A stretch of 64,000 nt of DNA from assembly GCA_947174665.1 (NCBI GenBank), contig CAMWJV010000004.1, positions 1 to 64,000 on the forward strand, given 5' to 3'. The position numbers and the translations under genes are program-made. The DNA is from an uncultured Lachnospiraceae bacterium (lineage in GTDB: Bacteria > Bacillota > Clostridia > Lachnospirales > Lachnospiraceae). The notes beneath the pieces are model-generated. The model had not been told where the DNA came from. It saw nothing but the letters and a program-made list of their open reading frames with translations, and did not search any database. This document shows, piece by piece, positions 1 through 64,000 of the stretch (position 1 is the stretch's first letter; every line of letters begins with the position of its first letter).

Positions 1-110
1 TAACTTCCACCCCCGAAGCAGCCCCCCTGTCCCATGAAATGCCTGACCGCAGACCGGATTCCCGCCGCCAGAATCACAGCAATAATTGCAATGATAATCA
101 CATTTTCCAT
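1..110 (-). CDS. FeoB-associated Cys-rich/Gly-rich small membrane protein, second copy (3' end outside window)
   Basis: Reverse translation from ATG at 110: MENVIIIAIIAVILAAGIRSAVRHFMGQGGCFGGGS..., parallels the MENFIIIVILL... protein next to it. Confidence 0.6.
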   Translation of the reverse strand, partial: MENVIIIAIIAVILAAGIRSAVRHFMGQGGCFGGGS

Positions 111-208
111 ATGTCATTCTCCCTGCTTCCGGCGAAAAAAAACTCCCTGACCGGTGCTTTCTGCCCGGCCCGGAAGTTTTTCACACCGCCTCTGAATTAA
201 TCTTATTA

Positions 209-397
209 TCATCTATTCGTTTTTTCGCTCATCCCACGTTGACTACCGTGGTACTCACCGCCGCATTGTCCGCTGCCGCACTGTTTGGCATAGGGACAGC
301 CTATGCAGGTTTCACCCCGCTTTTTTGCTTTATACAGGTAAAATATTATACCGCTCACAATACACAGAAGAATCACAATGATAATAAAATTCTCCAT
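209..397 (-). CDS. FeoB-associated Cys-rich membrane protein
   Basis: MENFIIIVILLCIVSGIIFYLYKAKKRGETCIGCPYAKQCGSGQCGG; one TM plus Cys-rich tail, directly downstream of feoB. Confidence 0.8.
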   Translation of the reverse strand: MENFIIIVILLCIVSGIIFYLYKAKKRGETCIGCPYAKQCGSGQCGGEYHGSQRGMSEKTNR

Positions 398-425
398 ACT
401 GACCTCCATACAAGTTCATCTCACA

Positions 426-2435
426 CTAAACTGCCAGAGCATATTCTGCTTTCAACTGCCTGTTAGTCCTTGCAATAAGCGCTGCAACCACGGCCACTAT
501 AACCGCCACAGCCACAAGCCCGGAGGCAGCTGCTCCAACATTTAACATTCCGGGTGCCGTGATAAGCGTACCGATGGTATATACCAGATAACCAACCGTA
601 TAGCCTACACCCAGCTGAAGTCCGATACCGGCCCAGACCCATTTTGCACTCTTCATCTCAGAATTCATTGCACCGATTGCCGCAAAGCAGGGCGGGGTGT
701 AAAGGTTAAACATAAGATATGCAAGCGCCGCCGCCTTTGTGATACCTATGATAGCTGCCGCTTCACTGCCTGAGCCCACCAGTTCAAGTTCTTCCACATC
801 AATCAGGTTCTCAAGACCGACAAAGCATACCGCCAATGTTCCCACCACATTTTCTTTTGCAATAAATCCGGTAACTGCCGCCGCTGCCAGCTGCCAGCTC
901 AGAACGCCCACGATGGGCACCAGCAGATAAGCGAAAGGCGTGGCAATAGACGCCAGAATAGAAGAGCTTGCCGCGCCCGGTTCATCCCCTACCGCTGTCA
1001 GCGTCCAGGTAAAGGTCTGCATGATCTGAACTACCGTATTGCACAGCAGGATGATGGTAGCTGCCTTGACAATATAAGCCCATCCACGATTGCACATTGC
1101 CTTAAACGCGCCCCACAGGGAGGGAAGCTTATACTCAGGCAGCTCAATGATGAAGAAGGACTTCCTTGCCTTGTAACCTGCAATCTTGTTTACCAGCAGA
1201 GCCCCCAGGAAAATCAGGACGATGCCGGAAAGATACATCACCGCGCTGACCCAGCCTGCACCGTCAAAGAAGGAGCCTGCAAAGAGAGCAATGACGGGAA
1301 TCTTTGCACCACATGGCATAAAAGGTGTGAGCATCGCAGTAGCTCTGCGTTCACGTTCGTTGCGGATGGTACGACTGGCCATGATTCCGGGGACTCCGCA
1401 GCCGATACCAATGACAAAAGGAATCACGGACTTTCCGGAAAGCCCCACCTTTTTGAAAATGGGGTCAAGCACAACCGCCACCCTTGACATATATCCGCAA
1501 TCTTCCAGAAGAGCAATCAGGAAAAACATTACCATGACTAAGGGCAGAAATCCGATGACTGCGATCACACCGCCGATCACGCCATCCACCAGCAGCGCCG
1601 ACAGCAGCGGAGAGGCATCCTCCAGCAGTCCTCCCACCCATTCCTGGAATGTCTCCAGCCAGCCCACCAGGGTATCAGCGAAAAAGGGACCCACCCAGGC
1701 CTGAGAAATCTCAAACACCAGAAACATCACAACGGCAAAGATGGGTATTCCCAGCCACTTATTTGTCAAAACCGCGTCTATCTTATCATTAATATTCTTC
1801 TCTTTGGTCAGAACCTTACGGGTCTCAACTTCTTTTACAATCTTATTTACAAAGTCAAAGCGCTTACGATCAGCCGCCTCAACGGCGCTTTTATCCGTCA
1901 GATCAACATCGCCCTGGCTGTAGGGGGCCTTCTGGCGTGTGTTCGCATGGGACGCTGCCGCCTCCACCACTTCTTTCAGTCCCTCTGTAGAGGTGGAAAC
2001 AGTATTTATCACCGGGCACCCAAGCTTCTCAGAGAGGGCAGTTGTGTTAATCTTTGTTTCTTTCTTTTGGTTAATGTCGCTCTTATTCAGGGCAACTACC
2101 ACGGGAATGCCCAGTTCCAAAAGCTGCGTTGTAAAGAAAAGACTGCGGCTCAAATTGCTGGCATCCACGATGTTGATGATAACATCCGGGTTCTCCTTCT
2201 TTACATAGGCGCTGGTGATGCTCTCCTCACTGGTAAAAGGGGACATAGAGTAAGCGCCGGGAAGATCAACTGCAATCAACTGCTCATCTCCCGCATAATA
2301 TGCCTTTTTGATGGGATGCTCCTTCTTGTCTACTGTGACACCCGCCCAGTTTCCCACCTTCTCATTGCGCCCTGTCAGGGCATTGTACATTGTAGTCTTG
2401 CCGGAATTGGGGTTACCGGTCAATGCGATTCTCAT
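426..2435 (-). CDS. feoB: Ferrous iron transport protein B
   Basis: G1 motif GNPNSGKTTMYNALTG, DLPGAYSM, multi-TM C-terminus; start moved to MRIALTGN, which has an AAGGAGGG SD. Confidence 0.95.
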   Translation of the reverse strand: MRIALTGNPNSGKTTMYNALTGRNEKVGNWAGVTVDKKEHPIKKAYYAGDEQLIAVDLPGAYSMSPFTSEESITSAYVKKENPDVIINIVDASNLSRSLFFTTQLLELGIPVVVALNKSDINQKKETKINTTALSEKLGCPVINTVSTSTEGLKEVVEAAASHANTRQKAPYSQGDVDLTDKSAVEAADRKRFDFVNKIVKEVETRKVLTKEKNINDKIDAVLTNKWLGIPIFAVVMFLVFEISQAWVGPFFADTLVGWLETFQEWVGGLLEDASPLLSALLVDGVIGGVIAVIGFLPLVMVMFFLIALLEDCGYMSRVAVVLDPIFKKVGLSGKSVIPFVIGIGCGVPGIMASRTIRNERERRATAMLTPFMPCGAKIPVIALFAGSFFDGAGWVSAVMYLSGIVLIFLGALLVNKIAGYKARKSFFIIELPEYKLPSLWGAFKAMCNRGWAYIVKAATIILLCNTVVQIMQTFTWTLTAVGDEPGAASSSILASIATPFAYLLVPIVGVLSWQLAAAAVTGFIAKENVVGTLAVCFVGLENLIDVEELELVGSGSEAAAIIGITKAAALAYLMFNLYTPPCFAAIGAMNSEMKSAKWVWAGIGLQLGVGYTVGYLVYTIGTLITAPGMLNVGAAASGLVAVAVIVAVVAALIARTNRQLKAEYALAV

Positions 2436-2504
2436 AGGAATTCCCTCCTTCAAAACTTTTAACTTTATGCTAATCCTCTCGGAATTAGTTTTAGAAAACA
2501 TATA

Positions 2505-2518
2505 TTAGATATTACTAA
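2505..2518. promoter_or_regulatory. Operator-like palindrome TTAG-N6-CTAA upstream of feoB
   Basis: TTAGATATTACTAA; same half-sites as two copies upstream of feoA. Confidence 0.5.
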
Positions 2519-2537
2519 CCACTATGTAAAAATAATA

Positions 2538-2587
2538 GTTACAGTTCAGTCATGCCACTTATAAATTCTGCATGGCCGAACTGTAAC
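2538..2587. repeat. Small inverted repeat GTTACAGTTC...GAACTGTAAC between feoA and feoB
   Basis: Perfect 10-bp arms, inner CATGC/GCATG. Confidence 0.6.
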
Positions 2588-2601
2588 AAATAATCTGTCA
2601 A

Positions 2602-2814
2602 TCAGACGCAGATAGCCTCGGCCAGCTGGTTGTCAATATTATATCTTCCGTCTTTAATAGAAACGACACAGCCGCCCTTCAAGCGGGAAACTACTGTGAT
2701 CGTCTCTCCGCTGTAACACCCAAGCGAAAACAGAAAGGCGCTTAATTCCTCGTCACCTGTTTCAACCTGTTGAATAACATATTCAGTTCCCTCTGCAGCA
2801 TCCTTCAAAGTCAT
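2602..2814 (-). CDS. feoA: Ferrous iron transport protein A (FeoA, SH3-like)
   Basis: MTLKDAAEGTEYVIQQVETGDEELSAFLFSLGCYSGETITVVSRLKGGCVVSIKDGRYNIDNQLAEAI; adjacent to feoB. Confidence 0.85.
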   Translation of the reverse strand: MTLKDAAEGTEYVIQQVETGDEELSAFLFSLGCYSGETITVVSRLKGGCVVSIKDGRYNIDNQLAEAICV

Positions 2815-2887
2815 ATACACACCCCCTGTGTACCTCAACGCATATTTCACATGCCCGTCAGTATCGGTTATAAGCAGCTAAGTACAA

Positions 2888-2940
2888 TTAGCAATCACTA
2901 ACTATGGCATTTAAAAAGTGGTTAGCATTTACTAACCACT
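2888..2940. promoter_or_regulatory. Two tandem operator-like sites TTAG-N6-CTAA upstream of feoA
   Basis: TTAGCAATCACTAA (2888-2901) and AGTGGTTAGCATTTACTAACCACT (2917-2940, perfect 9-bp arms), centres 34 bp apart. Confidence 0.6.
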
Positions 2941-2999
2941 AATATATTACTCATTTCCGGAAGTTTTGTCAACCCCTAAAATATATTTTTTGTAACTGT

Positions 3000-4466
3000 T
3001 CAGCGGTGCTTCCATGTGGTTCTTGAAAACAGGATCAAAATAGGGAATATCTCCAGCCTTCCTGCCAGCATATCCATGATCAGCACCAGCTTGGAAAAAA
3101 TGCTGTAAGACGCAAAATTGCATGTGGGCCCCACCATCTCAAAACCGGGTCCGATATTATTGAAGCATGCAAGCACTGCTGAGATATTGGTAGTGATAGA
3201 AAAACCGTCTATGGAAATGAGCAGAAAACTCGCGCCTATGATGATGGCATATGCCGCCAGATAGGCATTTATATTCTGCAAAACCTTCTCACTAATGGGG
3301 TTCCCATTCATGCGTACGATTTCTATCTTCTGGGGGTGCACCACCTTCCGCACGCTTCTGCTAAGACTCTTAATCACCAAAAGCATCCTGCCGCACTTAA
3401 AGCCGCCGCCTGTACTGCCTGCGCTGGCACCTATCACCATCAGACACAGCAAAATCGCCTTGGAAAATCCCGGCCATAAATCGTAGTCCGTAGTGGCAAA
3501 GCCGGTGGTAGTCACAATGGAAGCAACCTGAAAAGCCGCATGCCGGATGGTTTCGCCCAGAGTTCCATAGAAGCTTTTCAAATTCAGTACGATCAAAAGA
3601 ATGCTTCCCGCCACAACTCCCAGATACAGCCTAAGCTCTTCATCCTTGAACACTGCTTTAAACTGCCGGATGATCAGCATATAATAGCAGCTGAAGTTCA
3701 CACCAAACAACAACATAAACACGGTACACACATTCTGGATATAGGGACTAAAGCCTGCCATGCTGTCATTCCGCACGCCAAAACCGCCTGTTCCCGCCGT
3801 TCCGAGGCCTATACACACGGATTCAAACAGAGACATACCCCCAATCAGCAGGAAAATAACATTCAAAATGGTGAGAACGATATAAAGCAAATACAGGATT
3901 CCCGCCGTTTTTTTCATCCTGGGTACAAGCTTCCCCACATTAGGTCCGGGGCTTTCCGCCCGAAGCAGATGCATGGTAAAGCCGTTGTCGCTGCCTCCCA
4001 CAGAGGAGATAGCCAACAGGAATACCAGAACTCCCATGCCGCCCAGCCAGTGACTGAAGCTCCGCCAATACAAAATTCCTTTCGGCAGGTCCTCCACTGC
4101 AGGCAGAATGGATGCTCCTGTAGTGGTAAAGCCTGAAACAATCTCAAAAAAAGCGTCAATAAAGCCTGGAATTGCACCGGAAATGCAGAAAGGAAGGCAT
4201 CCCAGCAGACTCATTATCAGCCAGCTGATTCCCACACAGGCAAGGCCCTCCCTGGCATAAAATTTGTTTTTGGACCCACGGCAGATCCATATCAGCAGCC
4301 AGGATACCGCAAGTATGATAACCAGACTCCACACAAACCCACGGACAGAGTCAAGCTCCTTCTCAAACAGACTGATCAACAGTGCCGGCACCATGAATAC
4401 CCCTTCCACCATCAGTATTCTGCCGACAAATCTTCCCATCATTTTATAATTCATGGCATTTCTCAC
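3000..4466 (-). CDS. trkH: TrkH/KtrB family potassium uptake channel subunit
   Basis: Multi-TM protein with repeated selectivity-filter-like TTTGAS / GTAGTGGFG / TTTGFATTDY / STGGGFK segments. Confidence 0.9.
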   Translation of the reverse strand: MRNAMNYKMMGRFVGRILMVEGVFMVPALLISLFEKELDSVRGFVWSLVIILAVSWLLIWICRGSKNKFYAREGLACVGISWLIMSLLGCLPFCISGAIPGFIDAFFEIVSGFTTTGASILPAVEDLPKGILYWRSFSHWLGGMGVLVFLLAISSVGGSDNGFTMHLLRAESPGPNVGKLVPRMKKTAGILYLLYIVLTILNVIFLLIGGMSLFESVCIGLGTAGTGGFGVRNDSMAGFSPYIQNVCTVFMLLFGVNFSCYYMLIIRQFKAVFKDEELRLYLGVVAGSILLIVLNLKSFYGTLGETIRHAAFQVASIVTTTGFATTDYDLWPGFSKAILLCLMVIGASAGSTGGGFKCGRMLLVIKSLSRSVRKVVHPQKIEIVRMNGNPISEKVLQNINAYLAAYAIIIGASFLLISIDGFSITTNISAVLACFNNIGPGFEMVGPTCNFASYSIFSKLVLIMDMLAGRLEIFPILILFSRTTWKHR

Positions 4467-4481
4467 CTATTTTACTCACAG

Positions 4482-5840
4482 CTATTCAAAAATATCATTG
4501 AGCTGATATATTCCCCTCTCCCCGTCCGTCACAATGATCAGGTTATCTCCCCGCTCAAAGAAGGAATCACCGCCGGGAATCTCCTGCCGGGACCCCTTGG
4601 TAATACATACCACCAGGACGCCCTTTTTCAGCTTCAAATTCTTCAGCGGCTCTCCGCAATGCCGGGTGTTTTCGTCCACCGTAAACTCCATTGCCTCCAT
4701 CTGTCCGTCCGCAATGGTATGCACCGTCAGAGCGGCACCGGTCTGGTTTTTCATTGCGCGCACATAGCGCACAATGGTGTTGCAGCAGAGCACCTTGGGG
4801 CTGATGACGCTGCCCAGTGCCAGATTGCCCAAAATATTGGTATTGTCCATACGCCCCAGCTTTGTAATGACCTGAGGTACACCGCAGCTGGTGCCGTACA
4901 GAGATATAACCATGTTCAACTCGTCCAATCCTGTCATAGTCACCAGAGCATCGCAATCCGCAATACCCTCGCTCTCCAGCAGGAACTGGCTGCTGGCATC
5001 CCCTTGTATGATACACGCTCCGGGCAGCATTGCCGCCAGATTTTCACACCTGCTCTGATCCCGCTCTATGAGCTGCACTCCGATTCCGCTGTTCAGCAGC
5101 AGCTTTGCAAGATAGTAGCTGACCCGCCCGCCGCCGCACAAAATCACACGCTTTACCTTATGAGTAATGATCCCCAGGTTCTTCAGCAGCAATGTCAATG
5201 TGTCCGCCGGTGCCGTCACAAAAATCCTGTCCCCCTCCCGAAGGACAAAGTTTCCATCCGGAGCTACCGCGGTTCCTTTCCGCAATACCGCGCAGACCAG
5301 AATTTTACACTTGACAATGCTGTTCATATCGTTCAGCGCTACATTGCAGAGCTTACTTTTCTCATCAAGCCTCAGTTCCACGATCTCTACTCTGCCCCTT
5401 GCAAAGGTATCCCGCTTCAGAAATCCCGGATATCGCAGAAGCCTGGCTGCCTCCGCGGCCGCCTGCTTCTCCGGATTCACCGCCATGGAGAGCGCAAACA
5501 TCCCCCGCATGGCATAAATCTGCTCGGTATACTCAGGATTCCGCACTCTGGCTATAGTGTGTATTTTCGGATTCATGCCATGAGCGGTCATACAACACAA
5601 CAGATTGATCTCATCCGCCCCTGCCATGGCAATCAGTAAATCCGCTTCTTTTACGCCGGCCTGTTTCAATACATCCATGGACGCGCAGTTTCCCTGCACC
5701 ACCATGACATCATATCTCTCCTCGCTTAATTCCAACGCATTAGGGTTGGAATCTATCAGGGTCAGGTCATCCCCCTCAGCCGAAAGCTGCCTGGTCAGGG
5801 TAGCTCCCATTTTGCCGTCCCCGGCAATGATTATTTTCAC
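4482..5840 (-). CDS. trkA: Trk potassium uptake regulatory subunit TrkA (two RCK domains)
   Basis: MKIIIAGDGKMGATLTRQLSAEGDDLTLIDSN Rossmann motif, duplicated TrkA_N/TrkA_C layout. Confidence 0.9.
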   Translation of the reverse strand: MKIIIAGDGKMGATLTRQLSAEGDDLTLIDSNPNALELSEERYDVMVVQGNCASMDVLKQAGVKEADLLIAMAGADEINLLCCMTAHGMNPKIHTIARVRNPEYTEQIYAMRGMFALSMAVNPEKQAAAEAARLLRYPGFLKRDTFARGRVEIVELRLDEKSKLCNVALNDMNSIVKCKILVCAVLRKGTAVAPDGNFVLREGDRIFVTAPADTLTLLLKNLGIITHKVKRVILCGGGRVSYYLAKLLLNSGIGVQLIERDQSRCENLAAMLPGACIIQGDASSQFLLESEGIADCDALVTMTGLDELNMVISLYGTSCGVPQVITKLGRMDNTNILGNLALGSVISPKVLCCNTIVRYVRAMKNQTGAALTVHTIADGQMEAMEFTVDENTRHCGEPLKNLKLKKGVLVVCITKGSRQEIPGGDSFFERGDNLIIVTDGERGIYQLNDIFE

Positions 5841-5890
5841 GGCTTTTCGCTCCTTTTCTAGTAACTTTCAGACATGCCGCCCGCGGTGGT

Positions 5891-6721
5891 TCAGATTTCG
5901 AAGCCCTTCAGCAGTCTGATCTCCGCCTCATATCCCTCCAGCTCATTTGGTGTTTCCAGATAAAAGGGCAGACATTTTAGCTTGGGATGATTCACTATCC
6001 TTCGGAAAGCTTCCAAACCGATATGTCCCTGCCCGATCTTCTCATGCCTGTCCTTATGTGCTCCGCATGGGTTCATGGAGTCATTGAGGTGAACTGCCTT
6101 CAACCGTTCCAGACCCACAATGCTGTCAAACTCCTGAAGCACCCGGTCCAGGTTCTCTACAATGTCATAGCCGCCGTCCCATACATGACAGGTATCCAGA
6201 CAGACTCCCATCTTTTCCGACAGTTCCACCCTGTCGATCACGGCACGCAGTTCTTCAAAGCTGCGTCCCACCTCACTTCCTTTTCCCGCCATAGTCTCCA
6301 AAAGCACGGTGGTGCCCATCTCCGGCCACAGCGTCTGATTCAGTACATCGGCAATCAGGCGGATGCCTTCCTCCGCCCCCTGTCCTACATGACTGCCGGG
6401 ATGAAAATTATACATGGCTCCCGGGATCATCTCCAGCTTTTTTAAATCATCCGCAAAGGTCTCCAGCGCAAATTCCCTGGTGCGCGGCTCCTTGGCACAG
6501 GCATTCAGGGTATAAGGCGCATGGGCCAGCGGCATGGCAATTCCTGCCTGGCAAAAAAAATCCAGCATGGCCTGCACATCCGCTTTCTGCCACTCCTTCG
6601 CCGCCCCTCCCCTAGGATTTCTGGTAAAAAACTGAAAGGTAGAGGCTCCTATAGATTCCGCCGTCTTCGCCATGGCAAGAAATCCTTTGGAGGACGACAG
6701 ATGACATCCGATTCTCAACAT
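5891..6721 (-). CDS. nfo: Deoxyribonuclease IV (AP endonuclease)
   Basis: [21 protein letters not shown]..., [52 protein letters not shown]. Confidence 0.93.
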
Positions 6722-6746
6722 ATTCTTTACTCCCTTTTCATTCCGC

Positions 6747-8006
6747 TTACGGAATAATCCTGCGCACCGCCAGTATGGTCCGGTACTGCGCCCGGCTGAC
6801 CTTGATCCCGGTCTTTGCACTGCTGGCATGTACGATCATGCCGCTGCCGATATACATTGCCACATGCCCGTCATAACAGATCAAGTCGCCCGGCTGAGCA
6901 TTTTCATAGGTCACTCCCGTCCCGGCACTCCTCTGCTGATAGGAAGTCCTGGGTATACTATATCCGAATTCCTGATAAACCCTGTAAGTAAATCCGGAGC
7001 AGTCTGCGCCGTTTGTCAGGCTGGTCCCTCCTGACACATAGGGATTGCCCACATACTGGCATGCAAACTTGGCAATCTTCTTGCCCAGATCACTCCCCGA
7101 TGCACTGTCGATGATGGCCGTGTAACTGGTGGTGGCAATCGTCCTATTGGCCGCATTCTGCGCTGCCTGCAGCTGTTTCAGCTTCTGCTGGTCCTGCTGA
7201 AGCAGCCTTTTTGCCACCGCTGCCTCTCTCTGAGCCTTCTCAATCTCCGCCTCATAATTTGCGGATTCCTGCTTCTTTCTCGCCAGCTTCACATCCAGGT
7301 CAGCCTTTAAATCCTGCAGTTCATCCTTGTCCGCCATCAGCCCCAGCTTGTCCTGCTCCAGGCTGTCACGCTGTTCCTCCAGTTCGGCTTTCTCCAGCTC
7401 CAGCTGATCCCAGAGGTCATGCACCAGTTCCTTTGCCTCCATATATGCTTCCAGCCTGCCCATGCTGTACTCATATACCTTCTCAATGTAATCCATCTGG
7501 TTCAAAATGTCGGAAAGTCCCTTGCCCTCCAGAATAGAAGTCAGGTATGACACTTCCTGGTTCTCATACACCATGCGGGTACAGTCTATCATATTCTGCC
7601 TCTGGGTCTCTTCCCGCTCTACGGCTGCATAGTATTCCGTCTCCGTGGCTTCTATCTGTATCTGCTTGTCCACGATCTGGCTTCCCTTCTCGGCAAGCTG
7701 TAGTTCCTTCTCCTCAATCTGATCCGTCAGTACCCCGATGCTGGCCAAGGTATTAATTATCTCCCCATTCAGATCGGAAATCTGCTCCTCAATCAGGTCC
7801 TGCTCATCCTCCAGACCCGAAATCTGGTTAATGAGAGCCTGTATCTCCTCCTCACGCTGACGGATATTCTCCTGAACCTCCCCGATAGAGGTAGCTTCCG
7901 CCACCATAGACTCGTTGGAAACATAACAGACCGCTCCGGCAGTCAAACCGATAACCAACATACAGCTTATGTATTTTGTAATGTTTTGTCCGATGTATTT
8001 TCTCAT
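6747..8006 (-). CDS. C40 (NlpC/P60) peptidoglycan endopeptidase with N-terminal coiled coil
   Basis: Long coiled coil followed by [26 protein letters not shown]...[15 protein letters not shown]. Confidence 0.9.
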
Positions 8007-8082
8007 GCAAAAAGCATACCACATTTCAGTATGCTTTTCACCTGTAAAATTATTAAGATTTTTTCCGTTATTGAGCCGGGCT

Positions 8083-9474
8083 CTACAACTCGCAGTTATT
8101 AACTGTTCTGGGGAATGGCACTACATCGCGGATGTTGCCCATTCCGGTAAGGTACATGACACACCTCTCAAAGCCCAGTCCGAAGCCTGCATGGCGCACG
8201 GAGCCGTATCTGCGCAAATCAAGGTAGAAGCCATAGTCTTCCTTATTCAGGCCAAGTTCCTCCATTCTCTGCTCCAGAACCTCCAGCTTATCCTCCCTCT
8301 GGCTGCCGCCGATGATCTCACCGATTCCCGGCACCAGACAATCCATAGCCGCAACGGTTTTGCCATCCTCATTCAGCTTCATATAAAACGCCTTGATCTC
8401 CTTGGGGTAATCTGTCACAAACACGGGGCGCTTAAACACCTCCTCCGTGAGATAACGCTCATGCTCAGTCTGCAGATCACAGCCCCAGAATACCTTATAG
8501 TCAAAAGCATCGTTATGCTTCTCCAGAATCTCGATGGCCTCAGTGTAGGTCACATGTCCGAAATCGGAGTTTGCCACATGCTCCAGCCGCTCGATCAGTC
8601 CCTTGTCTACAAACTGATTAAAGAACGCCATCTCCTCCGGCGCATTCTCCAGCACATAACGGATAATGTATTTCAGCATACTCTCCGCCAGCAGCATATC
8701 ATCCTTCAGATCCGCAAACGCCATCTCCGGCTCGATCATCCAGAACTCCGCCGCGTGGCGGGTAGTGTTGGAATTTTCAGCCCGGAAGGTGGGACCGAAG
8801 GTATATACATTCTTAAACGCAAAGGCATAGGTTTCCACATTCAGCTGCCCGCTGACGGTAAGGTTGGTAGCCTTTCCGAAGAAGTCCTGGCTGAAATCCA
8901 CCCTGCCATCATCGGTTTTCGGCACGTTCTCCAGATCCAGGGTAGTCACCTGGAACATCTCGCCTGCGCCCTCACAGTCGCTCCCCGTGATCAGAGGCGT
9001 GTGCACATAGACAAAGTTCCTCTCCATGAAAAAGCTGTGGATTGCATATGCAATCAAAGAACGCACCCGAAACACCGCCTGAAAAGTGTTCGTTCTGGGG
9101 CGCAGATGAGAGATAGTGCGCAGATACTCAAAGGTATGGCGCTTCTTCTGCAGGGGATAGTCTGCAGTGGAAGGGCCCTCCACCAAAACCTCAGCCGCCT
9201 GCATCTCAAAGGGCTGCTTTGCGTCCGGAGTCGCCACGATAGTGCCGGTGATCACCAGCGCGGCACCCACGTTCATCTTGCAAAGCTCCTGAAAATTGGG
9301 CAGCTTCTCCCCATATACTACCTGCAGCGGTTCAAAAAAGGTTCCGTCGTTGATAACCAGAAATCCGAAATTTTTGGAATCTCTGTTGCTGCGGACCCAG
9401 CCGCCCACGGTGACCTCCCTGCCGATATAATTTTCCCGATCGCGGTAAAGCTCCCTGATGTCTGTTAAATCCAT
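8083..9474 (-). CDS. asnS: Asparagine--tRNA ligase
   Basis: OB-fold N-terminus [23 protein letters not shown]; class II motifs [21 protein letters not shown] and [28 protein letters not shown]. Confidence 0.95.
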
Positions 9475-9543
9475 GATCCTGACTCATCCTCCTTTATTCT
9501 TGCTATTCTCATTTCTATTCCAGTTCCTGTTCTCATCCGATAA

Positions 9544-10611
9544 TCACTGTTTCGCCTCGTTGATAACCGTCTTCTCCATCAGATACTCCAAAACCTTTTC
9601 GTTCATGTAGTCATTGCGGTAGTCTTCCCTGTCGCCATTGCCCACATACTCCTCCACCGAGGCATATCCTTCCGCTTCAGCGTCCTCCTGAAGCCTGGTC
9701 TCCAGTTCCTCATCGCTGATCTTCAGACCTTCTCTGTTGGCAATGGCCTGCAGCATCAGATCCTGTTTCAGGTATTCCTCAGCATACTGGTTGACCACAC
9801 TCTGACTGTTGGATCCGTAGAAATATGCCGCATACTGTTCCAAAGTCAGCTGATAGCTGTAAGCGTACATCTCAAGGACCTGAGACCACATCTTCCGGTA
9901 TGATTCCAGCTTCTCCTCCGGCAGCTCCCTGAACTCGCATCTCTCCATCAGAATATCTATAATGCCGCTCTGCACGTCATATTCATACTCGGAATACAGA
10001 TAGTCATAGGCATACTGGTGAAACTCTGCCACGGTGTCCACGCCATTGAAGGGCATAGTTTCCACCACTGCGTCCTCCATATCCGCCTCTTCCACCCACA
10101 CAGGCCGGATACACCTTACGGTGACCGTGAACACTACCGGTGCACCGGCCAGCTCCGTATTGCCGTAGCTTTCAGGGAAACTCAGATTCAGATCTACGGT
10201 CTCGCCCGGCATGACACCCACAAGTCCATCCTCAAAACCGTCAATAAACTGTCTGCTGCCGATGGTAAGGGTGGCGTTCTGAGCCGTTCCCCCCGCAAAG
10301 GCAACACCATCTTTTTTTCCTTCATAATCGATAAAAACAGTATCTCCTGTTGCCACCGCCCGGTCTGTAATACCACCGTACTCCGGCGTAACATAATTGA
10401 TATAGGTGTTGCTCATCACCTCTTTCAGATCTTCCTCATCCACCCCGATCACATCCACAGTGACTTCAAAGCTGCTGTAATCCCCCAGTGTCACATATTT
10501 ATCCACCTTCATCTGGTTCAGCGGCTTGCTTGGGTCATTGTCATTACCACAGCCTGCCATCAGAACTGCTGCCGCCAGCGCGGCGATCATTCCCGCAAAT
10601 TTCTTTTTCAT
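9544..10611 (-). CDS. Trigger factor-like FKBP-type peptidyl-prolyl isomerase lipoprotein
   Basis: Lipobox AAVLMAGCGN; FKBP segment GDTVFIDYEGKKDGVAFAGG...GSRQFIDGFEDGLVGVMPGE; trigger-factor-like C-terminus. Confidence 0.8.
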   Translation of the reverse strand: MKKKFAGMIAALAAAVLMAGCGNDNDPSKPLNQMKVDKYVTLGDYSSFEVTVDVIGVDEEDLKEVMSNTYINYVTPEYGGITDRAVATGDTVFIDYEGKKDGVAFAGGTAQNATLTIGSRQFIDGFEDGLVGVMPGETVDLNLSFPESYGNTELAGAPVVFTVTVRCIRPVWVEEADMEDAVVETMPFNGVDTVAEFHQYAYDYLYSEYEYDVQSGIIDILMERCEFRELPEEKLESYRKMWSQVLEMYAYSYQLTLEQYAAYFYGSNSQSVVNQYAEEYLKQDLMLQAIANREGLKISDEELETRLQEDAEAEGYASVEEYVGNGDREDYRNDYMNEKVLEYLMEKTVINEAKQ

Positions 10612-10686
10612 AATCTCCTCACTCTCTGTTCTTTAAAATAAAAACATTCAGGCTATCATAATACCATGTCCCCGCACTTTTTGCAA

Positions 10687-12129
10687 TTACAACAATGGGG
10701 ACATAAGTCGGCATATCTGCTCCTTAAGGCGGATTTTCAGTCTTCTGGCGGCATAAAAATCCTTCGTGACCTGAGTGCAGTGCTTCAGATCTTCCCGGAA
10801 CAGCCGCTCCATCTCCACGGACTTTTCCGCGCTGTACACCACTGCATTCACCTCAAAATTCAACGCAAAGCTTCGGATGTCCATGTTGGCAGTGCCGTAG
10901 CAGAATACCTCGCCGTCCAGAACGATTCCCTTGCTGTGCAGAAACCCGTTTTCGTAAATGTAACAATTCGCTCCCGCGTTCAGAAGCTGTCCCATGTAGG
11001 AGTAGGTTGCCCAGTACACAAAGGGATGGTCCGGCTTGCATGGTATCATAAGATTGACTTCAATGCCGGACCGCACTGCGATGAGGAGCGCAGTCAGCAC
11101 CGCCTCATCCGGAATAAAATAAGGAGTCTGAATACAAATCCGCTTTTTTGCCTTGGTGATCAGCCTGATGTAGTTATCCCTGATCTGCTGCAATGTATTG
11201 TCCGGCCCGCTGCTGATGATCTGCACATCACAGTGGTCCCGCTCCCCCATCGGCGGCCCCGGAAACCATTCTTCCTCCTGAACCAGATGCTCCCGGGCTG
11301 CATAATCCCAATCCAGAATAAATCGCAGCTGCAGTCCCATGACGCCGGCTCCTCTGATGCGCAGATGCGTGTCCCGCCAATAGCCGAATTTTTCATCCAG
11401 TCCGATGTATTCCCTGCCGATATTGAAACCGCCCACATAGGCTGTCTTGTTGTCAATTATTGCTATTTTCCGGTGATTTCTGTAATTGATACGCAGCTGC
11501 AGTCTTCCCAGTATGGCAGGGAAGAATTCCGCTGTATGAACTCCTGCTGCCTCCAGCTGTTTCCAGCAGCTGCGCCTTGTGCCGCGGCAGCCCATACCGT
11601 CAAACAGCACTCGCACCGTTACGCCCTCCGCCGCCTTCCGCTTCAGCACCTCAGCAATTCGCTGAAACAGCACGTCATTGCGAATGATATAATACTGGAG
11701 ATGAATGAAATGCTCCGCCTTCTCCATATCGGCGATCAGGGCATCAAACTTCTCGTTTCCGTCCGTGAAAATATCAATATCATTATCCTCCAGCAGGATA
11801 GCGTCCGCTGTTTCCATATTGTACATGATAAGGTCTGTATAGCCGGAGTCTTTTTTCAGCATGATCTTCTGGTCTCTGATAATGGCTCGTATATCCTCCT
11901 CCAGCTCCTTTTCCCGGAACATTTTACGCTTGTGCAGATCCGCTCCGAGAAACAAATAAAATATGAAGCCGACACCCGGCAAAAAGAACAGCAGAAGCAG
12001 CCATGCCCACACGCTCCTGGGCTCCCGCCGCTCAAAGAAAACAATGGCCGCAGCAAAAAGCAGATTGCAGAAAAACAGGCCGCCCGGCCCGAAAGATGTA
12101 ATTTCCCACACAGCGTTCAGGTTACCCAT
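10687..12129 (-). CDS. cls: Cardiolipin synthase
   Basis: Two PLD motifs: HRKIAIIDNKTAYVGGFNIG and HSKGIVLDGEVFCYGTANMDIRSF; N-terminal TM. Confidence 0.92.
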   Translation of the reverse strand: MGNLNAVWEITSFGPGGLFFCNLLFAAAIVFFERREPRSVWAWLLLLFFLPGVGFIFYLFLGADLHKRKMFREKELEEDIRAIIRDQKIMLKKDSGYTDLIMYNMETADAILLEDNDIDIFTDGNEKFDALIADMEKAEHFIHLQYYIIRNDVLFQRIAEVLKRKAAEGVTVRVLFDGMGCRGTRRSCWKQLEAAGVHTAEFFPAILGRLQLRINYRNHRKIAIIDNKTAYVGGFNIGREYIGLDEKFGYWRDTHLRIRGAGVMGLQLRFILDWDYAAREHLVQEEEWFPGPPMGERDHCDVQIISSGPDNTLQQIRDNYIRLITKAKKRICIQTPYFIPDEAVLTALLIAVRSGIEVNLMIPCKPDHPFVYWATYSYMGQLLNAGANCYIYENGFLHSKGIVLDGEVFCYGTANMDIRSFALNFEVNAVVYSAEKSVEMERLFREDLKHCTQVTKDFYAARRLKIRLKEQICRLMSPLL

Positions 12130-12286
12130 AATTTATCCATGTCCTTCCACCCTGATCGGTTTGCGGTTATTATTCCGCAGATACCACAAATTTATAAAAT
12201 ATGAGTTTCCACAATTACTGATTGTTTGACGCAGTTTTTCCTGCATGATAAGCTTTAAATACAATAAAAGAGGAGGTTTCATCACT

Positions 12287-12931
12287 ATGAATATCGGAGA
12301 AGTAATAAAGCGCAAGCGGCAGGGCAGAAATATGACACAGGCAGATCTGGCTGCACGGCTGAATGTTACGCCTCAGGCCGTGTCAAGGTGGGAGATGGGG
12401 GTTTCTTATCCCGATATTGCCATGATACCAAAAATCTCAGAAGTTTTGTTTGTGACCGCAGATGAACTGCTCGGCATCAATCCGTCAAATACGGACCCGA
12501 AATCCGAAGGAGGTGCCGGCACAGTCTTAAACCAAAGTCAGGCAGACAGCATTTTTGACTATATCCCCTGCCCCGTTTCGGGAGAGGGTAAAAAAGTCCT
12601 TGTTGTCGATGATTCGAACTTTATGAGGATGATGCTGGAGGATATACTGACGCACCACGGACATACCATCCTGCAGGCAAAGGACGGCCAGGAATGCATA
12701 AATATACTGCACAGCGAGGCTGTCGATGTATGTGTGCTTGACATCGGGATGCCGGGCATGGACGGAATTGACGTATTGAAAAAAATAAAAGAGGATCATC
12801 CCGGATTAAGAGTAGTTATGCTCTCTGCATTATCTCAGGAAGACAATATAAAACTTGCATTACAGCATGGCGCCGATTCCTTTGTTGTAAAGCCCTTTCA
12901 GGCGCAGCTGCTTGTGGAGCGGATCGGGTAA
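12287..12931 (+). CDS. HTH-XRE domain fused to a C-terminal CheY-like receiver
   Basis: MNIGEVIKRKRQGRNMTQADLAARLNVTPQAVSRWEMG plus KVLVVDDSNFMRMMLEDIL...VLDIGMPGMDG...MLSA...VVKPF; SD GAGGAGG. Confidence 0.88.
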   Translation: MNIGEVIKRKRQGRNMTQADLAARLNVTPQAVSRWEMGVSYPDIAMIPKISEVLFVTADELLGINPSNTDPKSEGGAGTVLNQSQADSIFDYIPCPVSGEGKKVLVVDDSNFMRMMLEDILTHHGHTILQAKDGQECINILHSEAVDVCVLDIGMPGMDGIDVLKKIKEDHPGLRVVMLSALSQEDNIKLALQHGADSFVVKPFQAQLLVERIG

Positions 12932-13017
12932 ATCCAAAATTTAATTTCTGTTGCTTATCATCCGCCTCTTGTGCTAAAATAAAAATACTTATAAATTTGC
13001 AGGAGGCTTTTTAAGAT

Positions 13018-13494
13018 ATGAAGACATGGGTAATCGTATTGATCGTGATTGCGGTAGTACTCATCGCAATTATCACCGCCCTGTATTTCCTCGGGAAAAA
13101 GATGCAGAAGAAGCAGGCGGAACAGCAGGAAATGCTCGAGGCGAATAAACAGACCGTCTCCATGCTGATCATTGACAAAAAAAGAATGAAGATTCGGGAT
13201 TCGGGACTGCCCCAAGCGGTCATTGACCAGACACCGAAGGCCATGCGGGGCTCCAAACTTCCCATCATCAAGGCAAAAGTAGGACCACAGATTCTTTCCA
13301 TGATCTGTGATGAAAAGATTTTTGACTCCGTCCCTGTAAAGAAAGAGGTTAAAGCTGTTGTCAGCGGTATTTATGTCATCGGTGTAAAGGGACTTCACGG
13401 GAGGCCGGAAGCGCAGCCCGTCAAAAAGAAGGGCCGTTTCAAGCGGCTCATGGAAGCCGCTCAGGAAAAAGCAGGCGCAAAACCTATAAAGTAA
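13018..13494 (+). CDS. Conserved hypothetical membrane-anchored protein
   Basis: N-terminal TM; SD GGAGG; intact 158-aa ORF. Confidence 0.6.
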   Translation: MKTWVIVLIVIAVVLIAIITALYFLGKKMQKKQAEQQEMLEANKQTVSMLIIDKKRMKIRDSGLPQAVIDQTPKAMRGSKLPIIKAKVGPQILSMICDEKIFDSVPVKKEVKAVVSGIYVIGVKGLHGRPEAQPVKKKGRFKRLMEAAQEKAGAKPIK

Positions 13495-13501
13495 ATATAT
13501 C

Positions 13502-13529
13502 AACCGGCCCTTTGCGGGGCCGGTTTTTC
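13502..13529 (+). terminator. Intrinsic terminator
   Basis: AACCGGCCC tttgcg GGGCCGGTT followed by T-run. Confidence 0.85.
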
Positions 13530-13550
13530 AGATACGGAAAGGCAGCTCCA

Positions 13551-14309
13551 ATGAATGAATATTTAAAAAATCTGAATCGGATTGAATTTGTAATGACAAT
13601 GGCATGTACAGGCCGCTGCAAGCATTGTTCCGAAGGCAAACATACTTTTACCGGCGAACATATTGACGGGGAACATGCCGCAAAAGCGGTACTGGATATA
13701 TGTCAGCATTACAATATACAGTCTTTAATGACCTTCGGCGGAGAACCGCTGTTATACCCGGAAGATACCTGCAGGATTCATTCTGCCGCCAGAGAAGCGG
13801 GTATTCCTCACAGAGATATGATCACCAACGGTTTTTTCACCGGGGACAGGACGCAGATTCCGGAAGTCGCGGGTATGCTGGCACAGAGCGGATTAAACAG
13901 TATCCTGCTTTCGGTAGACGCATTTCATCAGGAAACGATACCCCTTGAACCTGTAAAGTATTTTGCGGAATGTGTCATGAGGGAAGGAATTCCGATTCGC
14001 ATAAATCCGGCATGGTTGGTGAACAGATCCGATAATAATCCATATAACGTAAGGACGAGAGAACTGCTCCGTGACTTTGTACAGTCCGGAATAACCGTAG
14101 CAGACGGGAACGTTATTTTTCCCGCCGGAAATGCCAGAGAGTATCTGAGCGAATATTTTGATGACAATACCGAATATGCAGATCCATATGAAGAAAATCC
14201 ACAAGACATCAGGGCAATTTCTTTTTGCCCCAACGGAGATGTATTAAACGGCAACATATACAAAACCTGTATCATGGACATTTTGAATTCATATTCGCCG
14301 CCTTGTTGA
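13551..14309 (+). CDS. Radical SAM protein
   Basis: CTGRCKHC (CxxxCxxC), FGGEPLLYPE, TNGFF. Confidence 0.85.
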   Translation: MNEYLKNLNRIEFVMTMACTGRCKHCSEGKHTFTGEHIDGEHAAKAVLDICQHYNIQSLMTFGGEPLLYPEDTCRIHSAAREAGIPHRDMITNGFFTGDRTQIPEVAGMLAQSGLNSILLSVDAFHQETIPLEPVKYFAECVMREGIPIRINPAWLVNRSDNNPYNVRTRELLRDFVQSGITVADGNVIFPAGNAREYLSEYFDDNTEYADPYEENPQDIRAISFCPNGDVLNGNIYKTCIMDILNSYSPPC

Positions 14310-14334
14310 CGAACTCTTCAGGATTGTATATAAT
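14306..14334 (+). promoter_or_regulatory. Sigma-A type promoter for ispE
   Basis: TTGACG-N17-TATAAT; starts inside the radical SAM stop region. Confidence 0.65.
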
Positions 14335-14378
14335 TTTGTATATAATTAAGTGCAATCACAACTGTCCCGGAGGACTTC

Positions 14379-15278
14379 ATGAATCAATATGTTGTAAAAG
14401 CTTACGCCAAGATCAATCTTGGCCTGGATGTGATCAAAAAACTGCCGAACGGCTATCATCAGGTGAAAATGGTTATGCAGGCCATAGACCTCTGGGATGA
14501 ACTGACGCTGGAAAAGACAGCAGACGGCATTGTACTGACTACAGATACGGGAGAACTCCCCACCGATGAGAATAACCTGATCTATAAGGCGGCAAAGCTG
14601 ATGCGGGACACCTATTCCCTGAAGGAAGGGGTAAAAATACATCTGCAAAAGAACATTCCCATCGCCGCCGGTATGGCAGGAGGCAGTACCGACGCTGCTG
14701 CTGCAATGATGGGAATTAACCGCCTTTTTTCTCTGGGCATTCCCCACACGGAACTGATGCGCATATCCGTGACAATCGGTGCGGATGTTCCTTTTTGCAT
14801 TCTGGGCGGCACTGCTCTTGCCGAAGGTATAGGTGAACAGTTGACTCCTCTGCCTCCGGTCCCCTCCTGCCATGTGTTGGTGGCAAAGCCGGATATCAGT
14901 GTCTCCACCAAATATGTTTATGAGCATCTGGATTCCGCAGGCATTCAGCGTCATCCCGACATTGACGGAATGATAACCGCCATCAGGCAGGGCAGTCTTC
15001 AGGGTGTCTTGAGCCGCATGGAAAATGTGCTGGAATCAGTGACCGTTCCCGCATATCCGATCATTGAATCCATAAAGGGAAAAATGCTGCAGCTGGGCGC
15101 GGCAGCCAGTCTCATGAGCGGCAGCGGCCCCACGGTGTTCGGTATATTCACGGAAAAGGCTGCCGCAGAATATGCGTTCCGGCAGCTGAAAGCGGAGAGC
15201 CTTGCAAAACAGGTCTTTCTGACTGCTCCTCTCAGTATTTCGGAGGGATTGCCCCTCGGTTCTTCCGGCATTTCATAA
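14379..15278 (+). CDS. ispE: 4-diphosphocytidyl-2-C-methyl-D-erythritol kinase
   Basis: KAYAKINLGLDV, IPIAAGMAGGSTDAAAAM, LMSGSGPTVFG GHMP kinase motifs. Confidence 0.93.
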   Translation: MNQYVVKAYAKINLGLDVIKKLPNGYHQVKMVMQAIDLWDELTLEKTADGIVLTTDTGELPTDENNLIYKAAKLMRDTYSLKEGVKIHLQKNIPIAAGMAGGSTDAAAAMMGINRLFSLGIPHTELMRISVTIGADVPFCILGGTALAEGIGEQLTPLPPVPSCHVLVAKPDISVSTKYVYEHLDSAGIQRHPDIDGMITAIRQGSLQGVLSRMENVLESVTVPAYPIIESIKGKMLQLGAAASLMSGSGPTVFGIFTEKAAAEYAFRQLKAESLAKQVFLTAPLSISEGLPLGSSGIS

Positions 15279-15343
15279 ACGGTTTATGGCGCACACCGCG
15301 GCATATCCGGAACCAGGTTACAGGAAAGGCGTGGGTATTCGTT

Positions 15344-16030
15344 ATGCAGGATTTCTTACAGTTAGATATGGATGAGTCTTTGCCGCTGCGGGATGTAGTC
15401 TGCAACACTCTCCGGCGCGCAATCCTCCTGGGCGAACTGAAGCCCGGTGAGCGGCTTATGGAAATCCATCTGGCCGACAGGCTTGGTGTCAGCCGCACCC
15501 CTATCCGGGAAGCCATCCGCAAGCTGGAGCTCGAGGGGCTTGTCACCATGGTTCCGCGCAGAGGTGCAGAGGTGGCGCAAATTACGGAAAAAAGCATGAA
15601 TGATGTGCTTGAGGTCCGACGGGCTCTGGATGCGCTGTGTGTGGAACTTGCCTGCGACCGCATCACGGCGGAAGAACTGGAATCCCTGCGGTTTGCCTGC
15701 GAAAGCTTTGAAACCGCCGTCAGAACAGCGGACATAAAGGAAATTGCTCATGCAGACGTGGCCCTCCATGACATTATTGTCCGAGCCACCGGCAATCAGC
15801 GGCTGATTCAGCTTGTCAATAATCTCTCGGAGCAGATGTACCGTTACCGGTTTGAGTATATAAAAGACACCAACCAGCATGAAACCCTGGTGGAGGAGCA
15901 TAGAATAATCTATCAGAGCATTTTGAACAAGGACAAAAAGACGGCTGCAGAAGCTGCAAAAACCCATATTGACAATCAGGAGCAGGCCATCATCCGCCGG
16001 ATACGGCTTGACAGGGAAAAAAAGAAATAA
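15344..16030 (+). CDS. GntR family transcriptional regulator (FadR/FCD subfamily)
   Basis: GELKPGERLMEIHLADRLGVSRTPIREAIRKLELEGLV plus all-helical FCD C-terminus. Confidence 0.9.
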   Translation: MQDFLQLDMDESLPLRDVVCNTLRRAILLGELKPGERLMEIHLADRLGVSRTPIREAIRKLELEGLVTMVPRRGAEVAQITEKSMNDVLEVRRALDALCVELACDRITAEELESLRFACESFETAVRTADIKEIAHADVALHDIIVRATGNQRLIQLVNNLSEQMYRYRFEYIKDTNQHETLVEEHRIIYQSILNKDKKTAAEAAKTHIDNQEQAIIRRIRLDREKKK

Positions 16031-16096
16031 CGGACCACAATTTGGAATAGGTTGTAAATCTTCGGCAATACTCTACCGTGAAAGGCAGGTTATTGC

Positions 16097-16387
16097 ATGA
16101 AGAAAGTAAAGAACGGAATACGTATTATAACAGCAATGTGCGCAGCATTGGGCTGGTGGGGGCTGTTTTACCCCGGTCTCACTCTGACGCCGGATACCGT
16201 CAGGATTATCTGCGAGGACGAAAGCGGTGAGGAAATCACCCCGGAAAGCAGGGAAGCCATTAACGACGGTCTCTATCTGGAACTTCTGAGGACGGACCGC
16301 GACAACATCCGCTTCCGCAGCAGACTGCTCACCGAGCTGAACGCTTTTTGGGAGGCTTTTTCATGGGACAGATCAACAAAGAACTGA
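16097..16387 (+). CDS. Small hypothetical protein with N-terminal hydrophobic segment, overlapping murI start
   Basis: Intact ORF, ATG start; 3' end overlaps murI by 25 bp. Confidence 0.5.
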   Translation: MKKVKNGIRIITAMCAALGWWGLFYPGLTLTPDTVRIICEDESGEEITPESREAINDGLYLELLRTDRDNIRFRSRLLTELNAFWEAFSWDRSTKN

Positions 16388-17205
16388 TGCACAGGGACGC
16401 CCCTATCGGGGTCTTTGACTCCGGCGTCGGCGGACTTACCGTAGCTCGGGAGATCATGCGTCAGATTCCCAACGAAAGAATTATCTATTTCGGAGATACC
16501 GCCAGAGTTCCTTACGGCAGCAAGTCACAGGAAACGGTAACCCGGTATTCGGAGCAGATTGTCCGGTTCCTGCGGACCTTTCAGGTCAAGACCATCGTAG
16601 TTGCCTGCAATACGGCAAGCGCCTACGCCCTGGACACTCTGGAAAAGGACATAGACATTCCTATCATAGGTGTAATAAAGCCGGGGGCAAAGACTGCAAC
16701 GGAGGTGACACGCAACGGACGAATCGGCGTTATCGCGACGGAAGCCACGATCAGCAGCCAGATGTACACAAAATACATAACCAACTTAAACAGCGCTGTC
16801 ACTATCTACGAGAAGGCCTGTCCGCTTTTTGTCCCTCTTGTGGAAGAGGGTCTTTGGAAAGACCCGGTGACGGATGAAATTGCCCGCCGTTATCTGACAG
16901 AGCTGATTGATATCGACATTGACACCCTGATCTTAGGCTGCACCCACTATCCTCTGATCCGTTCCACTCTGGGCAGGATCATTGGCGAGAAGGTGACGCT
17001 GGTAAACCCGGCATATGAGACTGCTATAGAACTGAAACAGATGCTGGCTGAGATGGATATGCTGAATGAAGAGGAACCCGGCCTGGGCAGCAACAGATAT
17101 CAGTTTTATGTCAGCGACAAGGCGGAAAAGTTTGTCCGCTTTGCCAACTCTATCATCAATTACGGCATCCTCTCCGCAAAGACAGTGAATATCGAGGAAT
17201 ATTAA
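16363..17205 (+). CDS. murI: Glutamate racemase
   Basis: PIGVFDSGVGGLTVAREI, VVACNTASAYAL, LILGCTHYPLI; SD GGAGG before MGQINKE. Confidence 0.93.
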   Translation: MGQINKELMHRDAPIGVFDSGVGGLTVAREIMRQIPNERIIYFGDTARVPYGSKSQETVTRYSEQIVRFLRTFQVKTIVVACNTASAYALDTLEKDIDIPIIGVIKPGAKTATEVTRNGRIGVIATEATISSQMYTKYITNLNSAVTIYEKACPLFVPLVEEGLWKDPVTDEIARRYLTELIDIDIDTLILGCTHYPLIRSTLGRIIGEKVTLVNPAYETAIELKQMLAEMDMLNEEEPGLGSNRYQFYVSDKAEKFVRFANSIINYGILSAKTVNIEEY

Positions 17206-17207
17206 AG

Positions 17208-17642
17208 GTGAACAGGGATGTGGAAATAACCGTGGCCGGAACCCAGGATGACGGCAGCGGAAATGAAATCGTAACCGACTTTGAGACCGTCGGACAATAT
17301 TTTGAAAGGAACGGCTACAGGTATATCCTCTATCAGGAACAGGATACAGATTCGAAAGCCGTTACTGCAAATACTTTAAAACTGAGAGACAATGTGCTGG
17401 AACTGTCCCGAAAGGGCAATATTCATTGCCGTATGGTCTTTGAAGCGGGTCAGACCCACCGCACGGATTATGTCACAGCCTGCGGCTCACTGCAGCTGGA
17501 AGTATGTACCGAAGATTTAAAATGCCTGTGGGCAGAATCCGAGGCCGGAATCCGAATTACATATTGCTTATCAGCGGCAGGCGAGTTCCTGTCCCGAAAC
17601 AGGCTTGTGATAAAAATAAAAAATATTTCGGCAAAGGGCTAA
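17208..17642 (+). CDS. DUF1934 (YwiB-like) protein
   Basis: Lipocalin-like small beta protein with GTG start directly after murI. Confidence 0.65.
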   Translation: MNRDVEITVAGTQDDGSGNEIVTDFETVGQYFERNGYRYILYQEQDTDSKAVTANTLKLRDNVLELSRKGNIHCRMVFEAGQTHRTDYVTACGSLQLEVCTEDLKCLWAESEAGIRITYCLSAAGEFLSRNRLVIKIKNISAKG

Positions 17643-17667
17643 ACTTTTTTCCTTTATTTGCCGATAT
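17640..17667 (+). promoter_or_regulatory. Sigma-D (SigD/FliA) promoter match
   Basis: TAAA-N16-GCCGATAT; exact match to the B. subtilis SigD consensus elements. Confidence 0.7.
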
Positions 17668-17744
17668 AAAAAATACCAATCATGGATGATGCGTCCGGAA
17701 ACGGACAGAAAACGGCGTAATACCGCCAGAAAAGAGGGATCCCA

Positions 17745-18371
17745 ATGAGTGTAAACGGAGTTACATCACAAGTTCAGTCTACGCCGACTTACGATTATTC
17801 CACCACGGAAAACGTAAAGGCTACGGAAAAGAAAGACACAAACACTAAGGCAGAGAGCTCTTCTGCTGCGGGCACCGGCGTTGTATACGAGCCTTCCAAG
17901 GAGGTAACAACTGATTCCGCAAAGAAGACCTACAAACCCAACACAGATCTTGTCAATAAACTGAAAGCTGATGCCGAAGCGCGTACATCCCAGCTTCGCA
18001 GCCTGGTAGAAAAAATGATGTCCGGGCAGACGGAAGCCTATGGAAAGGCTACCAATATGTGGCAGTTCCTGAGGTCCGGGAACTACACTGTGGATGCTGC
18101 TACCAAATTACAGGCACAGAAGGACATCTCCGAGGACGGCTACTGGGGCGTAAAGCAGACCTCCAGCAGAATTCTGGACTTTGCTACCGCTTTGACCGGC
18201 GGAGACCCTGACAAGATAGAGGATATGCGCAAGGCCTTTGAGAAGGGCTATAAGCAGGCGGAAAAGACATGGGGCGGCAAGCTTCCTGACATTTCCCAGC
18301 AGACATATGACGCTGTCATGAAGGGCTTTGACGACATGGCGGCTGCGGTAAACAAGACCGTAACTGAATAA
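17745..18371 (+). CDS. Conserved hypothetical protein, candidate SigD-regulon member
   Basis: Disordered Ser/Thr/Lys-rich N-terminus, helical C-terminus, no signal peptide; SigD-type promoter upstream. Confidence 0.65.
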   Translation: MSVNGVTSQVQSTPTYDYSTTENVKATEKKDTNTKAESSSAAGTGVVYEPSKEVTTDSAKKTYKPNTDLVNKLKADAEARTSQLRSLVEKMMSGQTEAYGKATNMWQFLRSGNYTVDAATKLQAQKDISEDGYWGVKQTSSRILDFATALTGGDPDKIEDMRKAFEKGYKQAEKTWGGKLPDISQQTYDAVMKGFDDMAAAVNKTVTE

Positions 18372-18402
18372 GTAAAAACGTGTGCCGCCGGGCGCACCGG
18401 AA

Positions 18403-18445
18403 AGCCCCCTCGATTTTCCTTTCGGAAGACCGAGGGGGCTTTTTT
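18403..18445. terminator. Intrinsic terminator
   Basis: AGCCCCCTCG ... CGAGGGGGCT followed by TTTTTT. Confidence 0.9.
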
Positions 18446-18454
18446 GTCTCATTG

Positions 18455-20005
18455 TCAGCTGCCTTTTACGATCAGAAGCTTCTGGCCCGCTTTCAGCTCA
18501 TCGTTCTCCAGATTGTTCATTCTCCTCATGGAATCTACCGGAACATAATATTTCTTCCCGATATTCCACAGGTTATCTCCATCCTTTACCATGTAAACCA
18601 CCATGCCGGGCAGATTGCTCATCTTCCCCGTATCCAGCGGTGAAACGGTCACCTGGCTGATCAGCTCCACCGGCACTGTCTTGAACACTACCGTTGAGAA
18701 GCTCAGCACTGCCTTGACATCCATTTCCTCGCCATCCAGCATGGTTACCTGAAGCTGCTCCACCGAGCCCTGAACCGTATCAATATCATCCGGTGCAATA
18801 TCCGGCACATCCAGCGTGTACTGGTATGGAATCTGCGCCTGAGTGCAGCCGTAAGGAGCTTCATCCTCCCCTGTGATATACATAGCCTTGACCGTAAGGC
18901 TGCCCTGAAGCAGGATTCCGTTTTCCACTACCGTCTGATGTTCCAGCGTCACCGTGCCCTCACTGTGCAGCAGCTGCAGAACATTTCCCGACTTCACCCG
19001 AATGTGGTCTGTCACCTTGGTCTTGCCTGTGACTTTCGCCAGCAGCTGCCGCAGGTCTGCCCTGTGAGTCACTGTGCCAATCTCGCTGGAAACACCGTAA
19101 ATATCGGAAATGATTTCCACCTGCTCTTCCTCATAAACGCGGATTGCGCAATCCAGCACCATCTCCAGGCCGATACTGCGCTCCTCACCGTCGAAATCCG
19201 GACGCACTGCCAGTTCCTTCTGACCCAGGCGACACCGGATATCCGGCAGCATACCTTCCCTGCAGCCATGGCACTCCAGCATACCGCTGAAAGGAATGGT
19301 GGTCTCAAAGGAGCGAACAGGATGCTCCTCCCCCTCGCCCTCATACAGGATAAACGCATGCACGTCTCCCGACAGGGCAATTTTCTCTTCCATCACCTTG
19401 AAATCCATGTCTCCCAGAGATATATTGTCCCAGAGTATCTGGAAAATATTGGGGTAATTGGAGGGCAGGCTGATCTCCTCCTTCAGCCGGAAAATATCGT
19501 TCTTGCAGATGGCAATCTGGGCTATCTCCAGAGGCATACGTCGGTATTCCGCTTTTTCATCTCCATGAATTGTCACAGGAGCCTCCTCGTCGTAAAGCTC
19601 CTCCACCTTTGCCGACAGGGTAACCAGCGACTGTATATTCAGCTTTCGGGAGTTTATCATGCTGACCGTCAAATCCTCCACATCTCCGTCCACGCTCACA
19701 TTGTCCGCAGGCACCACCCCGCGCAGATTGACCTTTTCGTCAAAGGGCACCCGTCCTTCAAGCGTCACAAGACTGCTGCCCTCCTCCTGAGTGTGATAAA
19801 GCACCACGTACGCCAGATAACCCCGCACATTCACAAAATCTGTCCCGGGTCTGATCTCATCTATGATTATCTCTCCCTTTTCCAGATTCAGTGTGTTGAC
19901 ATCCGGCTTACTGTCAGGTATATTCAAGTCGTCCTCCAGCGTAAACTGTGTGACCGCCTCCGTCTTGACGCGGTCCATATGTATGTTTCTTTTTATCAGC
20001 TCCAC
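18455..20005 (-). CDS. SPOCS (DUF3794) domain and C-terminal LysM protein, SipL-like spore coat morphogenesis protein
   Basis: Repeated SPOCS segments; C-terminal MVVYMVKDGDNLWNIGKKYYVPVDSMRRMNNLENDELKAGQKLLI LysM; GTG start. Confidence 0.8.
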   Translation of the reverse strand: MELIKRNIHMDRVKTEAVTQFTLEDDLNIPDSKPDVNTLNLEKGEIIIDEIRPGTDFVNVRGYLAYVVLYHTQEEGSSLVTLEGRVPFDEKVNLRGVVPADNVSVDGDVEDLTVSMINSRKLNIQSLVTLSAKVEELYDEEAPVTIHGDEKAEYRRMPLEIAQIAICKNDIFRLKEEISLPSNYPNIFQILWDNISLGDMDFKVMEEKIALSGDVHAFILYEGEGEEHPVRSFETTIPFSGMLECHGCREGMLPDIRCRLGQKELAVRPDFDGEERSIGLEMVLDCAIRVYEEEQVEIISDIYGVSSEIGTVTHRADLRQLLAKVTGKTKVTDHIRVKSGNVLQLLHSEGTVTLEHQTVVENGILLQGSLTVKAMYITGEDEAPYGCTQAQIPYQYTLDVPDIAPDDIDTVQGSVEQLQVTMLDGEEMDVKAVLSFSTVVFKTVPVELISQVTVSPLDTGKMSNLPGMVVYMVKDGDNLWNIGKKYYVPVDSMRRMNNLENDELKAGQKLLIVKGS

Positions 20006-20009
20006 AAAA

Positions 20010-20053
20010 ATACCTCCGCATATATACTGGTATTAGTATATATATGAAGGTAT
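20010..20053 (-). promoter_or_regulatory. Hairpin sequestering the SD of the SPOCS/LysM gene
   Basis: Minus strand ATACCTTCATATATATACT-aatacc-AGTATATATGCGGAGGTAT; SD GGAGG lies in the 3' arm. Confidence 0.55.
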
Positions 20054-20087
20054 CTGCCGGAAAAGAACCGATGAACTGTAACCGCCA

Positions 20088-20990
20088 CTATACTGCACCG
20101 ATCAAATCGGTGACATTTTCCACACCATACTGCCTCATATAGGCTTCAATACCCTCCACAACCTCTACGGTGGTGTAAGGATTCACAAAGTTCATGGCAC
20201 CGATGCTGACGGCACTGGCTCCTGCAAGCAGAAATTCCACCGCATCCTCCGCTGTGGCGATACCGCCCATTCCAATGATGGGAATCTTTACCGCGTGGGC
20301 CGCCTGGTATACCATGCGGACCGCAATGGGCTTAATGGCAGGGCCGCTCATGCCGCCGGTTTTATTGGCCAGAGCAAACCTGCGTTTATGGATGTCAATC
20401 TTCATGCCGGTGATGGTATTGATCAGCGACAGGGCATCCGCCCCCGCAGCCTCCGCCGCCCTGGCCATCTCTGTAATGTCCGTGACATTGGGGCTCAGCT
20501 TCATGATCACAGGCTGCCTGGCATGCTTTTTGATTTCCTCCGTTATGCCGTACAGGGCATCCGCCTTCTGGCCAAAGGCAATAGCCCCCTCCTTCACGTT
20601 CGGGCAGGAGACGTTGATCTCCAGCATAGAGACCGCAGTCTCTTCCCCCAGGCGCTCCACCACCTCCACATAATCCTCCACCGTCCTGCCGCAGACATTC
20701 ACGATGATCCTGGTGTCATACTGCTTCAGGAAGGGAATATCCCTTTCCATAAAGACATCTATTCCCGGATTTTGCAGACCTATGGCATTCAGCATCCCCC
20801 CGTAAACCTCGGCCACCCTGGGCGTTGGATTCCCTTCCCAGGGCACGTTTGCCACCCCCTTGGTCACCACTGCCCCAAGCCGGTTCAAATCCACAAATTC
20901 TCCGTATTCCATGCCGGAGCCAAACGTTCCTGACGCCGTCATGACGGGATTTTTGAAGGTCACTCCCGCAATTGTCACCTGTGTATTCAT
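20088..20990 (-). CDS. pyrD: Dihydroorotate dehydrogenase B catalytic subunit
   Basis: NPVMTASGTFGSGMEY, INVSCPNVKEG, VIMKLSPNVTDI, IIGMGGI. Confidence 0.93.
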   Translation of the reverse strand: MNTQVTIAGVTFKNPVMTASGTFGSGMEYGEFVDLNRLGAVVTKGVANVPWEGNPTPRVAEVYGGMLNAIGLQNPGIDVFMERDIPFLKQYDTRIIVNVCGRTVEDYVEVVERLGEETAVSMLEINVSCPNVKEGAIAFGQKADALYGITEEIKKHARQPVIMKLSPNVTDITEMARAAEAAGADALSLINTITGMKIDIHKRRFALANKTGGMSGPAIKPIAVRMVYQAAHAVKIPIIGMGGIATAEDAVEFLLAGASAVSIGAMNFVNPYTTVEVVEGIEAYMRQYGVENVTDLIGAV

Positions 20991-21023
20991 ATGTCAGTCT
21001 CCTTCTCACTAACTAACCTTCAT

Positions 21024-21174
21024 GCCGCCTCTGGCGGCACAAATCTTTCATGAGAAGAATGCCCGCATAAAGCGAACTTGTTCGCCGGGCATTCTTCGGT
21101 GTGAAGAAGCTCTGCTCTGCAGAGCGTGAAATCACTTAGCGAAATTATTTTGAGCTTAGTGATTTCCTTCACAC
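21024..21174. repeat. Array of stem-loops in the pyrK-pyrD spacer
   Basis: GCCGCC-tct-GGCGGC; GAAGAATGCCCG/CGGGCATTCTTC with nested GCGAAC/GTTCGC; GTGTGAAG/CTTCACAC enclosing GCTCTG/CAGAGC and GAAATCACT/AGTGATTTC. Confidence 0.8.
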
Positions 21175-21975
21175 TATCTCCACTTCCTCCGCATCAAACA
21201 CAGGCCCGTCGGTACAGATGCGGGCGTTATGCACATGAGAATGGTGGTCAACTTCTTTCGTCTTTACCACGCAGCCCAGACATGCCCCCACGCCACAGGC
21301 CATATGCTCCTCCAGAGAAATATATGCCTTTATCTTCTGATCCGCTGCGTAAGCCTTAACGGCGCGGAGCATGGGCATCGGTCCACAGGCAAAAATCATA
21401 TCCGCTGCCAGCCCGTTATCCCGGATGGCATCCATGACATTTCCCCTCGTCCCCACGCTGCCGTCCTCCGTGGCGATATATACCCTGCCGTATTTTTCAA
21501 AATCCTCTTTTAAGAATGTCTTTTCGTCCCGGTAACCAAGGACGATAATAATGTCCCGGACGATAATATTCTGATCCGTTTTCCTTGCTGCGGCTATCTG
21601 TTTTGCAAGCTCCAGAATAGGAGGGACACCGATACCGCCGCCCATCAGAAAAATTTTCCCCGTGGCGGCCTTTTCCAGCGGAAAGCCATTGCCAAGAGTA
21701 CCCAGAAGTTCAATCGATTCTCCCTTTTTATATTCCGAAAGCTCCGCTGTCCCTGCGCCCGCTACACGGTACACTATGCGGAGAGCCCTTTTATCTCCCC
21801 TCACCTCACAGATACTGATGGGCCGGGGAAGCAGCGTACTTTTATCCTTAGGGTAAATACACAAAAACTGCCCCGGCTTTGCCTGTTCCGCCAGGGAGGT
21901 CTCTATCCACATATCATATACTGCCGGTGCAATTTCCTCCTGGGAAAGCACTACTGCAGACCGCTTTTCTTTCAT
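21169..21975 (-). CDS. pyrK: Dihydroorotate dehydrogenase electron transfer subunit
   Basis: GQFLCIYP, RPISICEV, GGGIGVPPIL, EEHMACGVGACLGCVV...C 2Fe-2S motif. Confidence 0.92.
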   Translation of the reverse strand: MKEKRSAVVLSQEEIAPAVYDMWIETSLAEQAKPGQFLCIYPKDKSTLLPRPISICEVRGDKRALRIVYRVAGAGTAELSEYKKGESIELLGTLGNGFPLEKAATGKIFLMGGGIGVPPILELAKQIAAARKTDQNIIVRDIIIVLGYRDEKTFLKEDFEKYGRVYIATEDGSVGTRGNVMDAIRDNGLAADMIFACGPMPMLRAVKAYAADQKIKAYISLEEHMACGVGACLGCVVKTKEVDHHSHVHNARICTDGPVFDAEEVEIV

Positions 21976-22076
21976 TGCCGTAAACCTGCCTTTCTACGCT
22001 GTTTCCTGGGCGATTAACCTGTTTCATTTTAACATAACTGCCCTGCTTCATACAAGTACCATCACAAACCCCTGCA

Positions 22077-23045
22077 TCATAAAATCCATTTGTTCAAATA
22101 GGGAATTCTATGTATTACGGCAGCTACCGCATATGAACATATAAATATTAAAAATGTCAAAACCGGAACGCTGAACAGACTGCTAAAGGAAATAGTTGTA
22201 ATCCCCATCATATTCAACTTCTCCAGGAAAAACGGATGAACCATATATATCACAAATGAATAACGGGCTGTTTTTCTGACAAGGGAATAGCCGAAATTCA
22301 TTTCATTCCTGTTTGCAAAAAAAGTAAATATTGCCGTTACATATAAGAAAACATTCCACGAGCCGGGACTGAAAAATGAATCACAATATATGTCCTGTAT
22401 ATACGATTGCAGGATCGTACCTGTAACTATATACAGAAATCCCACAACTCCGCCAATATAAACTGGAATTTGTATTTTCTTTGAAAGAGGATACTTCTTT
22501 AAATAATATCCCAAAAGAAAATATCCCGGATATCCTATCAAAATATTCAGTTTATATATCCATGTATTGATCCAGTCCAATTTCAAAAAGGATGCTGCTA
22601 TCGGTATTATAAATGCTGTCAGGAGCCACAGCCACAGAAAATACTCTATGACGACTTTATTTTCACAAATTTTTTGTAAAATCGGCAGCAATAAATAAAA
22701 TCCCAGAATCGGAAACACAAACCACATATGATAATGCCCCCAAAGGAAACGCTGCCATGAATCAGACCATAATCCTTCGGTATTCCCCCGCAATATAAGC
22801 TTTACCGCAATTCCCTGAAAGGCATAAAACGCTGACCACATATACAAATTCATCAATAACTTTCCAAAACGAGCCAGCACTCCTTTAATATCCGGCTCCT
22901 TCTTCGTTTCCAGCAAAAATGCTCCACTCAACATCATAAAAGCAGGAACGGCAAAACGACTTGATGCATTATAAGCTGTCATTGCTATCCAGTTTGAACT
23001 CTCCCTGCCCACAGCAGTCCAGTAGCTGCCGGACACATGCAGCAA
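22077..23045 (-). CDS. Acyltransferase 3 family membrane protein; possible pseudogene (in-frame TGA at codon 3 of the expected ATG start at 23096)
   Basis: VLLHVSGSYW..., FAVPAFMMLSGAFLL, multi-TM; expected start reads ATG AAT TGA AAG TAT GAT TAT. Confidence 0.75.
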   Translation of the reverse strand: MLHVSGSYWTAVGRESSNWIAMTAYNASSRFAVPAFMMLSGAFLLETKKEPDIKGVLARFGKLLMNLYMWSAFYAFQGIAVKLILRGNTEGLWSDSWQRFLWGHYHMWFVFPILGFYLLLPILQKICENKVVIEYFLWLWLLTAFIIPIAASFLKLDWINTWIYKLNILIGYPGYFLLGYYLKKYPLSKKIQIPVYIGGVVGFLYIVTGTILQSYIQDIYCDSFFSPGSWNVFLYVTAIFTFFANRNEMNFGYSLVRKTARYSFVIYMVHPFFLEKLNMMGITTISFSSLFSVPVLTFLIFICSYAVAAVIHRIPYLNKWIL

Positions 23046-23099
23046 AACAATAAACAGGCAGGATATACTTCTTAAATAATCATACTTTCAATTCATTTT

Positions 23100-24026
23100 T
23101 TACACCTGTAAACAAAACGAAAAAATGTCATCATAAGCCCTTCCGCTGGGCGTGGGCGTCGCCTGCATCACTGCTATTGCCCTCTTTTCCGGAAATACAA
23201 TGATTCTCTGCCCCCCGAATCCTCTGGCCGCATACCACCCTTCCCCGCACCACCAGAGATATCCGTAGTCTTTTTTCAAAAATGACGCAGTTGTCAGTTC
23301 ACAATATTCCTCCGACAGGATTCTCTTTCCTTCAAACACACCGCGATTCAGGTACAGTTCTCCCAAAGCAAGCAGTTCCCGGGCGGTCAGATTGGATGCA
23401 GCCTCCTCCCTCTCATCATCGGAGACGGTATAATACACACCATCCGGACTGCTGTACCAGCGGCCGCTTTTGATTCCCAGCGGCTGATAAAGCTCTGTGT
23501 CAATAAAGTCATACAAATCTCCGCAGATCTTCCCCAGCGCCGCCGCAAGAAGAATCACATCAAACTCCTTGTAATTGCACCTTGTTCCGGGCATATCCGT
23601 CACAGGACAGTCCGCTATATAGGACACCCATTTGCGTGACCTCCGTAGCTGTTCCATCATGGGGCAGTGGTAATGGACTCCTCCTGTCCAGTAGATTCCC
23701 GAAGTCATTGTCAGCAGATGCCGAAGAGTGATCATGGGATGAAGGAGGTCTCTTTTTTCCCGAAATTCCTCCAGATATTGAGAAACCGGCACATCCAGCC
23801 CGGGAAGCAGCCCCTTTTGAAGTGCGATACCCGTGGCGGCTGACAGAATGCTCTTCATAACGGAGCGCAGCACATTGCGGCTGTCCCAGTCGAAACCGTT
23901 ATAATACCTCTCCGCAAGAATTTCCCCTTCCTGCCAGATTATCACACTGTTCACCAGACGATATCTCTTCTCCCTTATCAGCCTGTCAATTTCTTCCGAT
24001 AAATTTACTTCCTTCACACTTTTCAC
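23100..24026 (-). CDS. Beta-lactamase-fold serine hydrolase
   Basis: SVMKSILSAATGIAL (SxxK), YNGFDWDS, CNYKEFDVILLAAALGK. Confidence 0.85.
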   Translation of the reverse strand: MKSVKEVNLSEEIDRLIREKRYRLVNSVIIWQEGEILAERYYNGFDWDSRNVLRSVMKSILSAATGIALQKGLLPGLDVPVSQYLEEFREKRDLLHPMITLRHLLTMTSGIYWTGGVHYHCPMMEQLRRSRKWVSYIADCPVTDMPGTRCNYKEFDVILLAAALGKICGDLYDFIDTELYQPLGIKSGRWYSSPDGVYYTVSDDEREEAASNLTARELLALGELYLNRGVFEGKRILSEEYCELTTASFLKKDYGYLWWCGEGWYAARGFGGQRIIVFPEKRAIAVMQATPTPSGRAYDDIFSFCLQV

Positions 24027-26437
24027 TTCAAATACCTGCCAATAATGGATTTTGTGTTCTTTCTCAGCTCCTCCGGCGTACCCTCCGCAATCAGGTTTCC
24101 GCCTTCGCTTCCTCCGCCCTCTCCCATCTCCAGAATATAGTCACAGTTGGACAGAATAAAAGGGTCATGCTCCGTCACCAGGACAGAGGCGCCGCAGTCA
24201 ACCAGTTCGTTCAGCAGTGTCAGCAGCTTCTCCTCGTCCGCAAAGGCAAGCCCTGTGGTGGGCTCATCCAAAATATACAGGGTGTTGGAAAGTCCTTTGA
24301 AGCCCTGTCCCCTGGCAAGCTCTTTGGCAAGCTTGATTCTCTGGCTCTCTCCTCCTGAGATAGTGGGTGTGGCCTGTCCCAGCTTAATGTAACCCATTCC
24401 CACCCGCTGCAGGATTTCCAGTACCTGTGTGACTCCTTTATCCTTTTCCTCAAAAAACTCTCTGGCCTCATCGACACTCATTTCCAGTATATCCCGAATG
24501 TTTCTGCCGTCCACACGTATTTCCATAACCTCCGGCAGATAGCCTGTCCCGCCGCACTCCTCACACTCTATGTCGATAAAGTTTCCGAAGCCCACATGAT
24601 AGTGAATGACACCGTCCCCTTTACATCTGTGGCATCCTCCTTTGCTGTTGACTGTAAACATACCCGCCGTATAGCCCCGGCTCACGGACTCTTCCGCCTC
24701 GGCAAACAGCGCCCTGATCCTGTCAAAAATCCCCGTGTAGGTAGCCGGGCAGGAGGTGCGGCTGCGTCCGATGGGCTTCTGGTCAATGATGTAGCATCTT
24801 TTTATCTGCTCCCAGCCCCTCAGAACCGTCCCGCTTCGTTCAAAGCTGCCCAGACTGTGTGCATCCTGCTCTTTCTTCGCCTCGTCTGCCTCTTCCTGCT
24901 CCCCTGCCACACATTTGCTTTTCAGCTTTTCCTTTAAAAGCGGCACCAGCGTATCTGAGATCAGGCTGGATTTACCGCTCCCCGACACCCCGGCAATGCC
25001 CACCATGACTCCCAGGGGAACAGATGCGGTAACATTTTTCAGATTGTGCAGGGAAGCATTTTGAACCGTCAGCATCTTTTTCGGAGAAACCGGACGAAAT
25101 ATCCTCTTGACGGGAAAGCCGCCCTCCTGCCGCAGATATACCGCTGTGCGGGACTCCCGACACTCCGTAAATTCCCGGTATGTCCCTTCAAAAATCTTCC
25201 TGCCGCCGTTTATTCCGGCCCCGGGACCCAAATCAATAATATAGTCCGCGGCGCACATAAAGTTCCTGTCATGCTCCACCGCCACTACCGTATTTCCATG
25301 CTCCACCAGCTTCCGGATGATCCGAATCAGATTTTCTTTCTCAGACTCGTGCAGCCCAATGGTAGGCTCGTCAAATACAAACACCAGGGAGTCCAGCTCC
25401 GTAATGATGTAGGAAGCGAGAAAAAGCCGCTGAACCTCACCGCCGGACAGGGTGGGCAGGGGACGTGACAGCGCCAGGTGATGCAGCCCCACCTCCATCA
25501 TACACTCCAGCTTCCCAACAATTTCATCCACCAGGATGTTGTTCTGCCCTGTGTATTGACTCAAAAATCCATATAAATCTTTAATGTACATATTTTCCAG
25601 CTCTGTGATGGTCTTACCGTGAAACAGGGTGTGGGATGCCTGCTCTCCCAAGCCTGTTCCGCCGCATCTGGGACAGCTGCGCCTTTCCAGCATTCCCGCC
25701 TGACTCAGCAGATGGGCAAGCCGACCTGATGTGGATACCGCACCGTTTATCAGCATGTTGATCCAGGGAATGAGTCCGCAGAACTTTGACTTCCCTCCGT
25801 CCCCGTACTTCAGCAGCTGCAGCTGCTCCCCGGAGAGTTCACCTACTCTGGTCTGCCACAGATCCATGCCGTGCTCCCTGCAAAAGGAGTCCAGCATATT
25901 TCTGGTGGAGCCCCGTTTTCCCAAATCACAGGCAATTTCACATATCTTCTGGTCTGGTCTGCCGAAAAGCCTCTCCTCATCCAGACAGTTTGCCACACCC
26001 TTTCCCAGACAGCGAACGCACATGCCTCTTGCGGAATTCCTCTGGAACATGGACACATCCATGGGCAGCCCCGATTGATATTCCGGTTCACACTCCCCGT
26101 AATTCGCATACAGGATTGCCAGCATATGCTCAAGCTTGACGCGGGTTCCCACTGTACTTCTGGGATTTGCCTGCCGGATGATCCTCTGCTCCACCGCCAC
26201 CGTGGGCGACAATCCCGTAATTCCATCAAAGCCCGGAGCGCTGTCAATCATGAACTGTGTCTCCGAAAACATGAGATAACGGCGCTTCCCCTCCTCATAA
26301 AGGGTGTCAAAGGCGAGGCTGGATTTGCCGCTCCCCGACACCCCCGTGATAACCGTCAGACGATTTCTGGGTATGGTTACATCAATACCCTGTAAATTAT
26401 GTATTCTGGCATTCTTTATCTTAATGCTGTCTTCCAT
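24023..26437 (-). CDS. UvrA-like (UvrA2 class) ABC ATPase
   Basis: Two Walker A (GVSGSGKSSLAFDT, GVSGSGKSSLISDT), two LSGGE/ISGGE signatures, Zn fingers CPRCGGTG and CHRCKGDG; 804 aa, shorter than canonical UvrA. Confidence 0.88.
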   Translation of the reverse strand: MEDSIKIKNARIHNLQGIDVTIPRNRLTVITGVSGSGKSSLAFDTLYEEGKRRYLMFSETQFMIDSAPGFDGITGLSPTVAVEQRIIRQANPRSTVGTRVKLEHMLAILYANYGECEPEYQSGLPMDVSMFQRNSARGMCVRCLGKGVANCLDEERLFGRPDQKICEIACDLGKRGSTRNMLDSFCREHGMDLWQTRVGELSGEQLQLLKYGDGGKSKFCGLIPWINMLINGAVSTSGRLAHLLSQAGMLERRSCPRCGGTGLGEQASHTLFHGKTITELENMYIKDLYGFLSQYTGQNNILVDEIVGKLECMMEVGLHHLALSRPLPTLSGGEVQRLFLASYIITELDSLVFVFDEPTIGLHESEKENLIRIIRKLVEHGNTVVAVEHDRNFMCAADYIIDLGPGAGINGGRKIFEGTYREFTECRESRTAVYLRQEGGFPVKRIFRPVSPKKMLTVQNASLHNLKNVTASVPLGVMVGIAGVSGSGKSSLISDTLVPLLKEKLKSKCVAGEQEEADEAKKEQDAHSLGSFERSGTVLRGWEQIKRCYIIDQKPIGRSRTSCPATYTGIFDRIRALFAEAEESVSRGYTAGMFTVNSKGGCHRCKGDGVIHYHVGFGNFIDIECEECGGTGYLPEVMEIRVDGRNIRDILEMSVDEAREFFEEKDKGVTQVLEILQRVGMGYIKLGQATPTISGGESQRIKLAKELARGQGFKGLSNTLYILDEPTTGLAFADEEKLLTLLNELVDCGASVLVTEHDPFILSNCDYILEMGEGGGSEGGNLIAEGTPEELRKNTKSIIGRYLK

Positions 26438-27734
26438 TTCGTCTCCCCTGTACGGCCCCTCTCTTCGGTTCTGTGTATACCACCCTGCCGCCGCAGACAG
26501 TAGTCACTACCTTTCCCTTAAGCGTCCAGCCGGTAAAGGGCGTGTTGCCTGCTTTGGAAAGATAATCCGAGGATATCCAATCTGCCGTAGTATCAATGAG
26601 AATCACATCGGCGGGTCCGCCCTCCGCCAGATAACCTGCATTCAAATGATAAAGATTGGCCGGGTTGGTACTCATCAGCGTAAGAAGCTGCCTCATGGTA
26701 AGATAGCCTCCGTCCACCAGCTCCGTAATACCCAGCGCCAGCGCCGTCTCCAGCCCGATGATACCGCTGGGTGCCTCAGTGATGGACTTTTCCTTCTCCT
26801 CCGCCGTGTGGGGGGCATGATCCGTGGCGATCAAATCGATAGTGCCGTCCACAAGCCCTCTGATAATCTCCTGTCTGTCCGCTTCCTCCCGCAGAGGAGG
26901 ATTCATTTTCGCAAGGGTGCCGTATTTGATGGCCGCTTCCTCCGTCAGGGTAAAATGGTGGGGAGTTGCCTCCGCGTGAATGTTCTTTCCTGTCTCCTTT
27001 GCCCTGCGTATCAATTCCACGGTCTCTCTGGCGCTGACATGCTGAATATCGATGCTTGCCCCTGTCTCCAGTGCAATCTTAAGGTCCCGCTCCACCATGG
27101 TAAACTCCGCCTCTCTGGGAGACCCGCCAATGCCGAAATATTCACTTGCCCTGCCCCGGTTGATACCATTGTTTTCTATCAGCGCCGGGTTCTCCTCGTG
27201 AAAGCTTATGGGCATGTCCAGAGCCGCTGCATTCTTCATGGCGCTGCGCACTATCTCTTCATCCATTATCGGGACGCCGTCGTCGGTAAAGCCTGCCGCT
27301 CCCGCTTCCGCCAATTCCCGCATGGGCGTCAGTTCTTTTCCCTGCATACCCATCGTCACATTGGCACAGGTATACACATGGATACCTGTCTCCGTCCCCC
27401 GCTTCTTCACATATTCCAGAGTCTCCCTGTTATCTACGGGCGGCTTCGTGTTGGCCATGAGAACCACGCTGGTAAATCCGCCTCTGGCAGCGGCTGCAGC
27501 CCCTGTGTCAATGTCTTCCTTCCCGGTAAAACCGGGCTCCCTGAAATGGGCATGCACATCCACCAGTCCCGGAGCGACCAAAAGACCCTCGGCGTCTATT
27601 ACCCGGCATTTTCCCTCAGGTGCCTCCAGCCTCTTCCCGATTTTTACAACGGTATCCTTCTCAATCAAAATGTCATAATTTCCGTCCCAACCTGATTTCG
27701 GATCTATCATATATCCGTTTTTGATCAACAGCAT
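26421..27734 (-). CDS. pyrC: Dihydroorotase
   Basis: GLVDVHAHFREPGFTGKEDI, TDDGVPI, IDLIATDHAPHT. Confidence 0.92.
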   Translation of the reverse strand: MLLIKNGYMIDPKSGWDGNYDILIEKDTVVKIGKRLEAPEGKCRVIDAEGLLVAPGLVDVHAHFREPGFTGKEDIDTGAAAAARGGFTSVVLMANTKPPVDNRETLEYVKKRGTETGIHVYTCANVTMGMQGKELTPMRELAEAGAAGFTDDGVPIMDEEIVRSAMKNAAALDMPISFHEENPALIENNGINRGRASEYFGIGGSPREAEFTMVERDLKIALETGASIDIQHVSARETVELIRRAKETGKNIHAEATPHHFTLTEEAAIKYGTLAKMNPPLREEADRQEIIRGLVDGTIDLIATDHAPHTAEEKEKSITEAPSGIIGLETALALGITELVDGGYLTMRQLLTLMSTNPANLYHLNAGYLAEGGPADVILIDTTADWISSDYLSKAGNTPFTGWTLKGKVVTTVCGGRVVYTEPKRGAVQGRRNGRQH

Positions 27735-27802
27735 AAGTGCCTCCCACTCAATTTTTCTCTGGGCTTATTATATTATATTTTAATCCCTCGGGCAATACAA
27801 AA

Positions 27803-27830
27803 GCTCCCCTTACACCGGGAAGCTTCTGCA
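27803..27830 (-). terminator. Intrinsic terminator
   Basis: Minus strand AGCTTCCCGGTGTAAGGGGAGCTTTTG. Confidence 0.6.
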
Positions 27831-27838
27831 TATCACGT

Positions 27839-28261
27839 CTATTCAAAAATCACCGTCTGTTCCAGAAATTCAGTCTTTATCACAATATAGGGGTAGGAGG
27901 GAATCTTGTTGCTCTTTTCCTCAGCCTCCGGACCGAGAAGACTGGTGTTCACATAAATATTGCTGTCCGTCAGATACAACTCCTCCACTGCAATGCTGTA
28001 TCCGCCGGTTTTCTGTTCTCCATAGCCAATACATATGTACAGATTCACATTGTCCGTATACGTAATCTGAAACGGAGCCTTTTTTCTTTCTTCTAAGATG
28101 TCCTTAAGCTCCTCCGGAATCTTTTCATCGCTGAGAACCGTAAAATCCAGATCCCGCAGTTTAATCTTTTCATCGCTTAAGTAGGTGCAGCCCGACAGCA
28201 GCATAGATGCAGCCACCAGCAGGCACAGTATGCACCTCATTACAATCTGTCTCTTTTTCAA
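27839..28261 (-). CDS. Hypothetical lipoprotein
   Basis: Signal peptide with lipobox AASMLLSGCTYL. Confidence 0.65.
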   Translation of the reverse strand: MKKRQIVMRCILCLLVAASMLLSGCTYLSDEKIKLRDLDFTVLSDEKIPEELKDILEERKKAPFQITYTDNVNLYICIGYGEQKTGGYSIAVEELYLTDSNIYVNTSLLGPEAEEKSNKIPSYPYIVIKTEFLEQTVIFE

Positions 28262-28352
28262 TGTCGCCTCGCATAAACCTTTTTACTTTTGCTTATATTT
28301 ATGCTAAACTATATACAATTATTACATGTCTGTTCAGGTGTGAGGTTATCCT

Positions 28353-29099
28353 ATGATTCGCTTTATTGTGATTGTCCTGTATCTGGTTCTATATTTGATT
28401 CTTTCCCTTCCCGTGCTCCTTGTGGAATGGATTATCGGAAAATTTAATCCACAGCTGAAGGCCCGAAGCTCCATGGCTCTTGTATCCTGGGGATTCCGCT
28501 GCATTACCGTCCTGGCCGGTACAAAGGTCATCGTAAAGGGCCATGAAAACATTCCCACGGATACCGCGGTCCTGTATGTGGGCAACCACCGCAGCTTTTT
28601 TGACATCGTGCTGACCTGCACTCTTTTTCCCCGCGTCACCGGCTATGTGGCGAAGGTTGAAATGAAAAAAGCTCCCATCCTCTCTCTCTGGATGAAAAAT
28701 ATACACTGCCTGTTTCTCGACCGCAATAACATCAAGGAAGGGCTGAAAACTATCCTCTCCGGTGTGGAAGAAGTCAAAAACGGTTATTCCCTGTGCATAT
28801 TCCCTGAAGGAACACGCAATAAGGTAAACGATACTTTTCTGCCTTTTAAGGAAGGCAGCTTCAAAATTGCCGAAAAGGGCGGCGTTCCCATCGTCCCCCT
28901 GACTCTGGTAAACACGGCTCAGGCCTTCGAAGATCATTTGCCCAAGGTCAAAAAGACCACAGTGGTGATCGACTTCGGACAGCCGGTCTACCCGGAGCAG
29001 CTGGACAAAAACACCAGAAAGAACCTGGGCAATTATGTTTTCAGCATCATCCGTGACAGATACTTTGCACTGAAGGAAGAATATTTTCCACCGGCCTGA
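28353..29099 (+). CDS. plsC: 1-acyl-sn-glycerol-3-phosphate acyltransferase
   Basis: NHRSFFDIVL (NHxxxxD), FPEGTRNK, GVPIVPLTL. Confidence 0.92.
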   Translation: MIRFIVIVLYLVLYLILSLPVLLVEWIIGKFNPQLKARSSMALVSWGFRCITVLAGTKVIVKGHENIPTDTAVLYVGNHRSFFDIVLTCTLFPRVTGYVAKVEMKKAPILSLWMKNIHCLFLDRNNIKEGLKTILSGVEEVKNGYSLCIFPEGTRNKVNDTFLPFKEGSFKIAEKGGVPIVPLTLVNTAQAFEDHLPKVKKTTVVIDFGQPVYPEQLDKNTRKNLGNYVFSIIRDRYFALKEEYFPPA

Positions 29100-29118
29100 T
29101 GAATTCTTACTGCCCGGC

Positions 29119-30576
29119 TCATTCTCCCCTTTCTTTCAGAAACTCCAGCACCCCGGCAAACTCCATGCCGTGAGATGCCTTGATAAGTACCGTACTTCCC
29201 TCGGGAATGTATTCCTTCTGTTTCTCTTCCAGCGCTTTCAACAGCGTCTCCCTGTCAGGGAAATGTGTAATATACGTTGTCTCTTCGGCATGATCTGCCG
29301 CTGCCCGGAAAGTATGTTGTGAATTTTCACCCACACAGATTATCCTGTCAATGCCTGCCGCCGCGGCATACTCACCTACTCCTGCGTGCAGCGCGTCAGA
29401 ATTCTCACCCAGCTCAAACATGTCGCCCAGTATGGCAACCTTCTCCGTATCCGCCATAGCCAGCAGATCAATGGCAGCACGCATGGACGCCGGATTTGCA
29501 TTATAGCAGTCGTCAATCAAAGTATATTTTGAAAGTCGGATCAGGTTATTTCGCCCGCTGACAGGCTCTATTTTTGCGATACCCCGGGCAATCTCCTTAA
29601 GGGTAAGCCCAAACAGCACCGCCACACATGCAGCCGCTGCCGCATTCAGAACCATATGGGATCCGGGAAGCGGAACGTGCACTGACAGTTCAGTAGTTTT
29701 ATTCACTTTCTCCGAATTTTCGGACGGATAAAACCGCAGCGTTGCATCACTTCCCCACAGTCCATGACTCTCAATATTTTCTGCTGTGACCTCCTCTGAC
29801 AGATTCCCGCCAAATCCGAAAAAGTGTGGCTTATGGCCCTTCACTTCCGCCAGGGCGCTCAGCTTGTCATCCTCACCGTTCAGACAGACCTCTCCGTCCT
29901 CTGCCATAAAGTCAAATATTTCCGATTTCGCCTTCAGTATGCCATCCCTTGTCTTCAAATTCTCCAGATGGCACTGTCCTATATTGGTTATGACACAAAT
30001 GTCAGGTCGCACCATTTTGCTGAGCCGGTGCATCTCGCCAAAATCACTGATCCCCATTTCCACCACGGCCGCCTCATGGTTCTCACGGATGCGCAGCAGT
30101 GTCAGAGGAACCCCGATTTCATTGTTGAAATTGCCTTCCGTCTTCAGCACATTCAGCTTTTCTGCCAGTACCCCGGCAATAAATTCCTTTGTGCTGGTCT
30201 TTCCCACACTTCCTGTAATTCCCACAACACGGATGTCCAGCTTTCTCCGGTAATACTCCGCAACGTCCTTCAGCGCCTGCAGAGATTCCTCTACCAACAC
30301 ATAACTGCCCCAGCAGGAGCAGTCCGTACCTGTCTCCTCCTGCACCTGCTCCGGTGTTTTCTGAACCACCGCAAGACCTGCACCCGCTTCAAATACCTGG
30401 CTGACAAATCTGTGTCCGTCTACCCTTTCTCCAATCGTAGCAAAAAACACGCCCCCCGCCTCGATTTTGCGGGAGTCAATCACCGCAGAACTGACATATG
30501 TGTCACCACTTACATCTCCCCGTAATACCAGCTTTCCTCCACAGGCTTCGGCAATTTCCCTGACAGATAAATTCAT
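29119..30576 (-). CDS. murF: UDP-N-acetylmuramoyl-tripeptide--D-alanyl-D-alanine ligase
   Basis: GITGSVGKTSTKEFIAGVL, TEGNFNNEIGVPLTLL, YNANPASM; start at MNLSVREIAE. Confidence 0.92.
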   Translation of the reverse strand: MNLSVREIAEACGGKLVLRGDVSGDTYVSSAVIDSRKIEAGGVFFATIGERVDGHRFVSQVFEAGAGLAVVQKTPEQVQEETGTDCSCWGSYVLVEESLQALKDVAEYYRRKLDIRVVGITGSVGKTSTKEFIAGVLAEKLNVLKTEGNFNNEIGVPLTLLRIRENHEAAVVEMGISDFGEMHRLSKMVRPDICVITNIGQCHLENLKTRDGILKAKSEIFDFMAEDGEVCLNGEDDKLSALAEVKGHKPHFFGFGGNLSEEVTAENIESHGLWGSDATLRFYPSENSEKVNKTTELSVHVPLPGSHMVLNAAAAACVAVLFGLTLKEIARGIAKIEPVSGRNNLIRLSKYTLIDDCYNANPASMRAAIDLLAMADTEKVAILGDMFELGENSDALHAGVGEYAAAAGIDRIICVGENSQHTFRAAADHAEETTYITHFPDRETLLKALEEKQKEYIPEGSTVLIKASHGMEFAGVLEFLKERGE

Positions 30577-30581
30577 TTTAT

Positions 30582-31604
30582 TCAACCTACCAAACCTTTC
30601 TGCAAAATCTTCTCGCACAATGCAGGAAAGTCCATTCCCGCCGCAGCCGCCTCCTGGGGAAGCAGTGAAACCGGAGTCATCCCGGGCAGCGTATTTGCCT
30701 CCAGACAAAACACCTTCTCCTCATGATTCATCCGAAAATCCATCCTGGCGTAATTTTTCAGCCGCAGTGCACAAAATACCAGCTCTGCCATCCTTTGAAG
30801 CTCAGCCGTCTTTTCCTCCGACAGCTCTGCGGGACATGTCTCCACCGTACTGCCTGCCTGATATTTGTTTTTGTAATCATAAAATCCTGCCTTTGGCGCT
30901 ATCTCAATGACAGGAAGTGCTTTCCCGTCCATCACACCCACTGAGAATTCCCTGCCCTCTATGTACTGCTCAATGATTGCCTCGTTGTCATACCGGAATG
31001 CCTCTTCCTTTGCCGCTTTATATTCCTCCTCATCTCTGGCAATGCAGACTCCAACGCTGGAACCGCCGCAGCATGCCTTGACAATGCAGGGAAAAGGCAC
31101 TTTTTCCTGCTCTGTCTCCCCCTTTTTCAGCCGGATACCCGCAGGTGTGGGAATGTTATAGGCCTTGAAAATATCCTTGGTAATCCCCTTATCCATAGCC
31201 ATGGCGGAACTGACAAAGTCTGTCCCCGTATAGGGAATACCCAGCAGTTCAAAACAAGCCTGTATTTTTCCGTCTTCACCGTTTGCCCCATGCAGCGCCA
31301 AAAACACACAGTCTGCTTCCCCGCAGATTTTCAGCACATTCGGCCCGAAAAAGCTCTTCCCGCCATCCCTGCGCAGCGCTCGGATCTCCTCCAGATCAGG
31401 ATTTTTCTCACTGATGCCGCCTATCTCGGCCGCCCAATCCACATCCCGCCGGAAAATGTCCTCCGTTTCTCCCTCGTATCCCAGATAGACATCCAGCAAA
31501 ACCGCCTGATGTCCGTTTCCCTTCATTGCTTTGTAGATCATACTTCCGGAGCTTAAGGACACATCCCGCTCCGTGCTGGTTCCCCCTGCCAAGACCACAA
31601 CTTT
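30582..31604 (-). CDS. ddl: D-alanine--D-alanine ligase
   Basis: MKVVVLAGGTSTERDVSLSSG, ALHGANGEDGKIQ, EFSVGVMDG, LEANTLPGMTPVSLLPQ. Confidence 0.93.
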   Translation of the reverse strand, partial: KVVVLAGGTSTERDVSLSSGSMIYKAMKGNGHQAVLLDVYLGYEGETEDIFRRDVDWAAEIGGISEKNPDLEEIRALRRDGGKSFFGPNVLKICGEADCVFLALHGANGEDGKIQACFELLGIPYTGTDFVSSAMAMDKGITKDIFKAYNIPTPAGIRLKKGETEQEKVPFPCIVKACCGGSSVGVCIARDEEEYKAAKEEAFRYDNEAIIEQYIEGREFSVGVMDGKALPVIEIAPKAGFYDYKNKYQAGSTVETCPAELSEEKTAELQRMAELVFCALRLKNYARMDFRMNHEEKVFCLEANTLPGMTPVSLLPQEAAAAGMDFPALCEKILQKGLVG

Positions 31605-31611
31605 CATACTC

Positions 31612-32919
31612 TTATAATCCTTCCTTTTCATGTTCGCCTGCCTCATGAAGCGCTGCCAGCTGGGCTAAAAGCAGCAGATAGCTGCTCCGGTCCTCCCCGT
31701 TTTCATAAAAGCAGACTGATTCCAGATTCCGGCCCATGAGATAATGTAAAAACTCCTCCAGGACTCCCGTATATTGATAATTATTCACAATATAGTTCTC
31801 ACATGACAGTCCCATCGCTGCTCTCATCAGATCCGCAGCCCCGTTGTTCTTCGCTGCGACAGGATGAATCATATCGATATAATGTTTCGAGATTTCCTCG
31901 GCCCTGTCCCTCACATTTTCCATAAAATTCCAACACAGATTAAAATCCACTTTCTGCCTGGTGTTCATATAAGTCATGACGGCATACAGGTATGACCGCT
32001 CCTCCAGATAGCTGCTGTTGTCCTTAAAAAAGTCCTTATAGTCGATAATCTGCTGCCGGTATGTATAGCGTCCGGTTGCACGGTACAGCTCAGTCAATGC
32101 AAAAAAAGTATCGGCATCCCTGCCAATGCCGGTCTTCACCTGCCCGAATACCGTGGAGGCACGCCTCAGACAGTCCGTGGCATATTTTCGGTCAAACTTC
32201 TGGTATAGGTAGCCGAACTTTGCAAGGAATGCCGCATACAGCGCCTCTTCCTCCCCGTCCACATCGTTCTCCTCCATGTAGGAAACCCAGCCCCGCAATT
32301 CCTTCAGGACATCCGGGACCTCATCTCCGTCCTCATCAGGGAATATGCCGGCATACCATTCATATGCCTCCAACAGGTCAACTGTTTCCGGCAGAGTAAT
32401 GGTCCGTTCCCGAATGCTGTCCGCCAGTTCCCTGTAGACTTCCGTAAACAGAGTCATATACCGCTTTTCACGAATATCAAAAGGAGTGGAACAGCCGATA
32501 ATATCACATTCCAGATAATAGATTCCGGTCTGCCGGAATTCACTGAAATCCAAATAGCCGGAGTAAATCCCCAGGTCATCATGGTAGATAATATCCTCCA
32601 CCGTTCCCCTGTAAACTTCTTCTCCGGTCAGCGCATCCACCAATCCGAACTCCTCCGGCAGATTCCGTCCCTTCACGGCCGCCACCTTCCCGTCACCGGC
32701 AGCATATCCCCTTGTGTCCACCAATATATTCGGCAACTGCCGGGGAACCGCATAATCTATCACCGGAGTTCCCTCCATGCTGACAACTCCTGCATATGGA
32801 TTTTTTACAACATTATTTTCCTCAGTCTCTCCCTGCTCCTGCACTTCCCCGCAGCCGGATAAAAGCCCCATTGTCAGGAACAAAAGAAGAAAGAAACTGA
32901 AGCTTCTGCAAATTTTCAT
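31612..32919 (-). CDS. Lipoprotein with cellulase N-terminal Ig-like domain and a divergent GH9-like (alpha/alpha) domain
   Basis: Lipobox MGLLSGCGE; RGYAAGDGKVAAV...YYLECD Ig-like; LHYLMGRNLESVCFYENG resembles the GH9 DYxLGxNPxxxS region. Confidence 0.6.
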   Translation of the reverse strand: MKICRSFSFFLLLFLTMGLLSGCGEVQEQGETEENNVVKNPYAGVVSMEGTPVIDYAVPRQLPNILVDTRGYAAGDGKVAAVKGRNLPEEFGLVDALTGEEVYRGTVEDIIYHDDLGIYSGYLDFSEFRQTGIYYLECDIIGCSTPFDIREKRYMTLFTEVYRELADSIRERTITLPETVDLLEAYEWYAGIFPDEDGDEVPDVLKELRGWVSYMEENDVDGEEEALYAAFLAKFGYLYQKFDRKYATDCLRRASTVFGQVKTGIGRDADTFFALTELYRATGRYTYRQQIIDYKDFFKDNSSYLEERSYLYAVMTYMNTRQKVDFNLCWNFMENVRDRAEEISKHYIDMIHPVAAKNNGAADLMRAAMGLSCENYIVNNYQYTGVLEEFLHYLMGRNLESVCFYENGEDRSSYLLLLAQLAALHEAGEHEKEGL

Positions 32920-32968
32920 GCCAGCCTCCATTTGTAACAAGCAACACATGATGCTCGCTGAGCAGTGG

Positions 32969-32996
32969 TTCGGAAAATCGTAGATTTTCCGAACTC
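32969..32996. repeat. Perfect 12-bp-arm inverted repeat
   Basis: GTTCGGAAAATC gta GATTTTCCGAAC, preceded by TGCTC gct GAGCA. Confidence 0.75.
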
Positions 32997-33033
32997 ACGG
33001 ACATTATACCAGTAAAACAGCCGAAACGCAATC

Positions 33034-34203
33034 TTATTCCCCTGCCTCATACACAATCTTCCCGTCTATGATCGTGTACAGCGTCTCCGTGAAAACTTCC
33101 ATGGGATTGCCGGTAAAGACAGCAATGTCCGCGTCCTTTCCCACCTCAAGACTGCCCACACGGTCTGCCACACCACATATCTTTGCCGGATAAATCGTTA
33201 TGGCGCGGTAACCTTCCTCCAAAGGCAGTCCCGACTTCACCGCAAGCCCCGCACAGAGCGGCAGCGAAGCTATCAGCGACACGGGATGATCCGTGGTCAC
33301 TGCTGTCATGACTCCGGCCCGGTTTAAAATTCCCACTGTCTTAAACGCCATATTCTGAACTTCAATTTTACTCCGGCTGGCCAGATCCGGCCCTACAATG
33401 GCAGGAAATTTTTCCGCCGCCAGCTCTTCCGCAATCAGATGTCCTTCAGAGCAGTGGTCAAGAGTCATGCGCAGGTTGAATTCCTTTGCGATGCGGATTG
33501 CCGTAAAAATATCGTCCGCCCGGTGCACATGAGCCTTAATGGGGATTTCCCGGTTTAGCACCGGCAGCCAGCACTCCAGCTGAAAATCCTGCTCGAAACA
33601 CTCGCCCTTTTGCCTGGCCTCTTTTTTCTTCCCGGCATATGCAGCTGCCCGGGTCAGCTCCTCCCGCAGCATTCCTGCAATTGACATTCTGGTGGCCGGA
33701 CTTTTCCCCTGACCGGAATAATTCACCTTCGGATTTTCTCCGAAGGCCACTTTCATTGCGGCCGGCGCTTTCACGATCAAATCATCGATTCTGCGCCCTT
33801 TAGTCTTCAGAAAGGCGAATTGCCCGCCAACCACATTTGCACTGCCCGGACCTATCATGGCCGAGGTGATTCCGGCCCTCACCGCATCATCAAAGGCTGC
33901 GTCCATGGTATTGATGGCGTCAATCGCCCGGAGCCAGGGCGTGATGGGGTTGACAGTCTCATTACAGTCATCTCCCTCCATGCCCTTTTTCTCCTCCGTA
34001 ATGCCCATATGGCAATGAGCCTCTATGATACCGGGCATGATCAAGCCGTTTTCAATTTCCAATACCCTCTCATAAGCAGCGGGATGAACTACTATTTCAT
34101 CCCGCCTTCCAATCTCTGCAATTTTCCCGTCCACGACATGAATACATCCCTCGGGAATGTCCTCTCCCGCCATGGTCTTGATAGTTCCACCGACTATATA
34201 CAT
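33034..34203 (-). CDS. Amidohydrolase family protein (imidazolonepropionase-like)
   Basis: IIEAHCHMG, KAHVHRADDIF, LDHCSEGH, TDHPV, GKDADIAVFTGNP. Confidence 0.87.
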   Translation of the reverse strand: MYIVGGTIKTMAGEDIPEGCIHVVDGKIAEIGRRDEIVVHPAAYERVLEIENGLIMPGIIEAHCHMGITEEKKGMEGDDCNETVNPITPWLRAIDAINTMDAAFDDAVRAGITSAMIGPGSANVVGGQFAFLKTKGRRIDDLIVKAPAAMKVAFGENPKVNYSGQGKSPATRMSIAGMLREELTRAAAYAGKKKEARQKGECFEQDFQLECWLPVLNREIPIKAHVHRADDIFTAIRIAKEFNLRMTLDHCSEGHLIAEELAAEKFPAIVGPDLASRSKIEVQNMAFKTVGILNRAGVMTAVTTDHPVSLIASLPLCAGLAVKSGLPLEEGYRAITIYPAKICGVADRVGSLEVGKDADIAVFTGNPMEVFTETLYTIIDGKIVYEAGE

Positions 34204-34220
34204 AGGCTCCCTTATCCTCC

Positions 34221-35174
34221 TTAGCGGAACAGGATTTCCGGGTCCACAGGTTTTCCGTTCAATGTCAGCTTCAGATAAAGATTTGCTCCCTCAACACAAA
34301 AGTACTTGGTAGGAGCTGCAACCGACGCTATCATGTCTCCTGAGTCAACATAACTGTTCAGCGCAACATTAAGACCCTTGAGCTGTCCATAGGTTATCTG
34401 ATAGCCGTCACCCAAATCCATGGTGACTGCCTGGCCAATCTCAGAATCCCGGAAAATATCAATGACCTTGCCCGTGGCACATGCCAGCACAGGTGTCCCT
34501 TCCTGTGCAGCCAGCATCAGTGCCGGATTATACTTATAAACCTCCAGAGTTGAAAAATATTCGCTGCCGCCCATATTGAACGGAATCAGCACTTCACCCT
34601 CCAGCGGGCGGCGCAGTCCGTCACTCTCTGCAAAATGCAGCTCCGGGCCGCTGATTTCCCCAATTGCCTGTTCCACAACTGCCTGCTCCTGGATGATCGG
34701 CTCTGTGTTTGCCTGTCCAACACTTGTCTCCTGAGGTATTTCCTTTGCCTCCGGCTCCTCTGTATTTAAAGGCTCTTCCGTCTTCGGAGCTTCCTCTATA
34801 TTCGGAGTCTCTTCCTCAATTATAGGTTCCTCTCCCAGCACGGTGGTCAATCCCGGAATTTCTATATTGCCTGAACCTGCTTCCAGTGGCATATAGTCCA
34901 GGTCATCCTCCGGATAGAATCCCTCATCAATTATCCTGTCAAAGAAATCCTCCTCTTCATCGACAACCGGCGTATTCCTGGCTATCTCCTTACTTTTCTC
35001 CTCTACATTGTCCTCAATTGCCGTAAAGTCCAGGGTATACCCGTCATCCTGCGACTTTTGATCTCCCGCCTGCATGTAAATGCCTGTCATTGTCAGTGCC
35101 GTAAGCACAAAGGCCGATGAGGCAATCATGATGATTCTTTCCTTTTTTGCATTGTCTTTTCTATTTCTTTTCAT
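34221..35174 (-). CDS. Membrane-anchored protein with degenerate M23/LytM domain
   Basis: N-terminal TM, acidic EEP/TEEP linker, LytM-like fold PALMLAAQEGTPVLACATGKVIDIF...LGDGYQITYGQL...NGKPVDPEILF without metal ligands. Confidence 0.7.
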   Translation of the reverse strand: MKRNRKDNAKKERIIMIASSAFVLTALTMTGIYMQAGDQKSQDDGYTLDFTAIEDNVEEKSKEIARNTPVVDEEEDFFDRIIDEGFYPEDDLDYMPLEAGSGNIEIPGLTTVLGEEPIIEEETPNIEEAPKTEEPLNTEEPEAKEIPQETSVGQANTEPIIQEQAVVEQAIGEISGPELHFAESDGLRRPLEGEVLIPFNMGGSEYFSTLEVYKYNPALMLAAQEGTPVLACATGKVIDIFRDSEIGQAVTMDLGDGYQITYGQLKGLNVALNSYVDSGDMIASVAAPTKYFCVEGANLYLKLTLNGKPVDPEILFR

Positions 35175-35272
35175 GGCTGCTTTCCTTCCTTTTCCGCTGA
35201 AAATACATTGTAAGAACTGCTTCTTCACAATCATTTTTCCCGAATCAAAAGGAAATATGCGAACATCTTACA

Positions 35273-35309
35273 TAAAAAAAGAACGCATTGACTGTTTTCT
35301 ATGCGTTCT
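35273..35309 (-). terminator. Intrinsic terminator
   Basis: Minus strand AGAACGCAT...ATGCGTTCT followed by TTTTTT. Confidence 0.85.
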
Positions 35310-35355
35310 GTGCTGTGTAACTATTCTGTTGTGATATTGTCAGTCAAACAGGAAT

Positions 35356-36204
35356 TTAGTGAGATACACACTTTTTACAAAATTCTTGCACAATATCCAA
35401 TATCGGATCACTATAATATGTCGCACCACCATGTGCATCATTTTCTGTAAATTCATAGTAAACAACATTATGATGGGAAGCAACAAGTTTTTCATAAAGC
35501 ATTCTGCTGTTTGCCACAGACACAATCGGGTCATATTCACTGTGCATAAGCAATATTGGTGGAAGCTCGATATTCTCTGATATATACATAGAACAAGAAG
35601 CCTTCTCTGCAAGTTCTTCATGACCTTCAATTTTATCAACACCAAGAAGTACAGCAGACGGACGAATTTTCATCCATGGCGGAAGTTCTTCTTTTGCGCA
35701 GATCAGCAAATCTGTTGAGCCACTTTCACAAATAACTCCGGCAATTTTCGGTAATGCATTGCATAATCCATGTGCATTAAAAAGAACCGACATCATAGCA
35801 ATATGTCCGCCGGAGGAATTTCCCATAAGGAAAATCTTACTTATATCAATATGAAAATTATCTGCAATACCCGGAATGAAATTTAATGCGTTATATACAT
35901 CTTCAATTTGAGCCGGAAAAACTGCAATATCAGACTCACGATACTCCATTGCGGCAACCACAAAGCCCCGTCTGGCAAGAAGCGCATATTGCGGAATGTC
36001 ATTGTACATTTCCTGTTTATGCCAGGCAGAACCCGGAATAAATAAGATGAGCGGATACTTTTCATTATCTCTCATTTCCGGCTTATATGGGAAAAGAATC
36101 TGCAAGTATCTCTTACAATTACCATAATCAAAATACTCCCAATTTTGTGAGTATAGGCATTGTATTTCGCTGGAATCAGCTGCAATCTTAATTTTATGTT
36201 TCAC
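35356..36204 (-). CDS. Alpha/beta hydrolase (esterase family)
   Basis: LFIPGSAWHKQE, GNSSGGHIAM (GxSxGG), SEYDPIV, ENDAHGG catalytic triad context. Confidence 0.87.
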   Translation of the reverse strand: MKHKIKIAADSSEIQCLYSQNWEYFDYGNCKRYLQILFPYKPEMRDNEKYPLILFIPGSAWHKQEMYNDIPQYALLARRGFVVAAMEYRESDIAVFPAQIEDVYNALNFIPGIADNFHIDISKIFLMGNSSGGHIAMMSVLFNAHGLCNALPKIAGVICESGSTDLLICAKEELPPWMKIRPSAVLLGVDKIEGHEELAEKASCSMYISENIELPPILLMHSEYDPIVSVANSRMLYEKLVASHHNVVYYEFTENDAHGGATYYSDPILDIVQEFCKKCVSH

Positions 36205-36275
36205 TTATTCTCTCCTTAGATTTAATTCTTAGATATAATCTTTATATTATCAGAATAGCATTAAAAACACAATAA

Positions 36276-36302
36276 AAACAGGGAGGCAGCTCCTCCCTGT
36301 TT
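36276..36302. terminator. Bidirectional-type intrinsic terminator
   Basis: AAACAGGGAGG cagct CCTCCCTGTTT, perfect 11-bp stem. Confidence 0.85.
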
Positions 36303-36322
36303 AAAATTCCGCTCAGCAGTAC

Positions 36323-37525
36323 TCAGGCCTGCTTTTCATATTTTGCAACATCCACATGCTGCACGGTTCCTACATTCCCGTTCTCATACAGGAACACTCC
36401 CGTATTGCGTATGGCACCCAGTGTCTGTCCATTTGTTCCCTTCTGGGTGAAATCCGTGGACGCATTCTGCAGACAGATGGCTCCTACTCCCTTATCCGCA
36501 AGAGTGTACAGCACATCCTTCCCGTTCTCGTCCTTTGTCCAAATCTTCAACTTATCCCACACGGCGTCATTCTCATCAATCCAGCCATTGCCGTCCTCAT
36601 CATACTTTGCCAGATCCGCAAAGCCGTTGCCGCTGGCTGTACCGAACAGTTCCTTACCGTCATTGATGACACCATCGCCGTTCTTATCCAGGGCAAGATA
36701 CCCGCTTCCGGCTCCAAGCTGTGATACTTCATCCTTCTCTCCGTCGCCGTCAATGTCAAAATAGAAGGTCTGATCCTCCAGCTGTGCCACATCTGTGTCA
36801 AGGTTGATGACCAGCGGGTCGCAGAAGCTGAAAGACGCAAGCTCCAGATCCTCCCTGTAATACTCCTGAAATTCCCGGCTCATACCCACATTGACATTGA
36901 AATTAATCTCTCTTCCGTCTGAGGTTTTCACCATGCCCGTGGTGGAAAAGGAAGTACTTTCCGACTCCTCAAAATAGGTCTCCTGTCCCAGGCTTAAGAC
37001 CTTCATATTTGTCACCAGCGTTCTGGGCTTCATCATCAAAAGACCGTTTTGATAATACATTTCGTTTCCATTATTGCCATTTGCCGAAGCGGCATTCACG
37101 TTTTCCCCGTTTACTCCTCCGGTCTGGGATGATCCGGATTCAATGCCGTTTTCCTGCATCCACTGGCTCCAACGATTTCGCCTTGCGGCAAACAACAGAT
37201 CAAATATGTAGCGTATGGTCTGCTGCTTGATGTCCGCATAAGTCTGATTCACCGAACTGCGTATGGATACGCCGGAGGTAGTGGCCTGTAATCTGGTCTG
37301 CCAGTCCTGAAGCGTGGTAACATTCGCTTCTTTCCCCTCCTCCGCGGCATTTTCCTCCGCATTTCCGGTGTTTCCCGTATTGCCGCCCACGGCAGCATTC
37401 AGGGTATTATTGCCCTGTGTCAGGCCCTGCTGATAGTCCATTATCGTGAATCTCCTGACTGTTGTGTTAGAAGCTTTGTAGCTTCTGGCGGATTCCATTC
37501 CTACTGCACTGGAATCAATTCTCAA
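36323..37525 (-). CDS. EF-hand/VCBS-like calcium-binding-type protein, candidate SigD-regulon member
   Basis: DIDGDGEKDEV, DKNGDGVINDGKELFG, DEDGNGWIDENDAVWDKLKIW; no signal peptide. Confidence 0.75.
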   Translation of the reverse strand: MRIDSSAVGMESARSYKASNTTVRRFTIMDYQQGLTQGNNTLNAAVGGNTGNTGNAEENAAEEGKEANVTTLQDWQTRLQATTSGVSIRSSVNQTYADIKQQTIRYIFDLLFAARRNRWSQWMQENGIESGSSQTGGVNGENVNAASANGNNGNEMYYQNGLLMMKPRTLVTNMKVLSLGQETYFEESESTSFSTTGMVKTSDGREINFNVNVGMSREFQEYYREDLELASFSFCDPLVINLDTDVAQLEDQTFYFDIDGDGEKDEVSQLGAGSGYLALDKNGDGVINDGKELFGTASGNGFADLAKYDEDGNGWIDENDAVWDKLKIWTKDENGKDVLYTLADKGVGAICLQNASTDFTQKGTNGQTLGAIRNTGVFLYENGNVGTVQHVDVAKYEKQA

Positions 37526-37597
37526 TTTATTTTATATTCCTCCTGTCCTCATGCTTTTTTGCTTTCCACTGTCCCTGCACTCGTCAGCTTCCGGGGC

Positions 37598-37684
37598 AAA
37601 AAAAGATGGCATCCGATGAGAATTCTGCTTCTCATTCAAACACCATCCGTGGTCTCCTATACTCGGTGACAGTTGGCCAACTGT
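37598..37684 (-). promoter_or_regulatory. Structured 5' leader with 16-bp palindrome and terminator-like hairpin
   Basis: ACAGTTGGCCAACTGT; GATGG[...ATGAGAA/TTCTCAT...]CCATC followed on minus strand by 7 T. Confidence 0.65.
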
Positions 37685-37699
37685 TTCCCTACATATAGT

Positions 37700-37726
37700 A
37701 TATCGACACTTTTTCAATTTACTTTA
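37700..37726 (-). promoter_or_regulatory. Sigma-D promoter match
   Basis: Minus strand TAAA-N15-GTCGATAT (7/8 in the -10 element). Confidence 0.65.
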
Positions 37727-37734
37727 GTAACCAT

Positions 37735-38283
37735 CTATTCCGACTGTTCGGGTTTTTGCGGCTTCGGCACAGCCGTGCCCGGCATGGGCATTCCCGTCCT
37801 CTTTGCCGCCATCTGCCGGGCCTGTGCCACCCGAGCCGCTATCATTCCGGCTACCATCTCCTTCGGCACAACCACGTTTGCCCCCATGGGATTAATGACA
37901 AATCCCAGTGCAGGACTCTCATTTCCCTGAGCATCCCGCCGCAGAAGCATGTTTGCATAGTCATCAAACTTCAGAGAGAAGGTGGGCATTTCTTTATTTT
38001 TCTCCACCCACTTCCTATACTCCACAGTGTCGGTAAAGCCCATAAAAAATTTTTTGCCATCCGGCGTTGCAAGCATAGGAAACTGCACCCTGCTTCCGGG
38101 CGCTACGGCCAGATTTCCTTCTTCATCCTCCGCAGGCTCCGGATCGATGATAGCAGGAGCCTGAAATGACGCCTTCGTCAGTTCCGTCACAAACATATTG
38201 CGGTGATCCGGCGTATCCTCCGCCTTCATCAACTCAATACATCCCACAAGCATGGGATTGGATACAGTTTTATTAAATTCCAT
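37735..38283 (-). CDS. SseB-like family protein
   Basis: MEFNKTVSNPMLVGCIELMK...QFPMLATPDGKKFFMGFTDTVEYRKW. Confidence 0.75.
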   Translation of the reverse strand: MEFNKTVSNPMLVGCIELMKAEDTPDHRNMFVTELTKASFQAPAIIDPEPAEDEEGNLAVAPGSRVQFPMLATPDGKKFFMGFTDTVEYRKWVEKNKEMPTFSLKFDDYANMLLRRDAQGNESPALGFVINPMGANVVVPKEMVAGMIAARVAQARQMAAKRTGMPMPGTAVPKPQKPEQSE

Positions 38284-38305
38284 ACAATATTCCTTTCTCC
38301 GGACT

Positions 38306-40609
38306 TCACACCCTGTTGTAATTGATCAGACTGCCCTTTAAGATAATCTGCCTCTCCTCGTCAGTCAGTTCACCCAGGCTCAGCTCGAATTCCTTTAATG
38401 ACATGGATGTCATTGTACCATCGCTTACCACATAGGCAGCAATCGCATCAGCTTTTTCCTCCACAGCCTTCTTAATGCCCGGAATAAACAGATAATCCAG
38501 GTTTTTAAAGGGCAGTTCTCCCTCCTTGATGACAAACGGAAGCATACCCCAGTTGATCAGGTTGGAACGATAACGTTTTGTGGCGTACTCGTTTGCAATA
38601 TTAGCCCAACCCCCAAGCACCTTCTGGCAGGAGGCCGCCTGCTCTCTGGCAGAGCCGTCACCCGGCTTCACCGCAAAGATCGTTGAACCGAAACCGGTGT
38701 TCACATGGCTCACCTCAGGAAATCTGCTCTTGATGGCTCCCATGATTTCCTTGATTTCCGGCATCACATGGCAGGGATGTCCTCCCTTCATGCGCTCTTC
38801 CTCTAGTCCACGCATCACTTTTGCTCTTTCAACATATTCCGGGTCCTTGCGGCTTAAGGTAAACTCGGCAAGTCCCAGGGGATTGGAGCGATAGGAAGAA
38901 GTCTCGCCGGAAGGAATTAATTCATCCGTAGTAGTCACAGGGTCATGTATCTCACTGACCACCCGCAGTACCAGATTCTCCGGAAGCGCCCCCATCGCTG
39001 GCCAGTCCTTGATATTCGGCCCAAACTGAATCTCCGTGTCAGGGTCCGGCACACCATGGGAATCAAATACGCGATTTTCATAAATCTTACTGTCAAAATG
39101 ATACTTATATCTGCCGATTTCACCGTCAAACTCCGTGGCGGGAGTCAGCACACCCCTGTTTGCCGCAGTCGCCGCAATAGACCTTGCATCCATAAGAGCC
39201 ACAGAGGAAATCTGTCCGTTCTGCAGCTTGCTTCCCTCACGGTTGGGGAAATTTCTGGTAGAATGACGGATGCTGAATGCATTGTTTGCAGGAGTGTCGC
39301 CTGCCCCAAAGCAGGGGCCGCAGAAGGCCGTCTTCATCACGGCGCCTGTCTCCAGAATGGCTGCGGCGCATCCGTTTCGGATCAGTTCCATGTACACAGG
39401 CATGGATGCGGGATATACACTCAGGGTAAAGCCGTCTGAACCGATACTGCTTCCTTTTAAGATATCCGCTGCCGCACAGATATTCTCAAATCCGCCGCCT
39501 GCACAGCCCGCGATAATACCCTGGTCTACCATGAACTTTCCGTTCCTGACCTTGTCTTTCAGTTTAAAGTCCACAGCGCCGTCCAGACTTACCTGGGCCC
39601 GCTTCTCCGTCTCGTCCAGAATGTCCATGAGGTTTGCGTTCAGCTCCTCGATGGTGTATGTGTTGCTGGGGTGGAACGGCATCGCGATCATGGGACGCAC
39701 CTTGGAGAGGTCCACCTTGATCAGGCCGTCATAGTAAGCAATTCTTCCGGGAATCAGCTCCCTGTAATCCTCCCCGCGCCCGTGAATCTCATAAAAATCA
39801 GCAATCTCCCTGTCCGTCTTCCAGATGGAGGTCAGGCAGGTGGTCTCCGTCGTCATCACATCGATACCGATACGGAAGTCCGCGCTCAGGTTTTCCACAC
39901 CCGGACCCACAAACTCCAGCACCTTATTTTTGACATAACCGTTTTTGAACACGGCTCCGATAATTGCCAGCGCCACATCCTGAGGACCCACGCCCTTTAC
40001 AGGCGTGCCGCTCAGATACACTGCCACTACTTCCGGCATATTGATGTCATAGGTCTGGTTCAGCAGCTGTTTTACCAGTTCCGGGCCGCCCTCACCCACA
40101 GCCATGGTGCCCAGTGCGCCATAGCGGGTATGAGAATCGGATCCCAAGATCATGTCGCCGCCTTTGGTAAGCATCTCCCTTGCATACTGATGAATGACGG
40201 CCTGATGAGGAGGCACATAGACTCCGCCGTATTTTTTAGCACATGTCAGGCCAAACATATGGTCATCCTCATTGATGGTGCCGCCCACGGCACAGAGGGA
40301 ATTATGGCAGTTTGTGAGCACATAGGGCATGGGAAATTTTTCAAGTCCTGAGGCCCTCGCCGTCTGAATGATGCCCACAAAGGTAATATCATGGCTGGTC
40401 AGCTTGTCAAAGCGGATTTTCAGCTTGTCCATGCTGCCGGAAATGTTATGGCTCTCCAGAATGCCATAGGATATGGTCTTCTTTGCCGCGTTCTCTTTGG
40501 TGACTCCCCAGCCGCCTTTTTTCATAATCTCCGCCGCTGCGTCCGGCCCGTCGGGAATAATGTCCTCACCGTTGATCAGAAAGGCACCGCCCTGCAATAA
40601 CTCTATCAT
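38306..40609 (-). CDS. Aconitase-superfamily hydratase
   Basis: [60 protein letters not shown]. Confidence 0.88.
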
Positions 40610-40651
40610 AAACTTCCTCCTCTAAATCTCCTTTTACGTCTGTCTGCAAAA

Positions 40652-40750
40652 AATTCCATCTGTGCGGTTGCTAATCCAATGGCTCGCCTGCATTGCAATA
40701 AACTGCATGCAGGCAAACCCTCAAATTGCAACCGCACAGGTGGAGGAATT
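40652..40750. repeat. Long nested inverted repeat between glgP and the hydratase; possible terminator/leader
   Basis: AATTCCA-TCTGTGCGGTTGC ... GCAACCGCACAGG-TGGAGGAATT with nested GCCTGCA/TGCAGGC; T-run on minus strand. Confidence 0.75.
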
Positions 40751-40796
40751 CAGGGAGGCGTCCCCCCTTTTGGAAAGCCGCCTCTGTATCTTCCGA

Positions 40797-43325
40797 TTAC
40801 AATGTCACTTTGTCCAGATGCCAGATTTCATCCACATACTGCTGAATGGTTCTGTCGGAGGTAAACTTTCCGGAACATGCCACATTCAGGATGGCGCTCT
40901 TAGCCCACCCTTCTGTATTGCGGTATGCTGCCTCCACCTTTTTCTGTGCTTCCGCATAGGCCTTAAAATCCTTCAGAATAAAGTAGGTATCCGCCTTTGA
41001 GGTACTCAGCGTGTTCAGCAGTGAATTGTACAGCGGTCGGAACAGCTCTCTGTCGGAGGAATAGGTTCCATCAACCAGCTGGTCCAGCACCTTGTGAATG
41101 TCGACGTCACTGTTGTATATATCCATGGGATTGTATCCGCCATGGTTCTCAAACCGAATGACCTCATCGGAGGAGAGTCCGAAGATAAACGCATTCTCCT
41201 GTCCCACTTCTTCCACAATCTCAACGTTTGCACCATCCATGGTTCCCAGCGTCAGCGCACCATTCAGCATAAACTTCATGTTGCCTGTGCCGGAGGCTTC
41301 CTTGCTGGCTGTTGAAATCTGCTCTGACACATCTGCTGCCGCAAAAATGATCTCCGCATTGGACACATTATAGTTTTCAATAAAGACTACCTTGATCTTG
41401 CCGCCGATGGAAGCATCATTGTTGACCACGTCAGCGACAGAATTGATCAGTTTAATGGTCAGCTTTGCGTTGCGGTAGCCTGCAGCCGCCTTCGCGCCGA
41501 AGATAAATGTTCTGGGGTAAAACTCCATACTCGGATTCGCCTTCAGCTGGTTGTACAGATACATTACATGCAGAATATTCAGCAGCTGTCTCTTGTACTC
41601 ATGAAGTCGCTTTACCTGCACGTCAAAGATAGAGTTCGGATCCACCTCAACGCCGTTGTGCTCCTTAATATATTTAGCCAGACGAAGTTTGTTCTGATAT
41701 TTAATATCCATGAACTCCTTCTGGGACTTTTTGTTGTCCGCCTGCTCCTTTAGCTTTTCAATCCGGGGCAGATCCCGAATCCAGCCATCTCCGGCCTTGG
41801 AGGTCACCCAGTCAGCCAGCAGCGGATTACCGTGGAGCAGAAATCTTCTCTGGGTAATACCGTTGGTCTTGTTGTTAAAGCGCTCGGGATACATCTCGTA
41901 AAAATCCTTCAGCTCCTGATTCTTCAGGATCTCGGTGTGCAGCCTTGCCACGCCGTTTACGGAATAGCCGGCAATGATTGCCATATGTGCCATCCTCACC
42001 TGTCCGTTATACAGAATAGCCATCTTGGAAATCTTTTCCTGCACATCCCCGCCGTAATACTTCTCTTCCAACTGCAGAATGAAGCGGCGGTTGATTTCCT
42101 CCACAATCTGATAAATCCTGGGAAGAAGTCTCTGGAACAGATCGATGGGCCACTTCTCCAGCGCCTCGGACATAATGGTATGGTTGGTGTAAGCACATGT
42201 ACGTGTGGTGATGTCCCACGCCTCATCCCAGCCGAGATTATAATCATCCAGCAGAATCCGCATCAGTTCAGGCACCGCCACAGTGGGATGGGTGTCATTG
42301 AGCTGGAAGGTCACCTTCTCCGGGAACCTGTGAATATCATCATGCCTGCGCATGAACTTCTCTACCGCCTCCTGTACGGACGCGGAGATAAAGAAATACT
42401 GCTGCTTTAAACGCAGCTCCTTGCCTGCATAGTGGTTGTCATTGGGGTAGAGCACCTCCACGATATTCCGCGCCAGGTTCTCCTGCTCCACAGCCTTGCG
42501 GTAATCGCCCTTGTCAAAGGAATCCAGCTGAAATCCGGCCATAGGCTCAGCGTCCCAGATACGGAGCGTGTTGACAATGCCGTTGCCGTAGCCCACGATA
42601 GGCAGATCAAAGGGAATGGCTCTCACTGCCTGATAGTCTTCCTGCACAAAGCGGCCGTTACCGTTTTCGTCGCTGTATATGGCAACATGGCCGCCAAACT
42701 TTACGATCTTCGCGTACTCAGGCCTGCGCAGTTCAAAAGGATTCCCGTTCTCCAGCCAGTTGTCGGGCACCTCCACCTGATAACCGTCTTCAATCTGCTG
42801 CTTAAACATACCGTAACGGTAGCGGATACCGCAGCCGTAAGCCGGATAGCCCAGAGTTGCCAGGGAGTCAAGGAAGCAGGCGGCGAGTCTGCCAAGGCCG
42901 CCGTTGCCAAGTCCTGCGTCCGGTTCCTGGTCCTCCACCACGTTCAGATCCATGCCGAGCTCCTCCAGCGCTTCCTTCACGGGGGCGGAAGCCTGCAGAT
43001 TAATGATATTGTTTCCCAGCGCACGGCCCATCAGGAACTCCATGGACATATAATAGACCATCTTGGGATCCTGCTTCTCATACGCCTTCTGAGTGTCGAT
43101 CCAGTTGTCCATAATCTGGTCCTTTATGGCAAGGGACGCCGCCTGGAACACCTGCTGGGGAGTTGCCTCCTCTATATCCTTGCGGTACAGGGTCTTGACA
43201 TTGTAGACCACGCTTCTCTTAAAAAGGTCCTTGTTAAATGCCGGCCTTTCTGCGGCCTTCTTCTCTGCTGCCGGCTTTTCAGTCACCTGTTTTTCCGTCA
43301 TGTTCTTATGTCCTATGCTTTTCAT
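40797..43325 (-). CDS. glgP: Glycogen/alpha-glucan phosphorylase
   Basis: MEFLMGRALGNN, GLGNGGLGRLAACFLDS, EASGTGNMKFMLNGALTLGTMDGANVEI (PLP site). Confidence 0.95.
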   Translation of the reverse strand: MKSIGHKNMTEKQVTEKPAAEKKAAERPAFNKDLFKRSVVYNVKTLYRKDIEEATPQQVFQAASLAIKDQIMDNWIDTQKAYEKQDPKMVYYMSMEFLMGRALGNNIINLQASAPVKEALEELGMDLNVVEDQEPDAGLGNGGLGRLAACFLDSLATLGYPAYGCGIRYRYGMFKQQIEDGYQVEVPDNWLENGNPFELRRPEYAKIVKFGGHVAIYSDENGNGRFVQEDYQAVRAIPFDLPIVGYGNGIVNTLRIWDAEPMAGFQLDSFDKGDYRKAVEQENLARNIVEVLYPNDNHYAGKELRLKQQYFFISASVQEAVEKFMRRHDDIHRFPEKVTFQLNDTHPTVAVPELMRILLDDYNLGWDEAWDITTRTCAYTNHTIMSEALEKWPIDLFQRLLPRIYQIVEEINRRFILQLEEKYYGGDVQEKISKMAILYNGQVRMAHMAIIAGYSVNGVARLHTEILKNQELKDFYEMYPERFNNKTNGITQRRFLLHGNPLLADWVTSKAGDGWIRDLPRIEKLKEQADNKKSQKEFMDIKYQNKLRLAKYIKEHNGVEVDPNSIFDVQVKRLHEYKRQLLNILHVMYLYNQLKANPSMEFYPRTFIFGAKAAAGYRNAKLTIKLINSVADVVNNDASIGGKIKVVFIENYNVSNAEIIFAAADVSEQISTASKEASGTGNMKFMLNGALTLGTMDGANVEIVEEVGQENAFIFGLSSDEVIRFENHGGYNPMDIYNSDVDIHKVLDQLVDGTYSSDRELFRPLYNSLLNTLSTSKADTYFILKDFKAYAEAQKKVEAAYRNTEGWAKSAILNVACSGKFTSDRTIQQYVDEIWHLDKVTL

Positions 43326-43385
43326 GTGATAATCTCCTTTTTCGAAATGTAGCAAACTCATTTTACCACATATTCATTGTTGTTT

Positions 43386-46300
43386 TCAAACCTTTTCTAT
43401 GGCAATCAGCACCTTTTCCCCGTTGACGTCGTCCCATTCTCTTGAAACCGCGAATCCGGCGCCTTCTGTCAGTTCCTCCGCCAGCACTTTGCCGCAGATG
43501 GTCTCTCTGTTCTTCTGCGCCAGCGCAGACAGCTTTTTGTTTTCGTTCAGTGAGACCCTGATATGATCCATGACCTCAAATCCGGCTTCCTTACGCATGG
43601 TCTGAATCTTGCTGATAATCTCGTTGACAAAGCCCTCCTCAATGAGTTCCTCCGTCAGGTTGGTGTCCAGCACCACCGTCATCCGATTGTCCTCCTGAGT
43701 CACATAGCCTTCTCTCTTTGCCGTATCGATGAGCAGATCTTCTTTTGTCAGTTCCACGGCTGTGCCTTCCACATCCAGGGTCAGCACTCCCTTTTCATTC
43801 AGCTCATCCATTGCCGCATTTCCGTCCAGGGATGAGAGCGCATTTTTAATGCCGCCCAGCAGCTTGCCGTACTTCGGCCCCACCGTGCGAAGCTGTGGCT
43901 TGAAGACATAGGAAGTAAAGTCCCTCACGTCATCAGTGAACACCAGCTCCTTCACGTTCAGCTCACCTTTGATTATATCTGTGTAAAAGTCATCCAGCTT
44001 ATAGTTGGCCTTAATATACATTCTGCTGACCGGCTGGCGGTTCTTGATGCCTGCATCTTCACGGCAGGCATGGCCCATGGTGACAGCGTCCCGCAGCTCC
44101 GCCATGTCCTCCTCCAGCTTTTTGTCAATATATTTTTCCTCCACCGCCGGGAAGTCACAGAGATGGATGCTCTCCGGCGCGTCCCCGTCGATGCTCCGCA
44201 CCAGATTCTGGTAAATATCCTCCGTCATAAAGGGAATCATAGGCGCAGCCGCCTTGCAGACAGTCACCAGCGCAGTGTACAGCGTCATATAGGCATTGAT
44301 CTTGTCCTGCTCCATGCCCTTTGCCCAGAACCGCTCACGGCTGCGGCGGACATACCAGTTGCTCATTTCCTCCACAAATACCTCCAGGGCTGCCGCCGCC
44401 TCCGGGATGCGGTACTTATCCAGATTCTCATCCACCGCCTTCACCGTTGTGCTCAGCCTGGAAAGAAGCCATTTGTCCATAACGGGCAGCTTATCATACT
44501 CTAATGTGTACTTTGTTGCGTCAAAGCTGTCAATCTCCGCATACAGCACGAAGAAGGCATAGGTATTCCAAAGGGTACCCATGATCTTCCTCTGCCCCTC
44601 CTGCACGATCTTGCCCGAAAAACGCTTGGGCAGCCAGGGAGCGGCGCTGGTGTAAAAGTACCATCTGATGGCATCTGCTCCGTAGGCAGCCAGCGCCTCG
44701 AAGGGATCCACCGAATTGCCTTTGGATTTGCTCATCTTCTGACCGTTCTCATCCTGCACATGTCCCAGAACAATAACATTCTCATAAGGTGCCCTGTTGA
44801 ACAGCAGGGTGGATTCCGCCATCAGAGAGTGGAACCAGCCTCTGGTCTGATCCACTGCCTCAGAGATAAACTGGGCCGGGAACTGCTGCTCAAACAACTC
44901 CTTGTTCTCAAAGGGGTAATGATGCTGCGCAAAGGGCATTGCACCGGAGTCAAACCAGCAGTCGATCACCTCCGGCACTCTCTTCATGGTGCCCCCGCAT
45001 TTCGGACAGGTATAGGTTACTTCATCTATATAGGGCCTGTGCAGCTCCACCTTTGCCGCATCGGGATTGCCCGCCTTCTCGGCCAGCTCCGCGCGGCTTC
45101 CGATAGATTCCTGATGCCCGCACTGACACTCCCAGATGTTCAGCGGGGTGCCCCAATACCGGTTTCGGGAGATTGCCCAGTCCTGAATGTTTTCCAGCCA
45201 GTTGCCGAAGCGTCCCGTTCCGATGGACTCGGGAATCCAGTTCACGGTGTTGTTGTTGCGGATCAGATCCTCCTTCACCGCTGTCTCCCGGATATACCAG
45301 GATTCGCGCGCATAGTAGATCAGAGGCGTGTCGCATCTCCAGCAGTGAGGATACTCGTGTTCAAACTTTGGAGCATCATACAGCTTTCCGTCCGCATCCA
45401 AATCCTTCAGGATCTCAGGGTCCGCCTTCTTCACAAACAGCCCGGCGTAAGCGGTCTCCTCCGTCATCTCGCCCTTGCCGTTCACAAACTGTACGAAGGG
45501 CAGGTCATATTTTCTGCCCACGTTTGCATCGTCTTCACCGAAGGCAGGGGCGATGTGTACGATACCCGTACCGTCGGACATGGTGACGTAACTGTCACAG
45601 GTGACAAAATGAGCCTTCTTGTTCTGCTTTGCCGCGGCCTCCCCGGCACAGGCAAACAGGGGCTCATACTCCCTGTATTCCAAATCCTTTCCTTTGTACG
45701 TCTCCAGAATTTCATAGGCAGGCTTCTCCTCCGGGGAAGTCTCCTCCTTTGCATTCCGGACAGAGCTGCCCAGAACCGTATCCAGCAGAGCCTGAGCCAT
45801 ATAATAGGTATAGCCGTCGGCGGCCTTAACCTTACAATAGGTCTCATCAGGGTTCACGCACAGGGCAAGATTGGAGGGCAGTGTCCATGGCGTGGTGGTC
45901 CAGGCCAGGAAATACGCATCCTCACCCACACACTTGAATCTCACGATTGCTGAGCGCTCCTTCACCGTCTTATAGCCCTGAGCTACCTCCTGGGCCGAGA
46001 GAGGAGTTCCGCAGCGGGGACAATAGGGCACAATCTTGAAGCCCTTATACAACAGCCCCTTATCCCAGATAGTTTTCAGAGCCCACCACTCGGACTCAAT
46101 GAAATCATCGTCATAGGTGACATAGGGGTCATCCATATCCGCCCAAAAGCCTACGATGCCGGAAAAGTCCTCCCACATACCCTTATATTTCCACACGCTC
46201 TCCTTGCACTTGTCAATGAAAGGCTCCAGTCCGTATGCCTCTATCTGATCCTTGCCGTCCAGCCCCAGCAGCTTCTCCACCTCAATTTCCACGGGCAGAC

Positions 46301-46565
46301 CGTGAGTATCCCAGCCGGCCTTGCGGGGCACCATATACCCCTTCATCGTCCGATATCTGGGAATCATATCCTTGATGACGCGAGTCTCCACATGACCGAT
46401 GTGAGGCTTGCCGTTGGCGGTTGGCGGACCGTCATAGAAGGTGTAGGTGGGACCGCCCTTGCGGTTTTCCATGCTCTTTCTGAAAATATCATTTTCTCTC
46501 CAGAACTTTTCAATTCCTTTTTCCCTCTCCACAAAATTCAAGTTTTTATCAACCTGTCTGTACAT
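43386..46565 (-). CDS. ileS: Isoleucine--tRNA ligase
   Basis: GPPTANGKPHIGHVETRVIKDM, GWDTHGLPVEIEVEK, KMSKSKGNSVDP; T-box upstream. Confidence 0.95.
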   Translation of the reverse strand: MYRQVDKNLNFVEREKGIEKFWRENDIFRKSMENRKGGPTYTFYDGPPTANGKPHIGHVETRVIKDMIPRYRTMKGYMVPRKAGWDTHGLPVEIEVEKLLGLDGKDQIEAYGLEPFIDKCKESVWKYKGMWEDFSGIVGFWADMDDPYVTYDDDFIESEWWALKTIWDKGLLYKGFKIVPYCPRCGTPLSAQEVAQGYKTVKERSAIVRFKCVGEDAYFLAWTTTPWTLPSNLALCVNPDETYCKVKAADGYTYYMAQALLDTVLGSSVRNAKEETSPEEKPAYEILETYKGKDLEYREYEPLFACAGEAAAKQNKKAHFVTCDSYVTMSDGTGIVHIAPAFGEDDANVGRKYDLPFVQFVNGKGEMTEETAYAGLFVKKADPEILKDLDADGKLYDAPKFEHEYPHCWRCDTPLIYYARESWYIRETAVKEDLIRNNNTVNWIPESIGTGRFGNWLENIQDWAISRNRYWGTPLNIWECQCGHQESIGSRAELAEKAGNPDAAKVELHRPYIDEVTYTCPKCGGTMKRVPEVIDCWFDSGAMPFAQHHYPFENKELFEQQFPAQFISEAVDQTRGWFHSLMAESTLLFNRAPYENVIVLGHVQDENGQKMSKSKGNSVDPFEALAAYGADAIRWYFYTSAAPWLPKRFSGKIVQEGQRKIMGTLWNTYAFFVLYAEIDSFDATKYTLEYDKLPVMDKWLLSRLSTTVKAVDENLDKYRIPEAAAALEVFVEEMSNWYVRRSRERFWAKGMEQDKINAYMTLYTALVTVCKAAAPMIPFMTEDIYQNLVRSIDGDAPESIHLCDFPAVEEKYIDKKLEEDMAELRDAVTMGHACREDAGIKNRQPVSRMYIKANYKLDDFYTDIIKGELNVKELVFTDDVRDFTSYVFKPQLRTVGPKYGKLLGGIKNALSSLDGNAAMDELNEKGVLTLDVEGTAVELTKEDLLIDTAKREGYVTQEDNRMTVVLDTNLTEELIEEGFVNEIISKIQTMRKEAGFEVMDHIRVSLNENKKLSALAQKNRETICGKVLAEELTEGAGFAVSREWDDVNGEKVLIAIEKV

Positions 46566-46603
46566 GTTTCCTTCCTCTCCTATATTTTACTTTAATAACA
46601 ATA

Positions 46604-46882
46604 AAGGCTCCGCCCTGTAATAGGACGAAGCCTTAACCCCGCAGTAAACCACCTGTTACATTCATACGCCCTGCCGCTGTCTGCAGGGTTATATGCTTTC
46701 CCGTAACGGGGGAACGCCGTTCAGGGCTACCGGTACTCGAAATCATTTTCCTTCTTTCCTTTGGTCCTGACTGCTCAGAAGTGATTTTCACTGTCCCTCT
46801 ACCGGCGCCGGTCTCGCACCCTCACCGGCTCGCTGAAGCTTTCCTGAAACAGCTACTCTCTTCGTCACTGCATTTTTCTCTT
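46604..46882 (-). promoter_or_regulatory. T-box leader (Ile specifier ATC) of ileS
   Basis: Minus strand: GTGAAAATCACTTCTGAGC specifier loop (ATC at 46784-46786), CAGGTGGTTTACTGCGGGG T-box sequence (46637-46655), terminator AAGGCTTCGTCC...GGGCGGAGCCTT. Confidence 0.85.
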
Positions 46883-46888
46883 TTCGCT

Positions 46889-46918
46889 ATTATAGCCCCG
46901 GGCAAAATTAATTGTCAA
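46889..46918 (-). promoter_or_regulatory. Sigma-A promoter for the ileS T-box transcript
   Basis: TTGACA-N18-TATAAT, overlapping the 3' end of the upstream GGDEF gene. Confidence 0.75.
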
Positions 46919-48725
46919 GCGCTTTCTTTCCCTCCGCTTCCTCTCTCAGAAGAACGGCGTTAATAACCTTACACATGCTTTCAAATATCTGTACCGTGAG
47001 TCTCGAAGGAAACCCTCTGCTCTGGCTGCATTCCTCCAGCGTCACAAAACCTTTTATGCTCCCCTCATCGTCCCGCAGATAGTACTGCAAAAAGCCGCAG
47101 ACATTATTTTTCCTGTACAGCTGGTAGGCTTCCGGCATCGTATATTCCAGATTGTGCACATTCACGACCTGAAGCATATCGTTATGGAACAGCTTAATAT
47201 ATTCCTCTTTCTCAAAAAAGGATACTTTTTGTTCATTCGCCATCAACGCCAGCGGATAAGCACCGATCATCTTTCTGTCCTCGCCCCAGAACACCAGTAT
47301 CCTGGGCGTCGTCAGAACATGAGCAAGCTGCTCTAAAACCTCAGAAATTTCTCCGCTTCCTTTCAGGACCAGGCCTCCCAGGCTGCGATTGAATGCAGAC
47401 AGATCCTTCTCGGAAAAGAATGCCTCCTTTATATCTGTCGAATCTCCATCGCCCTCGCTCGGCCGAAGGCTCCCGTGCAGCTCCGGTTTATATATAACGT
47501 AACGGTTCTTTCCCTTTTCCTTTGCAAGGTACAATGCTTTATCGGCAATCTGGTAAAGCTCCCTGAAATTATCGGAATCCACCCCGCTGCGGGACACACC
47601 CATGGAACAGGTTATCTTGCTTTCTCCCAATTTTTCCGAAAACAGTGCGCGGACGTTCGTCTTGATCCCCCGCAGATAGTTTCTCAGAGTCAGTTCATCC
47701 TCTGCATTATCCAGAATAACCATGAACTCATCACCGCCCACACGCCCTGCGACACCGTTCTTTCCGATCACCTTCTTGATAACATCCGCCACAGCCGTAA
47801 TGACCTCGTCACCGAACAGGTGGCCATAGGTATCGTTGATGTTTTTGAAATCGTCAATATCCATCATTATGACTGCTACGCCTGATCCTCTTGCCACCGC
47901 CGCTTCCGCATAGTCCGTGATGCCTTTCTTGTTCAGGGTCTTTGTCATGGAGTCCAGATAGTTTCCCTGTACATAGTCATCCACCCGGTTCCCCGTCTGT
48001 TCGTTGATGATAGACCAGACTCCCAGCGTCCTTCTCCGGTCGATATACGTTCTGGGCAGAAATTTTACCCGGTAGGTATCCTCGTCCTTCCCCCAGGTCA
48101 GTATGCTTCCCCTGAAGGTGTGCGTCTGCTCCCGCTCCGCATTTTTCACGGACTGGCAGAAGCGCTCAAAGGCTTCCAGGTCTGTTTCACTCACCTGGCC
48201 TTCGCGGATCACATTCTCTCTCCACTGGTCAAACGGCATATCGCAGATCTCCACCTGCTGCTCATAATCCAGCCAAAACAGATTAAACCACCCATCGGAG
48301 GGACGGTAGGAAAACAATGCATTTCCCGACACCGTCAGGTAATCCCTCAGCATGTTTATCTGACCGCCGATCTGCTCGATCTGCCTGATATTTTCGGATA
48401 TATTCTGCAGTTCGATCTCATAGCCGGCAAAATCCCTGACCTTGCGAAGTATGACTATGTATGTGTCATACTGCCCGGCCTCATTAATAATGTGAATACA
48501 CTCTTCCACATCCTCATGAGAACCGCTCTGCGATTCCCACTGTGTATCGCATCGGGAAACTGCCGCTTTGAGCTTTTCAACATCCTTCTCCAGCACCAGC
48601 TTATATAACGGGGAATAGATAAATTCCCCCATCAATTCATACATCTGCTTATTGCCGCCCACTACCAGCAATGATCTGTCAAGCCTGCCGACCGGATAAA
48701 CCACATCAATGTTTTCTATACCCAA
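46908..48725 (-). CDS. Diguanylate cyclase (GGDEF) domain protein
   Basis: VIMMDIDDFKNINDTYGHLFGDEVI...GRVGGDEFMVIL; unclassified N- and C-terminal regions. Confidence 0.88.
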   Translation of the reverse strand: MGIENIDVVYPVGRLDRSLLVVGGNKQMYELMGEFIYSPLYKLVLEKDVEKLKAAVSRCDTQWESQSGSHEDVEECIHIINEAGQYDTYIVILRKVRDFAGYEIELQNISENIRQIEQIGGQINMLRDYLTVSGNALFSYRPSDGWFNLFWLDYEQQVEICDMPFDQWRENVIREGQVSETDLEAFERFCQSVKNAEREQTHTFRGSILTWGKDEDTYRVKFLPRTYIDRRRTLGVWSIINEQTGNRVDDYVQGNYLDSMTKTLNKKGITDYAEAAVARGSGVAVIMMDIDDFKNINDTYGHLFGDEVITAVADVIKKVIGKNGVAGRVGGDEFMVILDNAEDELTLRNYLRGIKTNVRALFSEKLGESKITCSMGVSRSGVDSDNFRELYQIADKALYLAKEKGKNRYVIYKPELHGSLRPSEGDGDSTDIKEAFFSEKDLSAFNRSLGGLVLKGSGEISEVLEQLAHVLTTPRILVFWGEDRKMIGAYPLALMANEQKVSFFEKEEYIKLFHNDMLQVVNVHNLEYTMPEAYQLYRKNNVCGFLQYYLRDDEGSIKGFVTLEECSQSRGFPSRLTVQIFESMCKVINAVLLREEAEGKKALDN

Positions 48726-48920
48726 TTTCCCCTGCCTCCGTATTCACGATTCGCGTTAATTATGTTATGTTAATGTCCGGCCACATCATTCATAAATTGC
48801 CGGATGTCTTCCCAATTACCGAACTTTAATTACATTATAATAAAATTATCGAAAAAAGTAAAGGAGCGTTGCTTTCTTGTCTCAAAATTAGTATACTGTC
48901 TATAAGATTGTCGATGTGAG

Positions 48921-50207
48921 GTGTTTTTTATGCGAACCGGAAAAAAAGGAAAAATAGCGTATATCCTGCAGTCAGTCAGTATCATTCCGCTGTTGATCTT
49001 TGGAATTGTCATCCTGCTGCTGGGCACTCATATATTTACCAGGGCCATGTACAATGAGGTGGAAACCGAGCTGCGAAATGTGTGCCGCAACCTGACCACC
49101 GCCATCGACTCTCTCTATCCCGGCGATTACCAGCTTGTGGAGGAGGGAAAAGGCTACCGGCTCTACAAAGGCAGTTATGACCTTACCAATGATCACACAC
49201 TGATAGACCAGGTAAAACAGAATACCGATCTGGACATCACCCTGTTCTATCAGGATACCCGGATACTCACCACCATCATTAACAAGGACGGTGAACGAAT
49301 TATTGGCACCGGAGTCAGTACCAACGTTATGGAGGATGTGTTTGAGACCGGCAAGGCAAAATTTTATACCAACGTGCATGTCTACAGTACCACCTATTTT
49401 TCCTACTATGCCCCTCTGACCAACAGCGATGGTACCGTGGCAGGAATGCTCTTTGTAGGCAAGCCCACCGCCGAAGTGGATGCCTCCGTCCGGGATTCTG
49501 TCTATCCGCTGGTGATTGCCGATATTATTTTGATGATAGTGATTTCCTTTTTTATATTCCTCTACACCCGCCGCTTTACATCCGCATTGCTGCAGATTCG
49601 CGGCTTTCTGAAAGAAGTCTCCGTCGGGAACCTGAACGCAAGTCTGTCGGGAGAGGTGCTCCGCCGAAACGATGAACTCAGTGAAATTGGACGTTCTGCT
49701 CAGAATATGCAGCGCTCCCTGCGCAATCTGGTGGAGCAGGATGCCCTGACCTCTCTGGCCAACCGCCGCTCCGGTGACCAGCACCTGAGACAGCTTATGA
49801 AGAATGCAGCGGCAGACGGGACAAGCTTTTGTGTTGCTCTGGGTGATATCGACAATTTCAAGCGGGTAAACGACACCTACGGCCACGACTGCGGCGACCT
49901 GGTGCTGAAGCAGGTCGCGGATATTTTCCGCCGCCGCATGCGCGGCAACGGTTTCGCAGCCAGATGGGGCGGTGAAGAATTTCTTCTGATCTTTGAAAAT
50001 ATGGATTTAACTCGTGCAAAGCTGCTTCTGAAGGAAATACTGGACGATATCCGCTCTGCGGAATGCAAATATGATGATGTGTCTGTCTGTGTGACAATGA
50101 CTTTTGGCCTGACCCAGGGAAGTACAGAAAACGTGACTGAGCTGCTTCGCAACGTTGACGATCGGCTGTACAGGGGAAAGAACAGCGGAAAGAACCAGGT
50201 GGTATGA
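48921..50207 (+). CDS. Membrane diguanylate cyclase with extracytoplasmic Cache-like sensor and HAMP
   Basis: Two TMs flanking a Cache-like domain; FCVALGDIDNFKRVNDTYGHDCGD...ARWGGEEFLLIF. Confidence 0.9.
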   Translation: MFFMRTGKKGKIAYILQSVSIIPLLIFGIVILLLGTHIFTRAMYNEVETELRNVCRNLTTAIDSLYPGDYQLVEEGKGYRLYKGSYDLTNDHTLIDQVKQNTDLDITLFYQDTRILTTIINKDGERIIGTGVSTNVMEDVFETGKAKFYTNVHVYSTTYFSYYAPLTNSDGTVAGMLFVGKPTAEVDASVRDSVYPLVIADIILMIVISFFIFLYTRRFTSALLQIRGFLKEVSVGNLNASLSGEVLRRNDELSEIGRSAQNMQRSLRNLVEQDALTSLANRRSGDQHLRQLMKNAAADGTSFCVALGDIDNFKRVNDTYGHDCGDLVLKQVADIFRRRMRGNGFAARWGGEEFLLIFENMDLTRAKLLLKEILDDIRSAECKYDDVSVCVTMTFGLTQGSTENVTELLRNVDDRLYRGKNSGKNQVV

Positions 50208-50236
50208 GGGCGAAGCAAAACGCCTCGCCCCCATAC

Positions 50237-50782
50237 CTATTGCTCCATCTGCCGCCCCAGAAATGTTGCGGCTGATTGCAGCAGCTTCTGTTCCACCTCG
50301 CCCATACGGCCTTTGTTGTCATTCTGCAGCAACACCACGCTCCCTATGATATCTCCCTCACACAAAATGGGAGCGATAGCTTCATGCTGATATTCTTCGG
50401 CACCTTCATCACACACACTGATAAAGTTTCTGTCACCTCTGGATGCCATCACTGTCTCCCTGTTGTGCACCTTTTCATCCAGCTGCTTTCCAATGGCTTT
50501 GTTGATAAGCTGTTTATAGCCGCCTGCCGCCGCGATGAACTGATCTCTGTCCGCGATAAGCGCCGCATGCCCCGATACCTGTGCAAGACTCTCCACATAT
50601 TGCCTGGCAAAGGTAACCATTTCACCGATGGGAGAATATTTCTTCAGAATAACCTGTCCTTCTCTGTCCGTATAGATTTCCAGCGGGTCCGATTCCCTGA
50701 TATGCAGTGTTCTGCGAATTTCTTTCGGGATGACAATCCGCCCTAAATCATCTATTCTTCTTACAATTCCCGTTGCTTTCAT
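50237..50782 (-). CDS. spoVT: Stage V sporulation protein T
   Basis: MKATGIVRRIDDLGRIVIPKEIRRTLHIRESDPLEIYTDREGQVILKKYSPI (AbrB N-terminus) plus GAF-like C-terminus. Confidence 0.93.
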   Translation of the reverse strand: MKATGIVRRIDDLGRIVIPKEIRRTLHIRESDPLEIYTDREGQVILKKYSPIGEMVTFARQYVESLAQVSGHAALIADRDQFIAAAGGYKQLINKAIGKQLDEKVHNRETVMASRGDRNFISVCDEGAEEYQHEAIAPILCEGDIIGSVVLLQNDNKGRMGEVEQKLLQSAATFLGRQMEQ

Positions 50783-50894
50783 GCTAAAAGTCCTCCGTTC
50801 AAAAATATTGTTATTGGCATTGTTTGTAAGTATTTCTAGTATTTGTATCCAGAAAATAATTATTCATACAATATTTGAACGTTTCAGCATTTTC

Positions 50895-51923
50895 TTAGCG
50901 ATCCATCTCCGAAATTCTGCCCGTAGACTTATGCTCCTTGATAATTCCCTCAATTTCCGCAAGGTCGGTGCTCAGCAGATCTCCGGGAATAGTATTTTTC
51001 AGCGCACTGATCGCATTACCGTACTCCAGCGCTTTCCGATAATCCCCCTCATGAGCCAGCAGACCGTAGAGCACACCCGATATGTATGCGTCGCCGCTGC
51101 CGATCCTGTCTACCACCTCAATGTCCGCGTAGGGCGCCTCCTCGTAAAAAAGGTCTTCCTTTGCACTGTAAATGACCGAGCCGAAAGTATGGCGCTTGGG
51201 GCTGTGTACAATTCGCTGGGTGGAGGCCACAAGGGAGATGGGATAATCTTTGGTAAAGCTCTTCATGATACTTTTTACGTCACCTTCCTTCAGGAAAGTC
51301 AGACGAGCTGTATCCTCAGAACAAAAGAAAATATCCACATAAGGCAGAATAGATTCAATGCATTCCTTGGCCTCCGCTCCGGTCCACAGATTCCCCCGGA
51401 AATTCACGTCAAAAGAAATTATGGTTCCCTGTTCCTTGAACCGCTTGATCATTTCAATGGCCGTCTCCCTCACCTGAGAACTTAAGGCAAGGGTGATTCC
51501 ACTGGTGTGAAAGCATCTTGCCGCACTGAAGAGATGCTCATCGTAATCATCCACGGAGATTTTGTTTACGGAAGTGTTCTTTCTGTCATATACAATGCGG
51601 GGCTTTCTGGGGTAAGCCCCGTTTTCATAATAGTATACCCCCAGCCTTGCATCCCTGTCTTCATCGTATACCAGATAATCATCACTGACACCGCAGAGAC
51701 GAACTCTGTTCTTAATATAAATCCCCAGATCATTTGCGGGCAGCTTGGAGATAATGCCGCACCGCAGCCCCAGCATGGCTGCACCCGTGGCGGAATTCAA
51801 CTCCGCTCCTCCCGCCTGTTTGCTCAGAGTGTCACCTCTGGTTATCCTTTCGTTGTTCGGCGGTGACAGCCTCAGCATTATTTCGCCCAGCGAAAGTAAA
51901 TCAAAGTCCTTTTTCATGTCCAA
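50895..51923 (-). CDS. PfkB family carbohydrate kinase (KDG kinase-like)
   Basis: LSLGEIMLRLSPPNNERI, GGAELNSATGAAMLGL, VVDRIGSGDAYISGVLYGLL. Confidence 0.9.
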   Translation of the reverse strand: MDMKKDFDLLSLGEIMLRLSPPNNERITRGDTLSKQAGGAELNSATGAAMLGLRCGIISKLPANDLGIYIKNRVRLCGVSDDYLVYDEDRDARLGVYYYENGAYPRKPRIVYDRKNTSVNKISVDDYDEHLFSAARCFHTSGITLALSSQVRETAIEMIKRFKEQGTIISFDVNFRGNLWTGAEAKECIESILPYVDIFFCSEDTARLTFLKEGDVKSIMKSFTKDYPISLVASTQRIVHSPKRHTFGSVIYSAKEDLFYEEAPYADIEVVDRIGSGDAYISGVLYGLLAHEGDYRKALEYGNAISALKNTIPGDLLSTDLAEIEGIIKEHKSTGRISEMDR

Positions 51924-51960
51924 GCCCCCTTTTCTTTCTTTATCAAATGCCTGCTTCCAA

Positions 51961-52010
51961 GTGGTGGTACATCACTTTGTGATGGTACGTCACTTTGCGC
52001 ACATTGTGCC
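51961..52010. repeat. Short tandem repeat/hairpin cluster upstream of the PfkB kinase
   Basis: TGGTACATCACTTTGTGATGGTACGTCACTTTG, two copies of TGGTACRTCACTTTG. Confidence 0.6.
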
Positions 52011-52014
52011 ATGT

Positions 52015-52136
52015 AAACTCGCAAGCCCGCGCTTTCGCGCTCTTTGTCCGATTTCATCGGACGCTTGCTCGTTAATAACCGCAGAAAAACAAATGCCGCT
52101 TCGCGTCGCTTGTTTTTCTCCTGCGCACAACAGATC
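52015..52136. repeat. Structured repeat element, copy A
   Basis: AAACTCGCAAGCCCGCGCTTTCGCGCTCTTTGTCCGATTTCATCGGACGCTTGCTCGTTAAT followed by AGAAAAACAA...TTGTTTTTCT stem. Confidence 0.85.
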
Positions 52137-52140
52137 ATAT

Positions 52141-52256
52141 AAGCTCGCAAGCCCGCGCTTTCAGCGCTTATTGTCCGATTTCATCGGACGCTTGCTCGTT
52201 AATGGCGCAGCAAAACCAAATGTCTCCTTCGGAGCCGCTTGGTTTTGCTTTGCGCC
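52141..52256. repeat. Structured repeat element, copy B (126-bp offset from A)
   Basis: AAGCTCGCAAGCCCGCGCTTTCAGCGCTTATTGTCCGATTTCATCGGACGCTTGCTCGTTAATGGCGCAGCAAAACCAA...TTGGTTTTGCTTTGCGCC. Confidence 0.85.
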
Positions 52257-52347
52257 TATTATATCATAAATGGCGCTCGCAGAAAAGAGTATGGCTGAAC
52301 TGTTACAATTTATACTGCTTAACAGTTAAAATTTCCGAGTAACCTGA

Positions 52348-52409
52348 CTACATAACGCCAGCCATATACGTTTAACCAATGCCGTACGGTAGATTCTGGC
52401 GTTATGTAG
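52348..52409. repeat. Perfect 14-bp-arm inverted repeat
   Basis: CTACATAACGCCAG ... CTGGCGTTATGTAG. Confidence 0.85.
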
Positions 52410-52435
52410 TATAACAGCAAATGTTATCGGCACGA

Positions 52436-52540
52436 TCAGCTCTCTTCCAAATATTCCCAATACTCCTCCTCGCTGGCAAAAAGAATGTAAGTACCATCCA
52501 CCAGTCCCATGTAGCCGCTCGCTGTAATATAACCTTTCAT
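52436..52540 (-). CDS. Small protein, 34 aa (not in the ORF track)
   Basis: MKGYITASGYMGLVDGTYILFASEEEYWEYLEES*; strong SD AGGAGGT 6-7 nt upstream. Confidence 0.65.
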   Translation of the reverse strand: MKGYITASGYMGLVDGTYILFASEEEYWEYLEES

Positions 52541-52617
52541 AAAATTACCTCCTGTTCAGAATTTGTATTGTTGATTCTGAATAGAAGGTAACATTTTAAA
52601 AGTCCAATAAAACTCTC

Positions 52618-53235
52618 TCAAAGTTTTACCAAAACGCCTGCTTCCCGCAGCTCCCTGCGCAGACGCGGAATATCGTCGTCAAACACAATTCCCCGGATTC
52701 CGGCACAGTATGCACCCTCCACATTGAGGGGAGAGTCATCAATAAACAGACACTCCTGCGCCTGCAGGCCGTAGGTGTCAAGCAGCAGCTGATAGATTTC
52801 TCTCTGGGGCTTTATCAACTTACACTCTGCGGACACAATACGCCCGTCAAAATATTCCGTGCCCGGAATCCTGTCGTGATATTTGCACTGCTGAATATTT
52901 GCGTTAGACAGCAGGTAGATTCTGTAACCCAGTTCTTTGATCTCGGCAACCAGCTCTTTCATTCCGGGCACCGGATTTAAAGGCCGTGCCCACCAGCGGA
53001 ACACCAGCTCCTCCACCGCTTTGTGAAGATGGGGCGGGACCCGCCTGCAGATGGATTCCACCGCCTCCGCCTCCGTGATCGTGCCGTGGTCCAGTTGAAC
53101 CCACTCCACCCGCCGGAACACTTCGCGAAGCAGGAGTCCACTGTCCTCCTCCGGCACACCAAGCCTCTTAATATACAGATCCGGAGAAAAATAAATAAGT
53201 ACCTGACCCATGTCGAAAATTATATTCTTAATCAT
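52618..53235 (-). CDS. HAD-superfamily hydrolase (HAD-IA type)
   Basis: IIFDMGQVLIYF, LLSNANIQQ, KPQREIYQLLL, CLFIDDSPLNVEGA; overlaps permease by 8 bp. Confidence 0.88.
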   Translation of the reverse strand: MIKNIIFDMGQVLIYFSPDLYIKRLGVPEEDSGLLLREVFRRVEWVQLDHGTITEAEAVESICRRVPPHLHKAVEELVFRWWARPLNPVPGMKELVAEIKELGYRIYLLSNANIQQCKYHDRIPGTEYFDGRIVSAECKLIKPQREIYQLLLDTYGLQAQECLFIDDSPLNVEGAYCAGIRGIVFDDDIPRLRRELREAGVLVKL

Positions 53236-55120
53236 TCTCTTCCTTTCGCCGCATCAGTTTCCTCAGACGCTTCCTCCTCTTTTCTTTTGCCGCCAGTCTC
53301 TCTCCCAGGTCGCGTCCGCCGACACCGTACACAAGATACAGAATGACTCCCGACACCAGCATTATAAACACCGTTGATGCGCAGCGCCGCCCCGATGCAT
53401 TGACATTATACCCGTACAATCCCTCTTCCGCACACATGCTCTGGATTACCATGGCATAAGAGGTTCCGTAAGAGCTTGCAAAGGTGGCAGACATATCATA
53501 CTCTGTGAACAGTGCATTAAAATTCAGAGCAAATACAGCGAGGACACTTGGCAGGATAATCGGCAGTTTTACCTTCAAAAAGGTATACAACCCGCTGGCT
53601 CCCAGATTTTTCGCCGCGTCCTCCAGTTCCTCATCAATGGCATAGAAAGATGCCTTGATCATGCGCAGCGAAAACGGCAGCTTTACTACCGTGTATGCCA
53701 AAATGATCAGCAGTCGGACCCGCCCCGCATAATAGAGGTTATTGTTACCCACATACCACACCGTGTCGCTGTTAAAATAGGTTCTGTAGGAATAACAGAT
53801 CAATATGGTGGGCAGAAGCCAGGGAAACAAAAGGCAGTACTCCAGCACCACACTTCTTTTTTTCTTCTTGTTTTTAAATATATAGTTGCATGCCACCACC
53901 ACGATGATACAGGCCAAAACAGCCGCAAGCACGGACATGATAAAGCTCAGCCTGATGCCTCCCAGTGTGGCTTCATTGGCAAACAGTCCTGAAATTGCTC
54001 CTTCGCGGTTCTTGTAGGTTCCCCGGGAAGTCAGATATGCATAGTCCTGGGTTCCGAAGAAGTTCACCAGAGTCCAGTTCGTAAGATCCAGTTTCTTCAT
54101 GCGAATGGCTCCGTAAGTCTGGAAGGAGAAAATCACAATCATAACTACGGGTGTCATGTAGATAATGAACAGGACATATGCGTAAATATGCGCCAAAACA
54201 TTTGCCGCCGGATTTGTGATCTTCTGCTTCTGCAGCTTTGCCTTTGTCTTGGAGACGGACAGATAATGCCCTTTCCTCTCATAGGAAGACAAAACAGCCA
54301 ACAGCACAATGGTGAACATTGCAAGAATGATGGACAGCAATGCAGCTCTCGCCTGAGGGAAGGCTTCATCCGCCACGGAGGAGCCCGCCAGCCTTACAAT
54401 CTCCGGGTTAATGGAGTCATACCCCAGCAGGGTCGGTGCCGACATGGCGCACAATCCGGTGATAAAGGTCATTACCGTCAGCGAAAACATGGTGGGAATC
54501 AGGGTAGGAAAAACCACCTTCCACAGCACCTTAAAGGGCTTTGCACCCATGTTGCGTGCCGCTTCCACCGTATTATAGTCAATGCCCCGAATGGCATTTC
54601 GCAGAAACAGAGCATGGTTGCTGGTGCAGGCAAAGGTCATGGTAAACCAGACAGCGTTAAAGCCGGAAAACCATGTGGCCGGAAAGCCCGGAAACGCATT
54701 CTTCAGCGCCGTGGTGATAATGCCGTTGGAATCGTAGAGGAAAAGATATCCCGTCACCAGCGCTACTCCGCTGTAGATCAGGGTCGTCATATACCCAAGA
54801 CGCAGAATTTTCGCCCCCTTAATATCAAAGTACTCGGTTAAGAGCACAATGGATACGCCCACGACATTCACGGTCACGATCAGCCCCAGAGCCAGTTTCA
54901 GGGAATTCCAAACATATTTTCCCATATTGCCGGCAAAAAAGAAACGTATCACTGCCAGGGGATCCGTTTTCCCTGCAGCGTTTTTCGTCATAAAAATGCT
55001 GGTCAGGGTATTCAGGCACGGCAGGAGCATAAACCCGAAAAACAGATAGGCAAAGGCCAGAAAGCCTATTACCTTCAATGCCATTTTCGGTGCAAACCGC
55101 TTATCCTTTGACTGATTCAT
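53228..55120 (-). CDS. ABC transporter permease, fused two-domain FbpB/AfuB type
   Basis: Two BPD_transp_1-like halves, each with an EAA-type segment (VEAARNMGAKPFKVLWKVVFPTLIP; LEDAAKNLGASGLYTFLKVKLPIILP). Confidence 0.9.
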   Translation of the reverse strand: MNQSKDKRFAPKMALKVIGFLAFAYLFFGFMLLPCLNTLTSIFMTKNAAGKTDPLAVIRFFFAGNMGKYVWNSLKLALGLIVTVNVVGVSIVLLTEYFDIKGAKILRLGYMTTLIYSGVALVTGYLFLYDSNGIITTALKNAFPGFPATWFSGFNAVWFTMTFACTSNHALFLRNAIRGIDYNTVEAARNMGAKPFKVLWKVVFPTLIPTMFSLTVMTFITGLCAMSAPTLLGYDSINPEIVRLAGSSVADEAFPQARAALLSIILAMFTIVLLAVLSSYERKGHYLSVSKTKAKLQKQKITNPAANVLAHIYAYVLFIIYMTPVVMIVIFSFQTYGAIRMKKLDLTNWTLVNFFGTQDYAYLTSRGTYKNREGAISGLFANEATLGGIRLSFIMSVLAAVLACIIVVVACNYIFKNKKKKRSVVLEYCLLFPWLLPTILICYSYRTYFNSDTVWYVGNNNLYYAGRVRLLIILAYTVVKLPFSLRMIKASFYAIDEELEDAAKNLGASGLYTFLKVKLPIILPSVLAVFALNFNALFTEYDMSATFASSYGTSYAMVIQSMCAEEGLYGYNVNASGRRCASTVFIMLVSGVILYLVYGVGGRDLGERLAAKEKRRKRLRKLMRRKEEND

Positions 55121-56151
55121 GCATCCACCTCCTGCTCCCCGGCGGGATATGCCATAACATCCCCGGGATTTATGACAATCTTCACCGTCTGTCCGGCCTC
55201 GTATATGTTGACACCATCATTCTTTTCGATCACCTTGATCATCTGGCTTCCGAGATTTACATAATACTTGATATACAGGCCGTAATATTCCCGTTTCTCC
55301 ACGCACCCGTTTAAGGCAACCTCTACTGCTTTGGGAACCGTATTCACATGAAGCCTCTCCAGACGTATATAATTGTGATCGCCCACATTCAGCCCCGCGC
55401 CGTGCTGATTCAGCTTTTCGACTACCTCATCCGAAAGGCGGTTAATATCGCCGATAAAGTTGCAGACAAACTCTGTGGCAGAATGGTTATACACTTCATT
55501 GGGTGTTCCGATCTGCTCAATCACACCCTTATTGAAAACCGCGATCCTGTCAGAGAGCGTCAGCGCCTCCTCCTGGTCGTGGGTCACATAGATGGTGGTA
55601 ATCCCGAAATCCTCCTGCATCTTTTTAAGCTCATTTCGGAGCTGTACCCGCAGCTTTGCGTCCAGATTACTGAGCGGCTCATCCATACAGATGATTGCCG
55701 GATTTGTCACAAGGGCGCGGGCAATGGCCACACGCTGCTGCTGTCCGCCTGACAGCTGGGATACCGCCTTGGCAAGCTGCTCGTCGCTCAGATCCACCTT
55801 CCTCGCAATCTCACGGACCTTACTGTCGATCTCTTTTTTCTTTAATTTCTTGATCTTCAGTCCAAATGCGATATTGTCATAAACTGTCATGGTGGGGAAC
55901 AGGGCGTAACTCTGGAACACGATACCGATATTTCTGTCCTCAATGGGCAGATGCGTAATATCCTTTCCGTCGGCCACCACAGTACCCTTCACCGGCTCAA
56001 TGAACCCTGTAAGCGTCCGCAGCGTCGTCGTCTTTCCGCAGCCGGAAGGGCCCAGGAACGTAAAAAATTCTCCTTCCTTAACATGTACGTTTATGTCATG
56101 CAACGCGGTAAAATCACCAAATTTTACTTCTATATCATTGAGTCGGATCAT
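55117..56151 (-). CDS. ABC transporter ATP-binding protein, FbpC/AfuC/PotA type
   Basis: GPSGCGKTTTLRTLTGF, LSGGQQQRVAIARALV, MDEPLSNLD; TOBE-like C-terminus. Confidence 0.93.
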   Translation of the reverse strand: MIRLNDIEVKFGDFTALHDINVHVKEGEFFTFLGPSGCGKTTTLRTLTGFIEPVKGTVVADGKDITHLPIEDRNIGIVFQSYALFPTMTVYDNIAFGLKIKKLKKKEIDSKVREIARKVDLSDEQLAKAVSQLSGGQQQRVAIARALVTNPAIICMDEPLSNLDAKLRVQLRNELKKMQEDFGITTIYVTHDQEEALTLSDRIAVFNKGVIEQIGTPNEVYNHSATEFVCNFIGDINRLSDEVVEKLNQHGAGLNVGDHNYIRLERLHVNTVPKAVEVALNGCVEKREYYGLYIKYYVNLGSQMIKVIEKNDGVNIYEAGQTVKIVINPGDVMAYPAGEQEVDA

Positions 56152-56199
56152 AAATTTATTCCCCTTTTCTTAATGTTTAGTAACTATTGCATATAAATC

Positions 56200-56227
56200 G
56201 TGGCGAACCGGATACCCGGCCCGCCAC
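56200..56227. repeat. Intercistronic hairpin between binding protein and ATPase genes
   Basis: GTGGCGaaCCGGatacCCGGccCGCCAC; possible mRNA stabiliser. Confidence 0.6.
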
Positions 56228-56245
56228 AAAAACGCAGACTACTGT

Positions 56246-57487
56246 TTATTGCGCGGACTGCGTAAGAGTCGCCCAGTCCAGATTATCCCAGTCGGGTTCA
56301 GCCACTGCGGAGCTGTCATCCGCCCAGAAGAAGCCCAGATTTGTCATAATATTGGTCCACTCGCTGGAATGTGCCGCCACATAATCCGCATAGGTCTGGC
56401 CGCCCGCCACGGTGGACAGCGCAAAATTGGGAAGGGTGTATATCTCGGGAACCCCGTCGGGATACAGGATGTCTGCCGCCGACTTGTTGCAGGGGTATGA
56501 ATCAAATTCCTCGCCCCAGGATGCCTGCACATCTGCAGATCCAAACCACTCCGCAAATGCTTTAACAGCTTCTGTCTGCTCGTCGGTACGTCCCGCCTTG
56601 TCGAGAATACCTATGTACTCAGCAATATAATAGGTACCGTCATCAATATCTACCAGCGCCCAGTTCTCCGGCTCCATGGTTCCCTTAAGAGGGTTTGTGG
56701 AGCTCTCTGCCGCTGCATCGATCTGTCCGTACAGAGAGGATGAGTAGAAGCTGGACACCTGAACATAACCCATGTTCAAAGGCGCAAAGCCGTACTTGTA
56801 ATCATCACCGCCGCTGATGCCCTGCTCACAGTACTTCCACAGCATCTTCCAGCCGTCAACGGATATGCCGCCCGCTGCGGAGGAAGGATCAACATAGGCA
56901 TACAACAGTGCGGAATTGATGTTGGAATTGGTGGTTCCGCCCACTTTGTTCTGGCGATACCAGGTATATCCGCAATCCACCAGATCGGACCAGTGCTTAA
57001 AATGAAGCTCCGTGCCGTTGGTTCCCAGTTCATCGTTTCTGTACAGCATCAGGACATTCTGGATAACCAGTCCGTATGCCTTGCCGGGATAAACATATTC
57101 GCCTACCTCAGCAGACCAGCCGGGCGTCCAGTCCATCACGCTCAGATTCTCATAGGTTCCGTTTACCAGCTGGCTCCAGCGAGTCTCGTTCAGACCGAAG
57201 ATAATGTCACCGTCCTTATTCTCGTTTGCCGCCTGAATAGCAGCAACGTCTCCGGAAATGACACTGTTGTCATCCATTGAAATGGTAAACCCTGCTTTCT
57301 TCGCCTCGTTTTCCAGCCAGGTCGCCCTCTCAGTGGAGTTGGAGTTGGAATAAATTCTGATGGTATAACCAGAATAATCCTTATTCTCCCCTCCCGCACC
57401 GCCGGAACCTGACTTTCCGGAATCACCGCAGGCCCCGAGGGACAAAGCTGTCACGCAGGCAAGTAAAACCGCAATACTCTTTTTCAT
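56246..57487 (-). CDS. ABC transporter extracellular solute-binding lipoprotein (FbpA/AfuA type)
   Basis: Lipobox TALSLGACGDS; YTIRIYSNSN...ENEAKKAGFTI type 2 periplasmic binding fold. Confidence 0.87.
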   Translation of the reverse strand: MKKSIAVLLACVTALSLGACGDSGKSGSGGAGGENKDYSGYTIRIYSNSNSTERATWLENEAKKAGFTISMDDNSVISGDVAAIQAANENKDGDIIFGLNETRWSQLVNGTYENLSVMDWTPGWSAEVGEYVYPGKAYGLVIQNVLMLYRNDELGTNGTELHFKHWSDLVDCGYTWYRQNKVGGTTNSNINSALLYAYVDPSSAAGGISVDGWKMLWKYCEQGISGGDDYKYGFAPLNMGYVQVSSFYSSSLYGQIDAAAESSTNPLKGTMEPENWALVDIDDGTYYIAEYIGILDKAGRTDEQTEAVKAFAEWFGSADVQASWGEEFDSYPCNKSAADILYPDGVPEIYTLPNFALSTVAGGQTYADYVAAHSSEWTNIMTNLGFFWADDSSAVAEPDWDNLDWATLTQSAQ

Positions 57488-57553
57488 AATCTTTCTCTCC
57501 TTTTTGTTTTTCAGCCATAAAACAGCTGCACCTTTATTATACCCTCAATGCGT

Positions 57554-60500
57554 TTATTTTGCAATAGAGGTGTCTTCCAGAAGCGCCTCCATCTCCTCAA
57601 GCAATTCCTCAGTCCTGCTCAGCAGCAGCTCCGCGTCTGTCTCCACCAGCCCGGTCTTCTTATATTTATAGGTAAAGTAAGGTGTCCCGTAGGCTGTGAA
57701 CGCCAGATCCTTCCCATATTTTTCCAGCAGTTCCGGAATCTTCAGCGGGTTCACCGCTGCGTCCGGGCGGAATGTAAAAGTTATCCGTCCGTTTTTTCCC
57801 TTGATTTCCGTCATATACAGTCTGTGGGCTGCAACCCGGATCAGCGCGATGCGTAAAAGATTGTCCACGGACTTCGGTATCTCCCCAAAGCGGTCCAGCA
57901 GCTCATCCTTCATGTCATCCCGCTCCCTCATATTCTCGATTCCGGCAATGCGCTTGTAAATGTCCAGCTTCTGCACCTCGTTCACAATGTAAACGGCGGG
58001 AATGAAGGCATCCACATCCAAATCTATAAGCGTTGCAAAATCCTCCGCAGTCTTAACTCCCTTAAGGGTCTGTACCGCCTCATTCAGCATCTTGCAATAC
58101 AGATCGTACCCCACGGCCTCCATATGCCCATGCTGCTGCACACCCAGCAGATTCCCCGCTCCGCGAATCTCCAGATCCCGCATGGCGATCTTGAAACCGC
58201 TTCCCAGGTCAGTAAACTCTCTGATCGCCTCCAGACGCTTCTCCGCCACCTCCCTCAGCACCTTATCCCTTTTGTACATCAGGAACGCGTAGGCGGTGCG
58301 GTTGGAACGTCCGACGCGGCCCCGCAGCTGATACAGCTGGGAAAGCCCCATATTGTCCGAGTCATGAATGATCATTGTATTCACATTGGAGATGTCCAGT
58401 CCCGTCTCAATGATGGTAGTTGACACCAGCACGTCGACCTCTCCGCCGATAAAGTCATACATGATCTTTTCAAGCTCGTGTTCCTTCATCTGCCCGTGGG
58501 CATAAGCCACCGTCGCCTCCGGCACCAGTTTGGCAATCCTGGCCGCCACATCGGCGATATTGTTGACCCTGTTGTAAACATAATAAACCTGCCCGTTTCT
58601 GGCAAGCTCACGGACACAGGCCTCCCTCACCAGCTCTTCGTTGTACTCACAGACAAAGGTCTGAATGGGCAGTCTGTCCTCCGGCGCTTCTTCCAGCACA
58701 CTCATATCGCGGATGCCCACCAGACTCATATGGAGCGTCCTGGGAATCGGCGTTGCTGTCAGCGTGAGCACATCCACGTTTTCCTTCAGCTTTTTGATCT
58801 TCTCCTTATGAGCCACACCAAAACGCTGCTCCTCATCTATGACCAGCAGGCCAAGGTCCTTGAATTTCATATCACCGGACAATACCCTGTGGGTTCCGAT
58901 ACAGATATCCACCAAACCCTTTTGTATGTCCGCTATGGTTTTTTTCAGCTCTCCGGGAGTGCGGAACCTGCTTATCAGTTCCACCCGCACGGGAAAATCC
59001 TTCATCCGCTGTACAAAGGTGGTATAATGCTGCTGCGCCAGAATTGTAGTAGGAACCAGATACACCACCTGTTTTCCCTCCTGCACCGCCTTGAAAGCGG
59101 CCCGAAGGGCAATCTCTGTCTTTCCGTAGCCTACATCGCCGCAGATCAGGCGGTCCATGATCTTACCGCTCTCCATGTCCGCCTTTGTCTCTGCGATAGC
59201 GTTCAGCTGATCCTCTGTCTCCTCAAAGGGAAACATTTCCTCAAACTCCCGCTGCCAGACAGTATCCTTGCCAAAGCGATAGCCTTCCCCCGCCTGCCTG
59301 GAGGCGTACAGCTCAACCAGATCCTTCGCCACCTCGCTGACCGCTCCGCGCACTTTTGTCTTGGTCTTCTCCCATTCCTTTGAACCCAGCTTGTTCAGTT
59401 TCGGCCTCCTGGCCTCGGCGGAAGCATACTTCTGGATAACGTCCAGACCCGTGGCAAGAACATACAGATTGCCTCCGTCACGGTATTCTATCTTGATGTA
59501 GTCCTTGACCACACCTTCCATCTCAACCTTTTCAATTCCCCGATAGATACCCAGGCCATGGCTTTCGTGGACCACATAGTCGCCTACCTTCAGTTCACCC
59601 ATGTCCTTGATCTTCTGACCCTGATAGAGCTTCTTCGCCTTTTTCTTTCTCTTCTCCGCGCCGAAGATGTCCGTCTCCGACAACACAACAAACTTCAGCA
59701 GCGGATATTCAAAGCCCTTGCCCACATGGCCATAATAAGTCAGCACTTCTCCCCGCTGTACTTCCCGTAAGGGATCCTCCGTGTAGACCGCCGCCAGTTC
59801 CTGGTCCCGCAGATCCTCCGCCAGTCTCCTTGCCCTTGTGCGTGATCCGGAAAGCAGCAGGACACGGTACCCATTCCTTTTAAACTGCCGCAGATCCCTG
59901 ACCAGCGCCTCAAAGCTGTTATTGTAAGGGGCAAGGTTTCGTGCGGCCACGTCAATCCTTCGCTCCGGTTTAAAATATCCGCCCTTTGTATCCAGGGTTG
60001 ATACGGTAACAACATTACTGCCCTGCAGTTTGGCCGCCACTTCTTCACCGCTGTAGAGGATGTTCATCTGCCCCGGCAGGCAAAAACCTTTTTCCGCCCT
60101 CTGGGACATGCTCTCCCGAAACTCCAGTTCCACAGCCTCCGCATGTTCTTTGATACGGGCAGGCTCCTCCAGAAAGAAGATCGGTTTTCCTGCCGTGCCG
60201 CCTTTTTCCGACATATGTGTCAGCATCTCCGGCAGAGTTACGGTATCATCATAAAAATAGCGGATATATCCCTCCAGGTTTACCTTGCTCTTAAATTCCA
60301 GCAGCTGCTCCTTCAGCTCTCTGACCTGAGTGACAATCCTGGCAGCCTCCTCCGTTTTAAAGGCGTCTCTGAACAGCTTTTCCTGATTTTTCGCCTCCGC
60401 CTCCAGTTTTTTCAGGCCGGTCCTGATCCTTGCGTCGTCCAGCACGAACTCCGTGGCCGGAAATACGGAGACACTCTCCAGCTTTTCTATAGAACGCTGA

Positions 60501-61120
60501 CTTAAAATGTCAAAGCTTCGAACGGATTCCACCTCATCACCCCAGAGTTCGATACGGTAGGGGTTTTCCTCCGTCAGATCAAAAATGTCTATAATTCCTC
60601 CTCGGACGGAAAATTGTCCCGGATTCTCCACCTGATAGCTCTTCTCATACCCAAAGGCAACCAGCTTTTCCGCCAGGACGCTCTCGTCCAGTGTCCCCCC
60701 ACGCTCAATGTCGATCACATCCGTCTCCCTGTCCCACAGGGCCAGGGGAGTCATCAGCGCCGCGTAGGTGGTGACAATCGTCAGAGGTTTGTGCTCCATG
60801 AGGCGGCGCATGGTCCTGACGCGCTCCCTCACCAGCTGATTGCCATGAATATCCGCCTGGAAAAAAATCAGGTCCTTTGCCGGATACAACATGACATTTC
60901 TGTCATAAAACTTATATTCCTCGAATATCTCCCTGGCTTTCAGGTCACTGTAAGTAACGATGGCCTTAACCTTAATGCCGTCGCTCAATCCGTATATCAT
61001 ATGCAGTTTTTGTGAATCCACGCACCCCGTAAGCGCCACGGGGCCTTTCCCTTTTCGCAGTGTCTCCTTCAGGCTGTCGTATTCCGCCAGCTCCCGAAGA
61101 GGTGAGAGTAATGCCTGCAT
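57554..61120 (-). CDS. mfd: Transcription-repair coupling factor
   Basis: UvrB-like N-terminus, CarD/RID (KVGDYVVHESHGLGIYRGIE), DEAD/RecG helicase motifs GDVGYGKTEIALRAAFKAV, DEEQRFGV, QLRGRVGRS. Confidence 0.96.
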   Translation of the reverse strand: MQALLSPLRELAEYDSLKETLRKGKGPVALTGCVDSQKLHMIYGLSDGIKVKAIVTYSDLKAREIFEEYKFYDRNVMLYPAKDLIFFQADIHGNQLVRERVRTMRRLMEHKPLTIVTTYAALMTPLALWDRETDVIDIERGGTLDESVLAEKLVAFGYEKSYQVENPGQFSVRGGIIDIFDLTEENPYRIELWGDEVESVRSFDILSQRSIEKLESVSVFPATEFVLDDARIRTGLKKLEAEAKNQEKLFRDAFKTEEAARIVTQVRELKEQLLEFKSKVNLEGYIRYFYDDTVTLPEMLTHMSEKGGTAGKPIFFLEEPARIKEHAEAVELEFRESMSQRAEKGFCLPGQMNILYSGEEVAAKLQGSNVVTVSTLDTKGGYFKPERRIDVAARNLAPYNNSFEALVRDLRQFKRNGYRVLLLSGSRTRARRLAEDLRDQELAAVYTEDPLREVQRGEVLTYYGHVGKGFEYPLLKFVVLSETDIFGAEKRKKKAKKLYQGQKIKDMGELKVGDYVVHESHGLGIYRGIEKVEMEGVVKDYIKIEYRDGGNLYVLATGLDVIQKYASAEARRPKLNKLGSKEWEKTKTKVRGAVSEVAKDLVELYASRQAGEGYRFGKDTVWQREFEEMFPFEETEDQLNAIAETKADMESGKIMDRLICGDVGYGKTEIALRAAFKAVQEGKQVVYLVPTTILAQQHYTTFVQRMKDFPVRVELISRFRTPGELKKTIADIQKGLVDICIGTHRVLSGDMKFKDLGLLVIDEEQRFGVAHKEKIKKLKENVDVLTLTATPIPRTLHMSLVGIRDMSVLEEAPEDRLPIQTFVCEYNEELVREACVRELARNGQVYYVYNRVNNIADVAARIAKLVPEATVAYAHGQMKEHELEKIMYDFIGGEVDVLVSTTIIETGLDISNVNTMIIHDSDNMGLSQLYQLRGRVGRSNRTAYAFLMYKRDKVLREVAEKRLEAIREFTDLGSGFKIAMRDLEIRGAGNLLGVQQHGHMEAVGYDLYCKMLNEAVQTLKGVKTAEDFATLIDLDVDAFIPAVYIVNEVQKLDIYKRIAGIENMRERDDMKDELLDRFGEIPKSVDNLLRIALIRVAAHRLYMTEIKGKNGRITFTFRPDAAVNPLKIPELLEKYGKDLAFTAYGTPYFTYKYKKTGLVETDAELLLSRTEELLEEMEALLEDTSIAK

Positions 61121-61123
61121 TTT

Positions 61124-61714
61124 TTATTCCCCCTGCCCATCCGGGCGGTTCTTTTTATTAAACCCATTCATCGCCGCATCGACATCCTGTGAAAGAATCA
61201 TTCGGATTCCATCGGCTGCCCTGCCCACGGAATCATCCATGATCTTTCGCTCCTCCGTGGAAAAATGCCCCAGTACATAATCTGCCAGATCCCATTCCTT
61301 TGGTTTTTCCCCCACGCCCACTCGAATTCTGACAAAAGTGTCATGTCCCAGGTGCGCTATGATGTTTTTCAGGCCATTATGTCCGCCTGCGCTGCCCTTT
61401 TTGCGAATGCGCAGCTGTCCCACATTTAGGCTGATGTCATCGGAAATGACCACCAGCTCTGCTGTCTCGTCCACCTTATAGTAATCGACCAGCTCCCGGA
61501 CACATTCCCCACTGAGGTTCATATAGGTAAGGGGTTTTGCCAGAATACATTTCTGCCCTGCCACCATGCCCTTGCCGATAACCGCCCTGTGCTTCATCTC
61601 CAGTATGGAGATATTTTCCTGTTCCGCAAGCTTATCTATGACTTCAAACCCGATATTATGCCTTGTGTTTTCGTATTTCTTTTCATAATTACCCAGACCA
61701 ACAATGATATACAT
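61124..61714 (-). CDS. pth: Peptidyl-tRNA hydrolase
   Basis: MYIIVGLGNYEKKYENTRHNIGFEVID, KPLTYMNLSGE, GGHNGLKNI, RIRVGVG; start after the repeat-derived ORF extension. Confidence 0.93.
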   Translation of the reverse strand: MYIIVGLGNYEKKYENTRHNIGFEVIDKLAEQENISILEMKHRAVIGKGMVAGQKCILAKPLTYMNLSGECVRELVDYYKVDETAELVVISDDISLNVGQLRIRKKGSAGGHNGLKNIIAHLGHDTFVRIRVGVGEKPKEWDLADYVLGHFSTEERKIMDDSVGRAADGIRMILSQDVDAAMNGFNKKNRPDGQGE

Positions 61715-61720
61715 ATCTAC

Positions 61721-61760
61721 CTCGTTTCGCGCTGGCGCGCTCTCTGTTTGGCTGACAGCA
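61721..61760. repeat. Partial copy of the structured repeat (C0)
   Basis: CGCGCTGGCGCGCTCTCTGTTTGGCTGACAGC versus CGCGCTGACGCGCTCTCTGTTTGGCTGACGCC in copy C. Confidence 0.7.
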
Positions 61761-61775
61761 TCACTCTGTTCGCTC

Positions 61776-61849
61776 AAACTCGAAAGCCCGCGCTGACGCG
61801 CTCTCTGTTTGGCTGACGCCAAACGCTTTCTCGTTAATGGCACTGCGCC
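61776..61849. repeat. Structured repeat element, copy C
   Basis: AAACTCGAAAGCCCGCGCTGACGCGCTCTCTGTTTGGCTGACGCCAAACGCTTTCTCGTTAATGGCACTGCGCC. Confidence 0.8.
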
Positions 61850-61855
61850 CATTAC

Positions 61856-61884
61856 ATCATAACGGATTCAATTTTAAGATGCAA
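61856..61884 (-). promoter_or_regulatory. Sigma-A type promoter for pth
   Basis: Minus strand TTGCAT-N17-TATGAT immediately upstream of repeat copy C. Confidence 0.6.
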
Positions 61885-61960
61885 GAGTAACTGCTCAGTT
61901 CATTTCAAATCCTGCAAGCTGATGAACCGGACGCAACAATTCATCCTTACAGCAAGTCAC

Positions 61961-62098
61961 ACCGACCGGGACAGTGGACTCCTGCTCAGACTCGTTCTCA
62001 CTCGAGAAAAAACGTAACGGTACATAAGTCTCCAAAGTACGAAGACTAAGTACCGACGTTTTTTACTGTCTGTGCAGGAGTCCACTGTTCCAGTCGGT
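61961..62098. repeat. Large (138 bp) multi-stem inverted repeat
   Basis: ACCGACCGGGACAGTGGACTCCTGC ... GCAGGAGTCCACTGTTCCAGTCGGT, nested AAAAAACGTaaCGGTAC/GTACCGACGTTTTTT and AGTCT/AGACT. Confidence 0.85.
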
Positions 62099-62231
62099 TG
62101 ATAGCAAGAATGTCTGAATTGTTACAACCGGACAGGGTTCCGGCAGAATTTAATAGAATTGAGGGTGGGTTTGTGGTAAGATAATAACATTGAGTAAATT
62201 GACAAAATTAAGGATTTTGGAGGTTACAGGC

Positions 62232-63080
62232 TTGGATTGGAAGAAAATCAAAAAGATAGATGCCCATATACACATTCTGCCGCCGGAACGCTTATGCCTA
62301 TGGAAAGAATCGCCTGAAGATGCCTGGGCACATGCGGATATTGACGAATATCTGCAGATTATGGATACATACCATGTGGAATGCGCACTTCTCATGCCCG
62401 CTAATGACGGAAGACTGTACTATGAGGATGCGGACAGGACAAATCAGTGGCTGGGTGAGATTCAAACGCAATATCCCGGAAAATTTTATGCCTTTGCCGA
62501 CATTTTAAAAGAAGGCGCCTATTTTTACGAGGATACACCTTATGTCCTTGAACATGCAGTCAGGGAATGTGGTCTAAAAGGGCTGAAAATTCATCCATCA
62601 AATTTGAATTTGAATGCTGACAGTTTGGAAATGGTTCCGATGTTGCGAAAAGCTGCGGAACTTCATGTTCCGGTCGCGGTTCATTCTTATCCATGCCGAG
62701 TAGGATTCCATGATGATTGCGCACCTGACAGAATCAATAAAATGATTCAAATTTTCCCGGATGTCACCTTTATCACGGCGCACATGGGCGGAATGAAGTG
62801 GCAAGACGCTATAAACGGATGCGGCTATGTCGATATTTCTGCCGTTTTACCTGAATTAGTGGAGTTGTACGGCATTGAGCAGACAAACAGAATTCTCAGA
62901 CGCTTCGGAGCTGACAGATTGATATTTGCCACAGATTATCCGGATGTGCGTTTTACAAAGCCCGAAAACATTTATAAGACTTACTGTGATATTTTGAATC
63001 AAATGGATTTTACTGAAACAGAGGCTGAAAAAATAGCATATGGCAACATTGCAAAAATAATGGGGATTGTGAGGTGTTAA
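62232..63080 (+). CDS. Amidohydrolase/TIM-barrel metal-dependent hydrolase
   Basis: KIDAHIHILPPERL, KIHPSNLNL, VAVHSYPC, FITAHMGG, IFATDYPDV; TTG start with GGAGG SD proposed. Confidence 0.83.
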   Translation: MDWKKIKKIDAHIHILPPERLCLWKESPEDAWAHADIDEYLQIMDTYHVECALLMPANDGRLYYEDADRTNQWLGEIQTQYPGKFYAFADILKEGAYFYEDTPYVLEHAVRECGLKGLKIHPSNLNLNADSLEMVPMLRKAAELHVPVAVHSYPCRVGFHDDCAPDRINKMIQIFPDVTFITAHMGGMKWQDAINGCGYVDISAVLPELVELYGIEQTNRILRRFGADRLIFATDYPDVRFTKPENIYKTYCDILNQMDFTETEAEKIAYGNIAKIMGIVRC

Positions 63081-63081
63081 A

Positions 63082-63648
63082 ATGCAATTAAAAACAAGAC
63101 GCCTCATACTGCGAGATTATGAGGAAAGCGATAAAACAGCATATTTTAAGCTGAAAAACGACCCAAAGACTATGTACTATCTGCAGGACATACAGCTTTT
63201 TTCACAGGAAGAATCAGATATAGAATTTGCAAATATATTGCAGGATCAAAAAAGTAAAGACAGAAAATTTTATTTTCTGCATATTGAATTGAAAGATTCA
63301 CATGAACAGATCGGCAGTGTGGGATATACGGTCAATGACAATACACCTGTCGGGAAGCTGGTCGGTGCCGGATATTTTATATTTCCGCAGTTTTGGAATC
63401 AGGGATATGTAACAGAAGCATTTAAGAAAGTATTAGAATTTGCCTTCCTTGAAAATAGTGTTTATCGTATCTCCACAGGGTGTCTGTCCGAAAATGTCGG
63501 ATCAGAGAGAGTGATGCAAAAATGCGGTCTGATCAAAGAAGCTGAACATGTGGATTGGGAATGGCATGATGGAAAAATGAAAACCCGGCTGGAATACCGG
63601 TTATTAAAAAATGAATGGATAAAGCTACAGGCGGATCAACGGGCGTAA
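63082..63648 (+). CDS. GNAT family N-acetyltransferase (RimJ/RimL-like)
   Basis: LKTRRLILRDYEESD, GYFIFPQFWNQGYVTEAFKKVLEFAF, STGCLSENVGSERVMQKCGL. Confidence 0.9.
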   Translation: MQLKTRRLILRDYEESDKTAYFKLKNDPKTMYYLQDIQLFSQEESDIEFANILQDQKSKDRKFYFLHIELKDSHEQIGSVGYTVNDNTPVGKLVGAGYFIFPQFWNQGYVTEAFKKVLEFAFLENSVYRISTGCLSENVGSERVMQKCGLIKEAEHVDWEWHDGKMKTRLEYRLLKNEWIKLQADQRA

Positions 63649-63670
63649 GGGATAAGGAAGGGATATCAAC

Positions 63671-64000
63671 ATGAAAATATCAAAGAAAAGGCATGGGAGA
63701 TGGATTGTTTTTAATATGCTGCTGATCCTTATATTGTCCGGATGCCGTGACAGAGGGGAAGATTTGGCGAAAGATCCTGCAGAATCCTCTTATGAGATGG
63801 ATGAGATGGAAGAGCAGACCGAAGGTTTGCCGGCGGCATCTTCGGAGTTGTCCGGCGCCTACCAGCAGATGGCGATGTACATCCAGGAGGGCTTTCGCAT
63901 GTATCATGTTGAGGGGGAATATCAGGCGTATTTTGGCCCTATAGAGGGCGGCGCATCGGGAGTTTGGGTGGATGGCTGCTATGTCGATACGGGAGACGAA
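63671..64000 (+). CDS. Hypothetical lipoprotein (truncated by window end)
   Basis: MKISKKRHGRWIVFNMLLILILSGCRDRGEDLAKDPAESSYEMDEMEE..., lipobox LILSGC, open to window end. Confidence 0.6.
   Translation, partial: MKISKKRHGRWIVFNMLLILILSGCRDRGEDLAKDPAESSYEMDEMEEQTEGLPAASSELSGAYQQMAMYIQEGFRMYHVEGEYQAYFGPIEGGASGVWVDGCYVDTGDE

Follow-up and report, generated by a model that had tools for sequence, protein, structure and literature searches.

A structured repeat family of Lachnospiraceae, apparently mobile, at the 3′ edge of promoter −10 boxes

Correia/NEMIS elements of Neisseria are small mobile leader repeats that alter the expression of their neighbors; they carry inverted repeats of 26 bp and can themselves provide a promoter. 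BOX elements of Streptococcus pneumoniae are modular small repeats with strong folds and variation in tandem units; they are transcribed in UTRs, are regarded as non-autonomous mobile elements and have been linked to the terminal inverted repeats of ISSpn2, and pneumococcal repeats are over-represented between convergent genes (PMC3049150). Bacteria mostly tolerate small mobile repeats outside their regulatory regions, as between convergent genes (PMC3049150). In contrast, the family described here appears to insert, almost to the exact base, between a promoter and its gene, and promoters of essential genes are among its sites.

The window analyzed was a 64,000-nucleotide stretch of DNA from an uncultured Lachnospiraceae bacterium, in which a repeat element lies upstream of pth at 61715–61862 on the minus strand, the sense strand of pth. 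The source genome (G000) is a draft MAG of 3.54 Mb, 82.7% complete. A search of the whole window against Rfam gave no match at gathering thresholds, the permissive matches being implausible miRNA, and a literature search confined to papers available without subscription returned no fitting promoter-targeting small repeat or Lachnospiraceae repeat. The element belongs to a real and widespread repeat family, apparently undescribed, which is mobile and whose insertions lie at the 3′ edge of −10 boxes.

The element upstream of pth and its family

The features of the two loci in the window, all on the minus strand and with genes named by sequence, were as follows.

61879–61884, minus strand: −35-like hexamer TTGCAT of pth, host sequence that predates the element; the same TTGCATCTTAAA promoter is found at the empty sites of genomes G088, G044 and G127
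61851–61861, minus strand: −10 region of pth, TATGATGTAAT, with the insertion boundary immediately 3′ of the −10
61839–61850, minus strand: collapsed remnant of module M1, GGGCGCAGTGCC; in complete copies M1 is a long 5′ hairpin
61776–61838, minus strand: module M2 of the pth copy, a ATTAACGAG three-way junction with tandem G-A (covariance model 62 bits, E 1.1e-11)
61715–61775, minus strand: second unit, now decayed, of a 61-bp tandem duplication; it runs up to the pth ribosome-binding site (61728–61756 and 61789–61817 are 97% alike)
61124–61714, minus strand: pth, peptidyl-tRNA hydrolase, the downstream gene, with an orthologue in 130 of 138 genomes of the genus
52258–52268, minus strand: extended −10 of the kinase promoter, TATGATATAAT
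52141–52257, minus strand: complete element (M1 and M2), first copy before the kinase (covariance model 135.6 bits)
52015–52128, minus strand: complete element, second tandem copy before the kinase (covariance model 115.7 bits)
50895–51917, minus strand: PfkB-type sugar kinase, the downstream gene

Read directly on the minus strand, the pth leader runs TTGCAT-N17-TATGATGTAAT-GGGCGCAGTGCC-ATTAACGAGAAAGC-[GTTTGGC GTCA GCCAAAC]-AGAGA-[GCGC GTCA GCGC]-GGGCTTTCGAGTTT, followed by the decayed repeat and the pth start. The long 5′ hairpin of M1 is missing, with just GGCGCAGTGCC (61839–61849) left. In M2, ATTAACGAG-AAAGCG occupies 61824–61838, the first hairpin (GTTTGGC-GTCA-GCCAAAC) 61807–61824, the second (GCGC-GTCA-GCGC(G)) 61789–61801 and the closing arm GCTTTCGAG 61779–61787; the stems are GTTTGGC/GCCAAAC and GCGC/GCGC within an outer stem GAAAGC/GCTTTC. 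An earlier sequence-only reading of this DNA had described these stems and the exchange of the outer stem for the GCAAGC/GCTTGC of the kinase copies; all of the stems were found as described, and the exchange is a true compensatory change. Its motif has 3 matches in the window, against 0.27 expected from shuffles. The promoter that it had placed directly before the element, TTGCAT-N17-TATGAT, is also present, with TATGAT at 61856–61861; a second reading of the −10, the extended TATGaTGTAAT at 61851–61861 with TGTAAT at 61851–61856, is closer to the family consensus. What it had taken for a partial copy (61721–61760) is instead one unit of the 61-bp tandem duplication (29 nt, 97%), and the sister species G099 is one unit shorter.

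Upstream of its pth promoter, at 61953–62146, G000 carries a further, separate insertion of 194 bp whose inverted arms are 31 nt long (CAGGAGTCCACTGT...). G099 has a clean empty site for it, TTAAATT/CTGTAAGG (the slash marks the junction), and the arm sequence occurs also at 53131 and nowhere else in G000.

Complete elements measure about 115–125 bp and consist of the M1 hairpin, whose paired arms vary and whose core, AAGCG-stem-loop-stem-CATTT, is constant, followed by the ATTAACGAG three-way junction of M2 with AC-GA-GCAAGC...GCTTGC-GA-GT (tandem G-A). The consensus begins with GGCGCA and ends in GCGAGTTT, and these ends are not mutual inverted repeats. A covariance model (R1) was built from 9 seed copies with the promoter left out, and a pattern search of G000 yielded further copies; matches to ATTAACGAGNAAGCG with 1 mismatch were mostly real copies, with L008 and L012 resembling chance matches. 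In the seed, 93.4% of positions were paired and 13 pairs were doubly changed, compared with 6.7 after shuffling. In an alignment of 63 distinct copies, which was fitted to the model and so leans toward structure, the paired share of cells was 95.7% and double changes affected 32 of the 39 pairs, against at most 13 in slid structures. The copies form one structured family with strong covariation.

R1 matched about 33 places in G000 (E < 1e-3) and was found in 99 of 138 genomes of the genus, with up to at least 26 places per genome, and in 34 of 298 genomes of a family-wide sample (32 of 280 Lachnospiraceae genera). Named genomes with the M1 core pattern were nearly all Lachnospiraceae, including Acetatifactor muris, Kineothrix, Hominisplanchenecus and Butyribacter. 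The pattern had a single match in 2.9 million viral contigs, and a phage-borne origin was rejected.

The M1 core also occurs in other surroundings. A second element type has it inside another palindromic unit (TTATACCATGNGCGCAG...AAGCCATGG...GGTATAATG...TTCTGCG), with copies of a −10 sequence on the flanks (L043, L045, L046 and L047 in G000; also L081, L102, L147 and L157), and one copy of this type stands between the SDR promoter and an M2 copy. A further type holds the core within TATAAT-NTTCGCGAACACAATGAGCC...GGCGAATGTGCGCGAACCATGATG (L082, L083, L090, L120, L135, L195).

Position at promoters and empty orthologous sites

Position was scored at the 90 places with at least 60 bits, with a −10 defined as a hexamer with at most 1 mismatch to TATAAT. 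The element started 0–5 nt past a −10 in 78 of the 90, 53 of these having an extended TGn; the same test at shifted positions, used as controls, gave 0–12 of about 89. Upstream of the element, also among 164 M1 copies, only an extended −10 and a weak −35 at normal spacing were conserved, which indicates unrelated host promoters and not a copied flank. The next gene lay on the same strand in 67 cases and on the opposite strand in 15 by automatic ORF calls, with the start codon a median of 65 nt downstream; this ratio understates the orientation bias because of ORF miscalls (at L029, L032 and L052, for example, the true gene is co-oriented). Thus, the element starts at the 3′ edge of the −10 box and is mostly co-oriented with the next gene. 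A check of the genome-wide copies for random orientation and location, which the sequence-only reading had named as grounds for giving it up, did not go against that reading.

The downstream genes, named by sequence, included pth, PfkB kinase, lepA, gyrB/parE, glyA, leuC, a sirtuin, a short-chain dehydrogenase, def, lepB, fba, dapF, rhaB, mutS2 and a Sua5-type gene. They have no common pathway and form no coherent regulon. A riboswitch was rejected because of the missing pathway; the covarying fold between promoter and gene that a cis-regulatory leader would have is present.

In other genera, some copies adjoin terminators or stop codons and not a −10, and the target is therefore not the −10 alone. 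One subfamily from other Lachnospiraceae stands immediately behind intrinsic-terminator T-tracts (TTTTTGTAGCGAGG...; L097, L100, L123, L133, L151, L166, L178).

Orthologous promoters were compared between G000 and its relatives. At pth, the element is present in G000 and G099 and absent in G088 and G044 (86–87% protein identity) and in G127 (80%), in which the same TTGCATCTTAAA...TTATGATGTAAT-type promoter is followed directly by the ribosome-binding site and start codon. Since three species keep the promoter without the element, the simplest history is gain by insertion, presumably in an ancestor of G000 and G099. At DUF1015, G099 reads GGTATAAT/CAAGTATAGC and G000 reads GGTATAAT/AACAAGTGC and on into the element; followed beyond the insertion, GGTATAAT/CAAGTATAGCAC of G099 corresponds to GGTATAAT/AACAAGTGC...element.../CAAGTATAGCAC of G000. 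Empty orthologous promoters were likewise found in relatives for SDR, lacI, lepA and leuC, with additional cases at sua5, rhaB and mutS2; at fba, the site is filled in G044, and G088 has no copy despite 96% identity in the gene start. As the empty sites keep the same promoter, the promoter was rejected as a part of the element.

Identity was 0.66–0.98 over the 50 nt that end with the −10 and 0.50–0.63 in the next 30 nt (a gapped score with an uncalibrated random level). The exception was DUF1015, at 0.77 in the 30 nt past the −10, because the inserted AACAAGTGCAAAAGAAAAACAAG happens to resemble the flank. The sites at pth, DUF1015 and lacI hold no remnant bases; those counted as empty at fba, SDR (G088 and G044) and rhaB (G044) hold a few bases that are possible remnants of a lost copy. 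Together, the empty sites in relatives argue for a mobile repeat landing at promoters and against a conserved pth leader. The sequence-only reading had offered a leader RNA or a promoter-associated mobile repeat, and it is the mobile-repeat half that is strongly supported by the 78 of 90 starts at a −10, the co-orientation and the empty sister promoters.

At occupied sites, copies are quickly truncated or duplicated in tandem, and the M1 hairpin is exchanged for another. Truncated copies are common. G000 and G099 agree in flanks and M2 at two loci, sir2 and L022/L281, and have quite different M1 hairpins there, each fully paired; these differences and the truncations point to rapid sequence turnover at fixed sites. 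At pfkB, the element is present in all four close species. In the glyA leader of G044 (L235), a different structured insert directly follows the −10, where G088 has the element.

Fold of the hairpins, route of insertion and alternatives

Apical loops were GNA triloops or GNNA tetraloops in 147 of 158 M2 and 45 of 53 M1 hairpins (192 of 211 in total), compared with 3 of 46 terminators and 2 of 64 other hairpins (5 of 110). The RNA-type GNRA was not preferred (19 GNRA, 24 GNYA). DNA mini-hairpins with GNA loops are known to be extraordinarily stable (references in PMC6479982), and in the promoters of phage N4 a hairpin extrudes from supercoiled DNA only if it has the loop G and A and a closing C:G pair (PMC4496689). 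In 152 of 164 copies, a paired run of at least 4 bases in the outer 5′ arm of M1 started within 3 nt of the −10; 85% of outer arms paired over at least 5 bases, against 33% when arms were swapped between copies. With a transcription start placed about 7 nt past the −10, most of this arm would probably lie outside the RNA. The hairpins are thus likely to act as DNA, given three indirect observations: the GNA/GNNA loops, a type that stabilizes DNA mini-hairpins and lets them extrude, the position of the outer arm in the normally untranscribed promoter discriminator and the mobility of the element. The tandem G-A of the sense strand, an RNA-friendly motif, counts against folding at the DNA level.

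The best explanation, which we regard as moderately probable, is that the family is a small non-autonomous mobile repeat that inserts immediately 3′ of existing −10 boxes, along the direction of transcription, between promoter and gene. Counted against it are the missing linked transposase (in a draft genome, 82.7% complete), terminal inverted repeats and clear target duplication, and the copies of other genera that adjoin terminators or stop codons. No duplication was evident at pth, DUF1015 or fba; some copies have a second −10-like sequence, TGATATAAT, at the 3′ end, and a second −10-like sequence is frequent in tandem copies. Retention of the element at a few genes, such as pfkB, also counts against it, since a selected leader would give the same picture. 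By the route that seems most likely, RNA polymerase would open the −10 and leave single-stranded DNA there, and the element DNA, as a folded single strand, would enter the opened promoter region. Such entry would account for position, orientation and loop type together. We put forward tentatively, as possible and less likely than not, that the target is the open promoter complex, that the folded strand enters the melted −10 always along transcription, and that genes across the genome thereby gain a common extrudable DNA hairpin and leader. An effect of the element on its host gene, through start-site use, mRNA stability or translation, is predicted as likely.

The strongest alternative, which we judge unlikely, is a cis-acting leader RNA under selection (a stabilizer of mRNA 5′ ends or a site for a global RNA-binding protein) that was spread between promoters by recombination; what would count is its location at the 5′ end of the RNA. 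Such an RNA would fit the strong covariation in the sense orientation, the RNA-like invariant core AAGCG..CAUUU with tandem G-A, the retention at pfkB in four species and the re-supply of a different and still paired M1 at sir2 and L022/L281. It fits poorly with genes that share no pathway (pth, lepA, gyrB, sir2, glyA, leuC, fba, mutS2, def), with orthologues that are often empty or truncated, with loops that follow the DNA rule (24 GNYA, 19 GNRA) and with an outer M1 arm that is probably upstream of the start site.

Descent from IS200/IS605 or REP/RAYT elements, whose subterminal hairpins are recognized as single-stranded DNA by a Y1 (HUH) transposase and which insert 3′ of a short target without duplication, would be in keeping with the lack of inverted repeats, the hairpins near both ends, the fixed 5′ flank, the single orientation and the DNA-type loops. 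Transposases of this type are the obvious candidates for the mobilizing enzyme. The descent is made improbable by the transposase: no Y1 transposase (PF01797) was found in G000 (82.7% complete), its occurrence showed no excess with copy number (13 of 36 element-rich genomes, 45 of 138 genus-wide), and none of the loci read held a transposase flanked by M1 or M2.

The 61-bp tandem duplication, the many half-hairpin remnants and the replacement of whole hairpins at a fixed site would also be expected without real mobility, if promoter palindromes grew and were corrected or swapped by replication template switching, giving perfect pairing and apparent covariation in single events; the same long and specific M1 and M2 at dozens of unrelated promoters in 32 genera is beyond local supply, and this explanation is very improbable.

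Least credible is a diverged member of Clostridiales-1 (RF01699), an sRNA gene in Rfam, since the full-length match at 52130–51983 reaches 16.2 bits, far under the gathering score of 48, the pth region has no match and the true copies of G000 (L014, L015) start with another first hairpin and are not immediately preceded by an evident −10, even though the M2 junction is common to the Clostridiales-1-like loci L016 and L017 (E 2.5e-5 and 1.8e-4). Two genuine Clostridiales-1 RNAs and four weaker ones (L016–L019) were seen in G000, with the M2 junction shared by L016 and L017. Because this junction is also that of the present family, RF01699 may belong to a wider group that is possibly mobile.

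Implications and comparison with known systems

If the proposed targeting is true, transcription initiation would define the integration site. Comparable integration sites, defined by transcription initiation, are known for yeast Ty elements. The same folded leader, repeatedly gained and lost at orthologous promoters, also forms a natural experiment in which its effect on expression is measurable, and it illustrates that covariation in a bacterial leader need not imply a regulatory RNA.

Among known systems, BOX is the functionally closest kind of small interspersed repeat, being likewise modular, folded, mobile and built with tandem units; by its description (PMC3049150), it is set apart from the present family, which has no inverted repeats and of which most copies are sense-oriented after a −10. 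REP/BIME and IS200/IS605-type elements share the hairpin ends, the lack of inverted repeats and the fixed short 5′ flank, whereas the family here has no Y1 association and has the promoter −10 as its target. MITEs of the DDE-transposase type are similar in their many small non-coding copies and their insertion polymorphism between relatives, but have terminal inverted repeats matching a resident IS, and such repeats are missing here. Unlike Correia/NEMIS elements, the family does not bring the promoter, which pre-exists and is kept at empty sites. The GAGCAA..UUGCGA three-way-junction module is shared with loci resembling Clostridiales-1 RNA (RF01699; PMC2864571), from which the family differs in first hairpin, genomic position and a score far below threshold. 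The early-promoter hairpins of phage N4 (PMC4496689) have the same C(GNA)G form; they are recognized by the phage polymerase and are not mobile, and the resemblance is one of mechanism only.
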